From Actinokineospora enzanensis DSM 44649 (GTDB lineage: Bacteria > Actinomycetota > Actinomycetes > Mycobacteriales > Pseudonocardiaceae), in contig NZ_KB894405.1 of NCBI RefSeq assembly GCF_000374445.1, positions 215,110-279,109 of the forward strand: a DNA stretch of 64,000 nt, written 5' to 3'. Shown piece after piece: positions 1 through 64,000 of the stretch. Positions within the stretch are counted from its first letter, which is position 1; the number at the start of each line of letters is the position of its first letter. Made by a program: the position numbers and the translations under genes. Under the pieces are notes generated by a model that saw only the letters and a program-made list of their open reading frames with translations, ran no database searches and was not told the origin of the DNA.

Positions 1-832
1 CAACCTGCTCGGCACAGTGCGCCGAGCGGCCGAGTCGGAGTACCAGGACCGGGCATGGGAACTTGCCCTGATGCTGTGGCCCCTGCACGAACGCGGCAAG
101 TACCTCGACGACCTCGCCCTCGCCGGTTCCCTCGGCGCGGCCGCCGCCGAACGTCGCGGGCGGACGGATGTGGCGGCGGTACTGCGCACCCAGGAGGGTT
201 TCGCCGCATTGCACCGAGGCGATCCGGCCGCGGCCTACGCATTGTTCCGAACAGCGCTCGACGCGGACGCGGTCCCCGAGATCATCGCCACCGCCACCGA
301 GTCGTTGGGCCTGGCCGCCCTCGCCCTGGACCGCCGCGCGGAAGCCGCGGACCTCCTCCGCCGCAACCTGTCCCTGGCCGAGACCGTCGGCGACCCGCGA
401 CGCATCGCCCTGGCCCGTATGCACCTGTCCAAAGCCGTCACCCCCACCGAGGCGATCGCCCTGCTCACGGCCGCCCATGCGTACTTCGAGACGGCGGGCC
501 CCACCGACGCCCACAACGTCGCCAAGTGCGACCTCCTGCGCGGCATCGCCGAAACCGCCACCGCCGCCCACTCCGACGCCGCCACCCACCTGGCCCAGGC
601 CCTCGACCTCCTGCACACCCTCGCCCGCCCCTACGACGAGGCCCACGCCTGGACCGCCCTCGGCGACCTCGCCACCACCACCCACGACCCCACCGCCGCC
701 GACTGCTACCGCCGCGCCTTGATCATCGCCGAGACCTATGGCCACCAGCCGCGTGCCCGCGAACTCCACACCAAACTCGCCGACCTCGTCCGAGGATCCG
801 GCCACCCCCGAGCACAACCCAGCGAGTTCTGA
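1..832 (+). CDS. TPR-repeat protein, C-terminal part (truncated by window start)
   Basis: The frame is open from the first bases, so the first GTG at 17 is probably internal and this is the C-terminal ~277 residues of a larger protein. It consists of helical pairs with TPR character (for example around 'GFAALHRGDPAAAYALFR' and 'DEAHAWTALGDLA'), the kind of tail found on AfsR/NB-ARC STAND proteins. By eye it resembles in order the TPR half of the full-length NB-ARC/TPR protein at 41594-43549: an ALW-x-L...YDD/YLDD helix is followed by short A/L-rich repeats. The gene is convergent with a GT-B-like gene, exactly as at 43.5 kb. The fold class is fairly secure. The link to NB-ARC is inferred from the paralogous locus. 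Confidence 0.7.
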   Translation, partial: NLLGTVRRAAESEYQDRAWELALMLWPLHERGKYLDDLALAGSLGAAAAERRGRTDVAAVLRTQEGFAALHRGDPAAAYALFRTALDADAVPEIIATATESLGLAALALDRRAEAADLLRRNLSLAETVGDPRRIALARMHLSKAVTPTEAIALLTAAHAYFETAGPTDAHNVAKCDLLRGIAETATAAHSDAATHLAQALDLLHTLARPYDEAHAWTALGDLATTTHDPTAADCYRRALIIAETYGHQPRARELHTKLADLVRGSGHPRAQPSEF

Positions 833-853
833 GACAGGCCCCGCCACGGTGCC

Positions 854-1093
854 TGTGGATCACGCTGTTCACGGACCTGTTCCGGCTGTTGATCAGCCGC
901 CGGAACTCTGAGGTCTACGCGCCGAGCTGTGCACAGGGCCGAATCGGCGGCGCTGGCGGGCGCTTGTCAAGGGAGAGCGGAGCCCTGTGGATGCCTGGGC
1001 GGGTTGTGGACAACTCGCTCGGGGACCCCCGAGTTCCAGCCTGGTGGGATTGCGAGACGGAGAGTATGGGGTGCGGGTGGCGGGTGTGGATAA
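854..1093. promoter_or_regulatory. Cluster of four DnaA-box-like 9-mers
   Basis: The gap between the TPR gene and the convergent transferase gene holds TGTGGATCA (854), TGTGGATGC (986), TGTGGACAA (1005) and TGTGGATAA (1085), all in one orientation. The last two match the bacterial DnaA box consensus (reverse complement TTGTCCACA/TTATCCACA). It is not an origin in any obvious sense, as no AT-rich unwinding region or dnaA/dnaN gene is present. It could be a DnaA-titrating site or chance over-representation of this motif. Confidence 0.3.
1018..1033. terminator. Short hairpin between convergent genes
   Basis: CTCGGGG and CCCCGAG pair across a two-base loop in the 262-base gap between the TPR gene and the transferase gene. 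This is a plausible weak bidirectional terminator without a T-run. Confidence 0.35.
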
Positions 1094-1094
1094 C

Positions 1095-2744
1095 TCAGTC
1101 GGCGGGCTGGATGGTTGCGGTGAAGCGGCGGGGGCCGCAGTGGATTGTCAGGGTCAGCGGGACAGTGGGCGGGGTGTGGTCGCTGAGGAGGTGATGGAGG
1201 AGGGAAGCGCCGAGTGGGCCGTGGGAGGTGGGGAGGCCGGTGGTCACGTAGTGGGTGTTGTGGCGGGAGAGAGTCAGCCAGCGGTCGTGCGGGAGTGGAG
1301 TGGTTGCGAGGAGGGCGCCGGGGAGGGAGTGGAGGAGTTCCTGGGCCGTGGTGGGGTCGGGGGCGATGAGGATCTCGGCGAGTTCCAGTTCGCGGCGGAG
1401 AGGGGAGGCGGTGGTGTCCACGGTGAGGTGGGTTCCGTTGTAGGCGCCGGAGTTGAGGTTGGTGGAGGCGTGGCGGGTTATCGCGGCGGTGTTGTTGTGC
1501 AGGGTGACGTGGATTAGTTGGGCTGCGGGGGTGGTTGGGGGGACCAGGGGAGTGGGGACTACCTGGACTTCGGGGGGATAGGTGGGTTCTGGGAGGTTGA
1601 GGAGTCGATAGAACTCGGTGCGGAGGAGGGGGGCGGCTTTGTCGGGGTGGGAGGTTGCGAGAGCTGTCACAGAGGTTAGGTCGGGGCAGGGGGCGGTTGG
1701 GTCGCCGGTGTAGCGCGGGGCAATGTGGAGTAATTGGGCGATGGGGGAGTCCGGGTCCACGGTGCTGTGCGGGGCGGTGGCCAGGAATACCGGGCGGCCT
1801 AAGGCGGCGCCGTAGAAGGTCACCGAGCCGTGGTCGCCGATGATGGTGTCGGCGGCTATCAGGGCGGCGCGCCAGCCGTCCTGGGCGGGGAGGATGGTGA
1901 GGCCTGCGCGGGTGCAGCGGGCCAGCCAGGCGGCTACCTGCCAGTCGGAGTGCCAGGCGCGGATGTTGGGGTGCAGGGCGACCACCGTGCGGTATTCGTC
2001 CAGAGGTAATTCGGCCAGGGTATCGGGGAGGTCGGGGCATTCGGCGAAGAGTGAACCCGGGCCCCAGGTGGAGCTCACGACCAACAGGCGTTGGCCGGGG
2101 GCGACGCCGAAGGCCCGGCGGTACATGGGGCGTAGGGGGAGGCTGGCGGTCATTCGGTCGAGGCAGGGGTCGCCCGCCACCAGGCTGATGGGGACGGCTT
2201 GGCGGCACGAGCGGGCGAGGCGGGTGCGTTGTTCCTCGTGGGAGAGGACCAGGACGGTGGGGATCAGGTCGCCGTTCGCGTTGAGCAGGGACTCGCTGGA
2301 GATGCCGAAGGCGCCCTCATGCCCGTTTCCCGTTTCCCGTTTCCCGTTTCCCGTTTCCCGTTTCCCGTTTCCCGTTTCCCGTTTCCCGTTTCCCGTTTCC
2401 CGGAGATATTTATTGTAGCCCATTCCGTGGGGCAGGACGAGCAACGGCCGCAAGGCGGAGAGGTCCCCGCCCAGGCTCGCGCTGATCGCCAGGTCCGGTG
2501 GATTGTCCACAATCGACTGCCACGGGTGGACCCGGATTCCCTGCCCCGTCAGGAACTCCTCGGTCCCCGCCGTGAACGCCGACGAGCCGGGGACGGTGAA
2601 CTCGACCTGGACGCGCGAGTCGGCCAGCAGGTGCAGGACGTCGAACAGCCGGGTGGCCGCGGTGATGTTGTGGACGATCGCGGCCACCCGGCGGGCTGGT
2701 CGGACGGTGGTCCAGACGTGCGCAGATGTCCGTGTCCCGACCAC
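1095..2744 (-). CDS. GT-B-like putative transferase with in-frame heptanucleotide repeat (paralog 1)
   Basis: 549-residue protein from a GTG start. The start is supported by alignment with the paralog at 43533-45248, since both begin the conserved part with (T/S)TVR...R.V..VVH followed by RL(F/L)DVL. The central part looks like a GT-B fold: an HPNI motif near residue 240, and an 'ADTIIGDHGSVTFYGAALG' segment resembling the donor-site loop of CDP-glycerol glycerophosphotransferase-like enzymes. No signal peptide or clear membrane helix is seen, so it is probably cytoplasmic. Around residues 115-142, right after an HGMGYNK motif, the protein runs through a repeated RETGNGK peptide encoded by a 7-nt tandem repeat. 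One unit more or less would shift the frame and end translation within about 20 codons. The substrate is unknown; wall teichoic-acid-like or capsule glycopolymer synthesis is only a guess. Confidence 0.75.
   Translation of the reverse strand: MVGTRTSAHVWTTVRPARRVAAIVHNITAATRLFDVLHLLADSRVQVEFTVPGSSAFTAGTEEFLTGQGIRVHPWQSIVDNPPDLAISASLGGDLSALRPLLVLPHGMGYNKYLRETGNGKRETGNGKRETGNGKRETGNGHEGAFGISSESLLNANGDLIPTVLVLSHEEQRTRLARSCRQAVPISLVAGDPCLDRMTASLPLRPMYRRAFGVAPGQRLLVVSSTWGPGSLFAECPDLPDTLAELPLDEYRTVVALHPNIRAWHSDWQVAAWLARCTRAGLTILPAQDGWRAALIAADTIIGDHGSVTFYGAALGRPVFLATAPHSTVDPDSPIAQLLHIAPRYTGDPTAPCPDLTSVTALATSHPDKAAPLLRTEFYRLLNLPEPTYPPEVQVVPTPLVPPTTPAAQLIHVTLHNNTAAITRHASTNLNSGAYNGTHLTVDTTASPLRRELELAEILIAPDPTTAQELLHSLPGALLATTPLPHDRWLTLSRHNTHYVTTGLPTSHGPLGASLLHHLLSDHTPPTVPLTLTIHCGPRRFTATIQPAD
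2322..2402. repeat. Heptanucleotide tandem repeat (CCCGTTT)11 plus CCCG inside a gene
   Basis: Eleven perfect copies of CCCGTTT followed by CCCG (81 bases) lie inside the minus-strand transferase gene, where they read as repeating RETGNGK. Seven is not a multiple of three, so each gain or loss of a unit shifts the frame. The two alternative frames stop at 2317-2319 (immediately after the array) and at 2264. In this sequence the array is in the open configuration. Confidence 0.97.
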
Positions 2745-2894
2745 CGGCCCAACCTACCCGGCCGCGGCCGCACCCTCAGTGCGGGCGGCCGCGGCGTCGC
2801 GGGTGCTCTTCACCACGTCCGCCGGTGCGCGCCATTGCGGTAGGGGCGGTCCGGTAGTATCCGGAGTGCCGCTCCGCTTGGGTCAGGAGGTCCG

Positions 2895-3100
2895 ATGTCC
2901 GGGACACCGCGCGCCGTAACCGTGCCCGGTTGATCGCGGTGGCGCGGGAGGTGTTCGACGAGGTGGGCATCGAGCAGGCCGCGCTCAACGACGTGGCCCG
3001 GCGCGCGGGTGTCGGGCCGGGCACCCTGTGGCGGCACTTCGCCAACCGGGACGCGCTGGTGACCGCGTCGACCCGGCCGCGAGTGGTGGAGTCCACTTAG
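2895..3100 (+). pseudogene. TetR-family regulator remnant (N-terminal HTH only)
   Basis: An AGGAGG (2885-2890) and ATG (2895) are followed after three codons by a shift into the frame that encodes a typical TetR DNA-binding domain: R-A-R-L-I-A-V-A-R-E-V-F, then a V-A-R-R-A-G-V-G helix and T-L-W-R-H-F. The frame then stops at 3098-3100 with no ligand-binding domain. The ATG frame and the HTH frame differ by one base at a GGG run (2901-2903), so loss of one G is the simplest explanation. It is a decayed gene: frameshifted near the start and deleted after the HTH. Confidence 0.75.
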
Positions 3101-3124
3101 GACGGAGATGGCCCGGTATGACGA

Positions 3125-3163
3125 AGGGCCGTCGTGCCGGCGGGAGGCGGGTTCGACGGCCCT
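3125..3163. terminator. Hairpin after the OsmC gene
   Basis: Arms AGGGCCGTCG (3125-3134) and CGACGGCCCT (3154-3163) are perfectly complementary. They lie just beyond the stop of the minus-strand OsmC gene. Confidence 0.6.
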
Positions 3164-3178
3164 GGTGTCACAACGGGA

Positions 3179-3700
3179 TCAGGCGAGGTCGACGCGCACC
3201 GGCACGGCCGCGCCGAGGGTGTGGCCCACCGGGGACGACGCGATCACCTTGGCGTGCAGGGCTTCCACGTCCGCGCGCGGCGCGGGCGAGTCCAGCCGCA
3301 CGGTGGCGGTGATGGTGTCGAAGCCCGCGTGGCCTTCCCGCAGTCCCAGGAAGACGTGCAGGTCGATGTCGCCCTTGAGGTCGATGGTCAGCCGGTCCAG
3401 CCGGATTCCCGCGACGGTGGCGTTGGCGGCGTAGCCGACCGCGAGGCAGTTGCCGAGGGCGCTCAGAAGCTGTTCGACCGGGTTGGGCGCGCTGTCCCCG
3501 CCGCCCAGCGCGGTCGGTTCGTCGGACGGGACCGGGGCGAAGGCGCGGACCTTGGCCTCGGAGCCGAAACCGCCGGTCCACGTCACATGCGCGGCCCAGG
3601 TCGTGTGGGCCTTCGCCGGATCTTCCTGGATGGCGGTCACGAGCGCGCCCACCGCGGCGATGTCGACGTTGTTGAGCGGGTGTTGGACTTCCACGGTCAT
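3179..3700 (-). CDS. OsmC/Ohr-family protein
   Basis: 173-residue protein. The ATG at 3700 is chosen because GGGAG sits just upstream; a longer frame reaches 3793 but reads as low-complexity Ala/Gly/Arg. The central 'LLSALGNCLAVGYA' is the OsmC helix carrying the first redox Cys. The N-terminal region holds the glycine-rich turn (GGGDSAPNP) that precedes it in the family. I do not see a clear second peroxidatic Cys, so a classical organic-hydroperoxide reductase activity is uncertain. The family detoxifies peroxides using thiols in the cytoplasm. The gene lies downstream of the MFS gene on the same strand but is separated from it by a strong hairpin, so it is probably its own unit. Confidence 0.8.
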   Translation of the reverse strand: MTVEVQHPLNNVDIAAVGALVTAIQEDPAKAHTTWAAHVTWTGGFGSEAKVRAFAPVPSDEPTALGGGDSAPNPVEQLLSALGNCLAVGYAANATVAGIRLDRLTIDLKGDIDLHVFLGLREGHAGFDTITATVRLDSPAPRADVEALHAKVIASSPVGHTLGAAVPVRVDLA

Positions 3701-3813
3701 GGTCGCTCCCGGGTGACGGATACCTCTTGCCGGGCAGGCTCCTCCGCGCGCACGGGCCGGGCAACCGCAACCGCCCACTGGGAAAGCGGGCATGAGCCAC
3801 CCGGCTGTGATAG

Positions 3814-3850
3814 GGCGGGCGGTCGGCGGGGAGGATGCCGACCGCCCGCC
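3814..3850. terminator. Strong hairpin between MFS and OsmC genes
   Basis: A perfect 14-base-pair stem (3814-3827 with 3837-3850) with a 9-base loop sits just after the stop of the MFS gene (minus strand). It has no T-run, as is usual in high-GC actinobacteria. Confidence 0.7.
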
Positions 3851-3856
3851 ATGGGG

Positions 3857-5083
3857 CTAGGCCTGCGGGACCGTTGCCAGCTGGGGTGCGGCCGTGGCCC
3901 GAGCCTGCCACAGCACGTGCGCGGTGAACGCCACCGCCGCGAGGATCGCGACCAGGCCGCACACCCCGCCCCAGCCCAGCCACACGTAGGCCCGCACGCC
4001 CAGCCAGGATCCGGCCGTGCCGCCGAGGAAGGCGCACGTCATGTACGCGGTGTTCAGCCTGCTGCGCACCTCCGGGCGCAGCTTGAAGATCCGTGCCTGG
4101 TTGGCCACCTGTCCACTTTGGACGGCGATGTCCAGCACCAGGATGCCGACGACCAGCCCGATGACGCCCAGCGCGCCGCCCGCGGTGCCCAGGGCCAGGA
4201 TGGCCGCGCCCGCGATGGCGCCCAGGAAGCAGACGCGGTTGACGGTGTCCGAGCCGTCGCGGTCGGTGCGCCTGCCCGCGATCGGGCTGAAGAACATGCT
4301 GCCCGCGCCCACCAGTGCCACCAGGCCGACCACCGACGAGCCGAACGAGTAGTCCGGGCCGGTGAGCAGCAGCGCGATCGCCGTCCACGCCGCGGTGAAG
4401 CCGCCGAACATGGTGGCCTGGTAGAGGCAGGAGCGGCGCAGCTGGGGCTCGGTGGCCAGCAGCCGCAGCGACATGCCGAGCAGCGCGGGGTAGCGCTGCC
4501 GGGACGGGGGCGTGGTCAGCGGGATCGTCACCGCCAGCACCGCGCCCAGGACCAGCACCAACGCCGCCGCGACCACGTAGGGCGCGCGCCAGTCCAGCCA
4601 GTCGCCCAGGGTGCCGCTGAAGGTGCGGGCCAGCAGGATGCCGCCGAGCAGGCCGGACAGCAGCGTGCCGGTGACCGCGCCGCGGCGGTCGTCCGGGACC
4701 AGGCCCGCCGCCATCGGGATGATGATCTGCGGCACGACCGTGGTCAGGCCGATCAGCGCGCTCGCGGTGACCAGCAGCGGCAGCGTGTCGGCCAGGGCGG
4801 CGCCGACCAGGCCCAGGCCGGTGAGGCCGAGCAGGGTGAGGATCAGCGGTCGGTGGCGGAGCCGGTCGCCCAGCGGGACCAGCAGGAAGATGCCCGCCGC
4901 GTAGCCGAGCTGGGCGGCGGTGGCGACCAGTGCCGCGTCGTCCGGGGTGACCCCCAGGTCGCGGGCGACCAGCGGGCTGATCGCCTGCGGGAAGTAGACG
5001 TTCGCCACGGTGACCCCGCAGGCGAGCGCCAGGATGAAGATCGCCCGTCGGCTCAGTGTCGGCCGGGCTGTGTCCACGGACAC
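3857..5083 (-). CDS. MFS transporter (drug/metabolite exporter type)
   Basis: 408-residue membrane protein with about 12 hydrophobic segments and MFS signatures: an N-terminal helix with 'GVTVANVYFPQAI', a 'GDRLRHRPL' motif-A loop between TM2 and TM3, and a second-half 'GRRTDRDG' loop. The GTG at 5083 is preferred over an upstream in-frame ATG because AAAGGAG is positioned five bases before it. The divergently encoded TetR gene starts 101 bases away and shares an operator-like inverted repeat in the gap, so the pair fits a ligand-induced efflux switch. The closest subfamily I can suggest is the YnfM/sugar-efflux-like group of small-molecule exporters. The substrate cannot be read from the sequence. 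Confidence 0.88.
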   Translation of the reverse strand: MSVDTARPTLSRRAIFILALACGVTVANVYFPQAISPLVARDLGVTPDDAALVATAAQLGYAAGIFLLVPLGDRLRHRPLILTLLGLTGLGLVGAALADTLPLLVTASALIGLTTVVPQIIIPMAAGLVPDDRRGAVTGTLLSGLLGGILLARTFSGTLGDWLDWRAPYVVAAALVLVLGAVLAVTIPLTTPPSRQRYPALLGMSLRLLATEPQLRRSCLYQATMFGGFTAAWTAIALLLTGPDYSFGSSVVGLVALVGAGSMFFSPIAGRRTDRDGSDTVNRVCFLGAIAGAAILALGTAGGALGVIGLVVGILVLDIAVQSGQVANQARIFKLRPEVRSRLNTAYMTCAFLGGTAGSWLGVRAYVWLGWGGVCGLVAILAAVAFTAHVLWQARATAAPQLATVPQA

Positions 5084-5096
5084 GGGTGCTCCTTTC

Positions 5097-5162
5097 AAAC
5101 GAACCATCTGGATCGAAAGCCTGTCAGACTCGCGCGTCGTGGTCAAACCAACCAGTTCGTTT
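5097..5162. promoter_or_regulatory. Inverted-repeat operator between TetR and MFS genes
   Basis: AAACGAAC (5097-5104) and its exact reverse complement GTTCGTTT (5155-5162) flank a 50-base core in the divergent promoter region. The two half-sites are placed one near each gene, as expected for a TetR repressor controlling itself and the exporter. The core also contains CCAT/ACCAG-type half-sites. Function is inferred from position and symmetry. Confidence 0.5.
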
Positions 5163-5184
5163 TAGCGCGCGGTATGGTGGTGCA

Positions 5185-5763
5185 ATGGGTTACGACTCGA
5201 ACGCGACCAGGGAGCGGATCCTGGCGGCGGCCACCGCGGAGTTCGCCGCGCACGGCATCGCGGGCGCCCGGGTCGACCGGATCGCCGCCGACGCCAGGGC
5301 CAACAAGCGGGCCATCTACGACTACTTCGGCGACAAGGACCGGCTCTTCGGCGCCGTGCTGGAACGGCAGATGACGCGCTGCGCCGAGGAGGTCACCATC
5401 GAGGGCGGCGACCTCGCGGGCTACGCCGAACGGCTGGTCGACTACCACGCCGCCAACCCCGAGACGCTGCGCCTGCTGATGTGGGAAGCCTTGGAGTACG
5501 GGGAACGCGCGGTGCCCGGCGAGCCGGAACGGGCGGAGAAGTACCAGAAGCGAGTCGACGCCGCCGCGGCCGCGAACCCGCCGGTCGACCCCAGGGTGCT
5601 GGTGTTCTTCACCCTCGGGCTGGTCAACTGGGGGTTCGCGGTGCCGCAGCTGCGCCGCATGGTGCTGGGTGCCGACTATCCGCCGCACGCGTTGCGTGAG
5701 GCGGTCGCCGAGGCGGTGCGCGTGCTGGCCAAGTACTCGCCGCCGCGCCCCGACCCGGTCTGA
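5185..5763 (+). CDS. TetR-family transcriptional regulator
   Basis: 192-residue protein. Residues 5-55 form a TetR N-terminal DNA-binding domain: RERILAAATAEFAAHG, an AGARVDRIAADA helix and an 'ANKRAIYDYFGDKDRLF' recognition helix. The remainder is an all-helical ligand-binding domain of usual size. The ATG at 5185 begins the conserved domain directly; longer in-frame extensions run through the operator region and are unlikely to be translated. It is divergent from the MFS exporter and most likely represses it in the absence of an exported compound. Confidence 0.88.
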   Translation: MGYDSNATRERILAAATAEFAAHGIAGARVDRIAADARANKRAIYDYFGDKDRLFGAVLERQMTRCAEEVTIEGGDLAGYAERLVDYHAANPETLRLLMWEALEYGERAVPGEPERAEKYQKRVDAAAAANPPVDPRVLVFFTLGLVNWGFAVPQLRRMVLGADYPPHALREAVAEAVRVLAKYSPPRPDPV

Positions 5764-5776
5764 CCCGCCCGTGGCC

Positions 5777-7300
5777 TCAGCGGTCCGCCGACACCAGGTC
5801 GCTCGCCCGTTCGGCGAACATGGTCACCGGCGCGTGGGTGTGCGCCCGGACGATGGTGGGCAGGGCGGCGGCGTCCACGACCCGCAGCCCGTCGGTGCCG
5901 CGCACGCGCAGCGCCAGGTCCACGACCGAGGCCGGGTCCGCGCCCATCCGGCAGGTGCCGACCGGGTGGTGGATGTTCTCGCCCACCCGCCGGACGTAGT
6001 CGGCGATGTCGGCGGCCTCGGGCGACAGCGCGCCAGGGGTGAGCGGCTTGTCCCACCACCTGGCCATGACCGGCCGGGTCAGGATCTCCTGCGCCCGCCG
6101 CACCCCGGTGGTGAGGGTGCGCAGGTCGGCCGGGTCGGTGAGCAGCCCGGGGTCGATCAACGGCGCGGCGTCCGGGTCGGCCGAGGCGAGCCGGACCGCG
6201 CCGCGGCTCTCCGGCCGCAGCAGCACGACGCCGAGCGACAGCGCGTGCTCGGCCCGGCTTTCCTGCGCGCCAAGGGCACCGAGCAGCATGATGATCTCGA
6301 TGTCCGGCGCGGGCAGGTCCGGGTCGGTGCGCAGGAACAGCGTCGCCTCGGACAGGATCGACTCCAGCGGGCCCTCGCGGTCGCGCAGGTACCGCTGGAC
6401 GTCCTCGTCGGTCGCGGTGGAGCCGGGCGAGGCGAACCCGACGCCGGAGAACGCCATCGGGACCAGCACGTGGTCGGTCAGGTTCGCGCCCACGCCGGGC
6501 GCGTCGGCCACCAGCGGCACGCCGTGCTCGGCGAGCTGGTCGGCCGGGCCGACGCCGGAGCGCAGCAACAGGTGCGGGCTGCCGATCGCGCCCGCCGCCA
6601 GCAGCACCTCGCGCCGCGCGCGGACCTCCTCGATACCTTGTGCCGTGCGGATTTCCACGCCGACCGCGCGGGTGCCCTCGAAGACCACCCTGCGTACCAG
6701 GGTGTTCGCCATGACCCGCAGGTTCGCCCGGCCGCGGGCGGCGCCAAGGTAGGCGTCGGCGGAGCTGAACCGCAGGCCGTCGTGGTGGGTGGCGACGGCG
6801 GCGGAGTAGCCCTCGGGCAGCTCGCTTGCCGGGTCGTAGCCCAGCTGCGCGCACGCGGTCAGGAAGTCGGGGGTGACCGGGCTGGGATAGCGCAGCCCGG
6901 CCAGCCGGATGCGGTCGCGTTCGGCGCGCGCGACATAGGGTGCGAGGTCGGCGTGCGACCAGCCCGCGCAGCCGTCGGCGGCCCAGCCGTCGTAGTCGGC
7001 GGGGTGGCCGCGGGTCCACAGCTGGGCGTGGATGGCCGACGAGCCGCCGACCGCCCGGCCGCGCGGGTAGTCGATCACCCGGTGGTCCAGGCCGGGCTGC
7101 GGCACCGTGCGGTAGCCCCAGTCCAGGTCGGTGCCGAAGGTGCGCGGGAAGCGGATGGGCACCCGGACGTCGGGCTCGCGCTCGGGGTCCGGGCGGCCCG
7201 CCTCCAGCAGCAGCACCTCGGCCCCGCCCGCGCTGAGGCGGTCGGCGAGCACGCAGCCCGCCGCACCCGCCCCGACGATCACGTAGTCGGCGGTGGTCAT
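5777..7300 (-). CDS. GMC-family FAD oxidoreductase (choline dehydrogenase-like)
   Basis: 507-residue flavoprotein. The N-terminal dinucleotide-binding motif 'DYVIVGAGAAGCVLADRL' begins at residue 5. The GMC signature 'GRAVGGSSAIHAQLWTRG' follows near residue 80, and the second signature 'GAIGSPHLLLRSGVGP' near residue 245. The C-terminal HHPVGTCRMG (His in the active site) is at residues 440-450, with a final FAD-contacting THAPVTMFAERASD. The ATG at 7300 has GAGGAGAG upstream. The family oxidises alcohol groups of choline, sugars or small alcohols. It ends only 13 bases from the stop of the convergent TetR gene. No BetB-like partner is adjacent, so choline specificity is not supported. Confidence 0.88.
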   Translation of the reverse strand: MTTADYVIVGAGAAGCVLADRLSAGGAEVLLLEAGRPDPEREPDVRVPIRFPRTFGTDLDWGYRTVPQPGLDHRVIDYPRGRAVGGSSAIHAQLWTRGHPADYDGWAADGCAGWSHADLAPYVARAERDRIRLAGLRYPSPVTPDFLTACAQLGYDPASELPEGYSAAVATHHDGLRFSSADAYLGAARGRANLRVMANTLVRRVVFEGTRAVGVEIRTAQGIEEVRARREVLLAAGAIGSPHLLLRSGVGPADQLAEHGVPLVADAPGVGANLTDHVLVPMAFSGVGFASPGSTATDEDVQRYLRDREGPLESILSEATLFLRTDPDLPAPDIEIIMLLGALGAQESRAEHALSLGVVLLRPESRGAVRLASADPDAAPLIDPGLLTDPADLRTLTTGVRRAQEILTRPVMARWWDKPLTPGALSPEAADIADYVRRVGENIHHPVGTCRMGADPASVVDLALRVRGTDGLRVVDAAALPTIVRAHTHAPVTMFAERASDLVSADR

Positions 7301-7869
7301 GCGGATCTCTCCTCGTTCTCCTCGGGTGGGATCCCGGTGCCCACACGCGGTCGGGCGCCGCCGGGACGTGGGGAGCCGACCCGGGCCCGCGACACGCGCG
7401 GCCGACCCGGGCGACAATCCGACGGTACCGGCGGCGCGGGTGGTCGATCGCGAATCCGGTGCGACTTTCCCAGGTTCGCCGCGCTCGCCCGAATGGCGGC
7501 CCGGGGCCGCCCAAGAATATTCCCGTGATTTCTTCGTGATCGCGGCCTCCGGGCCCTGTCGGTCCCCGATGGTGCGCTTGGGATTAATGGCCTAGAACGG
7601 TTGATCCCGCTCGTGACCGACGGTGCGTCACGCTCGGCGTTCCGTATTCAGTGAGCGTTCCGAGCGTATGTCCGAATACGTTCCGGCAGGTCAGGTCAGG
7701 AATTGGCAAAGTTGCCTCGACAGTGCGCCGGGAACCGACGCACAAGGGTAGTTTGACGCCGATCGACGAGTGGTTCCCGCGCGTGCTCCGGCAGGCGTGC
7801 GCGGTCCGGACCACTCGTCGACGCGCGTCGGACCAGTCGCACCGGGGAGTGCAGGGGGAGAGTCGACAC
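7301..7869. promoter_or_regulatory. Gene-free upstream region with three CGTTCCG direct repeats
   Basis: 569 bases between divergent genes contain no convincing coding frame. CGTTCCG occurs at 7638, 7656 and 7679 within 48 bases, with GTATTC and GAATAC as inverted elements around the set. Direct heptamers upstream of a metabolic operon are the kind of site SARP regulators use, but the spacing (18 and 23) is only loosely compatible. Confidence 0.3.
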
Positions 7870-9051
7870 ATGTCGAGCCATGAATCCTTTCGATTACCCG
7901 CGGCCGCCGACCGGGGCCTCGTCGCGTTCGTCGACGAGGTGTTCGGCGGGCTGCCCAGGGTGGACCAGCGGCGCTGGGCCGGGGTCTATCTGGACGGTCT
8001 GCTTCGGGTGCGGGGGAAGAAGACGATCCAGCGGCTGGCCGAGGCGGTGCGGTCGCCGTCGGTCACCCCGCACGCGTTGCGCCAGTTCATCAACTCCAGT
8101 CCGTGGGACTTCCGGCCCGCCCGCCGGGCGCTGGCCCGCGCCGCGGTCGCCGCGGCCCGCCCGTTGGCCTGGACCACCGCGCTGTCGGTGATCCCGAAGC
8201 GGGGCGACCACTCCGTCGGCGTGCACCGCCGCTTCGACCCGGAGACCGGCCGCACCGTCAACTGCCAGCTGGGCATCGGCCTCTACCTGGCGTCCGCCGA
8301 GAGCTGCCTGCCGGTGGACTGGCGGCTCGCGCTGGACGAGTCGTGGCTGGCCGACGAGCACCGCAAGCGCCGTGTGCGCATCCCCGACGGCATCGGGCCG
8401 CGGCCGGAATGGGCGCACGTGCTCGACTTCGCCGCGCTCGCCGCCACCCGCGAGTTCCCGGCGGGCATGCCGTTCGTGCTCGACCTGCACACGCTCCCGG
8501 ACGTCGGCCCGGTCGTGCGCGGACTGGTCGATCTGGGACAGGACTTCCTGGTCCAGGTCGCCCCGACGCAGCCGGTCGCGTCGGCGGCCGCCGGGCACGC
8601 TCCCAGGGCGCCGATGCTGCTGCCGCGCCGCGCGCGCGAGCGGACCACCGCCCGCGAGTTCCTGTCCCACGGCTACGCCCGCCAGCCGCACATCGGCGCG
8701 GCGGACGGCGGCCACGTCGTCTACTCCGGACTCGTGCACGTCCCCGGGGTGCGCGGAACTCTACGGCTGTTGACGGACTGGTGCCCCAGGCGCGGCGCGC
8801 CCACCTGCTACTGGCTCACCTCCATGGTCCACCGGCGGGTCGGCGAGCTGCGCGCGTTGGTCCCGCACGCGAGCGCCGCCCGCCGCGTCGCCCGGGTGCT
8901 GGAACACGATTACGGCGTTCTCGACTTCGAGGGCCGCTCATTTCCTGGTTGGCACCACCACATGACGATGGTGTCCGCCGCCTACGCGTTCCGGTCGCTT
9001 GCCACGTCGACCGAAATGGTCGATTCAACCGCCCTTCGTCTCGCGCCCTGA
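7870..9051 (+). CDS. IS701-family transposase-like protein, catalytic Asp apparently lost
   Basis: 393-residue protein from an ATG preceded by GGGGAG. Residues 20-90 match the N-terminal part of IS701 transposases: LPRVDQRRWAGVYLDGLL, then a K-K-T-I-Q-R-L-A segment and 'ALRQFINSSPWD'. The following DDE_5 core normally carries an Asp-Asp-Thr before G-F-P-K-x-G-x-x-S-V-G. Here the segment reads A-L-S-V-I-P-K-R-G-D-H-S-V-G-V, so the first catalytic aspartate is missing while the surrounding fold is kept (for example 'NCQLGIGLYLAS'). No terminal inverted repeats are seen at the gene ends. It is best read as a domesticated, transposition-dead relative standing at the head of the redox operon. Confidence 0.75.
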   Translation: MSSHESFRLPAAADRGLVAFVDEVFGGLPRVDQRRWAGVYLDGLLRVRGKKTIQRLAEAVRSPSVTPHALRQFINSSPWDFRPARRALARAAVAAARPLAWTTALSVIPKRGDHSVGVHRRFDPETGRTVNCQLGIGLYLASAESCLPVDWRLALDESWLADEHRKRRVRIPDGIGPRPEWAHVLDFAALAATREFPAGMPFVLDLHTLPDVGPVVRGLVDLGQDFLVQVAPTQPVASAAAGHAPRAPMLLPRRARERTTAREFLSHGYARQPHIGAADGGHVVYSGLVHVPGVRGTLRLLTDWCPRRGAPTCYWLTSMVHRRVGELRALVPHASAARRVARVLEHDYGVLDFEGRSFPGWHHHMTMVSAAYAFRSLATSTEMVDSTALRLAP

Positions 9052-9055
9052 AGTT

Positions 9056-9083
9056 GCGCCCGGAATACCCGCGTTCCGGGTGC
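9056..9083 (+). terminator. Hairpin after the IS701-like gene
   Basis: GCGCCCGGAA (9056-9065) pairs with TTCCGGGTGC (9074-9083) with one G-T wobble. It lies five bases after the stop codon, so the following oxygenase gene probably has its own promoter in the 9084-9251 gap. Confidence 0.55.
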
Positions 9084-9251
9084 GACTTTCGCACTTTCCC
9101 GTTGTCCGCCGGTTCGCCGGTGCCGCACAATGGAGTCACACGGAAGTCGTGGCGAATCGCCCAGGTGGACTTCCCGTCGGACACCCGAGCGGTGTCGACT
9201 TCTCGCTGATTCCGCTTTCCCTTTCCCGTATGGAAGACGAGGTGATCTCGC

Positions 9252-10448
9252 ATGTCCGAGTCCGGCCGGGTCGGGCTGTGGCAACGCACGCCCGATGCCG
9301 AGGAACAGGACTGGCTTGGCCGGGTCGCGGCACTCGCGCCGGTGCTCCGGGCGGGCCGTGACCAGGCCGAACACGACCGCGCGACGCCCGCCGAGGTGTT
9401 CGCCGAGCTGCGCGACGCGGGCATCCCGCGGATGTGGGTGTCCACCGAGTTCGGCGGCGAGCAGGTCAGCCTGCGCACCGGCTCGGCCGTGATCCGCGCG
9501 CTGGCCAGGCTGGATGCCTCCATCGCCTGGCAGATGGGCGTGCAGGGCGCGATCGGGCGGCTGTCGGACTACCTGCCCGAGCAGACCGCGCGGGAGCTGT
9601 TCAAGAACCACGCGGGCCTGGTCGTCGGGGGCGTGAACCCCAGCGGTCGCGCCGAGGCCGTCCAGGGCGGCTACCGGCTCAGCGGTGAGTGGGGCTTCGC
9701 CAGCGGCTCCGCGCACGCCGACTGGCTGGTCTGCGCCGCGCCGGTGACCCTGGACGGCAAGCCGGTGACCGGCGCGGCAGGCCCGCAGCTGCGGATGTTG
9801 TTCATTCCCAAGGCGGACGCCGAGATGCTCGACACCTGGTACACCGTCGGGCTGCGCGGCACCGGCAGCAACCACTATCGGGTGCGGGACGTGTTCGTGC
9901 CCGAGGAGTACACAGTGGACCGGGCGGACATGCTCGCCGCCCCGGCCGACCGGCTCTCCCGCGCGTACCCCATCGGCTACTACGACTTCGGTCCGTTCAC
10001 GTCCGCGTCCACCGCGCTGGGCATCGCCCAGGACGCCCTGGACACGTTCACCGAGCTGGCCCTGACCAAGACCCCCACGCTCGGCCTGAGCAAGCTCGCC
10101 TCCGGCCACACCACGCAGGAGAAGCTGGCCCGCGCCGAGATGCTGGCGCACACCGCCGAGCTGCTCCTGCGCGACGCCGCCGACCAGGCCGTCGCGCACG
10201 GCGAGGACGGCGGCGACCGGCTCAGCGCGCTGGTGCGCGTGGTGGCGGCGACCGTCGCCGAGCACGCGAGCACCGCCGTCGACATCGCCTACACGCTGGC
10301 CGGTTCCTCCTCGCTGTATGCCACGTCCCGGTTGGAGCGTTGCTTCCGGGACGTGCACTCGGCGGTCAAGCACATCACCTTGTCGCCGTCGCACTTCGAG
10401 ATGGTCGGCCAGTACCTGCTCGGCGGCGGCCTGCACCTGCGCCGATGA
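9252..10448 (+). CDS. Flavin-dependent monooxygenase/acyl-CoA dehydrogenase-like protein
   Basis: 398-residue protein with the acyl-CoA dehydrogenase fold in its group D monooxygenase variant. An N-terminal helical part ('ELRDAGIPRMWVSTEFGG', residues 50-70) is followed by a middle beta domain with GEWGFASGS (about 145-155), and a C-terminal four-helix domain with 'DIAYTLAGSSSLY' and 'CFRDVHSAVKHITLSPSHF'. The last segment resembles HpaB/DszC-type flavin hydroxylases rather than true CoA dehydrogenases. The flavin reductase encoded two genes downstream is the natural supplier of FMNH2 or FADH2, so a two-component oxygenase is likely. The ATG is preceded by GACGAGGTGATC. The substrate is unknown; a tailoring step in a natural-product pathway is an inference. 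Confidence 0.8.
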   Translation: MSESGRVGLWQRTPDAEEQDWLGRVAALAPVLRAGRDQAEHDRATPAEVFAELRDAGIPRMWVSTEFGGEQVSLRTGSAVIRALARLDASIAWQMGVQGAIGRLSDYLPEQTARELFKNHAGLVVGGVNPSGRAEAVQGGYRLSGEWGFASGSAHADWLVCAAPVTLDGKPVTGAAGPQLRMLFIPKADAEMLDTWYTVGLRGTGSNHYRVRDVFVPEEYTVDRADMLAAPADRLSRAYPIGYYDFGPFTSASTALGIAQDALDTFTELALTKTPTLGLSKLASGHTTQEKLARAEMLAHTAELLLRDAADQAVAHGEDGGDRLSALVRVVAATVAEHASTAVDIAYTLAGSSSLYATSRLERCFRDVHSAVKHITLSPSHFEMVGQYLLGGGLHLRR

Positions 10449-10500
10449 CCGAACATCCTTTTAGGACAGTCCTGTCGCAACTCACGGAGAGACGAAGACC

Positions 10501-11601
10501 ATGACCATGATGGACGCCCCGCGCACCCGGGCGAAGACGATGCGCGCGCTGCAGCTGATCGCGCCGCAGAAGACCGTGCTGGCCGAGGTGCCCGTCCCGG
10601 AGACCCCGATCGACGGCCTGCTGCTCAAGACCCGCTGCGTGTCGATCTGCTCGACCGACATCTCCTTCTACGAGGGCCACCTGTTCCCCTCGGAGTACCC
10701 GGTGATCCTCGGCCACGAGTACCTCGGCGAGGTCGTCGACATCGGCCCGGCGTTCGACGCGGACGGCGCGGGCATCGAGATCGGCGACCGGGTCGTGTAC
10801 TGGGGCCAGACCGACTACGGCGGCTTCGCCGAGTACCGCTCGCTGCGGCCGATCTTCTCCGGCCAGGTGCTGGAGGACGTGTTCGCCGCGGACCGGAACT
10901 TCTTCGACGACCACCGGGCAGCGGCGGTCAAGGTCCCGGACGACATGTCCGACCTGGAGGCCTCGTTCATCGAGCCGATCACCGGCGCGCTGCGCTCGGT
11001 GCTCACCAACGCCCCCAAGGTCGGCGACCGGGTGCTGATCATGGGCACCGGCCCGATCGGCATCATCGCGGGCAGCGTGATCCGCCGCCTGCTGGCCCCG
11101 CACTCGATCGTCTCGGTGGACGCGAACCCGCAGCGCAACGCGCACGCCGAGGCACATTTCTCGCAGCACGCATACCTGCCGCAGGAGCTGATCGACACCG
11201 TCGAGGACAGCTCGTTCGACTACGTCTTCGACGCCCTGCCCACGGTGAAGGTGGACGACGAGGAGAAGGACCCGCGCCGGGTCGCCATGCGCAAGCTGCG
11301 ACCCAAGGGCAAGTACGTGCTCTACGGTGCCTCGCAGGAGATGCAGAAGTTCGACACCTGGCTGATGCTGGCCAAGGGCATCGACATCTGCGCCGCCCCG
11401 TTCGACGTCACCAGCTTCCCCATGCACAAGACCGCCAACGTGATCGCCTCGGCCATGCGCATGCTGCGCACCGGGATCGTGGACGGCAAGAACCTGCTGT
11501 CCCGCGTGCACAGGTTCGACGACTACGAGGGCCTGGTGCGGGTGTTCGAGAACTACCGGCACACCACCGACCTCAAGACCATCGTCGACTTCCGGGACTG
11601 A
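10501..11601 (+). CDS. Zinc-type alcohol dehydrogenase (MDR superfamily)
   Basis: 366-residue medium-chain dehydrogenase. GroES-like N-terminal domain: Cys in 'RCVSICSTDISFYEGH', His-Glu in the GHEYLGEVVDIG zinc motif, and Glu in 'ASFIEPITGALRSV' as the third ligand. The Rossmann nucleotide site is G-T-G-P-I-G-I-I-A-G near residue 183, followed by V-S-V-D-A-N, whose Asp favours NAD. The four-Cys structural zinc loop of classical ADHs is absent. ACGGAGAGACG lies before the ATG. It starts 52 bases after the oxygenase gene and ends 9 bases before the flavin reductase, so the three genes form an operon that probably oxidises and reduces one intermediate in sequence. Confidence 0.85.
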   Translation: MTMMDAPRTRAKTMRALQLIAPQKTVLAEVPVPETPIDGLLLKTRCVSICSTDISFYEGHLFPSEYPVILGHEYLGEVVDIGPAFDADGAGIEIGDRVVYWGQTDYGGFAEYRSLRPIFSGQVLEDVFAADRNFFDDHRAAAVKVPDDMSDLEASFIEPITGALRSVLTNAPKVGDRVLIMGTGPIGIIAGSVIRRLLAPHSIVSVDANPQRNAHAEAHFSQHAYLPQELIDTVEDSSFDYVFDALPTVKVDDEEKDPRRVAMRKLRPKGKYVLYGASQEMQKFDTWLMLAKGIDICAAPFDVTSFPMHKTANVIASAMRMLRTGIVDGKNLLSRVHRFDDYEGLVRVFENYRHTTDLKTIVDFRD

Positions 11602-11610
11602 GGAGGGTCC

Positions 11611-12102
11611 ATGTCGATCGACGCGACCGCGTTCACCCGCGCCATGTCCCGCGTCCCCGGCCCGGTGGCGGTGGCCACCACGGTCGACGGCGCGGGCAGG
11701 CGGTGGGGCTTCACCGGCAGCTCGTTCAGCTCGCTGTCGCTGGACCCGCCGCTGGTGCTGATCTGCCTGGCGAAGACGGCCAGCACGCACGCCGCGTTCG
11801 CGGGCTCGCCGCACTTCATGGTCAACGTGCTCAACGGCGACCAGGCGGAGGTGGCCCGCCGATTCGCGAAGTCGGGGGTCGACCGGTTCCACGCGGGCGA
11901 CATGGTCCCGTGCGAGCTGGGACTTCCGGGACATCCCGATGCCGCGCTGCGGCTGGCGTGCACCCGGTACGACATGTTGGACGGCGGTGACCACAGCATC
12001 CTGGTGGGCCGGGTCGAGGCTCTGCACGTGGCCGCGCACCCGCCGCTGGTCTACTGCGACCGCTCCTTCACCCAGCCCATGCCCGCCGGTCAGTTGACCT
12101 GA
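11611..12102 (+). CDS. Flavin reductase domain protein (two-component oxygenase partner)
   Basis: 163-residue protein of the HpaC/flavin-reductase family: 'AMSRVPGPVAVATT' at the N-terminus, 'GFTGSSFSSLSLDPPLVLICL' in the middle (FMN-binding loop), and FMVNVLNGDQ. The length is normal for the family. It uses NAD(P)H to make reduced flavin for a partner oxygenase, most likely the product of 9252-10448. GAGGAGGGTCC precedes the ATG. A perfect palindromic terminator follows, so this is the end of the operon. Confidence 0.88.
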   Translation: MSIDATAFTRAMSRVPGPVAVATTVDGAGRRWGFTGSSFSSLSLDPPLVLICLAKTASTHAAFAGSPHFMVNVLNGDQAEVARRFAKSGVDRFHAGDMVPCELGLPGHPDAALRLACTRYDMLDGGDHSILVGRVEALHVAAHPPLVYCDRSFTQPMPAGQLT

Positions 12103-12112
12103 CCCCGACCAA

Positions 12113-12150
12113 CCGTGTTGCGGGCCGTTCCGGAACGGCCCGCAACACGG
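12113..12150 (+). terminator. 38-base perfect palindromic terminator
   Basis: Two 19-base arms (12113-12131 and 12132-12150) are exact reverse complements with no unpaired spacer, centred on TTCCGGAA. It lies 11 bases after the flavin reductase stop. Confidence 0.8.
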
Positions 12151-12289
12151 CGCGTGGTACCTCCCTTTCGGACTTTGATCTCCGCACACGGCGCAACCCG
12201 CGCGGTGGGACCGCGCGTGGGTGTGGCGAACGGGGCGGCGGAGCAGACGCTGCCCGGCCTGGGCGGTGACGAGGTGACGCCCGCCCGGT

Positions 12290-12450
12290 CGCGGTGCGGG
12301 TCGAGCGGCCGGACGCGGTCTACCGCTACGCGTCGCTGGACTACCGCGAACCCACCGCGTGGGGCCTGACCGGGGTGAACGTGATCGACGACGACTTCCG
12401 CGACGCCGCGGTCATCCCGTCGACGACCGCCGCGCCGGGCCGGGCGAGCC
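12290..12450 (+). pseudogene. Remnant of a second subtilase-type protease gene
   Basis: One frame reads V-R-V-E-R-P-D-A-V, then a tyrosine-rich stretch, then 'VIPSTTAAPGRAS'. This matches in order an internal part of the intact S8 protease just downstream (L-R-V-E-R-P-E-A-V ... 'VVPSVTSAPGKARF', around 14595-14750). The upstream side fits only if the frame is shifted (T-P-A-R then V-A-V-R-V-E-R-P). The fragment has no start, no catalytic motifs and no stop of its own. It looks like debris of a duplicated paralog within the 480-base gap before the intact gene. Confidence 0.6.
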
Positions 12451-12581
12451 CTGAGCCGGGGCGGTCCGCGCCCTTGGTGTGTCCACTATGGACTACCGGG
12501 GTGTCGCTCAACAACCGTGCCGTGATCGGCGTTGTAGGGCGGGGCGGTTGTCGACACCGCTCGGGACCAGGGGAGTGCGGA

Positions 12582-15500
12582 ATGACGTACAGACGGGGTG
12601 CGCCGCTGGCCGTCCTCGTGGTGACGCTCGCGGCGAGTGCGGTGGTCGTCCCGCCGATCGCTCGGGCGGCGCCGGGACGACCGGCCCGGGACACCGAGAT
12701 CACGCTGGTGACCGGCGACCACGTGACAGTCGGCGACGGCCCGGCGCGGGTCCGCCCGGCGGCCGGGCGCGAGCGGCTGGCGTTCACCCAACGCGTGGAC
12801 GAGCACGGTGACCTGCACGTGGTCCCGGTCGACGCGGCCGCCGCCGTCGCGTCGGGGCGGGTGGACGCGCGGCTGTTCGACGTGACGGCGCTGGTGCGCG
12901 ACGGCTACACCGCGGGCACGCCGGTGATCGTCACCTATCCGGGGGCGCGGCTGGCGGCCACGCCGGGCGCTCGGCAGCTGCCGAGTGTCGATGGCGAGGC
13001 ATTCACCGTGACCGGCTCGGAGTTCTGGGTGTCGGCTCGGAGCAAGGGGCTCGCGGCGGACCGGGCCGGGGTCGGCAGGATCTGGCTGGACGCCCGCGAC
13101 CACGCTGACCTGGATCGGAGCGTCCCGCAGATCGGCGGTCCGCAGGCCTGGCAGGCGGGCCACACCGGCCGGGGCGTCACGGTGGCCGTGCTCGACACGG
13201 GCATCGACGCCACGCACCCGGACCTCGCCGGGGCGGTCGCGGACACGCGCAACTTCACCGAATCGCCGACGACCGACGACCTGTTCGGGCACGGCACGCA
13301 CGTGGCGTCGATCATCACCGGTTCCGGTCGGTACCGGGGTGTGGCGCCGGACAGCACGCTGCTGGTCGGCAAGGTGCTCGACGACCAGGGCGAGGGCTCG
13401 GACTCCGCGATCATCGCCGGGATGGAGTGGGCGGCGGCCGCGGGCGCGGACGTGGTCAACATGAGCCTGGGCAACGCCCGGCCGTCCGCGGGCGACGATC
13501 CGTTGTCCCAGGCCGTCAACCGGCTGACGGCGCAGTACGGCACATTGTTCGTGGTTTCCTCCGGGAATTTCGCCTCGTTGCCGGTCGGCTCGCCCGCCGC
13601 CGCCGATGCCGCGCTGACCGTCGGCGCGGTCGACCGGCAGGACGCGCTGGCCGACTTCTCGACCCAGGGGCCACGGCCGGGTGATGGCGCGATCAAACCC
13701 GACATCACCGCGCCCGGGGTCGGCATCGTCGCGGCCCGCGCGGCGCACGGAACGATCGGGGATCCGGTGGATGCCACGCATGTGGCGCTGTCGGGGACGT
13801 CGATGGCCGCGCCGCACGTGGCCGGTTCCGCCGCGTTGCTCGCGGGCGAGCACCCGGACTGGGGCCCGGAGCGGATCAAGGCCACGCTGATGGACAGCGC
13901 GTCGCCGAACCCGACCGTCTCGGTGTTCGCGCAGGGCGCGGGTCGGGTGGACGTCGGCCGCGCGACCCGGCAGCCGGTGTCGGCGAGCGTGGGCAGCCTG
14001 AGCCTGGGGACCGCGTCGTGGCCGCACCAGGACGACCAGCCGATCACGCGCGCCATCACCTACCACAACGACGGCGACGCGCCGGTGACGCTGACGATCG
14101 CGCCGCAGGTCACCGGACCCGGGGACGCGGCGGCCACCGGACTGGTCACGCTGTCGGCGGACCGGGTCACCATCCCGGCAGGCGGCCGGTCCGAGGTCAC
14201 GGTCACCGTCGACACGCGGGTGGCCGCCCCGGACGGGGACTACCGCGGCGCGATCGTGGCGACCGGTGGTGACAGCGTGGTGCGCACGGCGCTCGCGTTG
14301 ACCAAGGAGAGCGAGCACTACAACGTGACCGTCCGGTTCCGGGACAGGACGGGAGCGCCGACGACCGGCTACGACTTCCGGTTCACCGACCTGGACGACG
14401 ACACCGGCCAGGTGGGCGGTGGCGAGGCCGACACGGTGGTGCTCCGGCTGCGGCCGGGCGGCTACTTCGTCGACGCCCGGGTGTACGACGAGAACTACGA
14501 GCACATCGCCGCGTTCTACGAGCCCGCGTTCGTCGTCACCGGCGACCGGACGCTGGTCCTGGACGCGAGTCGGGGACAACCGGCCGGACTTCGGGTGGAG
14601 CGGCCGGAGGCGGTCGTCGACACCGCGCTGGTGGGCATGGAGGAGACGACCTCGCGCGGGAACGTCGGTGAGATCCTGCTGCTGCCGGACTTCGACGGTG
14701 TCTCGGTCGTCCCGTCGGTGACCTCCGCGCCGGGCAAGGCCCGGTTCAAGGTGGCCGCGGCGCTCGCCCGTCCCGACCGTTCCGGCGGGTTCCGGGACAG
14801 CCCCTACCTGTACACGGTCGGCTGGGACGAGGACGGCCGCGTCCCGGACCGGCCCGACCGCCTGCTCCGCGACCGGGACCTGCCCCACTCCCGGCTCGCG
14901 GCCGCCGCGTCGGCGGCGGGCGCGCGGGGCCGGTTCTTCGACATGTCCGACGTGCCGCTGCCGGGTGGGATCGACCTCTACCGCACCCCGGACTTCCCGT
15001 GGCGCCTCGACTTCCAGGAGACCGACGCGGCGGGTCGCCAACTGTCGCACCAGCAGGCGACGGCCGAGGGACAGGCCCGGTGGAACACGGCGGTGTTCGG
15101 CCCGGCGTTCCCCACCTCGGGCGTGTCCGGATGGGTGCGCCGGAGCAGTACCGGACTGTCCGTGTACCTCCCGTTGTTCAGCGACCAGTCGGCGCACCAC
15201 GTGGGCTTCCCGTCGACCGCGTCCACCCGGACCAGGCTGTTCCGGAACGAGACGCTTGTCGCGGAATCCGACACCGGGCTCCCGCTCCAGGCCACCCTGC
15301 CCGCCGCCGCGGACGACTACCGCCTGACGGCGGTCGCGACGCGGGGCGCGCCGTTCGACCTGAGCACCTCGGTCAGCGCGGAGTGGACGTTCCGTTCCGT
15401 TGCGGCGCCGTCCCGCACGGTCGTCCCGGTGACGCTGCCGGTGGTCCGGTTCGCGCCGGTCCTGGACGACCACAACCGGGCCCGGGCCGGACGGGTGTTC

Positions 15501-15746
15501 GCCCTGCCGGTCTACGCGCAACGAAACGGGACGACCGCCGCGGGCGTGGCCAAGCCGGACGTGTGGATCTCCTATGACGACGGCGCCACCTGGCGGCCGC
15601 TGCCGGTCGTGAGCGTCGGCGGTCGCTGGTTGGCCGCCGGTGTCCACCCGGCCGGTGCCAGTTACGTCTCGTTGCGGGCGAGCACCCGGGACGGTGACGG
15701 GAACACGGTGGACCAGACCATCATCCACGCCTACCGGCTGCACTGA
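12582..15746 (+). CDS. Secreted S8 subtilisin-like serine protease
   Basis: 1054-residue protein. The ATG at 12582 has AGGGGAG upstream and starts a Sec signal peptide (R-R then a hydrophobic stretch ending A-R-A-A about residue 29). After a propeptide-like region, the catalytic triad is clear: Asp in VAVLDTGIDATHPD (about residue 209), His in GHGTHVASI (about 239), and Ser in SGTSMAAPHVAGSAALL (about 408). About 600 residues of beta-rich C-terminal extension follow, including 'DDQPITRAITYHNDGDAPV', a Fn3/CARDB-like segment. The architecture is that of the large secreted subtilases of actinomycetes. It opens a block of secreted hydrolases, and a decayed copy lies directly upstream. Confidence 0.92.
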   Translation: MTYRRGAPLAVLVVTLAASAVVVPPIARAAPGRPARDTEITLVTGDHVTVGDGPARVRPAAGRERLAFTQRVDEHGDLHVVPVDAAAAVASGRVDARLFDVTALVRDGYTAGTPVIVTYPGARLAATPGARQLPSVDGEAFTVTGSEFWVSARSKGLAADRAGVGRIWLDARDHADLDRSVPQIGGPQAWQAGHTGRGVTVAVLDTGIDATHPDLAGAVADTRNFTESPTTDDLFGHGTHVASIITGSGRYRGVAPDSTLLVGKVLDDQGEGSDSAIIAGMEWAAAAGADVVNMSLGNARPSAGDDPLSQAVNRLTAQYGTLFVVSSGNFASLPVGSPAAADAALTVGAVDRQDALADFSTQGPRPGDGAIKPDITAPGVGIVAARAAHGTIGDPVDATHVALSGTSMAAPHVAGSAALLAGEHPDWGPERIKATLMDSASPNPTVSVFAQGAGRVDVGRATRQPVSASVGSLSLGTASWPHQDDQPITRAITYHNDGDAPVTLTIAPQVTGPGDAAATGLVTLSADRVTIPAGGRSEVTVTVDTRVAAPDGDYRGAIVATGGDSVVRTALALTKESEHYNVTVRFRDRTGAPTTGYDFRFTDLDDDTGQVGGGEADTVVLRLRPGGYFVDARVYDENYEHIAAFYEPAFVVTGDRTLVLDASRGQPAGLRVERPEAVVDTALVGMEETTSRGNVGEILLLPDFDGVSVVPSVTSAPGKARFKVAAALARPDRSGGFRDSPYLYTVGWDEDGRVPDRPDRLLRDRDLPHSRLAAAASAAGARGRFFDMSDVPLPGGIDLYRTPDFPWRLDFQETDAAGRQLSHQQATAEGQARWNTAVFGPAFPTSGVSGWVRRSSTGLSVYLPLFSDQSAHHVGFPSTASTRTRLFRNETLVAESDTGLPLQATLPAAADDYRLTAVATRGAPFDLSTSVSAEWTFRSVAAPSRTVVPVTLPVVRFAPVLDDHNRARAGRVFALPVYAQRNGTTAAGVAKPDVWISYDDGATWRPLPVVSVGGRWLAAGVHPAGASYVSLRASTRDGDGNTVDQTIIHAYRLH

Positions 15747-15971
15747 GCCCCGTTGCCGGGGCAGGCGGGCGGGTCGCCGACACCGGTGGCCCGCCCGTCG
15801 CCAAGCCGCCGTCCGGGTGGTCCGTCCCGACCGGACATCCACAGTGGACCACCGCCGTTGGGCCGAACGAGTCACGGACCGGCACGACCGGGTGTCGCGC
15901 GGCGGCGGCCATTGTCGACGGCCGCCGACCGGGAGGAAGGTGGGCGCCCCGACGGGAGCAGGGAGGCGACG

Positions 15972-16976
15972 ATGTCGGTCGACCGCGAGGACGAGGTCCG
16001 GACGCTGGGTGCCGTGCTGGCCCGGCGCCGGGACCAGCTGTTGGCGCTGCCGGGCTGCACGGGCGTCGCGATCGGGCGCAAGAACGTCGGCGGCACGGAC
16101 CGGGACGACCTGGCGATCACGGTGTTCGTCGAGCACAAGCACGACGTGCCCGCCGGGCAGCGGGTCCCGGCGAGCCTGGAGGGGTTCCCGACGGACGTGG
16201 TGGAACAGGAACGGGAGGAACTGGAACTGCTCGCCACCGACCCGTTCGCCCGCTACGACCCGATGTTCTCCGGCCTGTCGGTGGCCGCGGGCGAGATCCC
16301 GCCCGCCTGGGGTTCCATCGGCTGTTTCATCGACACCACCGGCGACCCGGGCAACAACGTCCCGGCGGGCGTCTACCTGCTGACCAACCAGCACGTCCTG
16401 CAGAACGCCTCGGTGGCCCACCCGGAGGTCATCCAGCCCAAGGACGACAACATCGTCGCCCCGCCGAACTACCTGTGCGCGGACTACGTGCAGGGCTACC
16501 AGACGCCCACACTGGACTGCGCGGTCGCGCTGGTCAGCCGGGCACAGGAGAACGCGGTGCCCAACTATCCGTGGCACCCCGGCCTGCGCACGATCCAGGG
16601 CGTGGGCGTCGCGGTGCCCGGCGACGCCGTCTACAAGTTCGGCGCCACGACCAGGTTCACCGAGGGCGTCGTCGTCTACGTCAACTACAATCCGCCCGGC
16701 CTGGCCTACCAGAACGTGATCCTGTTGCGCGCCAAGGACGGCGCGAACCATCTGTGGGTGGCCAAGGGGGACTCCGGTTCCATCTCCGTCCGGGCCGCCG
16801 ACGACTTCGCGATCGGGCTCAACTTCGCCGGATCGCCGAACGCGGTCATCCAGAACCCGCCGCCGACCCTGCCCGCCTATCCCGCCTACTACCGCAGTTT
16901 CGCCTACGACCTGCAGTCCCAGATGAACGCGTTCGTCGCCGCCGGTGGCACGGTCACATTGGCCGCGCCGGGCTGA
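15972..16976 (+). CDS. Trypsin-like (S1-fold) serine protease-like protein
   Basis: 334-residue protein without an evident signal peptide. Candidate triad residues are His in 'GVYLLTNQHVLQN' (about residue 138), Asp in TLDCAVALV (about 181) and Ser in VAKGDSGSIS (about 264). The N-terminal third contains an 'LPGCTGVAIGRKNVGG' segment seen in bacterial Nal1-like trypsin-fold proteins. GGGAGGCGACG precedes the ATG. It sits between the secreted subtilase and two secreted S33 hydrolases, but nothing in its own sequence shows export. It could be a cytoplasmic protease or an inactive homolog. Confidence 0.72.
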   Translation: MSVDREDEVRTLGAVLARRRDQLLALPGCTGVAIGRKNVGGTDRDDLAITVFVEHKHDVPAGQRVPASLEGFPTDVVEQEREELELLATDPFARYDPMFSGLSVAAGEIPPAWGSIGCFIDTTGDPGNNVPAGVYLLTNQHVLQNASVAHPEVIQPKDDNIVAPPNYLCADYVQGYQTPTLDCAVALVSRAQENAVPNYPWHPGLRTIQGVGVAVPGDAVYKFGATTRFTEGVVVYVNYNPPGLAYQNVILLRAKDGANHLWVAKGDSGSISVRAADDFAIGLNFAGSPNAVIQNPPPTLPAYPAYYRSFAYDLQSQMNAFVAAGGTVTLAAPG

Positions 16977-17088
16977 TCGGATTGGCCCGAAAGGCGCAAC
17001 GTATTGCTCCCTATTTGTCCGAGAATCAGCGATAATGTCCTCTTTCAGGAGGATGACGGCGCGGGTCGGGGCTGCCTAGGTTGCGAAC

Positions 17089-18654
17089 GTGCGACGATCA
17101 CTTCCGCCCCTGCTCGGCGCGATGGTGCTGGCGAGCCTGTTATCCGGGCTCCCCGCCCAGGCCGCCCCCGCCACCGTGCCCACCTCCCCACCGTTGACCT
17201 GGACCGAGTGTCCACCCGACCCCTTCGGCACCCCCGTCGACCCGCGCCTGCGGTGCACGACGCTGAAGGCGCCGCTGGACTATCGCGCACCGCGCGGTGC
17301 CACCATCGACATCGCCGTGTCCCGGATGCGGACGGCGAAACCCGGACTGCGGCGCGGGATCCTGCTGCACAACGCGGGCGGACCGGGCGGCGCGAGCCTG
17401 AACCTGCCCAGCAGCTACGTGCACGTGTATCCGCAGGACATCCTCGACCGGTACGACCTGGTCAGCTTCGACCCGCGCGGCGTCGGCTACAGCTCGCCGG
17501 TCACCTGCGGCCGCACCTGGGACCAGCTGCCCAACGAGGTCTACTTACCCTTCCCCGCACCGGACGGCTCGATCGACGCCAACGTGACGTTCGCGCGTGA
17601 CCTCGCTCGGGATTGTCTGGCCGAGGGCGGCCGGGAGATCCGGTACGTGACCACCGCGAACACCGCTCGGGACATGGACCGGATCCGGGTGGCGTTGGGC
17701 GAGTCGAAGGTCTCGTACAACAGCGGTTCCTACGGCAGTTACCTCGGTGCGGTCTACGCCACGATGTTCCCCGAGCGCACCGACCGGTTCGTCATCGACT
17801 CGAACGTCGACCCGGGCGGCATCTGGCAGGACCAGTGGCGGATGTGGGACCCCGGTGCCGAGCTCCGGTTCACCGACTTCGCCAAGTGGGCCGTCGCGCA
17901 GGATCCGGCGCTCGGTGCGACGCCGGACAAGGTGCGGACAAACTTCCTGGCCTTGGCCGACCGTCTCGACCGCGCGCCGGTGACCCATCCGAAGGCGGGA
18001 CAGGTCAACGGGAACCTGTTCCGGGCCGCCTACCGGGGATATTCCTACAACGTCGTGTTCTTTCCGGAGATCGCCGCCTGGTGGCATTTCGTCGAGGGCA
18101 CCGGACCGGCGCCGGACTGGTTCGATTTCCCCGTGCTGCCCGGTATTCCGGCGGACAACGAGGTCGCCGTCCAGGTCGCGGTGACCTGCGGCGATATCGG
18201 TTCCCCGCGCCGGATCGACCAGTACCGCCGCGAAGTGCGCGAGGACCGGGCGAAATACCCGATCCTGGCGGGTATGGGCGCGAACGTCCGGGCCTGCGCG
18301 TTCTGGCCGGACCCGGTCGAACCGCCCGTCCGCGTGACGGACCGGGGACCGGACAACATCCTGATCCTGCAGAACCTCCGCGACCCGGCAACGCCTTACG
18401 CGGGCGCGCTGGGCATGCGCCGCGCACTCGGCCACCGCGCCCGCATGATCACGGTGGACGCGGGAAACCACGGCGTCTACGACCCGAGCACGCCGTCCTG
18501 CGCGGTCACCGAGACCGACAGGTTCCTGACCACGGGCGCGCTTCCTCGACGTGACCTGTTCTGCAAACCGGACCCCGCTCCGCCCGTGCGAAACGACACG
18601 CTCGCGCGTATAACCCTTGCCGCCAGCGGGGTTTCTTTGTCCGATATCGGATAA
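17089..18654 (+). CDS. Secreted S33-type alpha/beta hydrolase (tripeptidyl aminopeptidase-like), copy 1
   Basis: 521-residue protein with a signal peptide from the GTG start (V-R-R-S-L-P, hydrophobic core, then A-Q-A-A-P). The alpha/beta hydrolase core shows an oxyanion HNAGGPGGAS, then 'SFDPRGVGYSSP', the nucleophile Ser in SGSYGSYLG (about residue 218), Asp in NLRDPATPY and His in DAGNHGVYD. This set and the overall length match SlpD/SlpE-type exported tripeptidyl aminopeptidases, which clip N-terminal tripeptides from extracellular proteins. The start is uncertain to a few codons because the ribosome binding site is weak. The next gene is a close paralog. Confidence 0.88.
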   Translation: MRRSLPPLLGAMVLASLLSGLPAQAAPATVPTSPPLTWTECPPDPFGTPVDPRLRCTTLKAPLDYRAPRGATIDIAVSRMRTAKPGLRRGILLHNAGGPGGASLNLPSSYVHVYPQDILDRYDLVSFDPRGVGYSSPVTCGRTWDQLPNEVYLPFPAPDGSIDANVTFARDLARDCLAEGGREIRYVTTANTARDMDRIRVALGESKVSYNSGSYGSYLGAVYATMFPERTDRFVIDSNVDPGGIWQDQWRMWDPGAELRFTDFAKWAVAQDPALGATPDKVRTNFLALADRLDRAPVTHPKAGQVNGNLFRAAYRGYSYNVVFFPEIAAWWHFVEGTGPAPDWFDFPVLPGIPADNEVAVQVAVTCGDIGSPRRIDQYRREVREDRAKYPILAGMGANVRACAFWPDPVEPPVRVTDRGPDNILILQNLRDPATPYAGALGMRRALGHRARMITVDAGNHGVYDPSTPSCAVTETDRFLTTGALPRRDLFCKPDPAPPVRNDTLARITLAASGVSLSDIG

Positions 18655-18769
18655 TCGTTGCCGTGACAGGAGTAGCGGCCTGGTCCTGGTGGCCGCAACT
18701 TCCCGGGTACTTCCGAGTACGTCCGGAAAACCGGTGCCGCGCCGGGGAGATCGCTCTACCGTCGAGACT

Positions 18770-20320
18770 GTGCGACGATCACTTCCGATTCTCCTCGGCG
18801 CGGTCGTATTGGCGGGCCTGGCTTCCGGACTCCCGGCTCAGGCCGCCCCGACACCGCCCCAGCCACCACCACTGACCTGGACCGACTGTCCCCCCGACCC
18901 GTTGGGCATCCCCGTCGACCCGCGCCTGCGGTGCACGACGCTGAAGGTCCCGCTGGACTACGACTCGCCGCACGGCGAGACGATCGACATCGCCGTGTCC
19001 CGCATGCAGACCGCCAAACCCGGCCTGCGGCGCGGGATCCTGGTCCACAACGGCGGCGGCCCCGGCGTGGCCAGCCTCAACCTGCCCAGCGCCTACGTGC
19101 GGGCCTACCCGCAGGACGTCCTCGACCGCTACGACCTGGTCGGCTTCGATCCGCGCGGCGTCGGCCACAGCACGCCGCTCACCTGCGGGCGAACCCCGGC
19201 GCAGCTGCCCGACACGCTCTACCTGCCTTACCCCGCCCCGGACGGCTCGATCGACGCGAACGTGGCGTTCGCCCGTGATCTCGCCCGGGATTGTCTCGCC
19301 AAGGGCGGCCATGAGGTCCGGTACGTGACGACCGCGAACACGGCTCGGGACATGGACCAGATCCGTGCCGCGTTGGGCGAGTCCAAGGTCTCGTATCTCA
19401 GTGGTTCGTACGGCAGTTACCTCGGTGCGGTCTACGCCACGATGTTCCCCGAGCGTACCGACCGGTTCGTCATCGACGCGAACGTCGACCCCACCCGGGT
19501 CTGGCAGGACGAGTTCCGGCTGTGGGACCCGGCCGCCGAGGTCCGCTTCACCGATTTCGCCAAGTGGGCCGTCGAACACGATCCAGCCCTCGGCACGACA
19601 CCGGACCAGGTGCGGGCGAACTACCTGGCGCTCGCCGACCGCCTGGACCACACCCCGGTCGTGCATCCCCAGGCGGGGCCGATCGACGGCAACCGCTTCC
19701 GTGGCTCGTTCCGCAACGCCTACTACCACGTGCTGCTCTTTCCCCGGTTCGCCGCGCTGTGGCATTTCGTGGACGGATCCGGCCCGCCGCCGCAGATAGC
19801 CGTCGCGCCGGTGATTCCCGGCGTGCCGGTGGACAACATCCAGGCCTCCCAGACCGCCGTGCTGTGCGGTGACGTCGCCTCGCCTCGCCGCATCGACTCC
19901 TATCGACGTGCGGTGCGGGAGGATCGAGCCAGGTATCCGATCCTGGCGGGGGTGGGCGCGAACATCCACGCCTGCGCGTTCTGGCCGGACCCGGTCGAAC
20001 GGCCGGTCCGGGTCACCGATCGTGGACCGGACAACATCCTGATGGTCCAGAACGTGCGGGACCCGGTCACGGCGTATGACGGGGCGCTGGGGATGCGCCG
20101 GGCGTTGGGGCACCGGGCTCGTCTGATCACCGTGGACGCGGGCAACCATGGTGCCTATGACCCGAGCACGCCGTCCTGTGCGGTGACCGGCGCGAACCGG
20201 TACTTGGTCACAGGGGAGCTGCCGGAGCGGGATCTGTTCTGCGAGCCGGATCCCGTGCCTCCGGGGGCCGGGGTGGCTCGGGTGGCTCTGGCAGGCGGGA
20301 GTTCCCTGCTGGGTGCGTGA
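18770..20320 (+). CDS. Secreted S33-type alpha/beta hydrolase, copy 2
   Basis: 516-residue protein, nearly collinear with the preceding gene. It has the same GTG start context (GTGCGACGATCACTTCC at both genes), the same signal peptide pattern ending A-Q-A-A-P, and the catalytic set SGSYGSYLG / NVRDPVTAY / DAGNHGAYD. The HNAGGPGGAS loop of copy 1 is HNGGGPGVAS here. The two are a tandem duplication with moderate divergence, mainly in the C-terminal third (residues 300-370), where substrate specificity would be expected to reside. A strong terminator follows. Confidence 0.9.
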   Translation: MRRSLPILLGAVVLAGLASGLPAQAAPTPPQPPPLTWTDCPPDPLGIPVDPRLRCTTLKVPLDYDSPHGETIDIAVSRMQTAKPGLRRGILVHNGGGPGVASLNLPSAYVRAYPQDVLDRYDLVGFDPRGVGHSTPLTCGRTPAQLPDTLYLPYPAPDGSIDANVAFARDLARDCLAKGGHEVRYVTTANTARDMDQIRAALGESKVSYLSGSYGSYLGAVYATMFPERTDRFVIDANVDPTRVWQDEFRLWDPAAEVRFTDFAKWAVEHDPALGTTPDQVRANYLALADRLDHTPVVHPQAGPIDGNRFRGSFRNAYYHVLLFPRFAALWHFVDGSGPPPQIAVAPVIPGVPVDNIQASQTAVLCGDVASPRRIDSYRRAVREDRARYPILAGVGANIHACAFWPDPVERPVRVTDRGPDNILMVQNVRDPVTAYDGALGMRRALGHRARLITVDAGNHGAYDPSTPSCAVTGANRYLVTGELPERDLFCEPDPVPPGAGVARVALAGGSSLLGA

Positions 20321-20326
20321 TGGGCG

Positions 20327-20359
20327 CCGTGCGGGCCGGTTGTCGATCGGCCCGCACGG
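20327..20359 (+). terminator. Terminator after S33 copy 2
   Basis: A perfect 12-base-pair stem (20327-20338 with 20348-20359) with a 9-base loop starts six bases after the stop. The rest of the gap to 20617 shows nothing else convincing. Confidence 0.75.
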
Positions 20360-20617
20360 TGGTCCTGTGGTCGTGGTGTGTCGGGACTTCTCGCCTGCGG
20401 CATCGCTGGTGGTCGGCTCGCCTTCGGCATCGCGCTGGAGACACGAGTGTCGTTGTGGGCTTGATCGGGTGGGGCGTGTCGCGTTGGCGGGAGGACGTTG
20501 CGGCATTGGTGCCGCCTGGCAGCCGTCAGGTCCCTACCACAAGCCTCACACAAGCACCACCAACCACATCGTTCACCCGCAGGCAGGCAACTTCTCAGAC
20601 CGTCACCACACCGGCCG

Positions 20618-22714
20618 ATGGGCCAGGCGAGTACCTCGGACGGGAAGGTGACGGGGTTGCGCAGGGTAACCATCGAGCAGCCGGGAAGCGGGAGCGCGCG
20701 CGTCGCGCTGGCCCGCACCCTGGGCTTCGCCCTGCTCTACCTCCTGGCCACGGTGGCGGGCCGGATGACCGTCATGGACAGCACCAACCTCAGCCTCGTC
20801 TGGCCCGCCGCGGGTGTCGCGGTGCTCTGGTTCCGTGCCCAACGCCACCTGCCGACCCGCTGGGTGGACGTCACGGCGCTGAGCGCGATCACCCTCGTCG
20901 TCAACATGGCGACCGGTGCGAGCGCGGCCGCCTGCGCCGTCTTCGTGGCCGCGAACCTCGCCCAGGCCTGGGGATTCGTCCTCCTCCTTGACCGCTGGCG
21001 CCCCACCCTCTTGACCGAGGGCTTTCGGGGCCCGCGCGACCTGTCCGCCCTGCTTGCCGCCGCCTTCCTCGCCACGCTGTCGGGCACCGCCGTCGGCCCG
21101 ACCGGCCTCTGGCTGCTGACCGGCCACTACTCCTGGCTGGCCACCGCCGTCTGGCTGGCCCGCAACATCACCGGGATCCTGCTGGTCGGCGCCGTCGGCC
21201 TCTGTCTCGCGCGTGGGGTCGAGGTCCGTCGCGTCTCCGCGTGGCGCGTGCTGGAGTACGCGGCCCTGGCCGGGTGCTCGGTCGGCGCCTACGTGCTCAG
21301 CTTCGCCGTCAACCACGGCCTTCCGCTGGCGTTCATGCTCATCGCGCTCACTGTCTGGGCCGCGTTGCGCCTGCCGACCGCGTTCGTGGCCGTGCACGAT
21401 CTCCTGGTCGGCACGATCGCCGTCGTGTTCACCCTTCAAGGTGACGGTCCGTTTGCCACGCTCGGGTCGCACTCGGTCAAGGCGCTGATGGTGCAGCTGT
21501 TCATCGTCGTGGTCGCGGGCGTCGGGCTGGCCCTGTCGCTCGGCCGCGACGAGCGGGTGCGGCTGATCGCCGAGCTGGCCACGGAGAAGGAGCACGCCTC
21601 GGAGCGGGCCGAGCTGATGGGGGCGATCATCGACTCGATGGGCGACGGCCTGGTCGTCATCGACCGCGACGGCCGGATCGCGCTGCGCAACCCGGCGTCG
21701 GCGCGGCTGATGGGCGGACACATCAGTCCGGACGACACCGTCGCCGATAGTGTCCACTATGGACTGTTCCATCCGGACGGCACGCCGTTCGTCGACGCCG
21801 AGATGCCGCACCGGCGCGTGCTCGCGGGCGAGTCTGTGTCCGAAATGGACGTCCTGGTGCGCAACGCGGGCGTGCCAGAGGGGCGCATCGTCAGCGTCAC
21901 CGTGCACGCGTTGCCCGACGGGCACGGCAGCTCCCGCGCCGTGCTGCTCTACCACGACGTCACCGCGGAGCGCCGTCAGGTCGACGAGCTCACCGGGTTC
22001 GCGGGCGTGGTCGCGCACGACCTGCTCAACCCGTTGGCCGCGGTCGAGGGCTGGACCGGCATCACCCACGACACGCTCGCCGACGTGCCCCCGCACCCGG
22101 CCGTCGACCAGGCCAGGGACGGTCTCACCCGGGTCGTGCGCGCGGCCACCCGGATGCGCGGCCTGATCAACGACCTGCTCGCCTACACCACCACCCGGGA
22201 CGCCACGATGGCGCCGATCCCGTTGAGCATCACCGCCGTCGCCCTGGACATCGCGGGTGCCCGCGCGGACGCCTCGGCCGCCGCGGGCATGCCCGCCCCC
22301 CGGTTCGCCATCGGCCGCCTGGAGCCGGTGCACGCCGACCCGGTGCTGGTGCGGCAGCTGTTGGACAACCTGGTGGGCAACGCCGTCAAGTACACCGCCC
22401 CCGGGTCGGTCCCGGAGGTGTCGATCACGGCTTCCCGGGTCGAGGGCATGGTCCAGGTGACGATCGCCGACCGCGGCATCGGTGTGCCCGCGGGCCAGCA
22501 CGACGCCATTTTCGACAACTTCCACCGCGCCCACCGCGCCGCGGGCTACACCGGCACCGGCCTGGGTCTGGCCATCTGCAAGCGCATCGTGGAACGCCAC
22601 GGCGGCGTCATCACCGCAACCGACAACCCGGGCGGCGGCACCCGTTTCACCTTCACGCTGCCCGCCGCCATCGGCCTGACCACGCCCGCGCCCGCTCCCT
22701 CGGTCACCGTCTGA
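20618..22714 (+). CDS. MASE1-PAS sensor histidine kinase
   Basis: About 698 residues. An N-terminal integral membrane domain with about eight segments (residues 30-320) resembles MASE1, for example 'LSLVWPAAGVAVLWFR'. A PAS domain follows (about 340-460; 'IIDSMGDGLVVIDRDGRI'). Next is a HisKA domain with the H-box AGVVAHDLLNPLAAVEGW, whose His is the phosphorylation site, and then an HATPase domain: N-box 'LLDNLVGNAVKYTAPG', G1 DRGIGVPAG, G2 GTGLGLAICK. The start is uncertain: ATG at 20618 has no good ribosome binding site, and a TTG at 20657 preceded by GGAAGG is an alternative. There is no adjacent response regulator, so it is an orphan kinase. Confidence 0.88.
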   Translation: MGQASTSDGKVTGLRRVTIEQPGSGSARVALARTLGFALLYLLATVAGRMTVMDSTNLSLVWPAAGVAVLWFRAQRHLPTRWVDVTALSAITLVVNMATGASAAACAVFVAANLAQAWGFVLLLDRWRPTLLTEGFRGPRDLSALLAAAFLATLSGTAVGPTGLWLLTGHYSWLATAVWLARNITGILLVGAVGLCLARGVEVRRVSAWRVLEYAALAGCSVGAYVLSFAVNHGLPLAFMLIALTVWAALRLPTAFVAVHDLLVGTIAVVFTLQGDGPFATLGSHSVKALMVQLFIVVVAGVGLALSLGRDERVRLIAELATEKEHASERAELMGAIIDSMGDGLVVIDRDGRIALRNPASARLMGGHISPDDTVADSVHYGLFHPDGTPFVDAEMPHRRVLAGESVSEMDVLVRNAGVPEGRIVSVTVHALPDGHGSSRAVLLYHDVTAERRQVDELTGFAGVVAHDLLNPLAAVEGWTGITHDTLADVPPHPAVDQARDGLTRVVRAATRMRGLINDLLAYTTTRDATMAPIPLSITAVALDIAGARADASAAAGMPAPRFAIGRLEPVHADPVLVRQLLDNLVGNAVKYTAPGSVPEVSITASRVEGMVQVTIADRGIGVPAGQHDAIFDNFHRAHRAAGYTGTGLGLAICKRIVERHGGVITATDNPGGGTRFTFTLPAAIGLTTPAPAPSVTV

Positions 22715-22730
22715 CCGGGACCGGTCAGAC
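22709..22730. terminator. Bidirectional hairpin overlapping both stop codons
   Basis: GTCTGACCGG (22709-22718) and CCGGTCAGAC (22721-22730) form a 10-base-pair stem covering the end of the kinase gene and the end of the convergent hydrolase gene. Confidence 0.6.
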
Positions 22731-23306
22731 GCCGAGCTGCTTCAGGACCCGGGTCCTGGCCAGCGCGAAGGCGGCGTCGTCGAAGGCGGGGGAGCCGGGT
22801 TCGGCGAACCAGTGCCCGACGTTCAGGTAGTGGTACGCGTCGACGTCGGCCTCCGTCGCGCGGAACGCGGTCTCGGTCTCGGCCAACTCCTCCGCGGTGA
22901 AGTACTCGTCGCCCTCCACCACGTGCAACCGGACTCGCCGAGCCGTGCGGCCGACCGGCGGCTGACCCCCGTAGAACAACGTCAGGTCATCGGGCACGAC
23001 CGCCAACGAACAAGCGTGGAAAGCCCCCAACGAGAACCCGACGGCCGCCCAGGGCTGCTCCCCGGCGGCCACCTCCGCGGCCGCCGACTCCGCCCGCGCG
23101 TGGATCGCCTCGGAGCCGATGGACCGCACCAACGCCTCGGCGTCGGCGGGTGTGTCCGCGGTCCGCCCGTCGAACAGGTCGGGCAGGAGGACGCGGCGGC
23201 CCGCGCCGACCAGGATGTCCGCCCATTCGATGATCGACGGGGTCACGCCCCACCACGGGTGCAGGAGCAGTACCGGGGGAGCGCCCTCAGGGCCGTACCA
23301 GGTCAC
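22725..23306 (-). CDS. Dienelactone hydrolase-family protein
   Basis: 193-residue single-domain alpha/beta hydrolase. It has 'VLLLHPWWGVTPSI' (oxyanion region), V-L-L-P-D-L-F-D-G, and a nucleophile elbow G-F-S-L-G-A. The Ser replaces the Cys of true dienelactone hydrolases, which is common in this family. The acid is Asp in EGDEYF and the base is His in LNVGHWFAEPG. It starts at a GTG with a weak ribosome binding site. The substrate is unknown; family members cleave small lactones and esters in the cytoplasm. It lies 21 bases downstream of the ZIP transporter gene on the same strand, so the two are probably co-transcribed. Confidence 0.8.
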   Translation of the reverse strand: MTWYGPEGAPPVLLLHPWWGVTPSIIEWADILVGAGRRVLLPDLFDGRTADTPADAEALVRSIGSEAIHARAESAAAEVAAGEQPWAAVGFSLGAFHACSLAVVPDDLTLFYGGQPPVGRTARRVRLHVVEGDEYFTAEELAETETAFRATEADVDAYHYLNVGHWFAEPGSPAFDDAAFALARTRVLKQLGV

Positions 23307-23327
23307 CCGCGCGACGCTACCAAGGTC

Positions 23328-24077
23328 TCAGGAGTGCGACAGGGCGAAGGCGGTGAGGAAGCCGATCACCGTGATCAGGCCGTTCCACACGTGCGTGTCC
23401 TCGAACGCCTCCGGGATCATGGTGTCCGCGATCATGGCCAGGATGGCGCCGCCCGCGACCGCCGTGATCGCCGCGAGCAGTGCGGCCGGGGCGCCGCCGA
23501 GCACGGCGTTGCCGAGCATCGCGGCCAGGGCGCTGAGCAGCGCTATCCCGGTCCACAGCCCGAACACGTACGTCCGGCTCCGCCCGGCCTGCCGCATGCC
23601 GGACGCGCTCGACAGCCCTTCCGGCACGTTGCTGATGAACACCGCCACCACCGTCACCGCGCTCACCGACCCGCCGCCGAGCAGGCTGGTGCCGATGACG
23701 ATCGACTCCGGGATGCCGTCGAGCAACGCGCCCAGCGCGATGGCCGTGCCGGACCCGGCCTGCTCGGACTCGGACGGCTGCTGGTCGCCGGAGCGCTTGC
23801 GGTGCCGGGCCCCGCGCACCGCCAGCACCAGGTCGGCGAGCGTGTAGACGGCGGCGCCGCCGATCGCGCCGAGGACCGTGGGCAGCAGGCCGCCCTGGTC
23901 GTGTGCCTCGGCGATCAGCTCGAACGACACCGCCGAGAGCAGCACCCCGCTGCCGAACGCCATCACCGCAGCCACGACCGGGCGCGGGACCCTGGTCAGG
24001 AAGCCCACGAGCGCGCCGACCATGAGCGCGGACCCGGCCAGCAGCCCCCAGCCGCCCGCTGCAGGCACCTGCCCCAT
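23328..24077 (-). CDS. ZIP-family metal transporter
   Basis: 249-residue membrane protein with about eight hydrophobic segments. The ATG at 24077 follows GAGGGAGGG. The transport-helix signatures are 'ALGALLDGIPESIVIG' (TM4) and 'VFISNVPEGLSSASG' (TM5). Both keep the P-E pair of ZIP proteins, but the usual metal-binding His residues in front of it are Asp-Gly and Ser-Asn, so metal preference may differ from zinc. A charged loop with RHRKRSGDQQPSESEQ separates TM3 and TM4, as the His-rich loop does in the family. It is the first gene of a likely two-gene unit with the hydrolase. Confidence 0.82.
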   Translation of the reverse strand: MGQVPAAGGWGLLAGSALMVGALVGFLTRVPRPVVAAVMAFGSGVLLSAVSFELIAEAHDQGGLLPTVLGAIGGAAVYTLADLVLAVRGARHRKRSGDQQPSESEQAGSGTAIALGALLDGIPESIVIGTSLLGGGSVSAVTVVAVFISNVPEGLSSASGMRQAGRSRTYVFGLWTGIALLSALAAMLGNAVLGGAPAALLAAITAVAGGAILAMIADTMIPEAFEDTHVWNGLITVIGFLTAFALSHS

Positions 24078-24107
24078 CGGCCCTCCCTCGGTGATCGTTC
24101 CCCGCAC

Positions 24108-24501
24108 CGTATGCCCGTGCGTCCGTGCTCGCCTGCCGGGTTCCGGTTTGTTCGGATGACCGGATGTCCAGGCAGTCTCGCCTGGTCGGCGGCTGTTCAG
24201 TGGCCGGACCGGGGTCGTCGGGGATGTTCAGGACCTGTTGTTCAGCGCGCGATGGTGGACCGTGAACAAAGCCGGTCCGTTATACCGGTTGCTGCGGGGA
24301 GTCGCGGAGCCGCGATGACCGGGGGTGCCTGCCTCCCGCACACCGGTGGCGGGGGGCCATGGGGGACCGGTGTGCGGGAGTCCGGCCGGCGGTGGCTCGC
24401 CCGCGGGTGATGGGCCGGGGGAGCCCGTGCGGGGTCCCGAAGGGGAGGGATCGGGACCAGGGGGAATGGCTGGGGTGTGCCGATGAGGCGGGGGGTGGGG
24501 G
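24108..24501. promoter_or_regulatory. Gene-free region with a perfect 15-bp inverted repeat at 24333-24380
   Basis: Arms CTCCCGCACACCGGT (24333-24347) and ACCGGTGTGCGGGAG (24366-24380) flank an 18-base G-rich spacer, about 120 bases upstream of the STAND-WD40 gene. It could be a terminator-like leader hairpin or an operator. No coding frame in this stretch looks real. Confidence 0.45.
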
Positions 24502-27500
24502 ATGCCGAGGGGCGAGGGGCCGTTGGGGCCGGGGCCGGAGACGCTGACGAGGTTCGCGGGTGGGCTGCGCGCGCTCCGGTCCGCGGCGGGCGGGCCGACC
24601 TACCGGGTGCTGAGCGAGCGCGCGCACTACTCGGCGGCGGCATTGTCCGAGGCCGCGGGCGGCCGCAAGCTGCCCAGCCTGGCGGTCACGCTCGCGTTCG
24701 TCGGCGGCTGCGGCGGCGACGCGCACGAGTGGGAAGCGCGTTGGCGGGACACCGCCGCCGAACTGGCCGCCGCGGACGAACCGGACGAACCGGCGCCGTG
24801 TCCGGAGCAGGACGCTCCTTACGTGGGCCTGCGCCCGCTGCGGCAGGACGACGCGCACCGGTTCCACGGCCGTGAGCGCGTGGTCGACGAGCTGGTGGAC
24901 CACGTGCGGGGCAAGCGTTTCGTCGGGCTGTTCGGCCCGTCGGGCAGTGGCAAGTCGTCGGTGCTGCGTGCCGGGCTGGCCCCCGCCCTCACCTCGCGGG
25001 TGGTCGTGTTCACGCCGGGGCGGCGACCGGTCGAGGAGTGCGCCGTGCACCTGGCGAGCGTCCTCGGCGTCCCCGCCGCCACCCTGCGGACCGAGCTGCC
25101 CGGCAGCGCCGACCGCCTGCACCTGCGGGTGCGTCAGGCGCTCGTCGACGAGCCGGACGAAGCCGAGCTGGTGCTGGTCGTGGACCAGTTCGAGGAGCTG
25201 TTCACCGTCTGCGAGGACCCCGCGCAGCGGGACTGGTTCATCGACGCCCTGGTCGCCGCCGCCACCGCGGACACCAGCCGCACCCGGGTCGTGCTGGGCG
25301 TGCGCGCGGACTTCCTCGGCCACTGCGCCCGGCACCCCGGCCTGGTGGCGGCGCTGCGCGGCGCTCAGGTGCTGCTCGGCCCGATGACCGCGGAGGAGCT
25401 GCGGCAGGCGATCACCCGCCCGGCCGAGTCGGTCGGCTGCCGGGTGGAGGCCGCCCTGGTCACCACCCTGGTCGCGGACGCGATCGGCAGGCCGGGCTCG
25501 CTGCCGCTGGTCGCGCACGCGCTGCGGGAGACCTGGCGGCGGCGCAAGGGGACCACGCTCACCGCCGCCGGGTACGAGGCCGCGGGCGGCATCCGGCACG
25601 CCATCGCGCGCAGCGCCGAGCAGGTCTACACCGGCCTGGACCCGGGCGGCCGCGCGGTGGCCCGGCAGATCTTCCTGCGGCTGACCGCCCCGGGCGAGGA
25701 CGCCGAGGACACCAAGCGCCGGGTGGTCCGGGACGAGCTGGACGAGGACGCCACCCCGGTGCTCGACCGGCTGGCCGCCGCCCGCCTGGTCACCCTGGAC
25801 CACGAGGGCGTGGAGATCACGCACGAGGCGATCGTCCGGCACTGGCCCCGGCTGCGCGGTTGGCTGGCCGAGGACCGCGAGGGCCACCGGGCGCACCGCG
25901 ACCTGACCGAGGCAGCGCAGACGTGGGCGGCGCTGGACGAGGACCCCGGCGCCCTCTACCGCGGCACCCGCCTCGCCCTGGCCCGCGAGTGGTCGGCCAC
26001 CGCGCGCTCGCTCAGCGGACGGGAACGCCGGTTCCTCGCCGCCAGCGTCGCGGCGTGGGAGGCGGAACACGCGGCCGCGCGCCTGCGCTCCCGACAGACG
26101 CGCAGGCTGGTGGCGCTGTTGGGCGCGTTGTTGTTGATAGCGGCGGGCGCGTTGGCGTTCGCGGTGGACGCGCGCAAGTCCTCGGCCGACGAACGACTCA
26201 CCCTCGCGGCACGGCGCGCGGTCGAGACGGCGGCGACGTTGCGCGGCAGCGATCCGGTGCTGGCCGGGCAGATCGCCCTGGCCGCGTATCGGCTGCGGCC
26301 CGGTCCGGAGACGTTGAGCGCGTTGATCTCCGCGTCCGCGGTCCCACGCGCCCGCGTATTGCCCGGCGTCGGCCGCGCGTATCGGCTCTCGTTCGCGCCG
26401 GACGGCAAGTCCCTGCTCACCGTGGACGGCGAGGGCGCCAGACTGTGGCATCTCGACGGCGAGACCATGCCGCGTCTGGTGGACACCCTGCGCCGGGGCG
26501 TCGACCCAGAGCTCGGCGCCGACCACCGCGAGATCCGCGCTTTTCCCGGCCTCGACACCGCCCAGGCGTGGGGTCTGCTCGACGCCACCGCCCGCCCGGA
26601 CGGCGACCACGACCTGTCGGCCCAGGCGGTCAGCCCCGACGGCAGGTTCGTCGCCCAGGTGTCCCCGTACATCGGGGTGACCGTGGCCGAGCTCGCCCCG
26701 CCGCGCCGCACCTGGCCGTTGATCGGACCCGACCCGGCCGTCTCCGGCAAGCCCCGGCACAGCCCGCTGGCCGCGTTCAGCCAGGACGGCACCGTCCTCG
26801 CCGCGACCGGACCCGACGGCAAGGTGCGCCTGTGGACCATGACCGACGCGGGCCCCCGGCTCGCGGGTACCGTCCCCGACCCCACCGGCGCCACCAAGTC
26901 CCTCGCCTTCCGCCCCGACGGCCACGCCCTCGCGGTCGGCGTCGGCGAGGGCGTGCTGCGCCTGATCGACATCACCGACCTCGCCCACCCCGCCGACCTG
27001 GGCACGATCGGCGGCTTCACCAGCGCCGTGCGTGCGACCGCGTACAGCCCCGACGGCCTGACCCTGGCCACCGGCGGCTGCGACGGCACGGTCCGGCTGT
27101 GGAACGTGACCGACCCACGCCACCCGGGCGAGGTCGGCGTGCTCACCGGGCACACGGCCCCGGTGCGCGGCATCGCGTTCAGCCCCGACGGCCTGGTGAT
27201 CGCGACCACCGCCGAGGACCGCACCACCCGGCTCACGGACATCGCGCCCGAGCTGATGGCGGGCCATGTCGGCGCGGTCACCGCCACCGCCTTCACCCCG
27301 GACGGCGGCCAGCTGGTGACCGCCGCCACCGACGGCATGGTCCGCACCTGGGACGTGTCCGACCGGACGGCTCCGCGCAGGCTGGGCGGCAGGCAGACGG
27401 CCGACGTGATCGGCTCGGTCACCACCACCGCGCGCGGTGACCTGGCGGCCGCCGCTGCCCTGGACGGCACGGCGAACCTGTGGCATCCGTTGCGGGACGG

Positions 27501-28263
27501 GAGTTTCGAGGAACTGGCACAGATACCGGCCGAGGGCGATCCGGGCGCGATCGCGCTCGCTCCGGACGGGAAGGTGCTGTACGCGGCGAACCGGTTGTGG
27601 GACATCACGGATCCGCGTACTCCCCGCAAGATGCTCGGCTGGCGCATCACCGCGGGCTCGGCCGCGTTCAGTCCTGATGGCCGGTTGCTGGTCACCGCCG
27701 AGCCGAACCTGGGAGTCGATGGGGCGGTCCGGATCTGGGATATCACCGACTTGCACGAGGTTCGGGTGGCCGGCTATCTGCCCGTTCGCACGGCCACCCT
27801 GGCTTTCGACCGCCATGGTGTCCTTGCCACGACGGCCCCGAATACGACGACGCGGTTGTGGGGGTTGGGGGATCCCGCGCATCCGGAGGCGTTGTCCGAG
27901 ATCCCGGTCAGTTTCGACCAGGCCAGCGAGTGGGGGGAGCAGCTGGCGTTCAGCCCTGTCACCGACACGCTCGCCCTGATCGCCGGGGGCGGGCGTCCAC
28001 CGCAGCTGTGGGACACGGGGGATCCCCGAGCGCCTCGGTTACGGGCCGAGCTGGTCAGTGCTCGGTCGTCGAGCCATGCGATCACGTTCAGTCCGGATGG
28101 GACAGTGGTCGCCACTACCGGCGACAACAACACGGCGACGTTGTGGGACATTGATCCGGGACGGTTGGCGGCCCGGGTTTGTGGCGCGGGTGGGCCGGGA
28201 TTGACGGTGGAACAGTGGCGTTCGTATTTCCCGGACGCGGACTTCCAACCCCCCTGCGGCTGA
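24502..28263 (+). CDS. HTH-nSTAND-WD40 repeat protein
   Basis: 1253 residues. Residues 10-85 resemble the XRE-like N-terminal domain of actinobacterial STAND proteins ('TYRVLSERAHYSAAALSEAA'). An AAA/STAND NTPase follows: Walker A GPSGSGKSS (about residue 153), Walker B LVLVVDQFEELF (about 230), and sensor-like VVLGVRADFLG. A single hydrophobic helix near residue 540 ('LLGALLLIAAGALAFAV') could anchor it in the membrane. The rest is a WD40-type beta-propeller with many F-S-P-D-G and L-W-D/N motifs, ending in 'GLTVEQWRSYFPDADF' with two flanking cysteines, the usual C-terminal tail of this family. Such proteins are proposed signalling or self-recognition switches. It is convergent with a SARP regulator 41 bases away. 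Confidence 0.9.
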   Translation: MPRGEGPLGPGPETLTRFAGGLRALRSAAGGPTYRVLSERAHYSAAALSEAAGGRKLPSLAVTLAFVGGCGGDAHEWEARWRDTAAELAAADEPDEPAPCPEQDAPYVGLRPLRQDDAHRFHGRERVVDELVDHVRGKRFVGLFGPSGSGKSSVLRAGLAPALTSRVVVFTPGRRPVEECAVHLASVLGVPAATLRTELPGSADRLHLRVRQALVDEPDEAELVLVVDQFEELFTVCEDPAQRDWFIDALVAAATADTSRTRVVLGVRADFLGHCARHPGLVAALRGAQVLLGPMTAEELRQAITRPAESVGCRVEAALVTTLVADAIGRPGSLPLVAHALRETWRRRKGTTLTAAGYEAAGGIRHAIARSAEQVYTGLDPGGRAVARQIFLRLTAPGEDAEDTKRRVVRDELDEDATPVLDRLAAARLVTLDHEGVEITHEAIVRHWPRLRGWLAEDREGHRAHRDLTEAAQTWAALDEDPGALYRGTRLALAREWSATARSLSGRERRFLAASVAAWEAEHAAARLRSRQTRRLVALLGALLLIAAGALAFAVDARKSSADERLTLAARRAVETAATLRGSDPVLAGQIALAAYRLRPGPETLSALISASAVPRARVLPGVGRAYRLSFAPDGKSLLTVDGEGARLWHLDGETMPRLVDTLRRGVDPELGADHREIRAFPGLDTAQAWGLLDATARPDGDHDLSAQAVSPDGRFVAQVSPYIGVTVAELAPPRRTWPLIGPDPAVSGKPRHSPLAAFSQDGTVLAATGPDGKVRLWTMTDAGPRLAGTVPDPTGATKSLAFRPDGHALAVGVGEGVLRLIDITDLAHPADLGTIGGFTSAVRATAYSPDGLTLATGGCDGTVRLWNVTDPRHPGEVGVLTGHTAPVRGIAFSPDGLVIATTAEDRTTRLTDIAPELMAGHVGAVTATAFTPDGGQLVTAATDGMVRTWDVSDRTAPRRLGGRQTADVIGSVTTTARGDLAAAAALDGTANLWHPLRDGSFEELAQIPAEGDPGAIALAPDGKVLYAANRLWDITDPRTPRKMLGWRITAGSAAFSPDGRLLVTAEPNLGVDGAVRIWDITDLHEVRVAGYLPVRTATLAFDRHGVLATTAPNTTTRLWGLGDPAHPEALSEIPVSFDQASEWGEQLAFSPVTDTLALIAGGGRPPQLWDTGDPRAPRLRAELVSARSSSHAITFSPDGTVVATTGDNNTATLWDIDPGRLAARVCGAGGPGLTVEQWRSYFPDADFQPPCG

Positions 28264-28303
28264 TATCCGGCCTGTACTGCCACCGGACCGCCGGTGACGT
28301 CGG

Positions 28304-31300
28304 CTATTCGCTTTCGTCGGGGAGAAGGTCCAGCAACGCGGGGATGTCATCGAGCCTGGGCGAGGCCAGACCGGCGTAGATGTCCCGTGCCGTCAGCCAC
28401 TGGCTCCTGGCATCCGCCGGAGATCCCAACGCGAGGTGGGCATGCCCGAGCCCGATATGCGCCCGCGCCCGCTCATCGTGGTTGTCGGTCTCCGCGGCGA
28501 TCGACACCGCGGCCATGTGATGGGAAACCGCCATCCCGGGCCGCCCGGAGGCAAGCTCCGCCTCGCCCAGCCCGTTGAGCGCCCGAATCTCCCCGTATCT
28601 CTCCCGAGTCTCCCGAAAGATCACCAGCGCCCGCCGCAGACAGTCCACCGCGTCGCTCGCCCGCCCCTGCCGACTGTGCACCCCGCCCAGGTTCGTCAGC
28701 GTCTCGGCCTCGCCGAACCGGATGCCAAGGTCCCGCGAGATCGACAGAGCGGCCTGAAAGTACTCGGCAGCCTCATCGTCATGACCGGTACGGGTCAACG
28801 TCAGCCCGAGATTGCTCAACGTCCGAGCCTCCCCATACCGATCACCCTCCGCCCGATGATGATCCAACGCCCGACGGTAGTACACCACCGCATCGTCGAA
28901 CTTCCCCAGGAACGTGGTCACCACTCCCAGACTTCCCAACGACGAGGCGGCGATGTCGGGATCGTCCAGCTCCTCCGCCAACGCCAACGCCCGCAACGCG
29001 TCCTCCTCGGCCGCGTGGTACTGACCGATCCGCCAATCCACCACACTCAGCCAGTTCAGCGTGCGCGCTTCCCCGGACCGATCCCCGGCAGCCCGGTGCA
29101 ACCTGATCGCCGACTGATGATGGTCACGAGCGGTCGCGTAGTCGCCGAGTCGCGTGTGGACATTCCCCAGCAGGGACAGGGTGTGTGCCTCGCTCGCCCG
29201 GTCGCCAAGGCGCCGGGCGACGGCGAGCGCGCTGGTGTGGACGGTGAGTCCGTCGGTGTAGTGGCCGCTTTCCAGGTAGCGGAACAGAATCGTGGACAAC
29301 GTCATCACGTGCCGCGTCCCGGCGCCTTCTGTGATCGCGACCAGGGTGGGCAGTTCCGTGTCCAACCACGTGCGCGCCGCGTCCTGGGTGATCTCCGGCA
29401 GATCCTGGGACGGATAACCAGTGGCCCGTGTCCAATGCTCGGTCTCCGCCGGGTGCAAAGCGTTCATCGCCGTCGCAGCGCCGGACACGTAATGGTCGTA
29501 AAGACGGTTCAACGCACTGCCCGATTCCTGGCACGTGACCAACTCCGCCGCGTAGGCGCGCAGCAGATCGTGCAGGACGAAACGGTCCCGGGACGACTCG
29601 GTGGCCAGATGGGCCTCCGTCAGTTCGGACATCAGCTCCCGGGCGGCCGGGACCGGCAGGTCGGCCAGGCAGGCAGCGGCCTCCAGTGCGATATCGGCTA
29701 TGACGTGCAGTCCCAGCAACCGGAACAGGCGGGCGGCGGCGGACGGAAGTCGGTGATAGGACCAGGACAGGACCGTGCGCGGATCGGCCGCCGGATCCTC
29801 GCCCGCGAGCGCGTCCAGCCGGTTCGGGGCGTCCCGCAACTCCTCGGCCAGCGTGGCCAGCGGCGTTCCGGGACGAGTGCGGGCCCGCGCGGCCACGATC
29901 GCGAGTGCGAGCGGCAGACGTGCACACCGGGTCACGATCTCCTCGACCGCGTCGGGCTCCGCTCCCACCCGGTCGGAACCGAGTCGGGACGCGAGCAGGT
30001 CGCGGGCCTCGGCGCCGGTCAGCAGGTCGAGCGAGATGGGCTCGGCGTCCTCCAGCGTCACCAGACTCGCGAGCTGGTGGCGACTGGTGAGCACGACCAG
30101 ACACCCCGGCGCGGCGGGCAGCAGCGGTCGGACCTGCTCGGCGTCGGCGGCGTTGTCCAGCAACACCAGCACGCGCTTGCCGTCGAGCCGACTCCGGAAC
30201 AGGGCGGTCGACGCGTCCAGTGTCACCGGGACGCGCTGGGACGGGACACCCAGGGCCTCCAGGAAACCGCGCACCGCCGCCTCGGGGGAGGTGCGGGCAC
30301 CGGTGTGCTCGAACCCGCGCAGATTGACGTAGAGCTGACCGTCCGGGAACCGCTCGCGCACCTCATACGCCCACTGCACCGCCAGCGTCGTCTTGCCGAT
30401 GCCCGCCGATCCACTGATCGTGACGATCCGCATGGTGTCCCGCGCGGCCTCCAACACCTCGGTCAACCTGCGCAGTTCCGCCGCCCGACCGGTGAAGTTC
30501 GGGACTCGCGCGGGCAGCTGCCGGGGCAGGGTGACCGCCGGGGCGGGTCGCGCGAGTGCCGGGTCGTTGCGCAGGATGCGCTCGTGCATCGCGCGCGCCG
30601 ACGGTCCCGGATCGATGCCGAGCTCGTCCGCGAGCACCGTCCGGAGATCCGCGTACACCGCGAGCGCGTCGGCCTGCCTGCCGTTCCGGTACAGGGCGAG
30701 CATGTGCAACTCCCGCGCACGTTCCCGCAACGGGTGCTCGGCGGTGAGATGTCGCAACCGGGCGATCGCGGCCGTGTTGTCGCCGGTGCGCAGCGCGAGA
30801 TCGGCATGGTCTTCCCGCGCGGTGACCCGCAACTCGTCCAACCGCGCCCGCTCGGCCGCCGCCGCAGGCACGTCCAGGTCGCCGAACGCCGGACCACGCC
30901 ACAACGCCAACGCCTCGGCCAACAACCGCTCCGCGTCGCCGAGCCGCCCGACCGCGTCGGCCTGACGCGCGCGGTCCAGCAGACCCTCGAAGACCCGACT
31001 GTCCAGCTCGTCCGGCCCCAACCGCAACAGGTAGCCGGTACCGTGCAGCTCCGGCGCGCTCACCCCCGGCCCCAGCGCCCGGCGCAGGTCGCCGACATAC
31101 TTCTGCACCAGGTTCACCGCACTCTTCGGTGGCCGCCCCGCCCACACCAACTCGATGATCTCGCCCCGGTCCACCGCCCGGTCCGCGTGCAGCAACAACA
31201 CCGCCAACACCCGCACCGTCTTCGCAGGCCCCAGCCGCACCGGCACGCCACCACGCCACGCGGCCGTCGCGCCCAACACCCCGAAACGCGTTCCCGTATC

Positions 31301-31327
31301 CGCCGGTTCACCCCCGCTCGCCGTCAC
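28304..31327 (-). CDS. SARP-family transcriptional activator with NB-ARC and TPR domains (AfsR-like)
   Basis: 1007 residues. N-terminal OmpR-type winged helix (residues 15-100; 'KSAVNLVQKYVGDLRRALG'), then a bacterial transcriptional activation domain (about 105-255; 'LDELRVTAREDHADLALRTG', 'LALYRNGRQADALAVYADLR'). NB-ARC follows with Walker A SGSAGIGKTTLAVQWA (about residue 305), Walker B RVLVLLDNA and RLPLALAIVAARA. The C-terminal ~300 residues are TPRs with repeated G-E-A-R-T-L / G-N-V-H-T-R-L-G-D-Y units. This is the AfsR architecture, an activator of secondary metabolism that binds direct repeats. The start lacks a strong ribosome binding site. The target cluster is not identifiable. Confidence 0.9.
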   Translation of the reverse strand: MTASGGEPADTGTRFGVLGATAAWRGGVPVRLGPAKTVRVLAVLLLHADRAVDRGEIIELVWAGRPPKSAVNLVQKYVGDLRRALGPGVSAPELHGTGYLLRLGPDELDSRVFEGLLDRARQADAVGRLGDAERLLAEALALWRGPAFGDLDVPAAAAERARLDELRVTAREDHADLALRTGDNTAAIARLRHLTAEHPLRERARELHMLALYRNGRQADALAVYADLRTVLADELGIDPGPSARAMHERILRNDPALARPAPAVTLPRQLPARVPNFTGRAAELRRLTEVLEAARDTMRIVTISGSAGIGKTTLAVQWAYEVRERFPDGQLYVNLRGFEHTGARTSPEAAVRGFLEALGVPSQRVPVTLDASTALFRSRLDGKRVLVLLDNAADAEQVRPLLPAAPGCLVVLTSRHQLASLVTLEDAEPISLDLLTGAEARDLLASRLGSDRVGAEPDAVEEIVTRCARLPLALAIVAARARTRPGTPLATLAEELRDAPNRLDALAGEDPAADPRTVLSWSYHRLPSAAARLFRLLGLHVIADIALEAAACLADLPVPAARELMSELTEAHLATESSRDRFVLHDLLRAYAAELVTCQESGSALNRLYDHYVSGAATAMNALHPAETEHWTRATGYPSQDLPEITQDAARTWLDTELPTLVAITEGAGTRHVMTLSTILFRYLESGHYTDGLTVHTSALAVARRLGDRASEAHTLSLLGNVHTRLGDYATARDHHQSAIRLHRAAGDRSGEARTLNWLSVVDWRIGQYHAAEEDALRALALAEELDDPDIAASSLGSLGVVTTFLGKFDDAVVYYRRALDHHRAEGDRYGEARTLSNLGLTLTRTGHDDEAAEYFQAALSISRDLGIRFGEAETLTNLGGVHSRQGRASDAVDCLRRALVIFRETRERYGEIRALNGLGEAELASGRPGMAVSHHMAAVSIAAETDNHDERARAHIGLGHAHLALGSPADARSQWLTARDIYAGLASPRLDDIPALLDLLPDESE

Positions 31328-32157
31328 CAGAGCAATCTATCCCGCGCCCCCGACACCGTTCCCGCAGGTCGGCCGACCCTTCCCACCGTACTGCAGCGTT
31401 TCTTCCGCGCCTTGGCGCACAGTGTTCCCCGGCAAGCGGCACACCACCGCGAACCGACCGCTGTGGTGCCACCCGGGCAGGGGGGAACCAGCCTGGACGT
31501 CGGGCCCTCGCGAGGGCCCGACACGCACTGCGGCGGGCGGAACCGGGACGGCCCGATGGCCACCCGCACACGGCTCCCACGTTGGTCCGTCCCGGTCATC
31601 CGCCCGCTTGAACTGGATAGGCGTCGCAAGGGGGGAAGTCGGGTCCTGCCCGGAATGTGGTTCGGGCAGGACCCGCTTCACTAAGTCGGGCACCTGATCA
31701 TCGGATGATGTGTTTTCCGTTGAGCAGGTTATCCGACAGCGTGACACCAAACCGCGCGGACTACGGGACCACGCTGCCAAGCCGAGGATGACGCCACCGC
31801 AAGAGAACGCAACTGTGCGGGCGGGTGTCGTCTTGGCGGGGGTGTGGGCTTCTGTTCCTGTTGAGAGGTGTTGTAGTTGTCTGCCCTCCATCCTCCATCT
31901 TTCGCGCTCGCGCGATCGTTCGCGGACGGATCCTCGTTTTCGTGGTCTCTGACAAATCCCAGACCCGATCCCGTCCCAGGATTGGTCACCGCTCACGAAG
32001 ACCGCGCACCCCGAGCACCGGCAGAGTTCTCCCCGGGCCGCCGAGATCGGTGGTCCGGGTCGCGGAAGCCCGGTCAGGCCCCTGTCGGTGGACCGGTCGG
32101 GCCGGTGATGGGCACGCCGGTCCGGCTGTGGTCGTCGGGGAGAGGGGAGTGGAGAGC
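31328..32157. other. Gene-poor region with strong palindromes
   Basis: No convincing gene is seen. A 24-base perfect palindrome spans 31499-31522. A 13-base-pair stem (31640-31652 with 31663-31675, 10-base loop) has the look of a terminator although no gene ends here. Several frames are open, but they have neither family similarity nor good starts. The hairpins may be leftovers of a deleted gene. Confidence 0.5.
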
Positions 32158-32310
32158 ATGGAGGTACGCGAGAGGGTGTGCGCGCCGGTTGTGGCGTTCG
32201 CGGCGGGGCCGAGTTCCGCGAACGGGAGTCCCGGCATCCGCACCACCCCGAGCGGCGGCTGTACCGCGTCCGCCGTGCTCACCCCGTACGACGACGGTAC
32301 CGGCGGCTGA
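32158..32310 (+). CDS. Possible 50-residue peptide, unknown
   Basis: The ATG at 32158 is preceded by a purine-rich GGGGAGAGGGGAG, and the frame runs 50 codons to TGA. The peptide has a charged N-terminus (M-E-V-R-E-R) and a Gly/Ser/Thr-rich C-terminal half ending T-P-Y-D-D-G-T-G-G with one Cys in S-G-G-C-T. The composition would suit a ribosomally made peptide precursor, but there is no recognisable modifying enzyme beside it. It lies in an otherwise gene-poor stretch and an overlapping frame is open too, so it may be spurious. Confidence 0.25.
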   Translation: MEVRERVCAPVVAFAAGPSSANGSPGIRTTPSGGCTASAVLTPYDDGTGG

Positions 32311-32410
32311 TCGGGTCGGCCCACTTGCCGGGTCGGCAGGCCTCGCGGGGTGAGTTCCCAATCCCGCCCGGCGATATCGCCCTCGCCCTGGGCCGACTCG
32401 GTGGATAGGT

Positions 32411-32448
32411 GTGCCCGCCCCTGTTCCGGATCCCCAGGGGGCGGGCAC
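32411..32448. terminator. Hairpin after the FnIII protein gene
   Basis: GTGCCCGCCCCTG (32411-32423) pairs with 32435-32448 with a single bulged G. It lies 22 bases beyond the stop of the minus-strand gene. Confidence 0.65.
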
Positions 32449-32469
32449 ACCGTCCATAACGGACTGTCG

Positions 32470-33801
32470 TTATCCGACCAGCCGGAGGGTGACGGTGTTG
32501 CCGCCACCGGTCAGCAGGGCGTTCGCCGTGGTGGTCAGCGGGCCGCACCCGGTCAGGGGCGGCACGGTGAACGCGGCGGTCACCTCCCCGCCCAGCCGGG
32601 GGTCGAAGCCGGCGGCCGAGCGCAGTGGGAGGTCGACGGGTGCGGTCCGGCAGCCCTCGGGCATGAGGACCCGGTGACCGCGCACCGTCACGGACTTCAC
32701 CACGACCGCGACCCGCGCGTTCGCGGTGAACACGGTCGCCGACAACGTCCCGGTCGTCGGTGACTCCGGGACGAACTCCAGGTGTGCGGATGTTCCCCGC
32801 GCGGACACGTCGGTCGGGTCCAGGGTCAGGTCCGAGGTGTGCTTGCCGGAGAAGGCCTCCAGGACCGTGCGCAGTGATCCGGTCAACGGCACCGTCGCGC
32901 CCTTCACCCGCGCGGTCCCGGTCAGCGTGTACGGGAAGGTCGTGGTGCGGGGGAGTGTCCGGACTTTGATCGGGGCGGTCGAGCGGACCAGACGGCCGAG
33001 TTGGTCGATCGGGCGGACTCGGACGTAGTAGTCGGTCTCGGGGGTCAGTCCGGTGATCGTGGCGGTGGTGTCGTTGGAGCCGGTCGTGGCGACGACGCGG
33101 TCGTCGAGCAGCACCTGGTAGCCGGTGGCGGTCGTCAGGCCCCAGTGCGCGGTGACGCTGTCGGCGGTGGCGTCGGCGGAGAACGGGTTGGGCGCGGGGA
33201 CGTAGTCGGGCCGCATGTCCATGGTGGTGACCGAGTACCAGCGCGCGGTGGGTTGGTCGCCGCGCACGCAGGTGGTGCTGACCGGGGTGATGTCGGACCA
33301 GTCCGCGCGCTTGCCGGTGAGTGTGAACTGGACGCTGTCCACATCGACGGTCGTGGATCCCCAGACGCGCCCCGGAACGGCGGCGGTCGCGTACCCGAAC
33401 ACCGGGATCACCGCGTCCTGCCCCGGGGTGATCTGCGTGGGCCGCAGGTCGAGCGTGCGCGTGGGATACGAGGTACCCAACGCGGTCTGCGCGACCAGAC
33501 GCACGGTGACCGTCCCCTCGACACCGACCGCGCCCGACAGACCGGCCGTCGGGATGGTCAACATCCCGGTCACCGCGCGCGGCTCGGGGCCGAGGTAGTC
33601 GAAGACAGGGTTCTCGATGTCGCCCGCGAGCGTGAGATCCGCCCGACCGACCGACGGCGAGTCACAGGCCCGCGCGACCGTGACCGTCTGGCCTGTCGCA
33701 CTGGCGGGTTCGCCGATCACCACGACGCTGCCGACCGTGACAAGCACGGCCGCCACCACGGTTCGCACGCGCATGAGGACATCCGTTCGGCGGGGGACCA
33801 T
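32470..33801 (-). CDS. Secreted protein with a fibronectin type III domain
   Basis: 443 residues. It has an N-terminal signal peptide (R-V-R-T then a V-rich hydrophobic core ending A-S-A) and a beta-rich first half. A Fn3 domain lies around residues 195-285 ('VTAHWGLTTATGYQVLLDD' to 'TGLTPETDYYVRVRPID'), and a second beta-rich domain of about 150 residues ends in a Gly/Thr-rich tail. There are no catalytic motifs. An in-frame ATG at 33774 shortens it by nine residues and still leaves the signal peptide; neither start has a good ribosome binding site. It may be a cell-surface or extracellular binding protein of unknown role. Confidence 0.7.
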   Translation of the reverse strand: MVPRRTDVLMRVRTVVAAVLVTVGSVVVIGEPASATGQTVTVARACDSPSVGRADLTLAGDIENPVFDYLGPEPRAVTGMLTIPTAGLSGAVGVEGTVTVRLVAQTALGTSYPTRTLDLRPTQITPGQDAVIPVFGYATAAVPGRVWGSTTVDVDSVQFTLTGKRADWSDITPVSTTCVRGDQPTARWYSVTTMDMRPDYVPAPNPFSADATADSVTAHWGLTTATGYQVLLDDRVVATTGSNDTTATITGLTPETDYYVRVRPIDQLGRLVRSTAPIKVRTLPRTTTFPYTLTGTARVKGATVPLTGSLRTVLEAFSGKHTSDLTLDPTDVSARGTSAHLEFVPESPTTGTLSATVFTANARVAVVVKSVTVRGHRVLMPEGCRTAPVDLPLRSAAGFDPRLGGEVTAAFTVPPLTGCGPLTTTANALLTGGGNTVTLRLVG

Positions 33802-33999
33802 TCGGTGCCGGAATGGTAAGCGCGCTGTTGATCACCGGGCAAACAGGTTGCTCCGAACGCAGGCCGATGATTCAGCGCTCCAGTTAATGGGATCGGGCGT
33901 CTATCGCTCCACATCGGAGGTTGTCCGCCTGGGAGGTGACATGCACCCGGGCGGTGCCGGGATGCGGGTTCGTGTTGTCGGACAGGGGTTCGGGAAAGG

Positions 34000-34036
34000 C
34001 CGAGGCCCCGGGCCGTGGGTCGGTCCGGGGCCTCGG
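34000..34036 (-). terminator. Terminator of the bkd operon
   Basis: A perfect 12-base-pair stem (34000-34011 with 34025-34036) lies just beyond the E2 stop on the minus strand. Confidence 0.7.
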
Positions 34037-34046
34037 TCGGGCGCGG

Positions 34047-35342
34047 TCAGGTCCAGGTGAGGAAGCGCCTGGGGTGTTCCAGCAGGGCGGCGGTGTCGGC
34101 GAGGAGCCGGGAGCCGAGTTCGCCGTCGACGAGGCGGTGGTCGAAGGACAGCGACAGCGTGGTCACCTTGCGGGGCACCACCTTCCCGTCCACCACCCAC
34201 GGCATATCGCGGATGGCGCCGAAGGCGAGGATGGCGGCCTCGCCCTGGTTGAGGATCGGGGTGCCGGTGTCCACGCCGAACACGCCGATGTTGGTGATCG
34301 TGATCGTGCCACCGCGCAGGGCCGCCGGGGTGGTGGTCCCGGCGCGCGCCTCGCCGACCAGGTCCGCCAGGGCGGTGGCCAGGTCGCGGAACGTGAGACG
34401 GTCGGCGTCCTTGATGTTCGGCACGATCAGGCCCCGGGGCGTGGCCGCCGCGATGCCCAGGTTCACGTAGTCGTACGTCACGATCTCCTGGGCCGCCTCG
34501 TCCCACCGCGCGTTGGCGCCCGGGTTGCGGCGGATCGCGACCAGCAGGGCGCGGGCCACCAGCAGCAGCGGGCTGACCCGCACACCGGCGAACGCCGGGT
34601 CCTGCTTCAGCGCCGCCACCGACTCCACCGTCTCGGTGATGTCGAACGTGGCGAACTCGGTCACGTGCGGTGCCGTGAACGCGCTCCGCGAGACCACCTG
34701 CGCGGTCGCCTTGCGCACGCCCTTGATCGGGACCCGGCGTTCGCGCGGGTTCTCCGGCACTGTCCGCACCTCGGGCACGGCCGCCGCCCGCACGTCGTCG
34801 GCGGTGACGATCCCGCCGACACCGGACGGCGTCACGGAGGCCAGGTCGATCCCCAGATCCCGTGCCAGCTTCCGCACCGGCGGCTTGGCCAACGGCCGAA
34901 CCCCCGGTGCCGACCCCGCCGACTGTGCCGGTGCCATCGACCGGGTCGGGTACGGCGCGTTCGTCCGCTTGCGTCTGCCGCCCGACCCCTCCGCCACGCC
35001 GTAGCCGACCAGGACCGGCTGTCGTGCGGGCGGCTCCGGCTCCTCGGCAGGCTCGGCGGTCCCGGAAGCCCCCGCGCCCCCGGCGGCGATCACGACGATC
35101 ACGCTGCCCACGTCCACCGTCGCGCCCACCGGGTACCGCAGCTCGTGCACCACCCCGTCGAAGGGGATGGGCAGCTCCACCGCCGCCTTCGCCGTCTCCA
35201 CCTCGACCACGAACTGCCCGTCCGTCACCCGGTCCCCGACCTGGACGCGCCAGGTCAGGATCTCGGCCTCGGTCAGCCCCTCACCGACATCGGGCAGGCG
35301 GAACTCGCGCAGCCCGGATTCCACGGACTTCACTGTCGTCAC
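34047..35342 (-). CDS. bkdC: Branched-chain 2-oxoacid dehydrogenase E2 (dihydrolipoamide acyltransferase)
   Basis: 431 residues. One N-terminal lipoyl domain (residues 11-85) with the lipoylated Lys in VEVETAKAAVEL. A flexible Ala/Pro/Gly linker follows, then a peripheral subunit-binding domain (about 155-190; 'PPVRKLARDLGIDLASVTPS') and the C-terminal catalytic domain with 'SFDHRLVDGELGSRLLAD' (His and Asp of the active site). The GTG start is nine bases after the E1 beta stop, with AGGGGCG upstream. It forms the core of the complex that turns valine, leucine and isoleucine 2-oxoacids into acyl-CoA primers for branched fatty acids and polyketides. No E3 gene is adjacent, so a shared lipoamide dehydrogenase is expected. 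Confidence 0.93.
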   Translation of the reverse strand: MTTVKSVESGLREFRLPDVGEGLTEAEILTWRVQVGDRVTDGQFVVEVETAKAAVELPIPFDGVVHELRYPVGATVDVGSVIVVIAAGGAGASGTAEPAEEPEPPARQPVLVGYGVAEGSGGRRKRTNAPYPTRSMAPAQSAGSAPGVRPLAKPPVRKLARDLGIDLASVTPSGVGGIVTADDVRAAAVPEVRTVPENPRERRVPIKGVRKATAQVVSRSAFTAPHVTEFATFDITETVESVAALKQDPAFAGVRVSPLLLVARALLVAIRRNPGANARWDEAAQEIVTYDYVNLGIAAATPRGLIVPNIKDADRLTFRDLATALADLVGEARAGTTTPAALRGGTITITNIGVFGVDTGTPILNQGEAAILAFGAIRDMPWVVDGKVVPRKVTTLSLSFDHRLVDGELGSRLLADTAALLEHPRRFLTWT

Positions 35343-35351
35343 GCGGCGCCC

Positions 35352-36332
35352 CTAGAACGCGAACGCGCGGTCGACGGTGTCGAGTACGCGGTCGATGGTG
35401 GGCAGGTACTCCTCCTCCAGCCGCGACGACGGGTACGGGCTGTGGTAGCCGCCGACCCGCAGTACGGGGGATTCCAGGTGGTAGAAGCAGCGTTCGGTGA
35501 TCCGGGCCGCGATCTCCGAGCCCGGCCCGAGGAACACCGGCGCCTCGTGCACGACCACCAGCCGCCGGGTCTTCCGCACCGACGCCTGGATGGTGTCGAA
35601 GTCGATCGGCGAGATGGAGCGCAGGTCGACGACCTCCAGGTCTCGCCCGTCCTCCCGGGCCGCCTCGGCCGCGTCCAGGCACAGCCGCACCATCGGCCCG
35701 TAGGCCAGCAGCGTCAGGTCCGTCCCGGCCCGTGCCACCCGGGCCTGGTGCAGTGGCAGGGGCATCTCGTCCACATCCACGTCGGCCCGTTCCCAGTACC
35801 GCCGCTTCGGCTCCAGGAAGATCACCGGGTCGGCGGACCGGATCGACTGCTGCAGCATCCAGTACGCGTCCGCCGCGTTCGACGGTGTCACCACCCGCAG
35901 CCCGGCCGTGTGCGCGAAGTAGGCCTCCGGCGACTCGCTGTGGTGCTCGATGGCGCCGATCCCGCCGCCGTAGGGCATCCGGACGACCACCGGCAGCCGC
36001 ACCTTGCCCAGTGAGCGGGCGTGCATCTTGGCCAGCTGGGTGATGATCTGGTTGGCCGCCGGGAAGACGAACCCGTCGAACTGGATCTCCGCGACCGGCC
36101 GGTACCCGCGTAACGCCAGGCCGATCGCGGTGCCCACGATGCCGGACTCGGCCAGCGGGGTGTCGGTGACCCGGTCCTCGCCGAAGTCCTTCTGCAGGCC
36201 GTCGGTCACCCGGAACACGCCGCCCAGCCTGCCGACGTCCTCGCCCATGACGAGCACCTTGGGGTCGTCCTCCATGGCCTTGCGCAGGGACTCGTTGAGC
36301 GCCTTCACCATGGTCAGGGTCCGCGCGGCCAT
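35352..36332 (-). CDS. bkdB: Branched-chain 2-oxoacid dehydrogenase E1 beta subunit
   Basis: 326 residues, the standard length for the E1 beta chain. Features include 'VLVMGEDVGRLGGVFRVT' and a 'DTPLAESGIVGTAIGLALRG' segment, R-M-P-Y-G-G-G-I-G-A-I-E-H-H-S-E-S, whose His-Ser region lines the TPP site, and a C-terminal transketolase-like domain with VVDLRSISPID. The ATG overlaps the E1 alpha stop by one base (TGATG), so translation is coupled and the two chains are made in equal amounts. Confidence 0.93.
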   Translation of the reverse strand: MAARTLTMVKALNESLRKAMEDDPKVLVMGEDVGRLGGVFRVTDGLQKDFGEDRVTDTPLAESGIVGTAIGLALRGYRPVAEIQFDGFVFPAANQIITQLAKMHARSLGKVRLPVVVRMPYGGGIGAIEHHSESPEAYFAHTAGLRVVTPSNAADAYWMLQQSIRSADPVIFLEPKRRYWERADVDVDEMPLPLHQARVARAGTDLTLLAYGPMVRLCLDAAEAAREDGRDLEVVDLRSISPIDFDTIQASVRKTRRLVVVHEAPVFLGPGSEIAARITERCFYHLESPVLRVGGYHSPYPSSRLEEEYLPTIDRVLDTVDRAFAF

Positions 36333-37432
36333 CAGTGCCCCTCCTCGAACCCGGCCAGGTACCGGGTGAACTCGGCCCGCTCCTCGTCGACGAGGGGGTG
36401 CTGCTCGGCGTAGACGTGGTCGAAGAACGCGGTCGGCTCCGGGTCCGGCATCGACCGCAGCCCGTCACGCACCCGCTTGGCCAGCGCGTCGGCCTCGGCC
36501 TCGATCGCGGCGAGGTACGCGTCGTCCGCCCAGGCCTCGTTGACGAGGTACGCGCGCAGCCGGGCGATCGGGTCCTTCAGCCGCCACTCGGCCTCCTCCT
36601 CGGCGAACCGGTAGCGGGTCGGGTCGTCGGAGGTGGCGTGCGGCGCCATCCGGTAGGTCAGCGCCTCGATCAGGAACGGGCCGTTGCCGCCGCGCGCGTG
36701 CTCCAGCGCGGCCCTGGTCACGGCCATCATCGCGAGCACGTCGTTGCCGTCCACCCGCACGCCGGGGAAGCCGAAGCCCGCGGCCCGCTGGTAGATCGGC
36801 ACCCGGGTCTGCTTCTCGATCGGCGTGGAGATGGCCCAACCGTTGTTCTGGCAGATGAACACGATCGGCGCGTTGTTCACCGCGGCGAAGTTGAGCGCCT
36901 CGGACACGTCGCCCTGGCTGGAGCCGCCGTCGCCGAAGTAGGACAGCACGGCCATGTCCGCGCCGTCCTTGGCCACGCCCATCGCGTAGCCGGTGGCGTG
37001 CAGGGTGACCGGGCCGATGACGATCGTGTACAGGTGGAAGTTGTTGGTGTTCGGGTCCCAGCCGCCGTGGTTGACGCCGCGGAACATGCCCATCAGGGTC
37101 AGCGGGTCCACGCCGCGGCACCAGGCCACGCCGTGCTCGCGGTAGCTGGGGAAGATGTAGTCGGTATCCCGGGCCGCCCGCCCGGAGCCGATCTGCGCGG
37201 CCTCCTGGCCGAGCGCGGAGACCCACAGGCCCATCTCGCCCTGGCGCTGCAGGGAGACCGCCTCGCCGTCGAAGCGGCGGGTCAGGACCATGTCCCGGTA
37301 CAGCCCGCGCAGCTGCTCCGGGGTGAGGTCGATCGAGTACTCGTCGTGCGGGACGCGGGTGCCCTCGGGGCTCAACAGCCGCACGAGCGCGGGCTCTGTG
37401 CCCTCTCGTGCGGCGGTGCCGTTCGCGGTCAC
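36332..37432 (-). CDS. bkdA: Branched-chain 2-oxoacid dehydrogenase E1 alpha subunit
   Basis: 366 residues. The GTG at 37432 is preferred over an upstream ATG because GAAGGAGG lies just before it and the extension is Pro/Arg-rich filler. The thiamine diphosphate motif GDGGSSQGDVSEALNFA ... N-N is at about residues 175-205. 'YRMAPHATSDDPTRY' (about 272) is the phosphorylation-loop-like segment that orders the TPP site. The substrate loop includes 'YREHGVAWCRGVDP'. It decarboxylates 2-oxoisovalerate and related acids. It is the first gene of the three-gene operon. Confidence 0.93.
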   Translation of the reverse strand: MTANGTAAREGTEPALVRLLSPEGTRVPHDEYSIDLTPEQLRGLYRDMVLTRRFDGEAVSLQRQGEMGLWVSALGQEAAQIGSGRAARDTDYIFPSYREHGVAWCRGVDPLTLMGMFRGVNHGGWDPNTNNFHLYTIVIGPVTLHATGYAMGVAKDGADMAVLSYFGDGGSSQGDVSEALNFAAVNNAPIVFICQNNGWAISTPIEKQTRVPIYQRAAGFGFPGVRVDGNDVLAMMAVTRAALEHARGGNGPFLIEALTYRMAPHATSDDPTRYRFAEEEAEWRLKDPIARLRAYLVNEAWADDAYLAAIEAEADALAKRVRDGLRSMPDPEPTAFFDHVYAEQHPLVDEERAEFTRYLAGFEEGH

Positions 37433-38125
37433 GGTGTAACTGCCTCCTTCGGCTCGGCCCCCGGGATCCGCCGGCGGTCGGGGCGGCCTCGGGTTCACTC
37501 GGCGGGTCGCGGGGTGCTGCGACGCGCGGAGTACCGCCGGGCACGAACCGGTTTCGGAAGTGCCCGGGTGAGCCGCCTACCGTCGAACATTACCCATCAC
37601 CGGACGGTATCGGCGCTATCCGTCGGCGATTGTCCGAGGACCGGGCACGAGTGCTCGGACCAGCGCGGACGAACGGTCGGAAGCGGAATTGTCAACTGCC
37701 GCGAGGCACAGTCCGACGGACTTCTTTTCGCACCTTTCGACGATGGCGCGGCGGTCCGTGGTGTTCTGCTCCGGGCCGGGTGTATTCGTACGCGTGGACA
37801 AATCCGTGCGCATCGGAGAACGGTGTGCGATTTTCGACCCGGATCCCGATCGGGAAACCCGGCGTCACTTACGGGTGGTTTTCCGCGTCCGGGTGAACAC
37901 GCACCGTACACGGCCGGTCGAGTTGCCGAACACCACGCCACCTGGTCTCATTCGGATCCCGACGATCCAGGATGGACTCGGGGAGCACGCTGCGTGCATA
38001 CCCCGGGACTCGCACGTCGGGGCCGGATGTATAGCATGCCGGATAAGCCCGTTTCCGCTCGCGGACGGGTGCTGGGGATGTGCTCGTCCGGATTCCGGAC
38101 GACAGGAACTACCGGGGGTACCCGA
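37433..38125. promoter_or_regulatory. Divergent upstream region of bkd and the membrane protein gene
   Basis: About 690 bases between divergently transcribed genes without a convincing frame. It must hold both promoters. Small inverted repeats such as CGGATCCCGATC near 37840 are present, but I cannot assign an operator. Confidence 0.4.
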
Positions 38126-40072
38126 ATGAACTGGCTTGGCAGCGTGCCGAGCGTGCTGGTGTGCGCGCTGGGGCTGGTGGTGCCCGGTGTGCCGATCACC
38201 TACCTGCTCGGCCTGCGCAGGCTCGCCGCCGTGGCGCTGGCGCCGATCGTGGTCGTGTTCGTCGTGGTGGTCACCGCGATCGTCGCGTCCAAGCTCGGCA
38301 TCGCGTGGTCGCCGTGGCTGCTGCTGGCCGTCTTCGCCGGGACCGCCGGTCTGCTGGCGGCGGTGGTGCTGCCGCTGCGCGCCCGACTGGCCGCTCCGAT
38401 CGCGGGCGACCCGCGGCCCGCGATCCTCGCCGCAGCCGCCGGGATCCTGGCCGCCATGCTGTTCGGCGCGTTCACCGTCACCCGTGTGATCACCTCGCCG
38501 GAACAGCTGATCGAGACCTCCGACTCGCCGTTCCACTACAACGCCATCGCGCACATCCTCAACTCGCGCGACGCCTCCACCCTGATGGTCGACACGCTGG
38601 GCGTGCCGGACCGGGTGCGCGGCTTCTACCCGGCGGGCTGGCACGACCTCGGCTCGCTGCTGGTCATGATCACCGGTGGGTCCGTCCCGGTGGCGGCCAA
38701 CATCCTGTCGGTCACCATCGCGCTGGTCGTCTGGCCGCTGGGCTGCGTGCTGCTGACCCGCCAGCTGCTCGGCCCGAAGCCGTTGCTGCTCGGCCTCGCC
38801 GGGTTCCTGAGCATCGCGTTCGGCGCGTTCCCGTGGGAGCTGCTCGGCTGGGGCATCCTGTGGCCGAACCTGCTGGGTCTGGCGCTGGTGCCCGCCGCGC
38901 TGGCGGCCGTGCTGTCCATGGCGGGCCTGGCCCAGGACGACGCCATCGGCCGCGGCCGGGCGTGGCTGCTCGCGCCGGTGATCCTGTTCGCGGTCGCCAT
39001 CGCGCACCCCAACGCGGTGTTCAGCCTGCTCGCGGTCGCCCTGCCGGTGATCATCCTCGGCCTGGTGCTGGCCGCGCGCCGCCGCCGGGCCGCCGGGCAG
39101 CGCGGGCTGTCGCTGCTGCTGTTGTCGCCGTTGGTGCTCACGCCACCGCTGTACTACCTGGTGGTGGCCAAGACCGACCTGTTCGCGGGCACGATCAACG
39201 CGGCCGCGCTGCCGTTCGAGACCCCGTCGCACGCGCTCGGCGAGGTGCTGACCGGCGCCACCAACGGACGGGCCGCGGGTTGGGTGCTCGCGGCGCTGGT
39301 CGTGGTCGGCGTGGTGACCTGTTTCGTGCAGCGCACCCGCCGCTGGCTGGTCGCGAGCCACGCCATCTCGGGCGGCCTGTACGTGCTGGCCGCGGGCCTG
39401 CCCGGCGCGACGCGGCGGCTGTTCACCGGCTTCTGGTACACCGACTCGCACCGGCTGGCCGCGATGGTCCCGATCACCGGCGTCCCGCTCGCCGCCATCG
39501 GCCTGGCCGCGACGATCGCCTACGTCCGGCGCCTGCTGACCACGTCCGAGGGCCGGGTGCGGCTGGCCCCGCTGGTGGTCCCGGCGGTGCTCGCGGTGTT
39601 CGTCCTGGGCACCGGCGTGGTCAACCACGCCGACCACCGCAACCGCGTCCTCGCCGCGTACCCGCGCGACCACCGCCTGGTGGATGACGACGAGTACGGG
39701 CTGTACAAGCGGTTGAACCGGTACGTCGAGCCGGGCGCGATCATCGCCCAGATGCCCTTCAACGGCAGCCCCGAGGCGATGGCGATCAGCGGCCGCCAGG
39801 TGCTGTTCCCCCAGATCAACCTGGGCCGGATGACCACCGACCAGGCCTATCTGGCGCAGTACCTGGTGAAGGCCAACACCGACCCGCGGGTCTGCGAGAT
39901 CGCCCGCCGCCTCAACGTCCGCTACCTGCTCACCAACGACCGCCCGTGGGACAATATGTGGGACGGCGTCACCTACCCGCCGCCCGGCACGCCCGGCTTC
40001 GATCTTCTCGATCGTGGCGGCACCTTCGAGCTCTACCGGGTGACGGCGTGTGACAGCTCGAAGAGTGAATGA
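38126..40072 (+). CDS. Large polytopic membrane protein (DUF6541-like)
   Basis: 648 residues with about 14 hydrophobic segments. The ATG at 38126 follows GGGGGTACCCGA. A loop after TM4 has 'SDSPFHYNAIAHILNSRDAS' and 'FYPAGWHDLGSLL', the type of extracytoplasmic acidic loop seen in GT-C glycosyltransferase-like proteins. The C-terminal ~130 residues are a soluble extracellular domain ('YEYGLYK'-like start, 'NGSPEAMAISGRQVLFPQ', 'YLLTNDRPWDN'). This resembles actinobacterial proteins of unknown function thought to act on cell-envelope glycans. Enzyme activity is inferred from fold pattern only. Confidence 0.75.
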   Translation: MNWLGSVPSVLVCALGLVVPGVPITYLLGLRRLAAVALAPIVVVFVVVVTAIVASKLGIAWSPWLLLAVFAGTAGLLAAVVLPLRARLAAPIAGDPRPAILAAAAGILAAMLFGAFTVTRVITSPEQLIETSDSPFHYNAIAHILNSRDASTLMVDTLGVPDRVRGFYPAGWHDLGSLLVMITGGSVPVAANILSVTIALVVWPLGCVLLTRQLLGPKPLLLGLAGFLSIAFGAFPWELLGWGILWPNLLGLALVPAALAAVLSMAGLAQDDAIGRGRAWLLAPVILFAVAIAHPNAVFSLLAVALPVIILGLVLAARRRRAAGQRGLSLLLLSPLVLTPPLYYLVVAKTDLFAGTINAAALPFETPSHALGEVLTGATNGRAAGWVLAALVVVGVVTCFVQRTRRWLVASHAISGGLYVLAAGLPGATRRLFTGFWYTDSHRLAAMVPITGVPLAAIGLAATIAYVRRLLTTSEGRVRLAPLVVPAVLAVFVLGTGVVNHADHRNRVLAAYPRDHRLVDDDEYGLYKRLNRYVEPGAIIAQMPFNGSPEAMAISGRQVLFPQINLGRMTTDQAYLAQYLVKANTDPRVCEIARRLNVRYLLTNDRPWDNMWDGVTYPPPGTPGFDLLDRGGTFELYRVTACDSSKSE

Positions 40073-40142
40073 GTCCGCTGTGCCCGGAGGTTGAGCCGTC
40101 CTCCGGAAGTTTCGCACCAGCCGCTGATCCTGGGGGATTTCG

Positions 40143-40592
40143 GTGTCCTCGGTGGTTTTCCAGAGCGTCGGCGACCGTCGCACGCGGGTAACACTGATCG
40201 GGCCGCCACGGTATGCGGAGTTCTACAGCTTCAAACGCCTCTACCTGGTGATGGATATCCAGGTGGAGGCGGAGGGGATCTCGGTGCGGAGTCCCCTCCG
40301 CCTCGACCCGGTCGCCGAGGTCGACCTTCCGGAGTTCCTGGACTCCCTGGCCGCCGACTATCGCGGTTGGACCGGGGTCCGGGACTGGCGCGCCGACCAC
40401 ATCGCGTTGGCGGCGAGCCACAATGGTTGGGGAACCATCGATCTGCGATGGACGATCTCCCCGGACACTCCCGTGCGTGGTTGGCGGCTGACCTTGACCA
40501 CTCGGCTGGACGCGGGCAATCAGATGACCAACCTTGCCCAAGGTACCCGCGGATTCTTCGCCGACTGCCAGACGGAACCCGAGGACGCCTGA
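40143..40592 (+). CDS. Small conserved protein, DUF6228-like
   Basis: 149 residues from a GTG with GGGGGAT upstream. A beta-rich first half is followed by 'FLDSLAADYRGWTGVRDWRA', then 'LAASHNGWGTIDLRWTISPD', which resembles a family of small actinobacterial proteins of unknown function. There are no signal peptide or catalytic motifs. It stands alone between the membrane protein and the truncated SDR. Confidence 0.6.
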   Translation: MSSVVFQSVGDRRTRVTLIGPPRYAEFYSFKRLYLVMDIQVEAEGISVRSPLRLDPVAEVDLPEFLDSLAADYRGWTGVRDWRADHIALAASHNGWGTIDLRWTISPDTPVRGWRLTLTTRLDAGNQMTNLAQGTRGFFADCQTEPEDA

Positions 40593-40634
40593 GTCCTTGT
40601 GCTCGCGCGAGTGTCCGGCCGTTCCCGGCCGTGA

Positions 40635-40916
40635 TCACAGCGCGTCGGCGTCGAGTGCTGTGTGGACGGTCGGGTGGCGCGGGCGGACGCCGAGGGTGCG
40701 GCGCAGACGGGTGGTGTCGACGATGAGCTCCCACGGGTCCGGCTGCGGCAGGTCGCGCGGCGGTGCCTGTCCGGTCAGCGCCGCGATGTCCCAGGCGGTG
40801 GTCGGGGCGTCGTCGGCGACGGTGACCGCCTGGCCGTCCATGCCGTCGTGGCGCAGCAGGGCGAGCAGGGCCTGGGCGACGTCGGCGTGAGGCGGGCGAC
40901 GCGCCTCCACTGTCAA
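40635..40916 (-). pseudogene. C-terminal fragment of an NAD-dependent epimerase/SDR
   Basis: About 93 codons on the minus strand read as the end of an extended SDR: 'PPHADVAQALLALLRHDG', then 'GQAVTVADDAPTTAWDIAAL' and a tail with D-T-T-R-L-R-R-T-L-G-V-R-P, the usual last helix of these enzymes. The Rossmann GxxGxxG part, the YxxxK catalytic residues and a start are absent, and the MarR gene begins just upstream on the other strand. The N-terminal two thirds have been deleted. Confidence 0.65.
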
Positions 40917-40940
40917 GCCGCGGCCGATTACCCTGGTCCC

Positions 40941-41372
40941 GTGGACGACAACCGGCTCGGCGCGGCGACCTGGAGCGCCCTCTACGAGCTGTTCCGCGCC
41001 ACCACCGAGGCCAACCTCCGCTCCGCCGCCGCCGCAGGCCTGAGCCCCGGTGACGTCAAGGCCCTGATCGCGCTCACCCCCGACGCCCGCCCCGCCATGC
41101 GCGACCTCGCCGAGCTCTGGCGCTGCGACGCCTCCACGGCCACCTGGATCGTCGACCGCCTGGAACGCCGCGCCCTCGTCGCGCGCGGCCCACACGAGAC
41201 CGACCGCCGGATCAAGGTCGTCGCCCTGACCGCGGTGGGGGAACGTGTGCGCGCGGAGCTGGTCGCCCGGGTCAGCGAGCCGCCTGCCGCCCTGAACGCC
41301 CTGACCTCCGCTGAACTCCGCCTTTTCCACGACCTCGTGCACCGAGTCCTGGACGCTCACCAGCCGGACTGA
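40941..41372 (+). CDS. MarR-family transcriptional regulator
   Basis: 143 residues from GTG. The winged helix is clear: 'SPGDVKALIALTPDARPAMR' leads to D-L-A-E-L-W-R-C-D-A-S-T-A-T-W (recognition helix) and then VDRLERRALVARGPHETDRR (wing). Flanking helices form the dimer interface. MarR genes are often divergent from an oxidoreductase they control, and the SDR remnant on the opposite strand fits that arrangement, so this regulator may have lost its target. Confidence 0.85.
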   Translation: MDDNRLGAATWSALYELFRATTEANLRSAAAAGLSPGDVKALIALTPDARPAMRDLAELWRCDASTATWIVDRLERRALVARGPHETDRRIKVVALTAVGERVRAELVARVSEPPAALNALTSAELRLFHDLVHRVLDAHQPD

Positions 41373-41402
41373 CCCCTTCGGGGCCGCAAGCAGGGCTCTT
41401 GG

Positions 41403-41431
41403 TCATCCACAGGGTGTCGAATCCATCCACA
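41403..41431. promoter_or_regulatory. Two DnaA-box-like ATCCACA sites upstream of the NB-ARC/TPR gene
   Basis: TCATCCACA (41403) and CCATCCACA (41423) are spaced by 20 bases in the gap before the NB-ARC gene. They are near-matches to the DnaA box, like the set at 854-1093. Significance is uncertain. Confidence 0.25.
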
Positions 41432-41593
41432 GCCGGTCGGGCACCACTTCCCTCGTCCTGACCTGGGCCGATAGGTTCACGCATGGGCAGGCCCCCGGCA
41501 GGCAGGCGGCGTGTGGGTGATCTTGTGGGGATGTGAGTGAACGACAGCGCGGAGTGAGCGTGCTGTGTAGGGTCGGCGCGGGGAACGAGGGGA

Positions 41594-43549
41594 GTGTCGG
41601 GCGTGGTTGTGCACCAGCAGTTGCCCGCGCCGCCGCGGGGGTTCGTCGATCGGGAGGCGTTGGTCGGCTGGCTGACGGGGTGTTTCGCGGCCGCGAAGGC
41701 GGAAGGGCGGCCTGCCCAGGCGGCGATGCACGGGCCGTCGGGGGTCGGGGCGCGCAGTGTCGTGCAGAAGGCGTACTGGGCGGATCCGGCGCGGTTTCCC
41801 GACGGGGCGCTGCGGGTCCGGCTCGGTGACGCGGTCGATCGGAACGCCGATCCGGTGGGGGAGGCGTTGAGCGGGGTCCTGGTCGACCTCGGTGTGCCGC
41901 GCGATGACATCCCCGTATCGGTCGAGTCGCGGAGCGACTGGCTGCGCAGCCATACCTATTCGCTGAGTCTGCTGCTGGTGCTGGAGGAGGTCGTCAGCGT
42001 CGCGCAGGTGAAGCCGTTCCTGCTGAACTCGCCCGGGTCGGCGCTGGTGGTCGTCGCGCGGTCGCGGATCCGGTTGCTTGCCAAGGAAGGGTTCGACCTG
42101 GCGGCCGTGGAGCCGCTGGCCGACGAGCACGGGGTCGCCATGTTCGAGCGGGCCCTGGGACCTGACTGGTTCGCGGCCGCCGACGTGCGCCCGGAGTCGC
42201 TGGTGCGGGCGTGCGGCGGGTACCCGCTGGCGATCAGTACCACGGCCGCGCAGATCGCGGGGACGCCGGAATGGGAGGTCCCCGAGCTGATCCGCGAGGT
42301 GGCGCGCAGTGGGGTCGGTGCGCTGGACCGGGAGTCCCAGGACTATGTCCGCGACAGTTTCGACCGCGCCTACCAGCGCCTCGCCGCCGCCGACGCGCGT
42401 GCCTACCGGCTGGTCGTCGGTGTGCACCCGGGGTCGACCGTGCCGGTGGCGGCCGCCGCCGCGATGCTGGGCGAGTCGGTGGCGGAGACGCGGGCCGCGT
42501 TGTCGCGGCTGGCGGTGAGCACGCTCGTCGAGTTCGTGTCGGCCGATCTCGTGCGGTTCCACGATGTCGCGCACTGGCACGCGCGGGAGCGGGCCGACGC
42601 GGACGAGCCGTTCGAGGCGCGTCGGGCCGCCGCCGAGCGGGTGATCCGGTGGTACCTCGACGAGACCGTCAAACGTGACCGAGTCCTGTCGGACCGGCCA
42701 CGCACCAACCCGGCGTACGGCCGGAAGGCGATCGGCGTCCAGCCGTCCCGTGCCGAAGCTTTGGTGTGGCTGGAGGAGTATCGCCCCAACCTGCGTGCCG
42801 CCGTCGCGCTCGCCGAACGGATCCAGGCGCACGACCTCACCTGGCAGCTCTGCGAGGCGCTGTGGGGCCTGTTCCACCTGCACCGCCACTACGACGACTG
42901 GATCACCACGCACCACGCGGGCCTCGCCGCCGCCATCCAGTCGGGCAACCCGAGTGCGGTGATGCGGATGACCTCGCAGCTGGGTTCCGCGCTGCTGGCC
43001 ACCAATGAGCTGGCGGGCGCGGCCCAGGCGTTCGCCGATTCCGGTGCGGCGGCGGAGAAGGCGAAGGACCCGGTCGGCAGGCAGAGCGCGCTGGAGTGGT
43101 CCGGCAAGGTCGCCGCCCGCAGGGGTGAGTACGAGACGGCGCTGCGGTACTTCGACCAGTCCTGGCACGTGGCCGAGACCCAGGTGCCCGCGGAGCTCCG
43201 GCCGCGGATGCTTGCCCTGCTGTGCCTGCAACGCGCCAGGGTCCTGCTCGCCGCGGGCCGCGCCGACGAGGTGCAGGCCGCCGCGCAGCCTGCCGTCGAG
43301 TACTTCGAGCAGACGAACGAGCGGGACAACCAGGCGAAACCCCTGCTGGTGCAGGCGAAAGCGCTGGCCGCGCTGGGCCGGGCGACCGTGGCGGCCGAGG
43401 TCGCGCGCCGGGTGGCCGCCCTGTTTCGGGCGGACGAATCCTTGCAGGGTGAGGCCGAGGCGTTGGACCTGGTGATCGAGAACGACCCGACCGAGGAGGA
43501 GCGGGCTCGGCTGCTGGACCTCTACACGCGGCTCAGCGGCGGACGCTGA
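41594..43549 (+). CDS. NB-ARC/TPR STAND protein with degenerate P-loop
   Basis: 651 residues. An NTPase-like domain (residues 12-330) is ordered as in NB-ARC: FVDREALVGWL, a P-loop position reading G-P-S-G-V-G-A-R-S, a Walker B-like SLLLVLEEV, then ACGGYPLAISTTAA (GLPLA motif) and VRFHDVAHWHARE (MHD-like). The P-loop lacks the expected Lys, so ATP hydrolysis is doubtful. A TPR half (350-640) includes 'GRQSALEWSGKVAARRGEYE'. GAGGGGA at 41586-41592 fits a GTG at 41603 better than 41594. The last 17 bases overlap the end of the convergent GT-B-like gene. The TPR half resembles the truncated protein at 1-832. Role unknown. Confidence 0.8.
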   Translation: MSGVVVHQQLPAPPRGFVDREALVGWLTGCFAAAKAEGRPAQAAMHGPSGVGARSVVQKAYWADPARFPDGALRVRLGDAVDRNADPVGEALSGVLVDLGVPRDDIPVSVESRSDWLRSHTYSLSLLLVLEEVVSVAQVKPFLLNSPGSALVVVARSRIRLLAKEGFDLAAVEPLADEHGVAMFERALGPDWFAAADVRPESLVRACGGYPLAISTTAAQIAGTPEWEVPELIREVARSGVGALDRESQDYVRDSFDRAYQRLAAADARAYRLVVGVHPGSTVPVAAAAAMLGESVAETRAALSRLAVSTLVEFVSADLVRFHDVAHWHARERADADEPFEARRAAAERVIRWYLDETVKRDRVLSDRPRTNPAYGRKAIGVQPSRAEALVWLEEYRPNLRAAVALAERIQAHDLTWQLCEALWGLFHLHRHYDDWITTHHAGLAAAIQSGNPSAVMRMTSQLGSALLATNELAGAAQAFADSGAAAEKAKDPVGRQSALEWSGKVAARRGEYETALRYFDQSWHVAETQVPAELRPRMLALLCLQRARVLLAAGRADEVQAAAQPAVEYFEQTNERDNQAKPLLVQAKALAALGRATVAAEVARRVAALFRADESLQGEAEALDLVIENDPTEEERARLLDLYTRLSGGR

Positions 43550-45248
43550 ACACGCTCGCATCGCCCGCGCGCACGGTCAGCGTGTCCGGGGGCTCGTCGT
43601 GCTCGGTCAGCCACAGGTAGAGCGCCGACACGGCCGCCAGCGCCTCCACTGCGCCACTTTCCCTGCCGATACGCAGGATAGGGCCACCCCGCACGCTCAC
43701 CACGCACCGCGCCTCGTCCAGCACCACCGCTGCCATCCGGGCGAACGGGTGGGCGTCGTGGGCCTCGGCGAGCCAGGTCGGGTCGCCGTCCCGGGTGAAG
43801 ACGTCCCGGGTGAAGACGATGTCCGCGTTGCCGCGTACGGCGGGCATCGGGTGGTCGGCCACCGCCACGAGGTGCGCGTCGTCCAGCATCGGTCTCGGCG
43901 TCGCCCGGCCCAGCAGCGCGTCCACGGGGTGCCGCGCCAGGTGGACCTCGTCGCCGATCACCGCGCCCGCCACCCGGACACCCAGGTGCTGTCCCGTGCC
44001 GGGAATCGCAACAGGCAGTGGGAGAAGTGGAACCAGAACGGGAGTTTCCGGTTCGGGGAGGTCCAGCAGTTCGTAGCAGAGGCGCCGCAACCGCTCTGCC
44101 GCCTCGCCCGGGACGGACGTGACGAATGCCCGGATATCCCTGTGCGTGCCGGATTCGTAACGTTCGCGGGCCTGGTCGAGCTGTGTGAGCAGGCTGCGGT
44201 CCCTGCGCAAGGCGGGAGCGGTGGAGCCGAGCAGGCGCACGGCGGTGCCTGGGGCGACCTCCTCCTCCGGGAATGACGCCAGCAACACGGGTTTGTCCAA
44301 TGCCGCCCCGTATCCGGTCACCGCGCCGTGGTCGCCGATCACCACGTCCGCGGCCACCAACGCGGCCGCCCAGCCTTCGGCGGGTGGGATGAGGATCAGC
44401 CCGGCCCGCAGACAGTCCGCGAGCCACAGCCGGATCTGCTTGAGGCCGTACCGGTACCAGATGTGCGGGTGCAGAATGGCCGCGACGCGATAGCGGTCCA
44501 CCGGAAGCTCGGCGAGCAGTGTGCGCAGGAGGTCCGGCCAGGTGCCGAACAGGGACTCCGACCGCCAGGTGGAGGACACGACCGCGAGCGCCTCCCCGTC
44601 CCGCACGCCCAAGGCCCGCCGATACCGCGCTCGTCGGCCTCGGCTGGCGATCATGCGGTCGAACCGGGGATCACCGCCCAGGAAGGCCGCCCCGACCGCC
44701 TCCGGGACCGACTCGGCCAGCCGGACGGCCTGCTCGTCATGCGAGAGCACGAGCGCGTCCGGCACGACCCGGCCGTCCGAGATCAGGGAATGCGGCGACA
44801 GCCCGTAGACTCCCGGGCTTTCCGGCTTTCCGGCTTTCCGGCTTTCCGGCTTTCCGGCTTTCCGGCTTTCCGGCTTTCCCGGAATCGTCTTACTGTAGCC
44901 GATCCCGTGCGACAGCACGATCAGCGGCGCCGTCAGGTCGTGCAGGTTTCCGCTGGTGTTGGCTGTGATCGCCAGGTCCCATGCGCTGTCCAGCGCTTGG
45001 TCCCATGACACCGACGGCAGCTCGTACTCCCGCAGGAAATCCTCCACCCCCACCGACAATGTCGACCCGTGCGGGCACGTGAAAACCACGCGCACCCGGA
45101 AGTCGGAATCGAACAGGGGCAGGACATCCAGCAACCGGTTCGCGGACGCCACGGTGTGCACGACGAACAACACCGTTCGGGAATGCCGCACCGTGGACCA
45201 CCGCCGCGCCGGTTCGCCGATCGGCGTGCGCGACCAGACTCCGGTCAT
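43533..45248 (-). CDS. GT-B-like putative transferase with in-frame octanucleotide repeat (paralog 2)
   Basis: 571 residues, homologous along its length to the product of 1095-2744: 'VVHTVASANRLLDVLPLF', then LSHGIGYSK, A-L-V-L-S-H-D-E-Q, V-V-S-S-T-W-R-S-E-S-L-F, I-L-H-P-H-I, and 'ADVVIGDHGAVTGYGAALDK'. The last resembles the donor-site loop of TagB/TagF-type CDP-glycerol transferases. Just after HGIGYSK, around residues 123-145, an 8-nt tandem repeat encodes the repeating peptide GKPESRKA. Changing the copy number by one unit shifts the frame and brings in a stop at 44783-44785 or 44737-44739. It starts 10 bases after the small membrane protein gene and is probably co-transcribed with it. 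The substrate is unknown. Confidence 0.78.
   Translation of the reverse strand: MTGVWSRTPIGEPARRWSTVRHSRTVLFVVHTVASANRLLDVLPLFDSDFRVRVVFTCPHGSTLSVGVEDFLREYELPSVSWDQALDSAWDLAITANTSGNLHDLTAPLIVLSHGIGYSKTIPGKPESRKAGKPESRKAGKPESPGVYGLSPHSLISDGRVVPDALVLSHDEQAVRLAESVPEAVGAAFLGGDPRFDRMIASRGRRARYRRALGVRDGEALAVVSSTWRSESLFGTWPDLLRTLLAELPVDRYRVAAILHPHIWYRYGLKQIRLWLADCLRAGLILIPPAEGWAAALVAADVVIGDHGAVTGYGAALDKPVLLASFPEEEVAPGTAVRLLGSTAPALRRDRSLLTQLDQARERYESGTHRDIRAFVTSVPGEAAERLRRLCYELLDLPEPETPVLVPLLPLPVAIPGTGQHLGVRVAGAVIGDEVHLARHPVDALLGRATPRPMLDDAHLVAVADHPMPAVRGNADIVFTRDVFTRDGDPTWLAEAHDAHPFARMAAVVLDEARCVVSVRGGPILRIGRESGAVEALAAVSALYLWLTEHDEPPDTLTVRAGDASVFSVRR
44816..44879. repeat. Octanucleotide tandem repeat (GGCTTTCC)8 inside a gene
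   Basis: Eight perfect copies of GGCTTTCC (64 bases) lie within the minus-strand transferase gene. Eight is not divisible by three, so gain or loss of a unit frameshifts the gene. In the present count the frame is open. The unit differs in both length and sequence from the heptamer in paralog 1, but the protein position is the same. Confidence 0.97.
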
Positions 45249-45258
45249 CGGTTCGCGG

Positions 45259-45762
45259 TCATCGGTTCGCGGGGAACGGTGGCGCGTAGGCGGTGCGCAC
45301 GTCGATGTCGGTGCGCGCGACCCGCACGAACTCGTTCAACGCGGCGTCGAACGCCGCCGTGGCCTCCGTGTACCGGGGGCGTCGACGCTCGTCCACGGCG
45401 CCCCCGTATCCGGGCGTGCTGGTGGACCGGATCTCGTCGACCACGGCCGCGAGCCGCGCCGCCGCCTCCACCGCGGCCGACAGCGCCTCGGTCACCGCCC
45501 GGTGCGCCACCAGGACGGTGTGCATGGACTGGGCCCGGATCCGCCCGATGACCGGCGCGGTCGGCTGGTCGGCGGGCCAGATCCGCAGCTGCCGGAGCTC
45601 GTCGCAGGCACCGAGGAAGTCGGCGTAGATGACCCGCTTCCGGTCCCCGAACCGCGACCGCGCGTCCCGCCGCCCGCTGACCAGCAGCGTCAGCACCACG
45701 CCGCCGACGGTGCCGACCAGCGCGATGAGCGGGGTGGCCCACCACGGCCCGGACGAGGTCAT
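45259..45762 (-). CDS. Small single-pass membrane protein, unknown
   Basis: 167 residues from the ATG at 45762. One N-terminal membrane helix ('LIALVGTVGGVVLTLLVSG') is followed by a basic stretch and a helical, probably coiled-coil cytoplasmic part ('VIYADFLGACDELRQLR', A-rich helix 'TEALSAAVEAAARLAAVVDE'). No known family is recognised. The stop is 10 bases before the start of the phase-variable transferase gene, so it may be its upstream operon partner. Confidence 0.65.
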   Translation of the reverse strand: MTSSGPWWATPLIALVGTVGGVVLTLLVSGRRDARSRFGDRKRVIYADFLGACDELRQLRIWPADQPTAPVIGRIRAQSMHTVLVAHRAVTEALSAAVEAAARLAAVVDEIRSTSTPGYGGAVDERRRPRYTEATAAFDAALNEFVRVARTDIDVRTAYAPPFPANR

Positions 45763-45879
45763 GTCGTCGACCGTAGTGGGTGCGAGCGGCCCGCCGAGGC
45801 CGCCTCGCGGGCTCCTGGGCGAGATCAACGCCACCGACCGCACCGACGGAATGGTTTCATCGGTCTATTGTGGATGATT

Positions 45880-46704
45880 TCAGCCGAGCTCGAGGCTGGC
45901 GACCCCGAACAGGCTCGACAGGTCGACCGCGGGTGCGGGTCCGGTGTACATGCGGGCGGCCTCGAACGTGGGCGTGAACCCCATCCCGGTGACCAGCTCC
46001 ACCGCGGCCGGGTTGGCGTCCGGCACGTCCACCGCCACACGCGTGCCCGAGCCCACCGCCGACAGGAGGGCCGCCGCGACCGAGGGCGAGTCGGCGTACC
46101 ACGGGCCGATCCGGGGGACGCCGCGGCAGGGGCGGGCGACCGCGAGACCGCACAGCTCGCCGTCGCGTAGGGCCGCGGCGGTGATGTGGTCGGGCATGGC
46201 GATCCAGGCGGCCAGGAACGAGTCGCGCTCGGCGGGGAAGAACCGCCGGTCGTAGGCGGCCAGTCGGTCGAACGGCACCGCTCGGGCGTCGACCACCCGC
46301 ACCCCGGCATCCACAGTGGACGGCACGCCTTCGAAGCGGACGTTGTTCCAGGCCCGCACGAACCCGGACTTCGCGTAGTTCGCCTGCTGCGCCACCACCC
46401 CGTCGAGGCCGACGAGCCGCCCGGACAACCGGGTCATCGCCGCGTTCCACAGCCGGAGCCCGTAGCCCTGGCCACGCACCGGCGGCCGCGCGATGTAGAG
46501 GCCGATGAACCCGAACCCGGCCCCGTACCGCACCGCCGACACGCAGGCCACCGGATCGCCGGACAGCCTGCCGACCAGGAAGCCGCCGGGATCGGCGACA
46601 CCGAACGCGAGCGCGTCGGACCGACCGGGGTTCCAGCCCTCCTCGTGCGCCCACTCGCCGATCAACACCAGGTCTTCCGCGCCTGCCGCGCCGATCTCGA
46701 ACAC
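45880..46704 (-). CDS. GNAT-family N-acetyltransferase (two-domain)
   Basis: 274 residues from GTG. The first domain has the acetyl-CoA loop 'ARPPVRGQGYGLRLWNAAM' (R-G-Q-G-Y-G) after a 'FGFIGLYI' strand. The second half is a further GNAT-like lobe with VELVTGMGFTPTF. The layout matches the two-lobe GNAT proteins with a C-terminal Acetyltransf_18-like domain. The acceptor substrate is unknown. It is transcribed away from the cobalamin riboswitch. Confidence 0.82.
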   Translation of the reverse strand: MFEIGAAGAEDLVLIGEWAHEEGWNPGRSDALAFGVADPGGFLVGRLSGDPVACVSAVRYGAGFGFIGLYIARPPVRGQGYGLRLWNAAMTRLSGRLVGLDGVVAQQANYAKSGFVRAWNNVRFEGVPSTVDAGVRVVDARAVPFDRLAAYDRRFFPAERDSFLAAWIAMPDHITAAALRDGELCGLAVARPCRGVPRIGPWYADSPSVAAALLSAVGSGTRVAVDVPDANPAAVELVTGMGFTPTFEAARMYTGPAPAVDLSSLFGVASLELG

Positions 46705-46810
46705 GCCCCCACCCTGACACGGGAGCGCGACCGGTCGCCAACGGTGATCACCCGTTCGGCCGGTTTCCCGGATCGTGGTGCTCCCGACCGCCGTCGACTA
46801 CGCTCGGGCC

Positions 46811-46982
46811 TGCCGAAGGTTCACCCCCGTCCGGGGTGAGGCAACAGGGAACCCGGTGCGATTCCGGGACTGCCCCGCAGCGGTGAGTGGGAACGACCGC
46901 CGTCAACGAAGCACTGGGCGCGAGCCTGGGAAGCGACGGCCAGTAGGTCAGAGCAGTGCGCCCACGAGTCCGAAGACCTGCC
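46811..46982 (+). promoter_or_regulatory. Cobalamin (adenosyl/methylcobalamin) riboswitch
   Basis: The order of conserved elements is complete: AACAGGGAACCCGGTGCGA, TCCGGGACTGCCCCGCAGC, GGTGAGTGGGAACGACC, AAGCACTGGGC, GCCTGGGAAGCGACGGCCA, and the B12 box A-G-T-C-C-G-A-A-G-A-C-C-T-G-C-C ending about 46982. It lies upstream of metE, whose B12-independent enzyme is normally switched off when cobalamin is plentiful. A hairpin at 46989-47011 (GCGCGTGCC / GGCACGCGC) follows and may be part of the expression platform. Confidence 0.95.
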
Positions 46983-47102
46983 CTCGGTGCGCGTGCCGAC
47001 CCGGCACGCGCTGGTCCGGGGCCTCTCGGGAGGGCCTACGCGACGCCGTCGCGCGTTCTCCCCTGCCCTCGGGCCGTTGGCCGAGCTCGCGAGGAGAGAG
47101 CT

Positions 47103-49370
47103 GTGCACGACAACCCGATCGGCGCCACCGTGCTGGGATACCCCAGGATCGGCCCGCGCCGGGAACTCAAGCGCGCGGTGGAGAAGTACTGGGCGGGCGC
47201 CCTGGACGAGCCCGCACTGCACGCCGCGGCCGCCGACCTGCGCGCCCGAGCCTGGCGCGACCTGGGATATCTCGATTCCATCCCCGGCAACACGTTCTCC
47301 TTCTACGACCACGTGCTGGACACCACCGTCCTGTTCGACGCGATCCCCGAGCGCTATCGCCGCCTCGGACTGAGCCCGTTGGACACCTACTTCGCCATGG
47401 CCCGCGGCACCGCGGACGTCGCGCCGCTGGAACTCACGAAGTGGTTCGACACCAACTACCACTACCTGGTCCCGGAACTGACCCTGGACACGCACTTCAC
47501 CCTCGCCGGTGACAAGCCGCTGGCGGACTACCGGGAGGCCCGTGCACTCGGCGTGACCACCCGTCCGGTACTGCTCGGCCCGGTGACGTTCCTGCTGCTG
47601 GCCAAGCCCGCGCCCGGCTCGCCGGACGAGTTCCGCACCCTCGACCTGCTCGACGACCTCCTCGACGCCTACGCCGACCTGCTCGCCCGGCTGGCCGAGG
47701 CGGGCGTCGACTGGGTGCAGCTGGACGAGCCCGCGTTCGTCACCGACCGCTCCGCCAACGACCTGGCCGCGCTGCGCCGCGCCTACGACCGGCTCGCCGA
47801 GCTGCCCACGCGCCCACGCCTGCTGGTGGCGAGCTACTTCGGCGACCTCGGCGACGCGCTGCCGGTGCTGGCGGACACCGCGGTGGAGGCGATCGCGGTC
47901 GACCTGGTCGCCGGGCCCGAGGCCGCCGACCGGGTGCCCACGATCACCGGGCTGCAACACAAGATCCTGGTCGCGGGCGTGATCGACGGCCGCAACGTGT
48001 GGCGGTCCGACCTGCGCGCCGCCGCCACGTTGTGCGCGACGCTGCTCGGTTCCGCGGACACGCTGGCGGTGTCGACGTCCTGCTCGCTCCTGCATGTGCC
48101 CTACGACCTCGACGCCGAGCCCGACCTGGACCCGACCGTGCGCGCCCGGTTGGCGTTCGCGCGGCAGAAGGTCGCGGAGGTGGTGCTGCTCGGCCGCGTC
48201 CTCAGCGGTGACGGTGTCGATGTCGCGTCCGCGCTCGCCGCCTCGGGCGAGGAGGTGCGACACGGCCTGGCCACCGCCCGGCGCGACGACACCGTGCGGG
48301 CCCGGCTGGCCGAACTGCGCCCCTCGGACCGGGCGCGCGCGCCGTATGCCGAGCGGGTCGAGGCCCAGGCAGGACTGGGCCTGCCGCCGTTGGCCACCAC
48401 GACGATCGGCTCGTTCCCGCAGACCCCCGAGGTCCGCCGCGCCCGCGCCGACCTGGCCAGGGGCACGATCGACCAGGACGGCTACGACGCGCTGATGCGC
48501 GCCGAGATCGAGCGGGTCATCCGCGTGCAGGAGGACACCGGGCTGGACGTCCTGGTGCACGGCGAACCCGAGCGCAACGACATGGTGCAGTACTTCGCCG
48601 AACGCCTCGACGGCTTCGCCCACACCGCGCACGGCTGGGTCCAGTCCTACGGCTCCCGCTGCGTCCGTCCCCCGATCCTGCACGGCGACGTCACCCGCCC
48701 GGCCCCGATGACCACCAGGTGGAGCGCCTACGCCCAGTCGCTGACAGCGCGCCCGGTGAAGGGCATGCTGACCGGCCCGGTCACGATCCTGGCCTGGTCG
48801 TTCGTACGCGACGACCAGCCGTTGTCCGACACCGCCGACCAGGTCGCCCTCGCCCTCCGCGACGAGATCGCCGACCTGGAGGCCCTCGGCCTGCGCGTCA
48901 TCCAGGTCGACGAACCGGCCCTGCGCGAGACCCTCCCGCTCCGCGAACACCACCACAAGCCCTACCTCGACTGGGCCGTCGGCGCCTTCCGCCTGGCGAC
49001 CGGGGGCGCGGCGGCCGCCACGCAGATCCACACCCACCTCTGCTACTCGGAGTTCGGCGAGATCATCACCGCCATCGACGGCCTGGACGCGGACGTCACC
49101 ACCCTGGAGGCCGCCCGCTCGGACATGGAGGTCCTGACCGACCTGGCCGCCATCGGCTTCAGCCGCGGCGTCGGCCCTGGCGTCTACGACATCCACTCGC
49201 CCCGGGTCCCTCCGGAGGACGAACTCGTCCACCGATTGCGGGCCGCTCTCACGGCCGTGCCTGCCGACCGCCTGTGGGTGAATCCCGACTGCGGCCTGAA
49301 GACCCGCGGCTACGCCGAGGTGGAACCCGCCCTCCGAAACATGGTCGCTGCGGCCCGGGGCCTCCGATGA
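47103..49370 (+). CDS. metE: Cobalamin-independent methionine synthase
   Basis: 755 residues, typical for the family. It transfers a methyl group from 5-methyltetrahydropteroyl-triglutamate to homocysteine. N-terminal domain: '[20 protein letters not shown]' and [14 protein letters not shown]-terminal catalytic domain: TTIGSFPQT (about residue 437), '[15 protein letters not shown]', [10 protein letters not shown] and 'HTHLCYSEF' (zinc and homocysteine ligands His and Cys), with the final zinc Cys in [10 protein letters not shown]. The GTG is preceded by GAGGAGAGAG. Expression is controlled by the riboswitch directly upstream, implying that the genome also has a B12-dependent MetH. A perfect hairpin follows the stop. 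Confidence 0.96.
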
Positions 49371-49423
49371 CAATGCCACTGGCAGGCAGAGCCGAGAAGC
49401 TCGGCTCCTGAGAGTGATCATCG

Positions 49424-49452
49424 CCGCCGTGGGCCGGGTTGGCCCACGGCGG
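49424..49452 (+). terminator. Terminator of metE
   Basis: A perfect 12-base-pair stem (49424-49435 with 49441-49452) and a 5-base loop lie 53 bases after the metE stop. From here to 49792 I see no gene; two TGTGGATG sites occur at 49553 and 49573. Confidence 0.75.
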
Positions 49453-49792
49453 TACCTCTCCATTGTGGACATCTCATCCCCCTGGTCCGTCGTCCTTCCT
49501 TGAGACGAACGTATTCGCGTGGCCGAACACCGCGAAAGCCGCTGCTTCGGGCTGTGGATGGTTCGGGCCGCTTGTGGATGACTCCTGCGGCCGGACGCTC
49601 CCCACCTGCTGCCCGCCAAGGTGATTACCGCGAACGCGGTCGTCGCACGCCCCGCGATGATCAACTGGGTCGGCGGTTTGGGGGCGGCCGGTGGGGTGGG
49701 TCGTCTGGGGTTCGGCGAGGGATCACGTGGGTGTGGGATGGATTGGCGGGGTGCGGAGGGGCATCCGACTGGCGGGGCGGCGTGGGAGTGGG

Positions 49793-50104
49793 TCAGAGGT
49801 GGGTCGGGATCGGGTCGCTCAGGATTGGTAGGTCCGTCTCGCAGATTTCGAGTACTCGCCAGGCCAGGCTTCCGGGGGCGACCAGTAAGGACACGTCTTC
49901 TCGGTTCCGGGCGAACTCCACCAGCACCCGGACTCCCGCGATGCCGAGGAATCCCAGCCCCCGCAGGTCGATGATCACCGGAGCCCCGCGCGGCACGGCG
50001 GCGCAGGCCAGGGCGTCGCGGTAGTCCGGGGCCGTGTGCAGGTCTATTTCGCCGACCAGGGCGAGCACATGGGAGTCGCCGAGGTGGGAGTGGGTGAGCG
50101 GCAA
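49793..50104 (-). CDS. STAS-domain protein (anti-sigma factor antagonist-like) lacking the usual phospho-Ser
   Basis: 103 residues. The start is TTG at 50104, chosen because GGAGGAG stands five bases before it. The strand-helix pattern of STAS is clear: VLALVGEIDLHTAPDYRDAL, then VIIDLRGLGFLGIAGVRVLVE. In regulated SpoIIAA-type proteins the segment is F-x-D-S-S/A-G with a phosphorylatable Ser. Here it is F-L-G-I-A-G, so the Asp-Ser pair is missing. It may be a non-phosphorylatable relative with a constitutive partner interaction. There is no neighbouring anti-sigma kinase. Confidence 0.78.
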   Translation of the reverse strand: MPLTHSHLGDSHVLALVGEIDLHTAPDYRDALACAAVPRGAPVIIDLRGLGFLGIAGVRVLVEFARNREDVSLLVAPGSLAWRVLEICETDLPILSDPIPTHL

Positions 50105-50239
50105 CGGTTCTCCTCCGGTTCTCCAGCGTTCTCGGTCCCGACAGTAAGGGCCGTGGTCGCGGGTCCGGCCCGGTGGCGCGTGATCTCACCCGGGTCGGGG
50201 TAGCCTGGGGCGAGATCGTCCACGAGCACTGGGGGTGCC

Positions 50240-51148
50240 ATGAACGAGATTCCGCGCCGGGCCGCGTTGTTCGGCGGGCTTGCGTTGGTCGCGGGTTGCG
50301 CCGTCGAACAGTCCGTTGTGGTCACATCGACCGGGGGTACGACGACGCCCGCCATGACGGAGCCCGATGCGTTGGTGGCGTTGGAGGCCGAGCTCGGGGG
50401 CAGGCTGGGCGTGTACGCGATCGACACCGGTACCGGGCGCTCCGCCGGGCATCGCGCGGATGAGCTGTTCCTGTCCTGTTCCACGCACAAGCCCCTGGTC
50501 GCCGCGAACATCCTGCACCGCGCGGAGACCGAGTCCGCTCTTCTCGGCCAGCTCATCCGGTATGACCGTTCGCGCCTGCTGGAGTACGCGCCGATCACCG
50601 GTCGGCACGTCGACACCGGTATGACGGTCGCCGACCTGTGCGCGGCCGCCGTCGAGGTCAGCGACAACACCGCCGACAACCTGCTGTTCGACCTCGTCGG
50701 CGGGCCAGCCGGGGTCACCGCCTTCGTCCGCTCCCTCGGCGACACCATCACCCGGCTGGACCGCGTCGAACCCGATCTCAACGTCGCCGCGCCGGGCGAC
50801 GAGCGGGACACGACCACGCCGACCCGGATCACCCGGACGCTCGGCAAGCTGCTCCTGGCGGACGGCCTCACCCAACCGGGCAAGGACCGGCTGATCGGGT
50901 GGATGGTCGACAGCACCACCGGCAAGGATCTCGTCCGCGCGGCCCTGCCCACCGGCTGGCGCACCGGCGACAAGAGCGGCTCGGGAGCACAGGGCCAGGT
51001 CAACAACGTCGCCATCACCTGGCCGCCGAACGGCGCCCCCTGGCTGGTCGCCGTCTTCACGGCCCCGAACGACCACGACGGCGACCGCACCAGGCCGTTC
51101 GTGGCCCGCGCCGCGAAGATCGCCGTCGACGCGCTCGGGGCCCATTAG
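50240..51148 (+). CDS. Class A beta-lactamase, predicted lipoprotein
   Basis: 302 residues. Lipoprotein signal with lipobox L-V-A-G-C at residue ~20. The class A active-site set is complete: S-T-H-K (Ser70 and Lys73 type) in FLSCSTHKPL, SDN in EVSDNTADNL, Glu166 type in EPDLN, and K-S-G in GDKSGSG. The tail 'WLVAVFTAPND' is the last strand. It would hydrolyse beta-lactams at the outer face of the membrane. The start ATG has GGGGGTGCC upstream. No dedicated regulator is adjacent. Confidence 0.92.
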   Translation: MNEIPRRAALFGGLALVAGCAVEQSVVVTSTGGTTTPAMTEPDALVALEAELGGRLGVYAIDTGTGRSAGHRADELFLSCSTHKPLVAANILHRAETESALLGQLIRYDRSRLLEYAPITGRHVDTGMTVADLCAAAVEVSDNTADNLLFDLVGGPAGVTAFVRSLGDTITRLDRVEPDLNVAAPGDERDTTTPTRITRTLGKLLLADGLTQPGKDRLIGWMVDSTTGKDLVRAALPTGWRTGDKSGSGAQGQVNNVAITWPPNGAPWLVAVFTAPNDHDGDRTRPFVARAAKIAVDALGAH

Positions 51149-51218
51149 GTCCTTTGTGGACAATGTAAGGCGGATCGGGGGCACCCGCTAGTGGGTCGCA
51201 CCACTAGGATGCGGCGGC

Positions 51219-53723
51219 ATGGTGGTTGCGCGTGAGACGTCGTTGCAGGAGTTGCTGGAAGGGTCCAAGCAGTATCGGGTCCCGCTGTACCAGCGGACCT
51301 ACTCGTGGGACCGGGACCAGCTGGTCCGGTTGTGGGAGGACGTCGTCCACCTCGCCGGTGACCGGCTGGACCAGCCCGACGCCACGCATTTCATCGGTTC
51401 GGTGGTGCTCGCGCCCAGCCCGGCCAACGGGCCCGCCGGGGTGTCCGAGTACCTCGTGGTCGACGGCCAGCAGCGGTTGACCACGCTGACCCTGCTGCTC
51501 TGCGCGATCCGTGACCACCGCGCCCGCGCCGAGGAGCCCGGCCACCGCGACCGGATCAACCAGCAGTACCTCGTGAATCCCTGGAAGAAGGAACCCCAGC
51601 GACTCAAGCTCGTGCCGACGCAGGCCGACGCCGATGCCTACCTCGCGTGCGTGGACGGCACACCCCAGGCGGGTGGTGCCGACCCGGTCGGGTTCGCGTA
51701 CCGCTTCTTCGGCGCCGAGGTCGAGCGGCTGGACGAGTCGGGCGTGGGCGTCGAGCAGGTCGAGGACGCGGTCATCTCCGGGCTCGCGCTGGTCTCGGTC
51801 ACCACGCAGCACGGCGACAACGCCTACCGCATCTTCGAGTCGCTCAACAACACCGGCCTGCGGCTGACCCAGGCCGACCTGCTGCGCAACTACCTGTTCA
51901 TGCGCCTGCCCACGCGCGGGGAGGAGGTGTACCGGTCGCTGTGGCTGCCGTTGCAGGACCGGTTGAGCGGTAAAGACCTGGAGCTGTTGTTCTGGTTGGA
52001 TCTCGTGCACCGCGACCCGCGCGTGAAGCAGACGGACGTCTACGCCGGTCAGCAGCGACGGCTCGAACGGCTGCGGACCGAGGACGAGATCGTCGCCGAG
52101 GTCGAGCGGTTCAACAGGCTGGGCACACTGCTGGGACTCGTGCTCGATCCCACTGGCGAGGAGAACCAGACAGTCCGCACGCGGCTGAGCAGGCTCAAGG
52201 ACTGGGGCACGACCACCGTCTACCCGCTGCTGTTGCACCTACTCGACCGTCGGTCCGCGAGTACCGCCACCTCGGAGGAGATCGCCACGGCGATGCTGCA
52301 CGTGGAGAGCTTCTTCGTGCGCAGGCTGCTGATCGGCCGCGCGACCGCGAACGTGAACCGCGTGCTGTTGTCCACCGTCACCGAGATGGCCGACGACGTT
52401 CCCGTGGATCAGGCGGTGCACCGCTACCTGTCCAGTGGGCGCAAGTACTACGCAACGGACCAGGAAGTCCGCACTGCCGTGCACACCGTTCCCTTCTACC
52501 TGAACGGTCGCCCCAACCAGCGCGCGTTGGTGCTGCGCTGGCTGGAGGAGACCTACGGCAGCCGCGAACCGGTCGACTTCACCACCCTGACCATCGAACA
52601 CGTGCTCCCGCAGACCTCCACTGACGAGTGGGAGCGCGCGGTCGGCGCGGAGCTGGCCGAGGGGGAGACCTACGAGCAGGTCCACCAAGCCGTGCTGCAC
52701 ACGATCGGGAACCTCACGCTCACCGGGTACAACGCGCGACTCGGCAACAAGTCGTTCGAGGACAAGCGGAAGCACCTGGCCGACAGCGGCCTGGCCATGA
52801 ACCACGAGATCGCCCGCGCCGCGACCTGGGGACCGGGGTCGATCCGGGCCCGCGCCGACCGGCTGGCCACGGCGGTGACCAAGACCTGGCCGGGGCCGAC
52901 CAGCGTCGGCAAGGACGCCGAACCCGCCTGGGACCTGATGAACGCCGTGTTGGCCGCCCTCCCGGCAGGCGCCTGGACGACCTACGGCGACCTGGCCGCC
53001 GTCATCGGCAGCCACCCGATCGCGGTCGGGGCGCGGCTCGCGTCGGAGTGGGCGCCCAACGCGCACCGGGTGCTGCAGGTCGGGGGGACGGTGTCGCCGA
53101 ACTTCGCCTGGGTCGACCCCGGGCGCACCGACGACCCGGCCGGGTTGCTGAGTGCCGAGGGCGTCGTCTTCGACGAGCGTGGACGCGCGGCGCGCGACCA
53201 GCGGTTCACCCTCGATGACCTCGCCGAGTTGGTCGGGGTCGACCTGGAGGAGCACGCGGAACCGGACGACGACTTCGACCGGCTCGGCGGCCGGTTCGAG
53301 GAGCAGCTGACGGCGTCGGCGTCGGACGAGGTCTGCGCGGCGGTCGATGAAGTGGTCGAAGGGTGGATCGAGCTGGGCGGCTGGGTGGAACTCGGCACGG
53401 CGCGCACCGAGACGTCCTGCTTCCTGTTCGCGCGTGGGCGTGACCACGAGAACGGCAACATCTGGCCCGTGGTCCTCTATCCGGCGACCGGTCGGGTGGA
53501 GATCGTGTTCCAGCACCTGCGCGTCCGCCCGCCGTTCACGGATCCGGCACTGCGGGAGGAGCTGCGCACGCGGCTCAACCGGATGCCGGGGGTGTCGATC
53601 CCGCGCGCGAAGACCGAGCTGCGTCCATCGTTCGCACTGTCCGTGCTGGCGGACCCGTTGGCACGGCGGGAGTTCCGCGACACACTGCGCTGGTTCCACG
53701 AGCACGCGACGCTGGGTGCTTGA
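51219..53723 (+). CDS. GmrSD-like DUF262/DUF1524 nuclease with MGMT/ATL-like domain
   Basis: 834 residues. DUF262 (residues 1-240): 'QYRVPLYQRTYSWDRDQL' and VVDGQQRLTTLTLLL, the ParB/Srx-type nucleotide-binding motif D-G-Q-Q-R. DUF1524 HNH-type nuclease domain (about 420-540): TIEHVLPQTSTDEW and GNLTLTGYNARLGNKSFEDK. Then an alkyltransferase-like DNA-binding domain (about 565-650): 'WDLMNAVLAALPAGAWTTYG' and G-A-R-L-A-S-E-W. The active-site PCHRV Cys of a real MGMT is replaced by N-A-H-R-V. A C-terminal ~150-residue domain (DUF5655-like) completes it. The first two domains are those of type IV GmrSD enzymes that cut modified phage DNA. The added ATL domain could read damaged or modified bases. 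Confidence 0.85.
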   Translation: MVVARETSLQELLEGSKQYRVPLYQRTYSWDRDQLVRLWEDVVHLAGDRLDQPDATHFIGSVVLAPSPANGPAGVSEYLVVDGQQRLTTLTLLLCAIRDHRARAEEPGHRDRINQQYLVNPWKKEPQRLKLVPTQADADAYLACVDGTPQAGGADPVGFAYRFFGAEVERLDESGVGVEQVEDAVISGLALVSVTTQHGDNAYRIFESLNNTGLRLTQADLLRNYLFMRLPTRGEEVYRSLWLPLQDRLSGKDLELLFWLDLVHRDPRVKQTDVYAGQQRRLERLRTEDEIVAEVERFNRLGTLLGLVLDPTGEENQTVRTRLSRLKDWGTTTVYPLLLHLLDRRSASTATSEEIATAMLHVESFFVRRLLIGRATANVNRVLLSTVTEMADDVPVDQAVHRYLSSGRKYYATDQEVRTAVHTVPFYLNGRPNQRALVLRWLEETYGSREPVDFTTLTIEHVLPQTSTDEWERAVGAELAEGETYEQVHQAVLHTIGNLTLTGYNARLGNKSFEDKRKHLADSGLAMNHEIARAATWGPGSIRARADRLATAVTKTWPGPTSVGKDAEPAWDLMNAVLAALPAGAWTTYGDLAAVIGSHPIAVGARLASEWAPNAHRVLQVGGTVSPNFAWVDPGRTDDPAGLLSAEGVVFDERGRAARDQRFTLDDLAELVGVDLEEHAEPDDDFDRLGGRFEEQLTASASDEVCAAVDEVVEGWIELGGWVELGTARTETSCFLFARGRDHENGNIWPVVLYPATGRVEIVFQHLRVRPPFTDPALREELRTRLNRMPGVSIPRAKTELRPSFALSVLADPLARREFRDTLRWFHEHATLGA

Positions 53724-53730
53724 GGATGTG

Positions 53731-53767
53731 GTGGTGTGGTGGCCGAGTTTTGCGGCCACCACACCAC
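53731..53767. terminator. Bidirectional terminator
   Basis: Perfect 15-base arms 53731-53745 and 53753-53767 flank the loop AGTTTTG. It lies seven bases after the GmrSD-like gene and before the end of the RTX remnant on the other strand. Confidence 0.8.
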
Positions 53768-53777
53768 AGTGGCATCG

Positions 53778-53837
53778 GCAGCCGGTAGTGGTGTCTCCGG
53801 TGTCGACGGTGCAGGTGTCGTTGCCCAGGCCGCCGTT
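53778..53837 (-). pseudogene. Remnant of a hemolysin-type (RTX) calcium-binding protein C-terminus
   Basis: Twenty codons on the minus strand read 'GGLGNDTCTVDTGDTTTGC', the usual terminal repeat of actinobacterial RTX-like proteins. The frame has no adjacent stop and no preceding repeats. It lies beside the strong terminator, which may once have belonged to this lost gene. Confidence 0.4.
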
Positions 53838-53863
53838 GGCGGTGCGCCGCCTACGCCGTCTGC

Positions 53864-56122
53864 TCAGGAGCGGACGTTGTCGTGTTTCGGTATGGGTGTG
53901 GCGTCGGTGCGTTGGCCGGGGACCTGGGTTTTCAGTGAGTCGCCCTCGATGTCCAGGTTGGGGAGGGCGCGGTCCAGCCATTTCGGGAGCCACCACATGC
54001 GTTCGCCGATGATGGCCATGATGGCGGGGACGATGGTCATTCGCACGAGGAACGCGTCGGCCAGTACGCCGACGGTGAGGGCGAAACCGATCGTCTGCAG
54101 GATGATCGCGTTGCTTGCGGCGAAGCCCGCGAAGACGCCCATCATGATGATGGCGGCGGCGGTGACGACGCGGGCGCTGTGCGCGAAGCCGTTGGTGATG
54201 GCGGGGTGGGCGCGGGCGCCGTGGACGTGTTCCTCGCGGATGCGGGTGACCAGGAAGACCTCGTAGTCCATGGCCAGGCCGAACAGGATGCCGGTCAGCA
54301 GCACCGGCAGGATGAACACGACCGGTGCCGTCGCCTCGATGCCGAGCAGGCCCGACAGCCAGCCCCACTGGAAGACCGCGACCGTGGCGCCGAGTGCGAT
54401 GCCGATCGAGAGCAGGAAGCCGAGGGCGGCCTTCAGCGGGACCAGCAGCGAGCGGAACACCAGGATCAGCAGGACGAACGCCAGGCCGACGACCACGACC
54501 AGATAAGTCGGGAAGACGTCGATCAGGCTGTCGGCGATGTCGACGCCGACCGCCGTGGTGCCGGTGACCAGGGCGCGGGCGCCGGTCTGGGCCGGGAGCG
54601 TGGCGAAGGCGGCGCGCAGGGTGGCGACCAGGTCCTTGGTGGCGACGTCGGCGGGGCCGCTGCTGGGCATGACCGAGATGATGGTGAAGTCGACCGCCGC
54701 GAGCTGTTTGCGGAGGCGGTCCACCGAGGCGGGGTCGGTGGTGTCGACCGGGGGTTCGACGGCGGCGATGTCGGTCTTGACGCTGCGGACGGTGGTCACG
54801 GCGCGGTCCACCGCGGCCACCGGGTCGGCCGCGCCGCGGGTGTCGACCACGATGGTGAGCGGGCCGTTGGCGCCCGCGCCGAAGTTGGTGGAGATCAGGT
54901 CGTAGGCCTGCCTGCGGCCGCTGTCGGCCGGGGCGGTGCTGTCGTCGGGGAGGGCGAGTTCCAGGGACAGCACGGGAACGGCGATGACGACCGCCGCCGC
55001 CAGACCGGCGATCAACGCCACCACCCGGTGCCGCACGACGAACTCGCCCCAGCGCCTGCCGAACGTCTTGTGCTCGGTGTCGCCCGGTTGGTGCGCGGGA
55101 CGGATGAGGCCCTTGCGCGCGCGGGCGACCCGCAGGCCGCCGAGGCTGACGATGGCGGGTAGCAGGGTCAACGCGATCAGGACGGCGACCGCGACCGTGG
55201 CAGCCGCGGCCAGGCCCATCTCGGTGAGGAAGGTGATGCCGCAGACGGCGAGGCCGACCAGGGCGATGATCACGGTCAGGCCCGCGAACACGACCGCCGA
55301 GCCCGCTGTGCCGATGGCGACGCCCGCCGCGTCCGCGCGGGAGCGGCCTGCGCGGACCTCGTGCTGGTAGCGGGACATGATGAACAGGGCGTAGTCGATG
55401 CCGACGGCGAGGCCGAGCATGGTGGCCAGCGCGGGCGTGGTGGAGCTCAGCTCGATGAACCCGGTCAGCGTGGTGATGCCGGTGATCCCGATGCCGACCC
55501 CGATCAGCGCGGTCAGCAGCGGCATGCCCGCGGCCAGCAGCGAGCCGAACGTGATCGCCAGCACCACCAGGGCGATCAGCACGCCGACCGCCTCCGACGC
55601 CGGTGCCTCGCCCTGGTCGGGGAACGCGTCGCCGCCGACGGCCGCGACCAGGCCCGCGTCCTTGAGCTGCCGCACGGCGTCGTCCATGGCGGACTTGTCG
55701 GCCGCGTCGAGGTCCATGGCCTGGCGGTCGTATCCCACGGTGGCGTAACCGGTCCGCTCGTCGCCCGCGATCGCGCCGGTGTCGAACGGACTTGCCGCGT
55801 AGCTCACATGGGGAGTGGTGACGGTCTTCAACGCGGCCTCGACCCGTGCTCGCGGTCCCTGGTCGGTCAGCCGCTGCCCGGCGGGCGCCTGCATGACGAT
55901 CCGCGCGGTCGCGCCGTCGCTGCTGGCGTCCGGTGACCGCTCCTTGATCAGCGCGAACGCCTGGGTCGACTCCAGGCCCGGCATGTCGAACGAGTCCTTG
56001 GTGGTCCCGGCGAGCGTCGCGGAACCCACCCCGGTCCCCGCCAACACCACGACCCAGATCGCGATGACCGGCCACCGGTGCCGGAAACACCACCGACCGA
56101 GCGTGAACAGCAGCCAGGCCAC
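53864..56122 (-). CDS. MMPL-family transporter (RND-type)
   Basis: 752 residues with 12 membrane segments and two large extracytoplasmic loops (after TM1 and TM7). The GTG at 56122 follows GGAGGAG and begins 'WLLFTLGRWCFRHRWPVIAI' (TM1). MMPL signatures are 'MLGLAVGIDYALFIMSRYQHEVRAG' (TM4-5) and GLAMDYEVFLVTRIREEH in the second half; the Asp-Tyr pairs are the proton-relay residues. These proteins export lipids or peptides in mycolate and other actinobacteria. The tail ends in basic residues. There is no lipid-synthesis gene nearby, so the substrate is open. Confidence 0.9.
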   Translation of the reverse strand: MAWLLFTLGRWCFRHRWPVIAIWVVVLAGTGVGSATLAGTTKDSFDMPGLESTQAFALIKERSPDASSDGATARIVMQAPAGQRLTDQGPRARVEAALKTVTTPHVSYAASPFDTGAIAGDERTGYATVGYDRQAMDLDAADKSAMDDAVRQLKDAGLVAAVGGDAFPDQGEAPASEAVGVLIALVVLAITFGSLLAAGMPLLTALIGVGIGITGITTLTGFIELSSTTPALATMLGLAVGIDYALFIMSRYQHEVRAGRSRADAAGVAIGTAGSAVVFAGLTVIIALVGLAVCGITFLTEMGLAAAATVAVAVLIALTLLPAIVSLGGLRVARARKGLIRPAHQPGDTEHKTFGRRWGEFVVRHRVVALIAGLAAAVVIAVPVLSLELALPDDSTAPADSGRRQAYDLISTNFGAGANGPLTIVVDTRGAADPVAAVDRAVTTVRSVKTDIAAVEPPVDTTDPASVDRLRKQLAAVDFTIISVMPSSGPADVATKDLVATLRAAFATLPAQTGARALVTGTTAVGVDIADSLIDVFPTYLVVVVGLAFVLLILVFRSLLVPLKAALGFLLSIGIALGATVAVFQWGWLSGLLGIEATAPVVFILPVLLTGILFGLAMDYEVFLVTRIREEHVHGARAHPAITNGFAHSARVVTAAAIIMMGVFAGFAASNAIILQTIGFALTVGVLADAFLVRMTIVPAIMAIIGERMWWLPKWLDRALPNLDIEGDSLKTQVPGQRTDATPIPKHDNVRS

Positions 56123-56552
56123 GGCGATCTCCTCCCGACGCGGGCCTCCTCGCTCCCGTCTGGCACGGTAACCGCCGGTGACGATGGTCACCATTGTTGT
56201 GCTTGGCGTGCTGTGCGTGGGCGCTTACCCCATCCATGTCCCTGACCTCGTCCGATGGGACCAGAGCGGGTGCTTTCGCTGACGTCGGCTCCCTCGCCCG
56301 GAGTTGTTCGGGGTTCTATGGAGTGGGTCGCGGTCGCGCAGGGTCACGGCTACTTCATCCCATCGTGCGCCGTGGCCGAGGAACTCCCGCCCGCGTGTCG
56401 TTCGTCGCGAAGGCGAGCTTCGGGTCGACAGTCCATATCGGACGGATCAGGGGTGCGGGACGGCCATGGCGGCGACGGGGTGTTCGGCCGATCGGGGGAG
56501 CGGGGTTGCCCGGGTTAGTTTCCTGGGGACACTATTCAACCGGGAGGTGGCC
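56123..56552. promoter_or_regulatory. Divergent promoter region with GGTGAC/GTCACC palindrome
   Basis: 430 bases without a convincing gene. GGTGAC (56177-56182) and GTCACC (56187-56192) form a palindromic operator-like site 55 bases upstream of the MMPL start. CACTATTC near 56531 could be a promoter element for the ROK gene. Operators and promoter are inferred from position. Confidence 0.35.
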
Positions 56553-57710
56553 ATGGCGGTGGGGGACGACGCGAAGAGTCGGTTGGTGGCGGTGATCCTG
56601 AGTGCCGGGGAGATCTCGCGGGCGCAGTTGTCCGAGCGGACCGGGCTGTCGCCGTCGCGGGTCACCAAGGTCGTGGCGCCGTTGTTGGAGTCGGGTGTGC
56701 TTGAGGAGGTGGGCGCGGGCGTCGCCCAGGGCGGGCCGGGGCGGCCTCGGCGGATGTTGGCCGTGCGGCGGGACCGGAGTGTGGTCGTGGGGGTCAAGCT
56801 CGCGCCGCGACGGGTCACCGGGGTGCTCACGGACATGGACTCCCGGGTTCTGCGGTCCGGGTCGCGCGCGCTCGACAGCTCGGATCCGGAAGTGGCGATC
56901 CGGGCGGTCGGGGAGCTGTGCGCGGAGTTCCGGGCCGAGGGGGCGCCGGTCGCGGGCGTCGGGGTCGGGCTCGGCGGGCATGTCGACGGTGGGGTGTGCG
57001 TGTGGTCCGGCCTGCTGGGCTGGCGGGATGTCGAGATCGCGGACCGGCTGGCCGACGAGGTCGGGGTGCCGGTGGTGGTCGACAACGACGTGAACGCGTT
57101 GGCGGTGGCGGAGCTGTGGTTCGGCGCGGGGCGCGGGATGCGGTCGTTCGCCGTGGTCACGGTCGGCGTCGGCGTCGGCTGCGGGTTGGTGCTGGGGGGC
57201 GAGCCGCACGTCGGGGTGGCCGGGTTGGCCGGGGAGATCGGACATCTGCCGCTGTTCCCCGACGGTCCACTGTGTACTTGTGGGAACCGGGGCTGTCTTG
57301 AGGCGGTGGCGTCCCGGGACGGGATGGTGCGGGCGGTCCGGGAGCAGGGCGTCGCCTGTCGGTCGTTCGCGCACCTGGTGCGGATGGCCAGGGACGGCGA
57401 TCCCGCCGCACGCCGGGTCTTCGCGGACACGGGTACCGCGGTCGGTCGGGCGCTGGCCGTGCTCGGCAATCTGCTGAACCTCGAACGGATCATCCTGTCC
57501 GGCGAGGGCATGACGGAGTACGACCTGTTCGAACCCGCGTTGGAAACGGCCTGGCGCGGGCATTCGTTCTCCACCGCGCGCGTCGACTGCGATCTCGTTC
57601 CCGTGCCGGTCGACCAGGTCAGGTGGGCTACCGGGGCAGCCTGCCTGGCCATCGAGCACCTGGTGCGCTCGCGCGCGTTCGTCGCCCCCGGGTTACCGGA
57701 CGGAGGATGA
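56553..57710 (+). CDS. ROK-family transcriptional repressor
   Basis: 385 residues. N-terminal winged HTH (residues 5-65: 'SRAQLSERTGLSPSRVTKVV'). Sugar-kinase-like ROK domain: V-G-V-G-L-G-G-H near residue 140, N-D-V-N-A, and the ROK zinc motif L-C-T-C-G-N-R-G-C-L-E-A-V near residue 245. A real ROK kinase lacks the HTH, so this is a sugar-responsive repressor. GGGAGGTGGCC precedes the ATG. The stop is one base before the GH15 gene, so it probably controls it together with its sugar ligand, as seen for ROK repressors of glucoside genes. Confidence 0.9.
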   Translation: MAVGDDAKSRLVAVILSAGEISRAQLSERTGLSPSRVTKVVAPLLESGVLEEVGAGVAQGGPGRPRRMLAVRRDRSVVVGVKLAPRRVTGVLTDMDSRVLRSGSRALDSSDPEVAIRAVGELCAEFRAEGAPVAGVGVGLGGHVDGGVCVWSGLLGWRDVEIADRLADEVGVPVVVDNDVNALAVAELWFGAGRGMRSFAVVTVGVGVGCGLVLGGEPHVGVAGLAGEIGHLPLFPDGPLCTCGNRGCLEAVASRDGMVRAVREQGVACRSFAHLVRMARDGDPAARRVFADTGTAVGRALAVLGNLLNLERIILSGEGMTEYDLFEPALETAWRGHSFSTARVDCDLVPVPVDQVRWATGAACLAIEHLVRSRAFVAPGLPDGG

Positions 57711-57711
57711 C

Positions 57712-58746
57712 GTGACCCACGTCGACCGGAGCATCGAGGTGATCCTGGCCGGGCAGCACGACAGTGGTGCCTACGTGGCGTGCCCGACCTTCCCCACCTA
57801 CCGCTACGCGTGGCTGCGTGACGGCGCCTGGTGCGCGTACGCGCTGGGGTTGTATGACAAATGGGACAGTGCGGGACGGTTCCACCGGTTCGCGGCACGC
57901 TGTGTGCTCGACCATGCCGAGCTGTTCGGCGCGTCCCGGGTGGTCGAACCGCCCACCCGGTACACGCTCGACGGGCGGATCGAGGACCCGGGCGACGAGC
58001 CGTGGCCGAACTTCCAGCTGGACGGCTACGGCACCTGGCTGTGGGCGCTCGCCGAGCACGCGCGCACCGGGCACCCGCCGACCGGGACGGAACTCGACGC
58101 CGCCCGGCTGGTGGCCCGCTACCTGCGGGAGAACGGCGCCGCGTCCTGTTACGACTGTTGGGAGGAGTACGGGGACCGCAGGCACACGGCCACCCTCGGG
58201 TCGGTGATCGCCGGGCTGACCGGCGCGGCGGAGCTGCTGTCCGACGAGGACTCCGCCATCGCGGCCGCGGGGCTGCGCGAGCTGCTGGGCGAGCACGTGC
58301 GGGACGGCTCGTTCGTGAAGCACGACGCGACCGACGGGGTGGACGCGTCGTTGTTGTGGTTGTCCACTCCGTTGCGCGTGGTCCCCGCCGACGAACCCGT
58401 CATGGTGCGCACCGCGCAGCGGATCGCCGATGAGCTGACCGGACCGACCGGGGGAGTGTTCCGATACCGGGGCGACACCTATTACGGCGGTGGCGAGTGG
58501 GTCCTGTCGACCGCCTGGCTGGGCTGGTACCACGCCGAGACCGGCGATATGGAGACCGCTCGCGCGCGGCTGCGCTGGGTCGAGGAGGCGTTCACCGAGG
58601 CGGACGAACTGCCCGAACAGACGGTCGACTACCCGCAGGACACGGAAATGGTCGTGCCGTGGGTGGCGAAATGGGGCCCGGTCGCCACCCCGCTGCTCTG
58701 GTCGCACGCCATGCACCTGGTCCTCGCCGCCGCGATACCCGACTGA
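57712..58746 (+). CDS. GH15-family glucohydrolase (isomaltose glucohydrolase-like)
   Basis: 344 residues with the alpha/alpha6-barrel GH15 layout and no signal peptide, so it is cytoplasmic. It lacks the N-terminal beta domain of classical GH15 glucoamylases; short single-domain forms are known as exo-acting isomaltose glucohydrolases in actinomycetes. Visible pieces are 'FPTYRYAWLRDGAWCAYAL', 'WPNFQLDGYGTWLWAL', DCWEEYGDRRHTATLG (general acid Glu region) and L-P-E-Q-T-V-D-Y-P-Q-D-T-E (candidate base). GTG start with GGAGGATGAC overlapping the ROK stop region. It would release glucose from isomaltose-like sugars, and the coupled ROK gene would sense the product. Confidence 0.85.
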   Translation: MTHVDRSIEVILAGQHDSGAYVACPTFPTYRYAWLRDGAWCAYALGLYDKWDSAGRFHRFAARCVLDHAELFGASRVVEPPTRYTLDGRIEDPGDEPWPNFQLDGYGTWLWALAEHARTGHPPTGTELDAARLVARYLRENGAASCYDCWEEYGDRRHTATLGSVIAGLTGAAELLSDEDSAIAAAGLRELLGEHVRDGSFVKHDATDGVDASLLWLSTPLRVVPADEPVMVRTAQRIADELTGPTGGVFRYRGDTYYGGGEWVLSTAWLGWYHAETGDMETARARLRWVEEAFTEADELPEQTVDYPQDTEMVVPWVAKWGPVATPLLWSHAMHLVLAAAIPD

Positions 58747-58749
58747 ACC

Positions 58750-58977
58750 ATGCCCGGGAAGGCGACGGACCCGCCCGGCTGGCGGCTCGCGCACGACGTG
58801 TGGGACGCGGTCCGGCACGACTCCTGGCGGCCGGTGCTGAAACTGGCGTTCCTGGCGGTGGTCGGTGTCGGCCTGTCCGCTGTGGTCGTCCTCCTGATGC
58901 CCTGGTTGTCCACGGTCGCGCTCGCCTGCGGTGCCTGCGTCACGCGTCTGCTCTCCCGTCCGCGTCGTAGCGGATAG
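58750..58977 (+). CDS. Small membrane protein, unknown
   Basis: 75 residues from an ATG three bases after the GH15 stop. A hydrophilic N-terminus is followed by two hydrophobic segments ('LKLAFLAVVGVGLSAVVVLL' and 'WLSTVALACGACV') and a basic tail R-P-R-R-S-G. Close spacing suggests co-translation with the GH15 gene. No family is recognised. Confidence 0.55.
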   Translation: MPGKATDPPGWRLAHDVWDAVRHDSWRPVLKLAFLAVVGVGLSAVVVLLMPWLSTVALACGACVTRLLSRPRRSG

Positions 58978-59346
58978 ACGGACTGTTTGCCTGGGTGGTT
59001 AGTTGCTTACACTGTGCGGAGATTGTGGCATTCGAGGCGGTAAACGGACCTTGTGGCAATAGGCGAGTGATACGTCACAACAGGCAACGAAACCGATTCT
59101 TCGGACGTGGGGATCGCTTTGTCAAAGGTCCGGTAAACGGCGGTGTACTCCCGGGTAATGGCGGAGGGTGCACGATCGGGTGCACCCTGTGGACAGTGGC
59201 TCGTGGACCGCGCGCGGATTGGCGGGAGAACCGAAAGGGCAGCCGGGTTGCCCGTCCGATCGGTCGGTGCGGAAGTTTTCCGAATGGCGATCGACACACG
59301 AGGCAACCCCCATTTTCGGCACCCGGCGCCGGCTACACTCGGCCGG
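58978..59346. promoter_or_regulatory. Upstream region of the esterase gene with hairpin
   Basis: About 370 bases, lower in GC than its surroundings, without a convincing frame. AGGGTGCAC (59165-59173) and GTGCACCCT (59180-59188) form a 9-base-pair stem with a 6-base loop. The segment GGTAAACGG occurs twice (59038 and 59130). The promoter for the esterase is probably here. Confidence 0.4.
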
Positions 59347-60570
59347 GTGCACGCTTCCACCATTCGGATCGACACCACCGGTGTCGTTCTCGGCGCCGCG
59401 ATTGTCGCCGTCGTCGCGGTCGCCATGGTTCCGTGGCGGTGGGACCGGTGGCGGCGGCTGGTGCTCGGCCGGGTGCTCACCACCGTGCTCGCCGTGGCGA
59501 TGGTGGTGGCGGCGTGCGGGCTCGGGGTGAACGCGGCCGGGAGCTTCTACCCGACGCTCGGGTCGCTGATCGGGACCTCGCCCAACCCCGGCGAGGGGAC
59601 GGTCGCGGACGCCGGGCCGGACGGGCGCGATCTCGGCCGGGCACTGTCCACGGTGACCGACCGGGCGGCGAGCGGGCACGGGTCGATGCTGCACCTGACG
59701 GTCACCGGCAGGCGCACCGGCATCACCCGGGACGTGGACGTCTACCTGCCGGTCGGCTACACCGCGCCGGAGTACCGGGGGTTCCGGTTCCCGGTGATCG
59801 AGTGGATCCCGCACTTCCCCGGCGAACCCCGGCAGGTCACCACCCTCTACGGCCTGCCGGACCTGCTCGACCGCAAGATCGCGTCCCGGCAGATGCCGCC
59901 CACCGTGGTGATCGTGCCCGACTACAATGGCGAGCCCCGGATGACCCACGACTCGGAGTGCGTGGACGCGGTCGGTGGTACGGCCAACGACACCTATCTC
60001 TCGGCCGATATCCGGTCGTGGGCCAACCGGACACTCGCCGTTCGTACGGATCGTGAGGGATGGGCGCTCACCGGGTGGTCGTCGGGTGGTTACTGCGCGT
60101 TGAACCTGGCCGTGCGGCATCCGCAGTGGTTCTCGGTGGCGGTCAGTATGAGCGGGTATGACACTGCGGCGAAGGACGCGCAGACCGGGGATCTGTTCCG
60201 GGGGCGTGAGGACATCCGGCACGCCAATGACGTGTCCGCGGCGCTTCGGGAACATCCTGCGCCGCTTCGGTTGTTGGCTACCGCGGATGAGGCTTCCGGC
60301 GAGGAGAAGGCCGCGCTGGATCGGTTGCGGGCTGCCGCCGCGCCGCCGGTGGAGTTGACCACCTGGGTGTTTCCGGCTGCCGGGCATAATCTGGGGGCCG
60401 TACAGGCGCATCTGCCGCAGATTCTGGATTGGTTGAATGCGCAGTTGGGGAATCCGATTGCCACGGATACGCCCGCGCCGCCCAATGCGGTGAGTAATTC
60501 CATCGGGCCTTGGTCGCTGCCTGATTCCGGGGCGCAGGGCGGTCTGCGGGGGACGGACGCCGCGCTGTAG
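59347..60570 (+). CDS. Membrane-anchored esterase (PF00756-type alpha/beta hydrolase)
   Basis: 407 residues. From the GTG at 59347, two N-terminal membrane helices (VVLGAAIVAVVAVAMV and VLTTVLAVAMVVAACGLG) place the rest outside the cell. The esterase domain has 'VDVYLPVGYTAPEYRGF' and nucleophile Ser in ALTGWSSGGYCAL (about residue 250). An Asp-containing ADEASGEE segment and His in FPAAGHNLGA complete the probable triad. The fold is that of antigen-85/esterase D-like proteins; no mycolate genes are near. No good ribosome binding site marks the start, and a longer frame reaches 59143. Confidence 0.75.
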   Translation: MHASTIRIDTTGVVLGAAIVAVVAVAMVPWRWDRWRRLVLGRVLTTVLAVAMVVAACGLGVNAAGSFYPTLGSLIGTSPNPGEGTVADAGPDGRDLGRALSTVTDRAASGHGSMLHLTVTGRRTGITRDVDVYLPVGYTAPEYRGFRFPVIEWIPHFPGEPRQVTTLYGLPDLLDRKIASRQMPPTVVIVPDYNGEPRMTHDSECVDAVGGTANDTYLSADIRSWANRTLAVRTDREGWALTGWSSGGYCALNLAVRHPQWFSVAVSMSGYDTAAKDAQTGDLFRGREDIRHANDVSAALREHPAPLRLLATADEASGEEKAALDRLRAAAAPPVELTTWVFPAAGHNLGAVQAHLPQILDWLNAQLGNPIATDTPAPPNAVSNSIGPWSLPDSGAQGGLRGTDAAL

Positions 60571-60625
60571 ACCCTGCTCGGGATCTCGTGATCGCCACAG
60601 GAAGGCGTTCGGCTATCGTCCGGCT

Positions 60626-61255
60626 GTGAGCACACGGACTGTGACATGGGACGAGGCTGTCGCGCTGTTCGAGCAGCGGGGGCTGTCCAAGGAGATCTGG
60701 CAGAACCTGTACGAGGGGGAGTACATCCTGTACACGGGCAACGCGACCGTGGACGGGAGTTTTCCGCTCAACCAGGGGGAGGAGCACCCCTGGGGCGAGG
60801 ACTGGGACATCGGCTTCATCGTCGATGGCGACCTGACCGTCTCCGGTGGTGTCTACGACTTCGACGACGGCGCGGCGGCCCTGGTCGTCCTCGGGGATCT
60901 GCGCGCACAGGGGTTCTACACCACCTGCGACCCGAAGGTCATCGTCACCGGGAACACGAGCCTGGACGTCGTGTTCGGGGAGTACACGGACAAGTACCTG
61001 GTGTTCCGGGGTGACCTGCGCGCGGCCGTGCAGGTGTGGAACGGCGAGTGCGCGCCGGACGAGGTCGGGGGCACGCTCGCGGGGAGCCTGGTGGCGCCGT
61101 CCTATGCGGAGCTCGGGGCGGCGACCGTGGCGGACAGTGGGGTGCCGGTGAGCGAGCTGCTGGTGCCCGAGGTCTTCGACGGCGACCGGATCGACGGTGA
61201 GGCGCTGCTCGACCGGTTGGTGTCCGGGGAGCCGGTGCTGGTCGCCAAGGCTTGA
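60626..61255 (+). CDS. Unknown protein with beta-helix-like repeats
   Basis: 209 residues from GTG. An N-terminal helical part (TWDEAVALFEQRGLSKEIWQ) is followed by a beta-solenoid-like region with periodic Gly and hydrophobic residues (FIVDGDLTVSGG, LVVLGDLRAQG, VIVTGNTSLDVVFG, LVFRGDLRAAVQV), as in polymer-forming cytoskeletal (bactofilin-like) domains. The last 50 residues are a helical tail. No catalytic motifs. Function unknown. Confidence 0.6.
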   Translation: MSTRTVTWDEAVALFEQRGLSKEIWQNLYEGEYILYTGNATVDGSFPLNQGEEHPWGEDWDIGFIVDGDLTVSGGVYDFDDGAAALVVLGDLRAQGFYTTCDPKVIVTGNTSLDVVFGEYTDKYLVFRGDLRAAVQVWNGECAPDEVGGTLAGSLVAPSYAELGAATVADSGVPVSELLVPEVFDGDRIDGEALLDRLVSGEPVLVAKA

Positions 61256-61261
61256 GTGCGG

Positions 61262-61289
61262 CGGGTCGGCCGCCTCGGCGGCCGACCCG
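61262..61289. terminator. Bidirectional terminator
   Basis: A perfect 13-base-pair stem (61262-61274 with 61277-61289) between the convergent unknown gene and the thioesterase gene. Confidence 0.75.
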
Positions 61290-61290
61290 G

Positions 61291-62043
61291 TCAGGCGTGG
61301 GCAGGCTCCTGTAGACGGTCGGTGAGGTGGCGCAGGATCACCTCTTGGTGGCGGGTGAGGAAGAAGTGGCCGCCCGCGAGCGTGACCATCTCGAACTCGC
61401 CCGCCGTGTGGTGCTGCCAGTGGGCGACGTCGGGGACCGGGGCGATGGGGTCGTCGGTGCCGGTGAACGCGAGAATATCGGCGCTCAGGGGGAGGCCGGG
61501 TTCGTAGCGGTAGGTCTCCACGGCGCGGAAGTCGTTGCGTAGCACGGGGAGGACCATGCGGGCGACCTCGTCGTCGCCGAGGAGGTCCGTCTCGGTGCCG
61601 CCCAGACGGCGCATCTCGGCCATGACGCCTTGGTCGTCGCGGGTGTGGACGCCTTCGGGGCGGTGTCGGGACGGGGCGCGGCAGCCGGAGAGGAACAGGG
61701 TCGTGAGCGGGATGTCCGCGTGTTCGAGGCGGCGGGCGGTCTCGTAGGCGATCATCGCGCCCATGCTGTGGCCGAAGAGGGCCAGGGGGAGGTCTCGGCG
61801 GTCTTGGAGCAGGGTGGCGATCTGCTCGGCGAAGGTGTCGATGGTGGTGAGGAACGGCTCGTGGCGGCGGTCTTGGCGGCCTGGGTACTGCACGGCCAGC
61901 ACTTCGATGTGGGGAGCCAGGGCGCGGGAGACCGGGAAGTAGAAGGTTGCCGAGCCGCCCGCGTGGGGGAGACAGATGAGTCTCGCCTTCGCCTCGGAGG
62001 AGGCGTGGAAGCGGCGTAGCCAGTTGTCGGTGCGGGTGGGCAT
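61291..62043 (-). CDS. Type II thioesterase
   Basis: 250 residues. CLPHAGGSATFYFP at the N-terminus, nucleophile Ser in FGHSMGAMIAYE (about residue 93), Asp in FTGTDDPIAPV and His in LAGGHFFL. This is the TEII family that removes stalled or mis-primed acyl groups from polyketide and nonribosomal peptide carrier proteins. The start has CGAAAGGCGGCAGGCC upstream. It is close to a two-component system and a glycosyltransferase end, so the edge of a natural-product cluster is likely. Confidence 0.9.
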   Translation of the reverse strand: MPTRTDNWLRRFHASSEAKARLICLPHAGGSATFYFPVSRALAPHIEVLAVQYPGRQDRRHEPFLTTIDTFAEQIATLLQDRRDLPLALFGHSMGAMIAYETARRLEHADIPLTTLFLSGCRAPSRHRPEGVHTRDDQGVMAEMRRLGGTETDLLGDDEVARMVLPVLRNDFRAVETYRYEPGLPLSADILAFTGTDDPIAPVPDVAHWQHHTAGEFEMVTLAGGHFFLTRHQEVILRHLTDRLQEPAHA

Positions 62044-62090
62044 GGCCTGCCGCCTTTCGGGTTGGTGCTTCGGGAACCGCCAACAGGCGG

Positions 62091-62744
62091 TCAGGTGCGG
62101 GTGGCGGTGCTGTCCAGGTAGGTGAGGACGGCGCGGATGCGGCGGTTCTGGTCGCGGCTGGCTTCCAGGCCGAGTTTGGCGAAGATGTTGCTGATGTGGT
62201 TCTCCACGGCGCCCTGGGTCACCGTCAGGGCCTTGGCCACGGCGGTGTTCGACAGGCCCTGTGCCATCAGGCCCAACACTTCCTTCTCCCGGGCCGTCAG
62301 CGCGTCCAGGGGGTCTCGGCTGCGGGAGAGCATCTGGGCGATGACGTCCGGGTCGATGGCCGAACCGCCCCCCGCGACGCGGCGGACGGCCTCCAGGAAG
62401 TCGGCCACGTCGGCCACGCGTTCCTTCAACAGATACCCCACGCCCGCCGTGCCGCCCGCCACCAGGTCGACGGCGTAGCTGCCCTCGACGTACTGGGAGA
62501 CAACCAGGACCGGGAGGCCGGGGAACTCACGGCGGGCGGCGAGGGCGGCGCGGACGCCCTCGTCGGTGAAGGTGGGGGGCATGCGGACGTCGGCTATCAC
62601 CAGGTCCGGTTTGTGTTCGCGGACGGCGTCCAGCAGGGCGTCGCCGTTGTCGACGGCGGCGGCGGTCTCGATGCCGACGTCGGCGAGGAGGCTTTGGACG
62701 CCTGCCCGCAACAGGACCGAGTCCTCGGCTATCACGACACGCAT
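62091..62744 (-). CDS. NarL/LuxR-family response regulator
   Basis: 217 residues. Receiver domain with acidic pocket E-D near the start (VVIAEDSVLLRAG), phospho-acceptor Asp in PDLVIADVRMPP (about residue 54), and Lys in YLLKERV. LuxR HTH (about 150-210): 'LTAREKEVLGLMAQGLSNTAVAKAL' and VENHISNIFAKLGL. The ATG at 62744 follows GGAGG. It is 16 bases from the kinase stop, so one operon. Confidence 0.92.
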   Translation of the reverse strand: MRVVIAEDSVLLRAGVQSLLADVGIETAAAVDNGDALLDAVREHKPDLVIADVRMPPTFTDEGVRAALAARREFPGLPVLVVSQYVEGSYAVDLVAGGTAGVGYLLKERVADVADFLEAVRRVAGGGSAIDPDVIAQMLSRSRDPLDALTAREKEVLGLMAQGLSNTAVAKALTVTQGAVENHISNIFAKLGLEASRDQNRRIRAVLTYLDSTATRT

Positions 62745-62760
62745 GGGAAGGGCCTCCGGG

Positions 62761-63888
62761 TTACCAGCGGACGGGCAGGTCGGCGCGGATGACCGTGGGG
62801 CCGCCGATGGGGCTGACCACGGTGAGGACGCCGTCGATGGACGCGGCGCGGTCGGCCAGGCCGGACAGGCCGCTGCCGGGGCGCAGGGACGCGCCGCCCT
62901 GGCCGTTGTCGACGATCTCGACGACCACCGTGTCGTCGTCCCGGGTGACCCGGACTGCGGCACGGTCGGCGCCCTGGGCGTGTTTGACGATATTGGTCAA
63001 CGACTCGCTGACGATGAAGTACGTCGTGGTCTCGACCGGGGCCGGTGGGCGTGGTTCGACGGTCACGCTCACGTCCACCGGGAACGGCATTCGCGCGGTC
63101 AGTGACGACAGGGCCGCGTCCAGGCCGCGATCCTGTAGAACGGGGGGATAGATGCCCCGGGCCAGGTCCCGCAGTTCGGACACGGCGAGTTTCGCGTCCG
63201 CGTGGGCGGCGCCGATCAACGCGCGGGCGCCTGCCGCGTCGTCGGAGTCCAGTTTGAACTGGGCGCGGCCCAGACTCATCGCCACGGCGACCAACCGTTG
63301 TTGGGCGCCGTCGTGCAGGTCGCGTTCGATGCGTTTGCGTTCCGCCTCGACGGCGTCGATTCCCCGGGCCCGTGAGGCTTTCAGCTGCCGCGCCCGTGCC
63401 TCCAGCTGGGATGCCCGGTCCGGCCCCAGCATCGACCGCGCCAGCGCCGCGTGCATGGCGCCGATGCGCGGGGCGACGAAGATGCCGAACGGCGGAACCG
63501 CCACCGACACGATGCCCGCCACGAACTCCACGATGCCCAGCGGCAGCGCCAACAGCACGAAGTTCAGCTCCCGCCACGTGGTCGGGTCGACGAGACGGGT
63601 CTGCCAGGTGGCGAGCAGGCCGGGGCCGTGCGGCAGGCGGCGGGGCGTGGGGATCTCGACCCCGAGCAGGACCCGGCACCAGCCGCGTTCGAGGTCGGTG
63701 AAGACGCGGGTCAGCGAGGTGGCGGCGACGAGGACCGGGATGCCGATCCACAGCATGGTGGTGGTGATGCCGAGCACCAGCGCCAGCACGACGAGCACGA
63801 ACGCCGCGATGCGCAAGGGGAAGCTCGCCAACAGGAAGCCGATGACGCGGAGCGGGTGCGGCCGGACCGGCTTCTCGGTCACCGACAC
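62761..63888 (-). CDS. NarL-type sensor histidine kinase (HisKA_3)
   Basis: 375 residues. N-terminal part with about four membrane segments ('IAAFVLVVLALVLGITTTML', 'LNFVLLALPLGIVEFVAGIV') and a short loop. HisKA_3 with the H-box 'RIERDLHDGAQQRLVAVAMS' (about residue 200), then HATPase_c with FIVSESLTNIVKHAQG, DNGQGG and GSGLSGLADRA. The sensing segment is small, so it probably detects a membrane or cell-wall signal. The GTG start overlaps the end of the glycosyltransferase gene by ten bases. Confidence 0.92.
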   Translation of the reverse strand: MSVTEKPVRPHPLRVIGFLLASFPLRIAAFVLVVLALVLGITTTMLWIGIPVLVAATSLTRVFTDLERGWCRVLLGVEIPTPRRLPHGPGLLATWQTRLVDPTTWRELNFVLLALPLGIVEFVAGIVSVAVPPFGIFVAPRIGAMHAALARSMLGPDRASQLEARARQLKASRARGIDAVEAERKRIERDLHDGAQQRLVAVAMSLGRAQFKLDSDDAAGARALIGAAHADAKLAVSELRDLARGIYPPVLQDRGLDAALSSLTARMPFPVDVSVTVEPRPPAPVETTTYFIVSESLTNIVKHAQGADRAAVRVTRDDDTVVVEIVDNGQGGASLRPGSGLSGLADRAASIDGVLTVVSPIGGPTVIRADLPVRW

Positions 63889-64000
63889 CGCGCTATCCGT
63901 TCCAGCTCCGGCACCAGCTCGTCCAGCGTCGGCGTGGCCGCCATCTCGTCGCGGACCGCCAGCGCGCAGGACCGGAACGACGGCTCGGTCAGCAGCCGCT
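63879..64000 (-). CDS. Glycosyltransferase, C-terminal fragment (truncated by window end)
   Basis: The last ~40 residues on the minus strand read 'RLLTEPSFRSCALAVRDEMA', then T-L-D-E-L-V-P-E-L-E-R-I. This is the usual C-terminal helix pair of EryCIII/macrolide-type GT1 glycosyltransferases. It overlaps the kinase start. The rest lies outside the window. Confidence 0.6.
   Translation of the reverse strand, partial: RLLTEPSFRSCALAVRDEMAATPTLDELVPELERIARCR

Follow-up and report, generated by a model that had tools for sequence, protein, structure and literature searches.

Why would a transferase gene of the actinomycete Actinokineospora enzanensis DSM 44649 carry, in the middle of its reading frame, a perfect tandem repeat with a non-triplet, eight-base unit? 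Soil actinomycetes are the source of many antibiotics. The window, by which we mean the whole 64,000-nucleotide stretch of DNA that was analysed, contains two genes with non-triplet repeats, and in the sample surveyed their relatives form a soil actinomycete gene family with frame-shifting repeats of 7–8 bases, though phase variation is described, in the excerpted text of one paper, as typical of small-genome pathogens (PMC11475388). The features discussed below are as follows.

43533..45248, minus strand: TagF-like GT-B-fold transferase gene, 571 aa, ON (open reading frame, model, Foldseek)
44816..44879, minus strand: octamer array in the loop behind HGIGYSK, eight copies of the coding-strand unit GGAAAGCC (sequence, Tandem Repeats Finder)
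44892..44897, minus strand: TACAGT, the TANNNT hexamer of the TAYANTAAR motif, from the Y and S codons ahead of the array (sequence; family statistics)
1095..2744, minus strand: paralogous transferase gene, 549 aa, ON (open reading frame)
2322..2402, minus strand: heptamer array, coding-strand unit CGGGAAA x 11.6, in the same loop (Tandem Repeats Finder)
2412..2417, minus strand: TACAAT, the hexamer of the TAYANTAAR motif ahead of the heptamer array (sequence; family statistics)
41594..43549, plus strand: convergent NB-ARC/TPR-type gene, overlapping the transferase 3' end by 17 bases (TPR matches below Pfam cut-offs)
17..832, plus strand: gene with weak matches to TPR, convergent to the second transferase; the window contains its 3' part (Pfam)

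Two Different Arrays in One Loop of Paralogous Transferases

Eight perfect copies of GGCTTTCC were found at 44816-44879 inside the minus-strand open reading frame 43533-45248, and Tandem Repeats Finder returned a period of 8, 8.0 copies and 100% matches. The array encodes repeated KPESRKAG immediately C-terminal to HGIGYSK, and with its eight copies the frame is ON, running through 571 aa without an internal stop. In the wrong frames, translation meets stops at 44785-44783 and 44739-44737. The paralog at 1095-2744 carries CCCGTTT x 11.6 after HGMGYNK. These are the only two perfect arrays in the window (units of 4-12 bp, at least 3 copies, at least 20 bp). An earlier, sequence-only reading had described the octamer array behind HG(I/M)GY(S/N)K, units of different length (8 versus 7) at one protein position, and the two wrong-frame stops; the array was reproduced by sequence and Tandem Repeats Finder, the coordinates of the two arrays bear out the difference in unit, and both stops were recovered when re-derived from the sequence. 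The same genome holds two further homologs. No 7- or 8-mer array was found in one of them (L003), and the other (L004, contig 11) has GAGCCGG x 9 at its 5' end (1446-1508), making it the third array gene of the family here; it looks OFF, because neither of the two ATG codons upstream shares the frame of the main open reading frame.

The AlphaFold2 model of the 571-aa transferase has a mean pLDDT of 90.7, with a poorly ordered repeat loop (pLDDT ~60). Foldseek against the PDB ranked the wall teichoic acid polymerase TagF first (E 3.5e-10, TM-score 0.45 by query length), followed by the glycosyltransferase MshA, TarL, UDP-GlcNAc 2-epimerases and capsule polymerases. H114-G115 of the transferase may be the counterpart of a catalytic histidine of TagF. 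The best structural match is thus to the TagF/CDP-glycerol glycerophosphotransferase family (PF04464; PDB 3l7m), which has the GT-B fold in common with the window transferase; the likeness is one of fold, whereas the window protein has an extra C-terminal region and stays below the Pfam gathering cut-off (PF04464 E 0.029, 13.8 bits versus 22.1). Scans of three transferase relatives against Pfam and of the transferase against NCBIfam gave no match, and a PDB sequence search with the transferase gave one chance-level match. Because no Pfam cut-off is reached and NCBIfam has no match, it is the modelled fold that points to a surface-polymer role; the most likely task of the enzyme is to assemble or modify a polymer of the cell surface.

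In 228 of 274 gene records (duplicates included) the transferase is closely followed by a convergent gene of the NB-ARC/TPR type. NB-ARC was matched by five of the six relatives of this neighbour that were scanned, four of them above cut-off, and all three relatives compared with NCBIfam showed AfsR- and HaaT-like similarity below cut-off. A known defence system was considered and rejected: PADLOC matched neither transferase, and the neighbour gave a weak TPR match.

Arrays Recur at the Loop across Actinomycetes

The sequence-only reading had proposed that homologs from other actinobacterial genomes would carry different short repeats at this position. Homologs were collected from the genus Actinokineospora (14 of 16 genomes, E 1e-3), its family (86 of 150, 1e-20), its class (25 of 296, 1e-60; 12 matches had no locus, and one of these was taken in), Streptomyces (50 of 199 genomes, 1e-100; 49 of the 50 matches were taken in and G502 was left out) and a named collection (the best 80 of 276 relatives). 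The Streptomyces genomes were recognised as such through a gene identical to one of S. regalis. From 278 loci we tabulated 239 distinct actinomycete genes with both halves; 11 strand entries without both halves, including L277 and L295, stayed outside the counts. Using a criterion of at least 3.5 copies and at least 24 bp, we found a loop array in 127 of the 239 genes (125 in the motif counts given below, where duplicates were removed by a different key), as the proposal had anticipated. The unit of the longest array has 7 bases in 108 genes, 8 in 14, 10 in four and 6 in one, and the sole six-base case (L155) has a heptamer array as well. Named loci with loop arrays belong to 12 genera, including Streptomyces, Kitasatospora, Frankia, Actinomadura, Nonomuraea, Murinocardiopsis, Lentzea, Saccharothrix and Saccharopolyspora. 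Tandem homolog pairs, each member with its own array, were seen at L050 (A. iranica), L088-L090 and L094.

The thinned set of 105 array genes contains 51 distinct units, a variety that agrees with the earlier expectation. On a FastTree phylogeny of 204 genes, a minimum of 36 changes is required to account for the presence or absence of an array and a minimum of 66 for the 51 units; arrays have therefore often been gained, lost or replaced at one site. The family can serve as a natural experiment on how arrays arise and disappear. The earlier suggestion of repeated selection for switching at one site holds in that loop arrays are widespread, but it needs amending, as 15 of the 239 homologs have arrays near or before the gene start (units of 7 bases in 12, 8 in two and 5 in one), L004 of the window genome being one of them; 97 genes have neither type. 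The arrays upstream of the transferase in L071, L098, L116, L117 and L240 are possibly 5'-leader arrays and not frame switches, because an in-frame start codon follows the array. The longest array seen, the pentamer CCGAG x 54, stands at the start of a homolog (L110).

A 1.2 Mb background (two 400-kb samples of the window genome and one of Streptomyces), searched with the laxer criterion of at least 3 copies and at least 20 bp, yielded 10 arrays, all with units of 6 or 9 bases (Fisher P 2e-14 for unit lengths against loop arrays). The 800 kb from elsewhere in the window genome contributed three short arrays (units 6, 9 and 6 bases, 3.0-3.7 copies), and nothing there is comparable, which rules out a chance repeat. 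Around the genes of loci L001-L198, a set that includes duplicates, 116 arrays of at least 4.5 copies lie in 459 kb, versus three in 697 kb outside the homologs; two of these three are one and the same array, next to a neighbouring homolog and present in two loci. The remaining one (L173:7555-7596) is a heptamer array at the end of its locus and possibly part of a neighbouring homolog.

A unit copied around the genome was likewise ruled out for the two units searched, GGAAAGCC and ACACCGG. The trimer of the former occurs at one place each in 3 of 16 Actinokineospora genomes, always in this loop, and ACACCGG x4 at one place each in 11 of 199 Streptomyces genomes, 10 times in this loop and once, in G177, at another locus. 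The lone match of ACACCGG outside the family, x 6.1 at L345:1500-1543 (Streptomyces), lies between other genes, near an open reading frame named GntR-like by eye.

Reading Frame and ON/OFF States

Of the 127 array genes, 36 had lost the frame at the loop, compared with one of 112 others (P 2e-10), and that one gene (L298, from G258) has a 3.3-copy array below the cut-off. In sets not picked by frame, 25 of 48 array genes were ON, above a random third (P 0.006); the Streptomyces set by itself (15 of 31) was not clearly above one third (P 0.06). Two sets are skewed: OFF genes are over-represented in set B (12 OFF, 23 ON), because 13 of its 20 stretches were chosen for a match starting at residue 122-147, and the named-collection set, confirmed by tblastn, leans to ON (1 OFF, 43 ON). 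None of the 51 distinct loop units contains a stop codon in any sense frame, where shuffling expects 4.7 (P 0.001), as would be expected if the arrays are translated.

Close relatives were compared as assembled genomes, in which short-read assembly can mis-size arrays. Among 55 gene pairs with at least 84% flank identity, 34 share a unit, and in 26 of those the linkers are of unequal length; the difference is a whole number of units in 11 (chance, 1 in 7) and, at 94% identity or more, in six of seven. In the other 15 it is not a whole number of units; one such pair, L226/L232, is 95.9% identical and differs by 1 base. At lower identity other indels in the linker add up. One-unit differences with opposite states separate L064 from L083 (99.1% identity over 4.4 kb), L055 from L065 and L260 from L280. 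Both genes of the L090 cluster are OFF with 6.4 copies, versus both ON with 5.4 in the L094 cluster (L056/L069 is one of these pairs). Two strains of Streptomyces anthocyanicus have 17.6 copies (OFF) and 9.6 copies (ON), a difference of exactly 8 units at 98.8% identity over 9.8 kb, and the gene table of the OFF strain, stated to be incomplete, has the second half only. L070 and L097 lie 21 bases, or three unit lengths, apart at 98.0% identity, with both in frame. The marks of a contingency locus, a perfect frame-shifting array and whole-unit copy differences with ON and OFF states between near-identical strains, are thus present.

These patterns make it very probable, as judged from sequence comparison, that the array is the switch of a gene subject to repeat-mediated phase variation. 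The copy number would change by whole 7- or 8-base units, presumably through slipped-strand mispairing, and a single-unit change shifts the downstream frame, as neither unit length is divisible by three. One in three copy numbers would yield the full-length transferase (ON), and the others a truncated product without the C-terminal domain (OFF). Changes of three units would keep the frame and merely lengthen or shorten the disordered loop by the HG motif. The switch region would be the loop that joins the two halves of the TagF-like GT-B enzyme, and since this enzyme most likely makes or decorates a surface polymer, switching would diversify the colony surface, for example against phages. Should the product be a phage receptor or some other surface polymer, this would help to explain unstable phage sensitivity in these bacteria.

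OFF genes could instead be decaying pseudogenes or assembly errors, with no switching. Many of the assemblies are drafts, runs of N lie inside the array in L080 and L292, and further lesions occur in L010, L277 and L295; L010 (from G005), with a second frame break further down, and L295, lacking the end of the first half and the motif, are permanently broken. However, the second half remains open in its own frame to the reach of the profile (~residue 400) in 34 of the 36 OFF genes, and OFF alleles also occur in single-contig records (G552, G628). An OFF plasmid described as a complete sequence (L299) moreover has a near-identical ON sister (L300). We consider decay or misassembly a very remote explanation.

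A second alternative is that the array tunes the length of a loop beside the active site, with ON/OFF switching not its purpose and frame loss a purged accident. The poor order of the loop in the model and the difference in units between in-frame members (linkers of 36 versus 99 nt in L138 and L139) would suit such tuning, which should nevertheless select for units divisible by three (3, 6 or 9 bases), the kind found in all 10 background arrays; the longest loop array has units of 7, 8 or 10 bases in 126 of 127 genes. Frame loss is also far from purged, since OFF alleles that retain an open second half make up 34 of the 127 array genes. Tuning as the main function is accordingly improbable.

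Relation to Known Phase-Variable Systems

Simple sequence repeat (SSR) contingency loci for surface glycans occur in Neisseria and Haemophilus. Those of Campylobacter, in the excerpted text available (PMC8437040), share with the putative surface-polymer genes described here their non-triplet repeats and stochastic ON/OFF states. Such glycan loci belong to small-genome pathogens, whereas the present arrays occur in large-genome soil actinomycetes, at a fixed site with a changing unit. Within the actinomycetes, the excerpted account of pglX of the Pgl phage defence of Streptomyces coelicolor (PMC4365076) likewise describes switching by repeat length; there, a homopolymeric G tract lies in a defence gene, in contrast to the 7-8-mer arrays in TagF-like transferases of many genera.

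The excerpted text of a phase-variation review (PMC11868660) gave no match for Streptomyces or Actinobacteria, and its Mycobacterium matches concern M. tuberculosis. A frame-transition survey classed phase-variation clusters by nearby repeats, and the transferase family was not seen in the part of its text available (PMC3711429). According to the excerpted text of a 2015 paper, many bacterial genomes have an excess of heptamer repeats, a subject that lacked detailed literature; the paper also cites a proposed link of heptamers to polymerase contact size (PMC4692102). According to excerpts from a Streptomyces mutation accumulation study, loss of NucS caused no considerable change in the indel rate (PMC11109965), a result that fits uncorrected slippage in such arrays and does not prove it. 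No published account of the transferase arrays was among the matches listed, in a search that mostly lay outside the subscription literature. Repeat-driven phase variation is ordinary in principle; what is unusual is the host group, the breadth, the fixed site with a changing unit and the linked DNA motif described below.

A Promoter-like Motif ahead of the Arrays

Directly ahead of the arrays stands TAYANTAAR, which resembles a promoter -10 box. The same loci served both to notice and to test its link to arrays: TANNNT stands at this place in 121 of 125 genes with an array and in 8 of 97 without. Inspection by eye showed short repeats there in seven of the eight, L192 being the exception. The motif is reflected in codon choice: the codon between Y and K has a GC3 of 0.03 in array genes, nearly always ending in T, versus 0.88 without an array, so that the middle codon of Y-[NTS]-K is AAT, ACT or AGT with an array and mostly AAC, ACC, ACG, AGC or TCN without. 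Motif and array changed together in ~20 of 25 independent pairs on supported branches and never in opposite directions (P ~2e-6). The earlier reading placed the repeats by their position in the protein; the DNA motif directly upstream of the array marks the site too. TAYANTAAR may act as a -10 element, as a site of DNA melting or as a binding site.

The excerpted account of hmw1A of Haemophilus influenzae (PMC8262952) offers a likeness in sequence, as the upstream end of a heptamer array there overlaps the -10 box. That array lies in the 5'-UTR and grades expression, whereas those described here are mostly mid-gene and frame-shifting, with turnover of the unit between lineages. On this model, the array could act through DNA or RNA at an internal promoter, setting the length of a 5' leader as in hmwA, and the frame effect would be secondary. 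Beyond the loop counts, TANNNT lies within 22 nt upstream of 13 of 19 start-site arrays, compared with 5.1% of control windows, and TTG is found at -36 in 53% versus 23%. The TTG-TANNNT spacer is 21 nt, however, and a scan for a conventional sigma-70 promoter at the window gene (43533-45248) found none. Since either strand of the loop motif can be read as TANNNT, it does not prove a direction, and a second count at start-site arrays gave 8 of 13 in the sense orientation and 4 of 13 in the reversed form. The units avoid stop codons, and no consistent start codon was found in the conserved segment right after the array. We regard a leader-length role as unlikely.

The motif could also serve the phase-variation switch itself. 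Tentatively, and with less than even confidence, we propose that the array and its upstream TAYANTAAR form one portable mutation device, in which a promoter-like or melting element would open the DNA at the repeat and drive slippage or seed new arrays. Such a device would explain the turnover of units at a constant site and the tracking of array presence by the motif on the tree, as well as the TANNNT ahead of most start-site arrays and the T-ending spelling of Y-[NTS]-K in array genes. TAYANTAAR lends itself to a direct test as a promoter of slippage. A broken Streptomyces member (L277, ~510-1425, minus strand) carries ~0.9 kb of other DNA, which may be an insertion element, exactly between TAYANTAAR and its GGTGCCG x 13 array.
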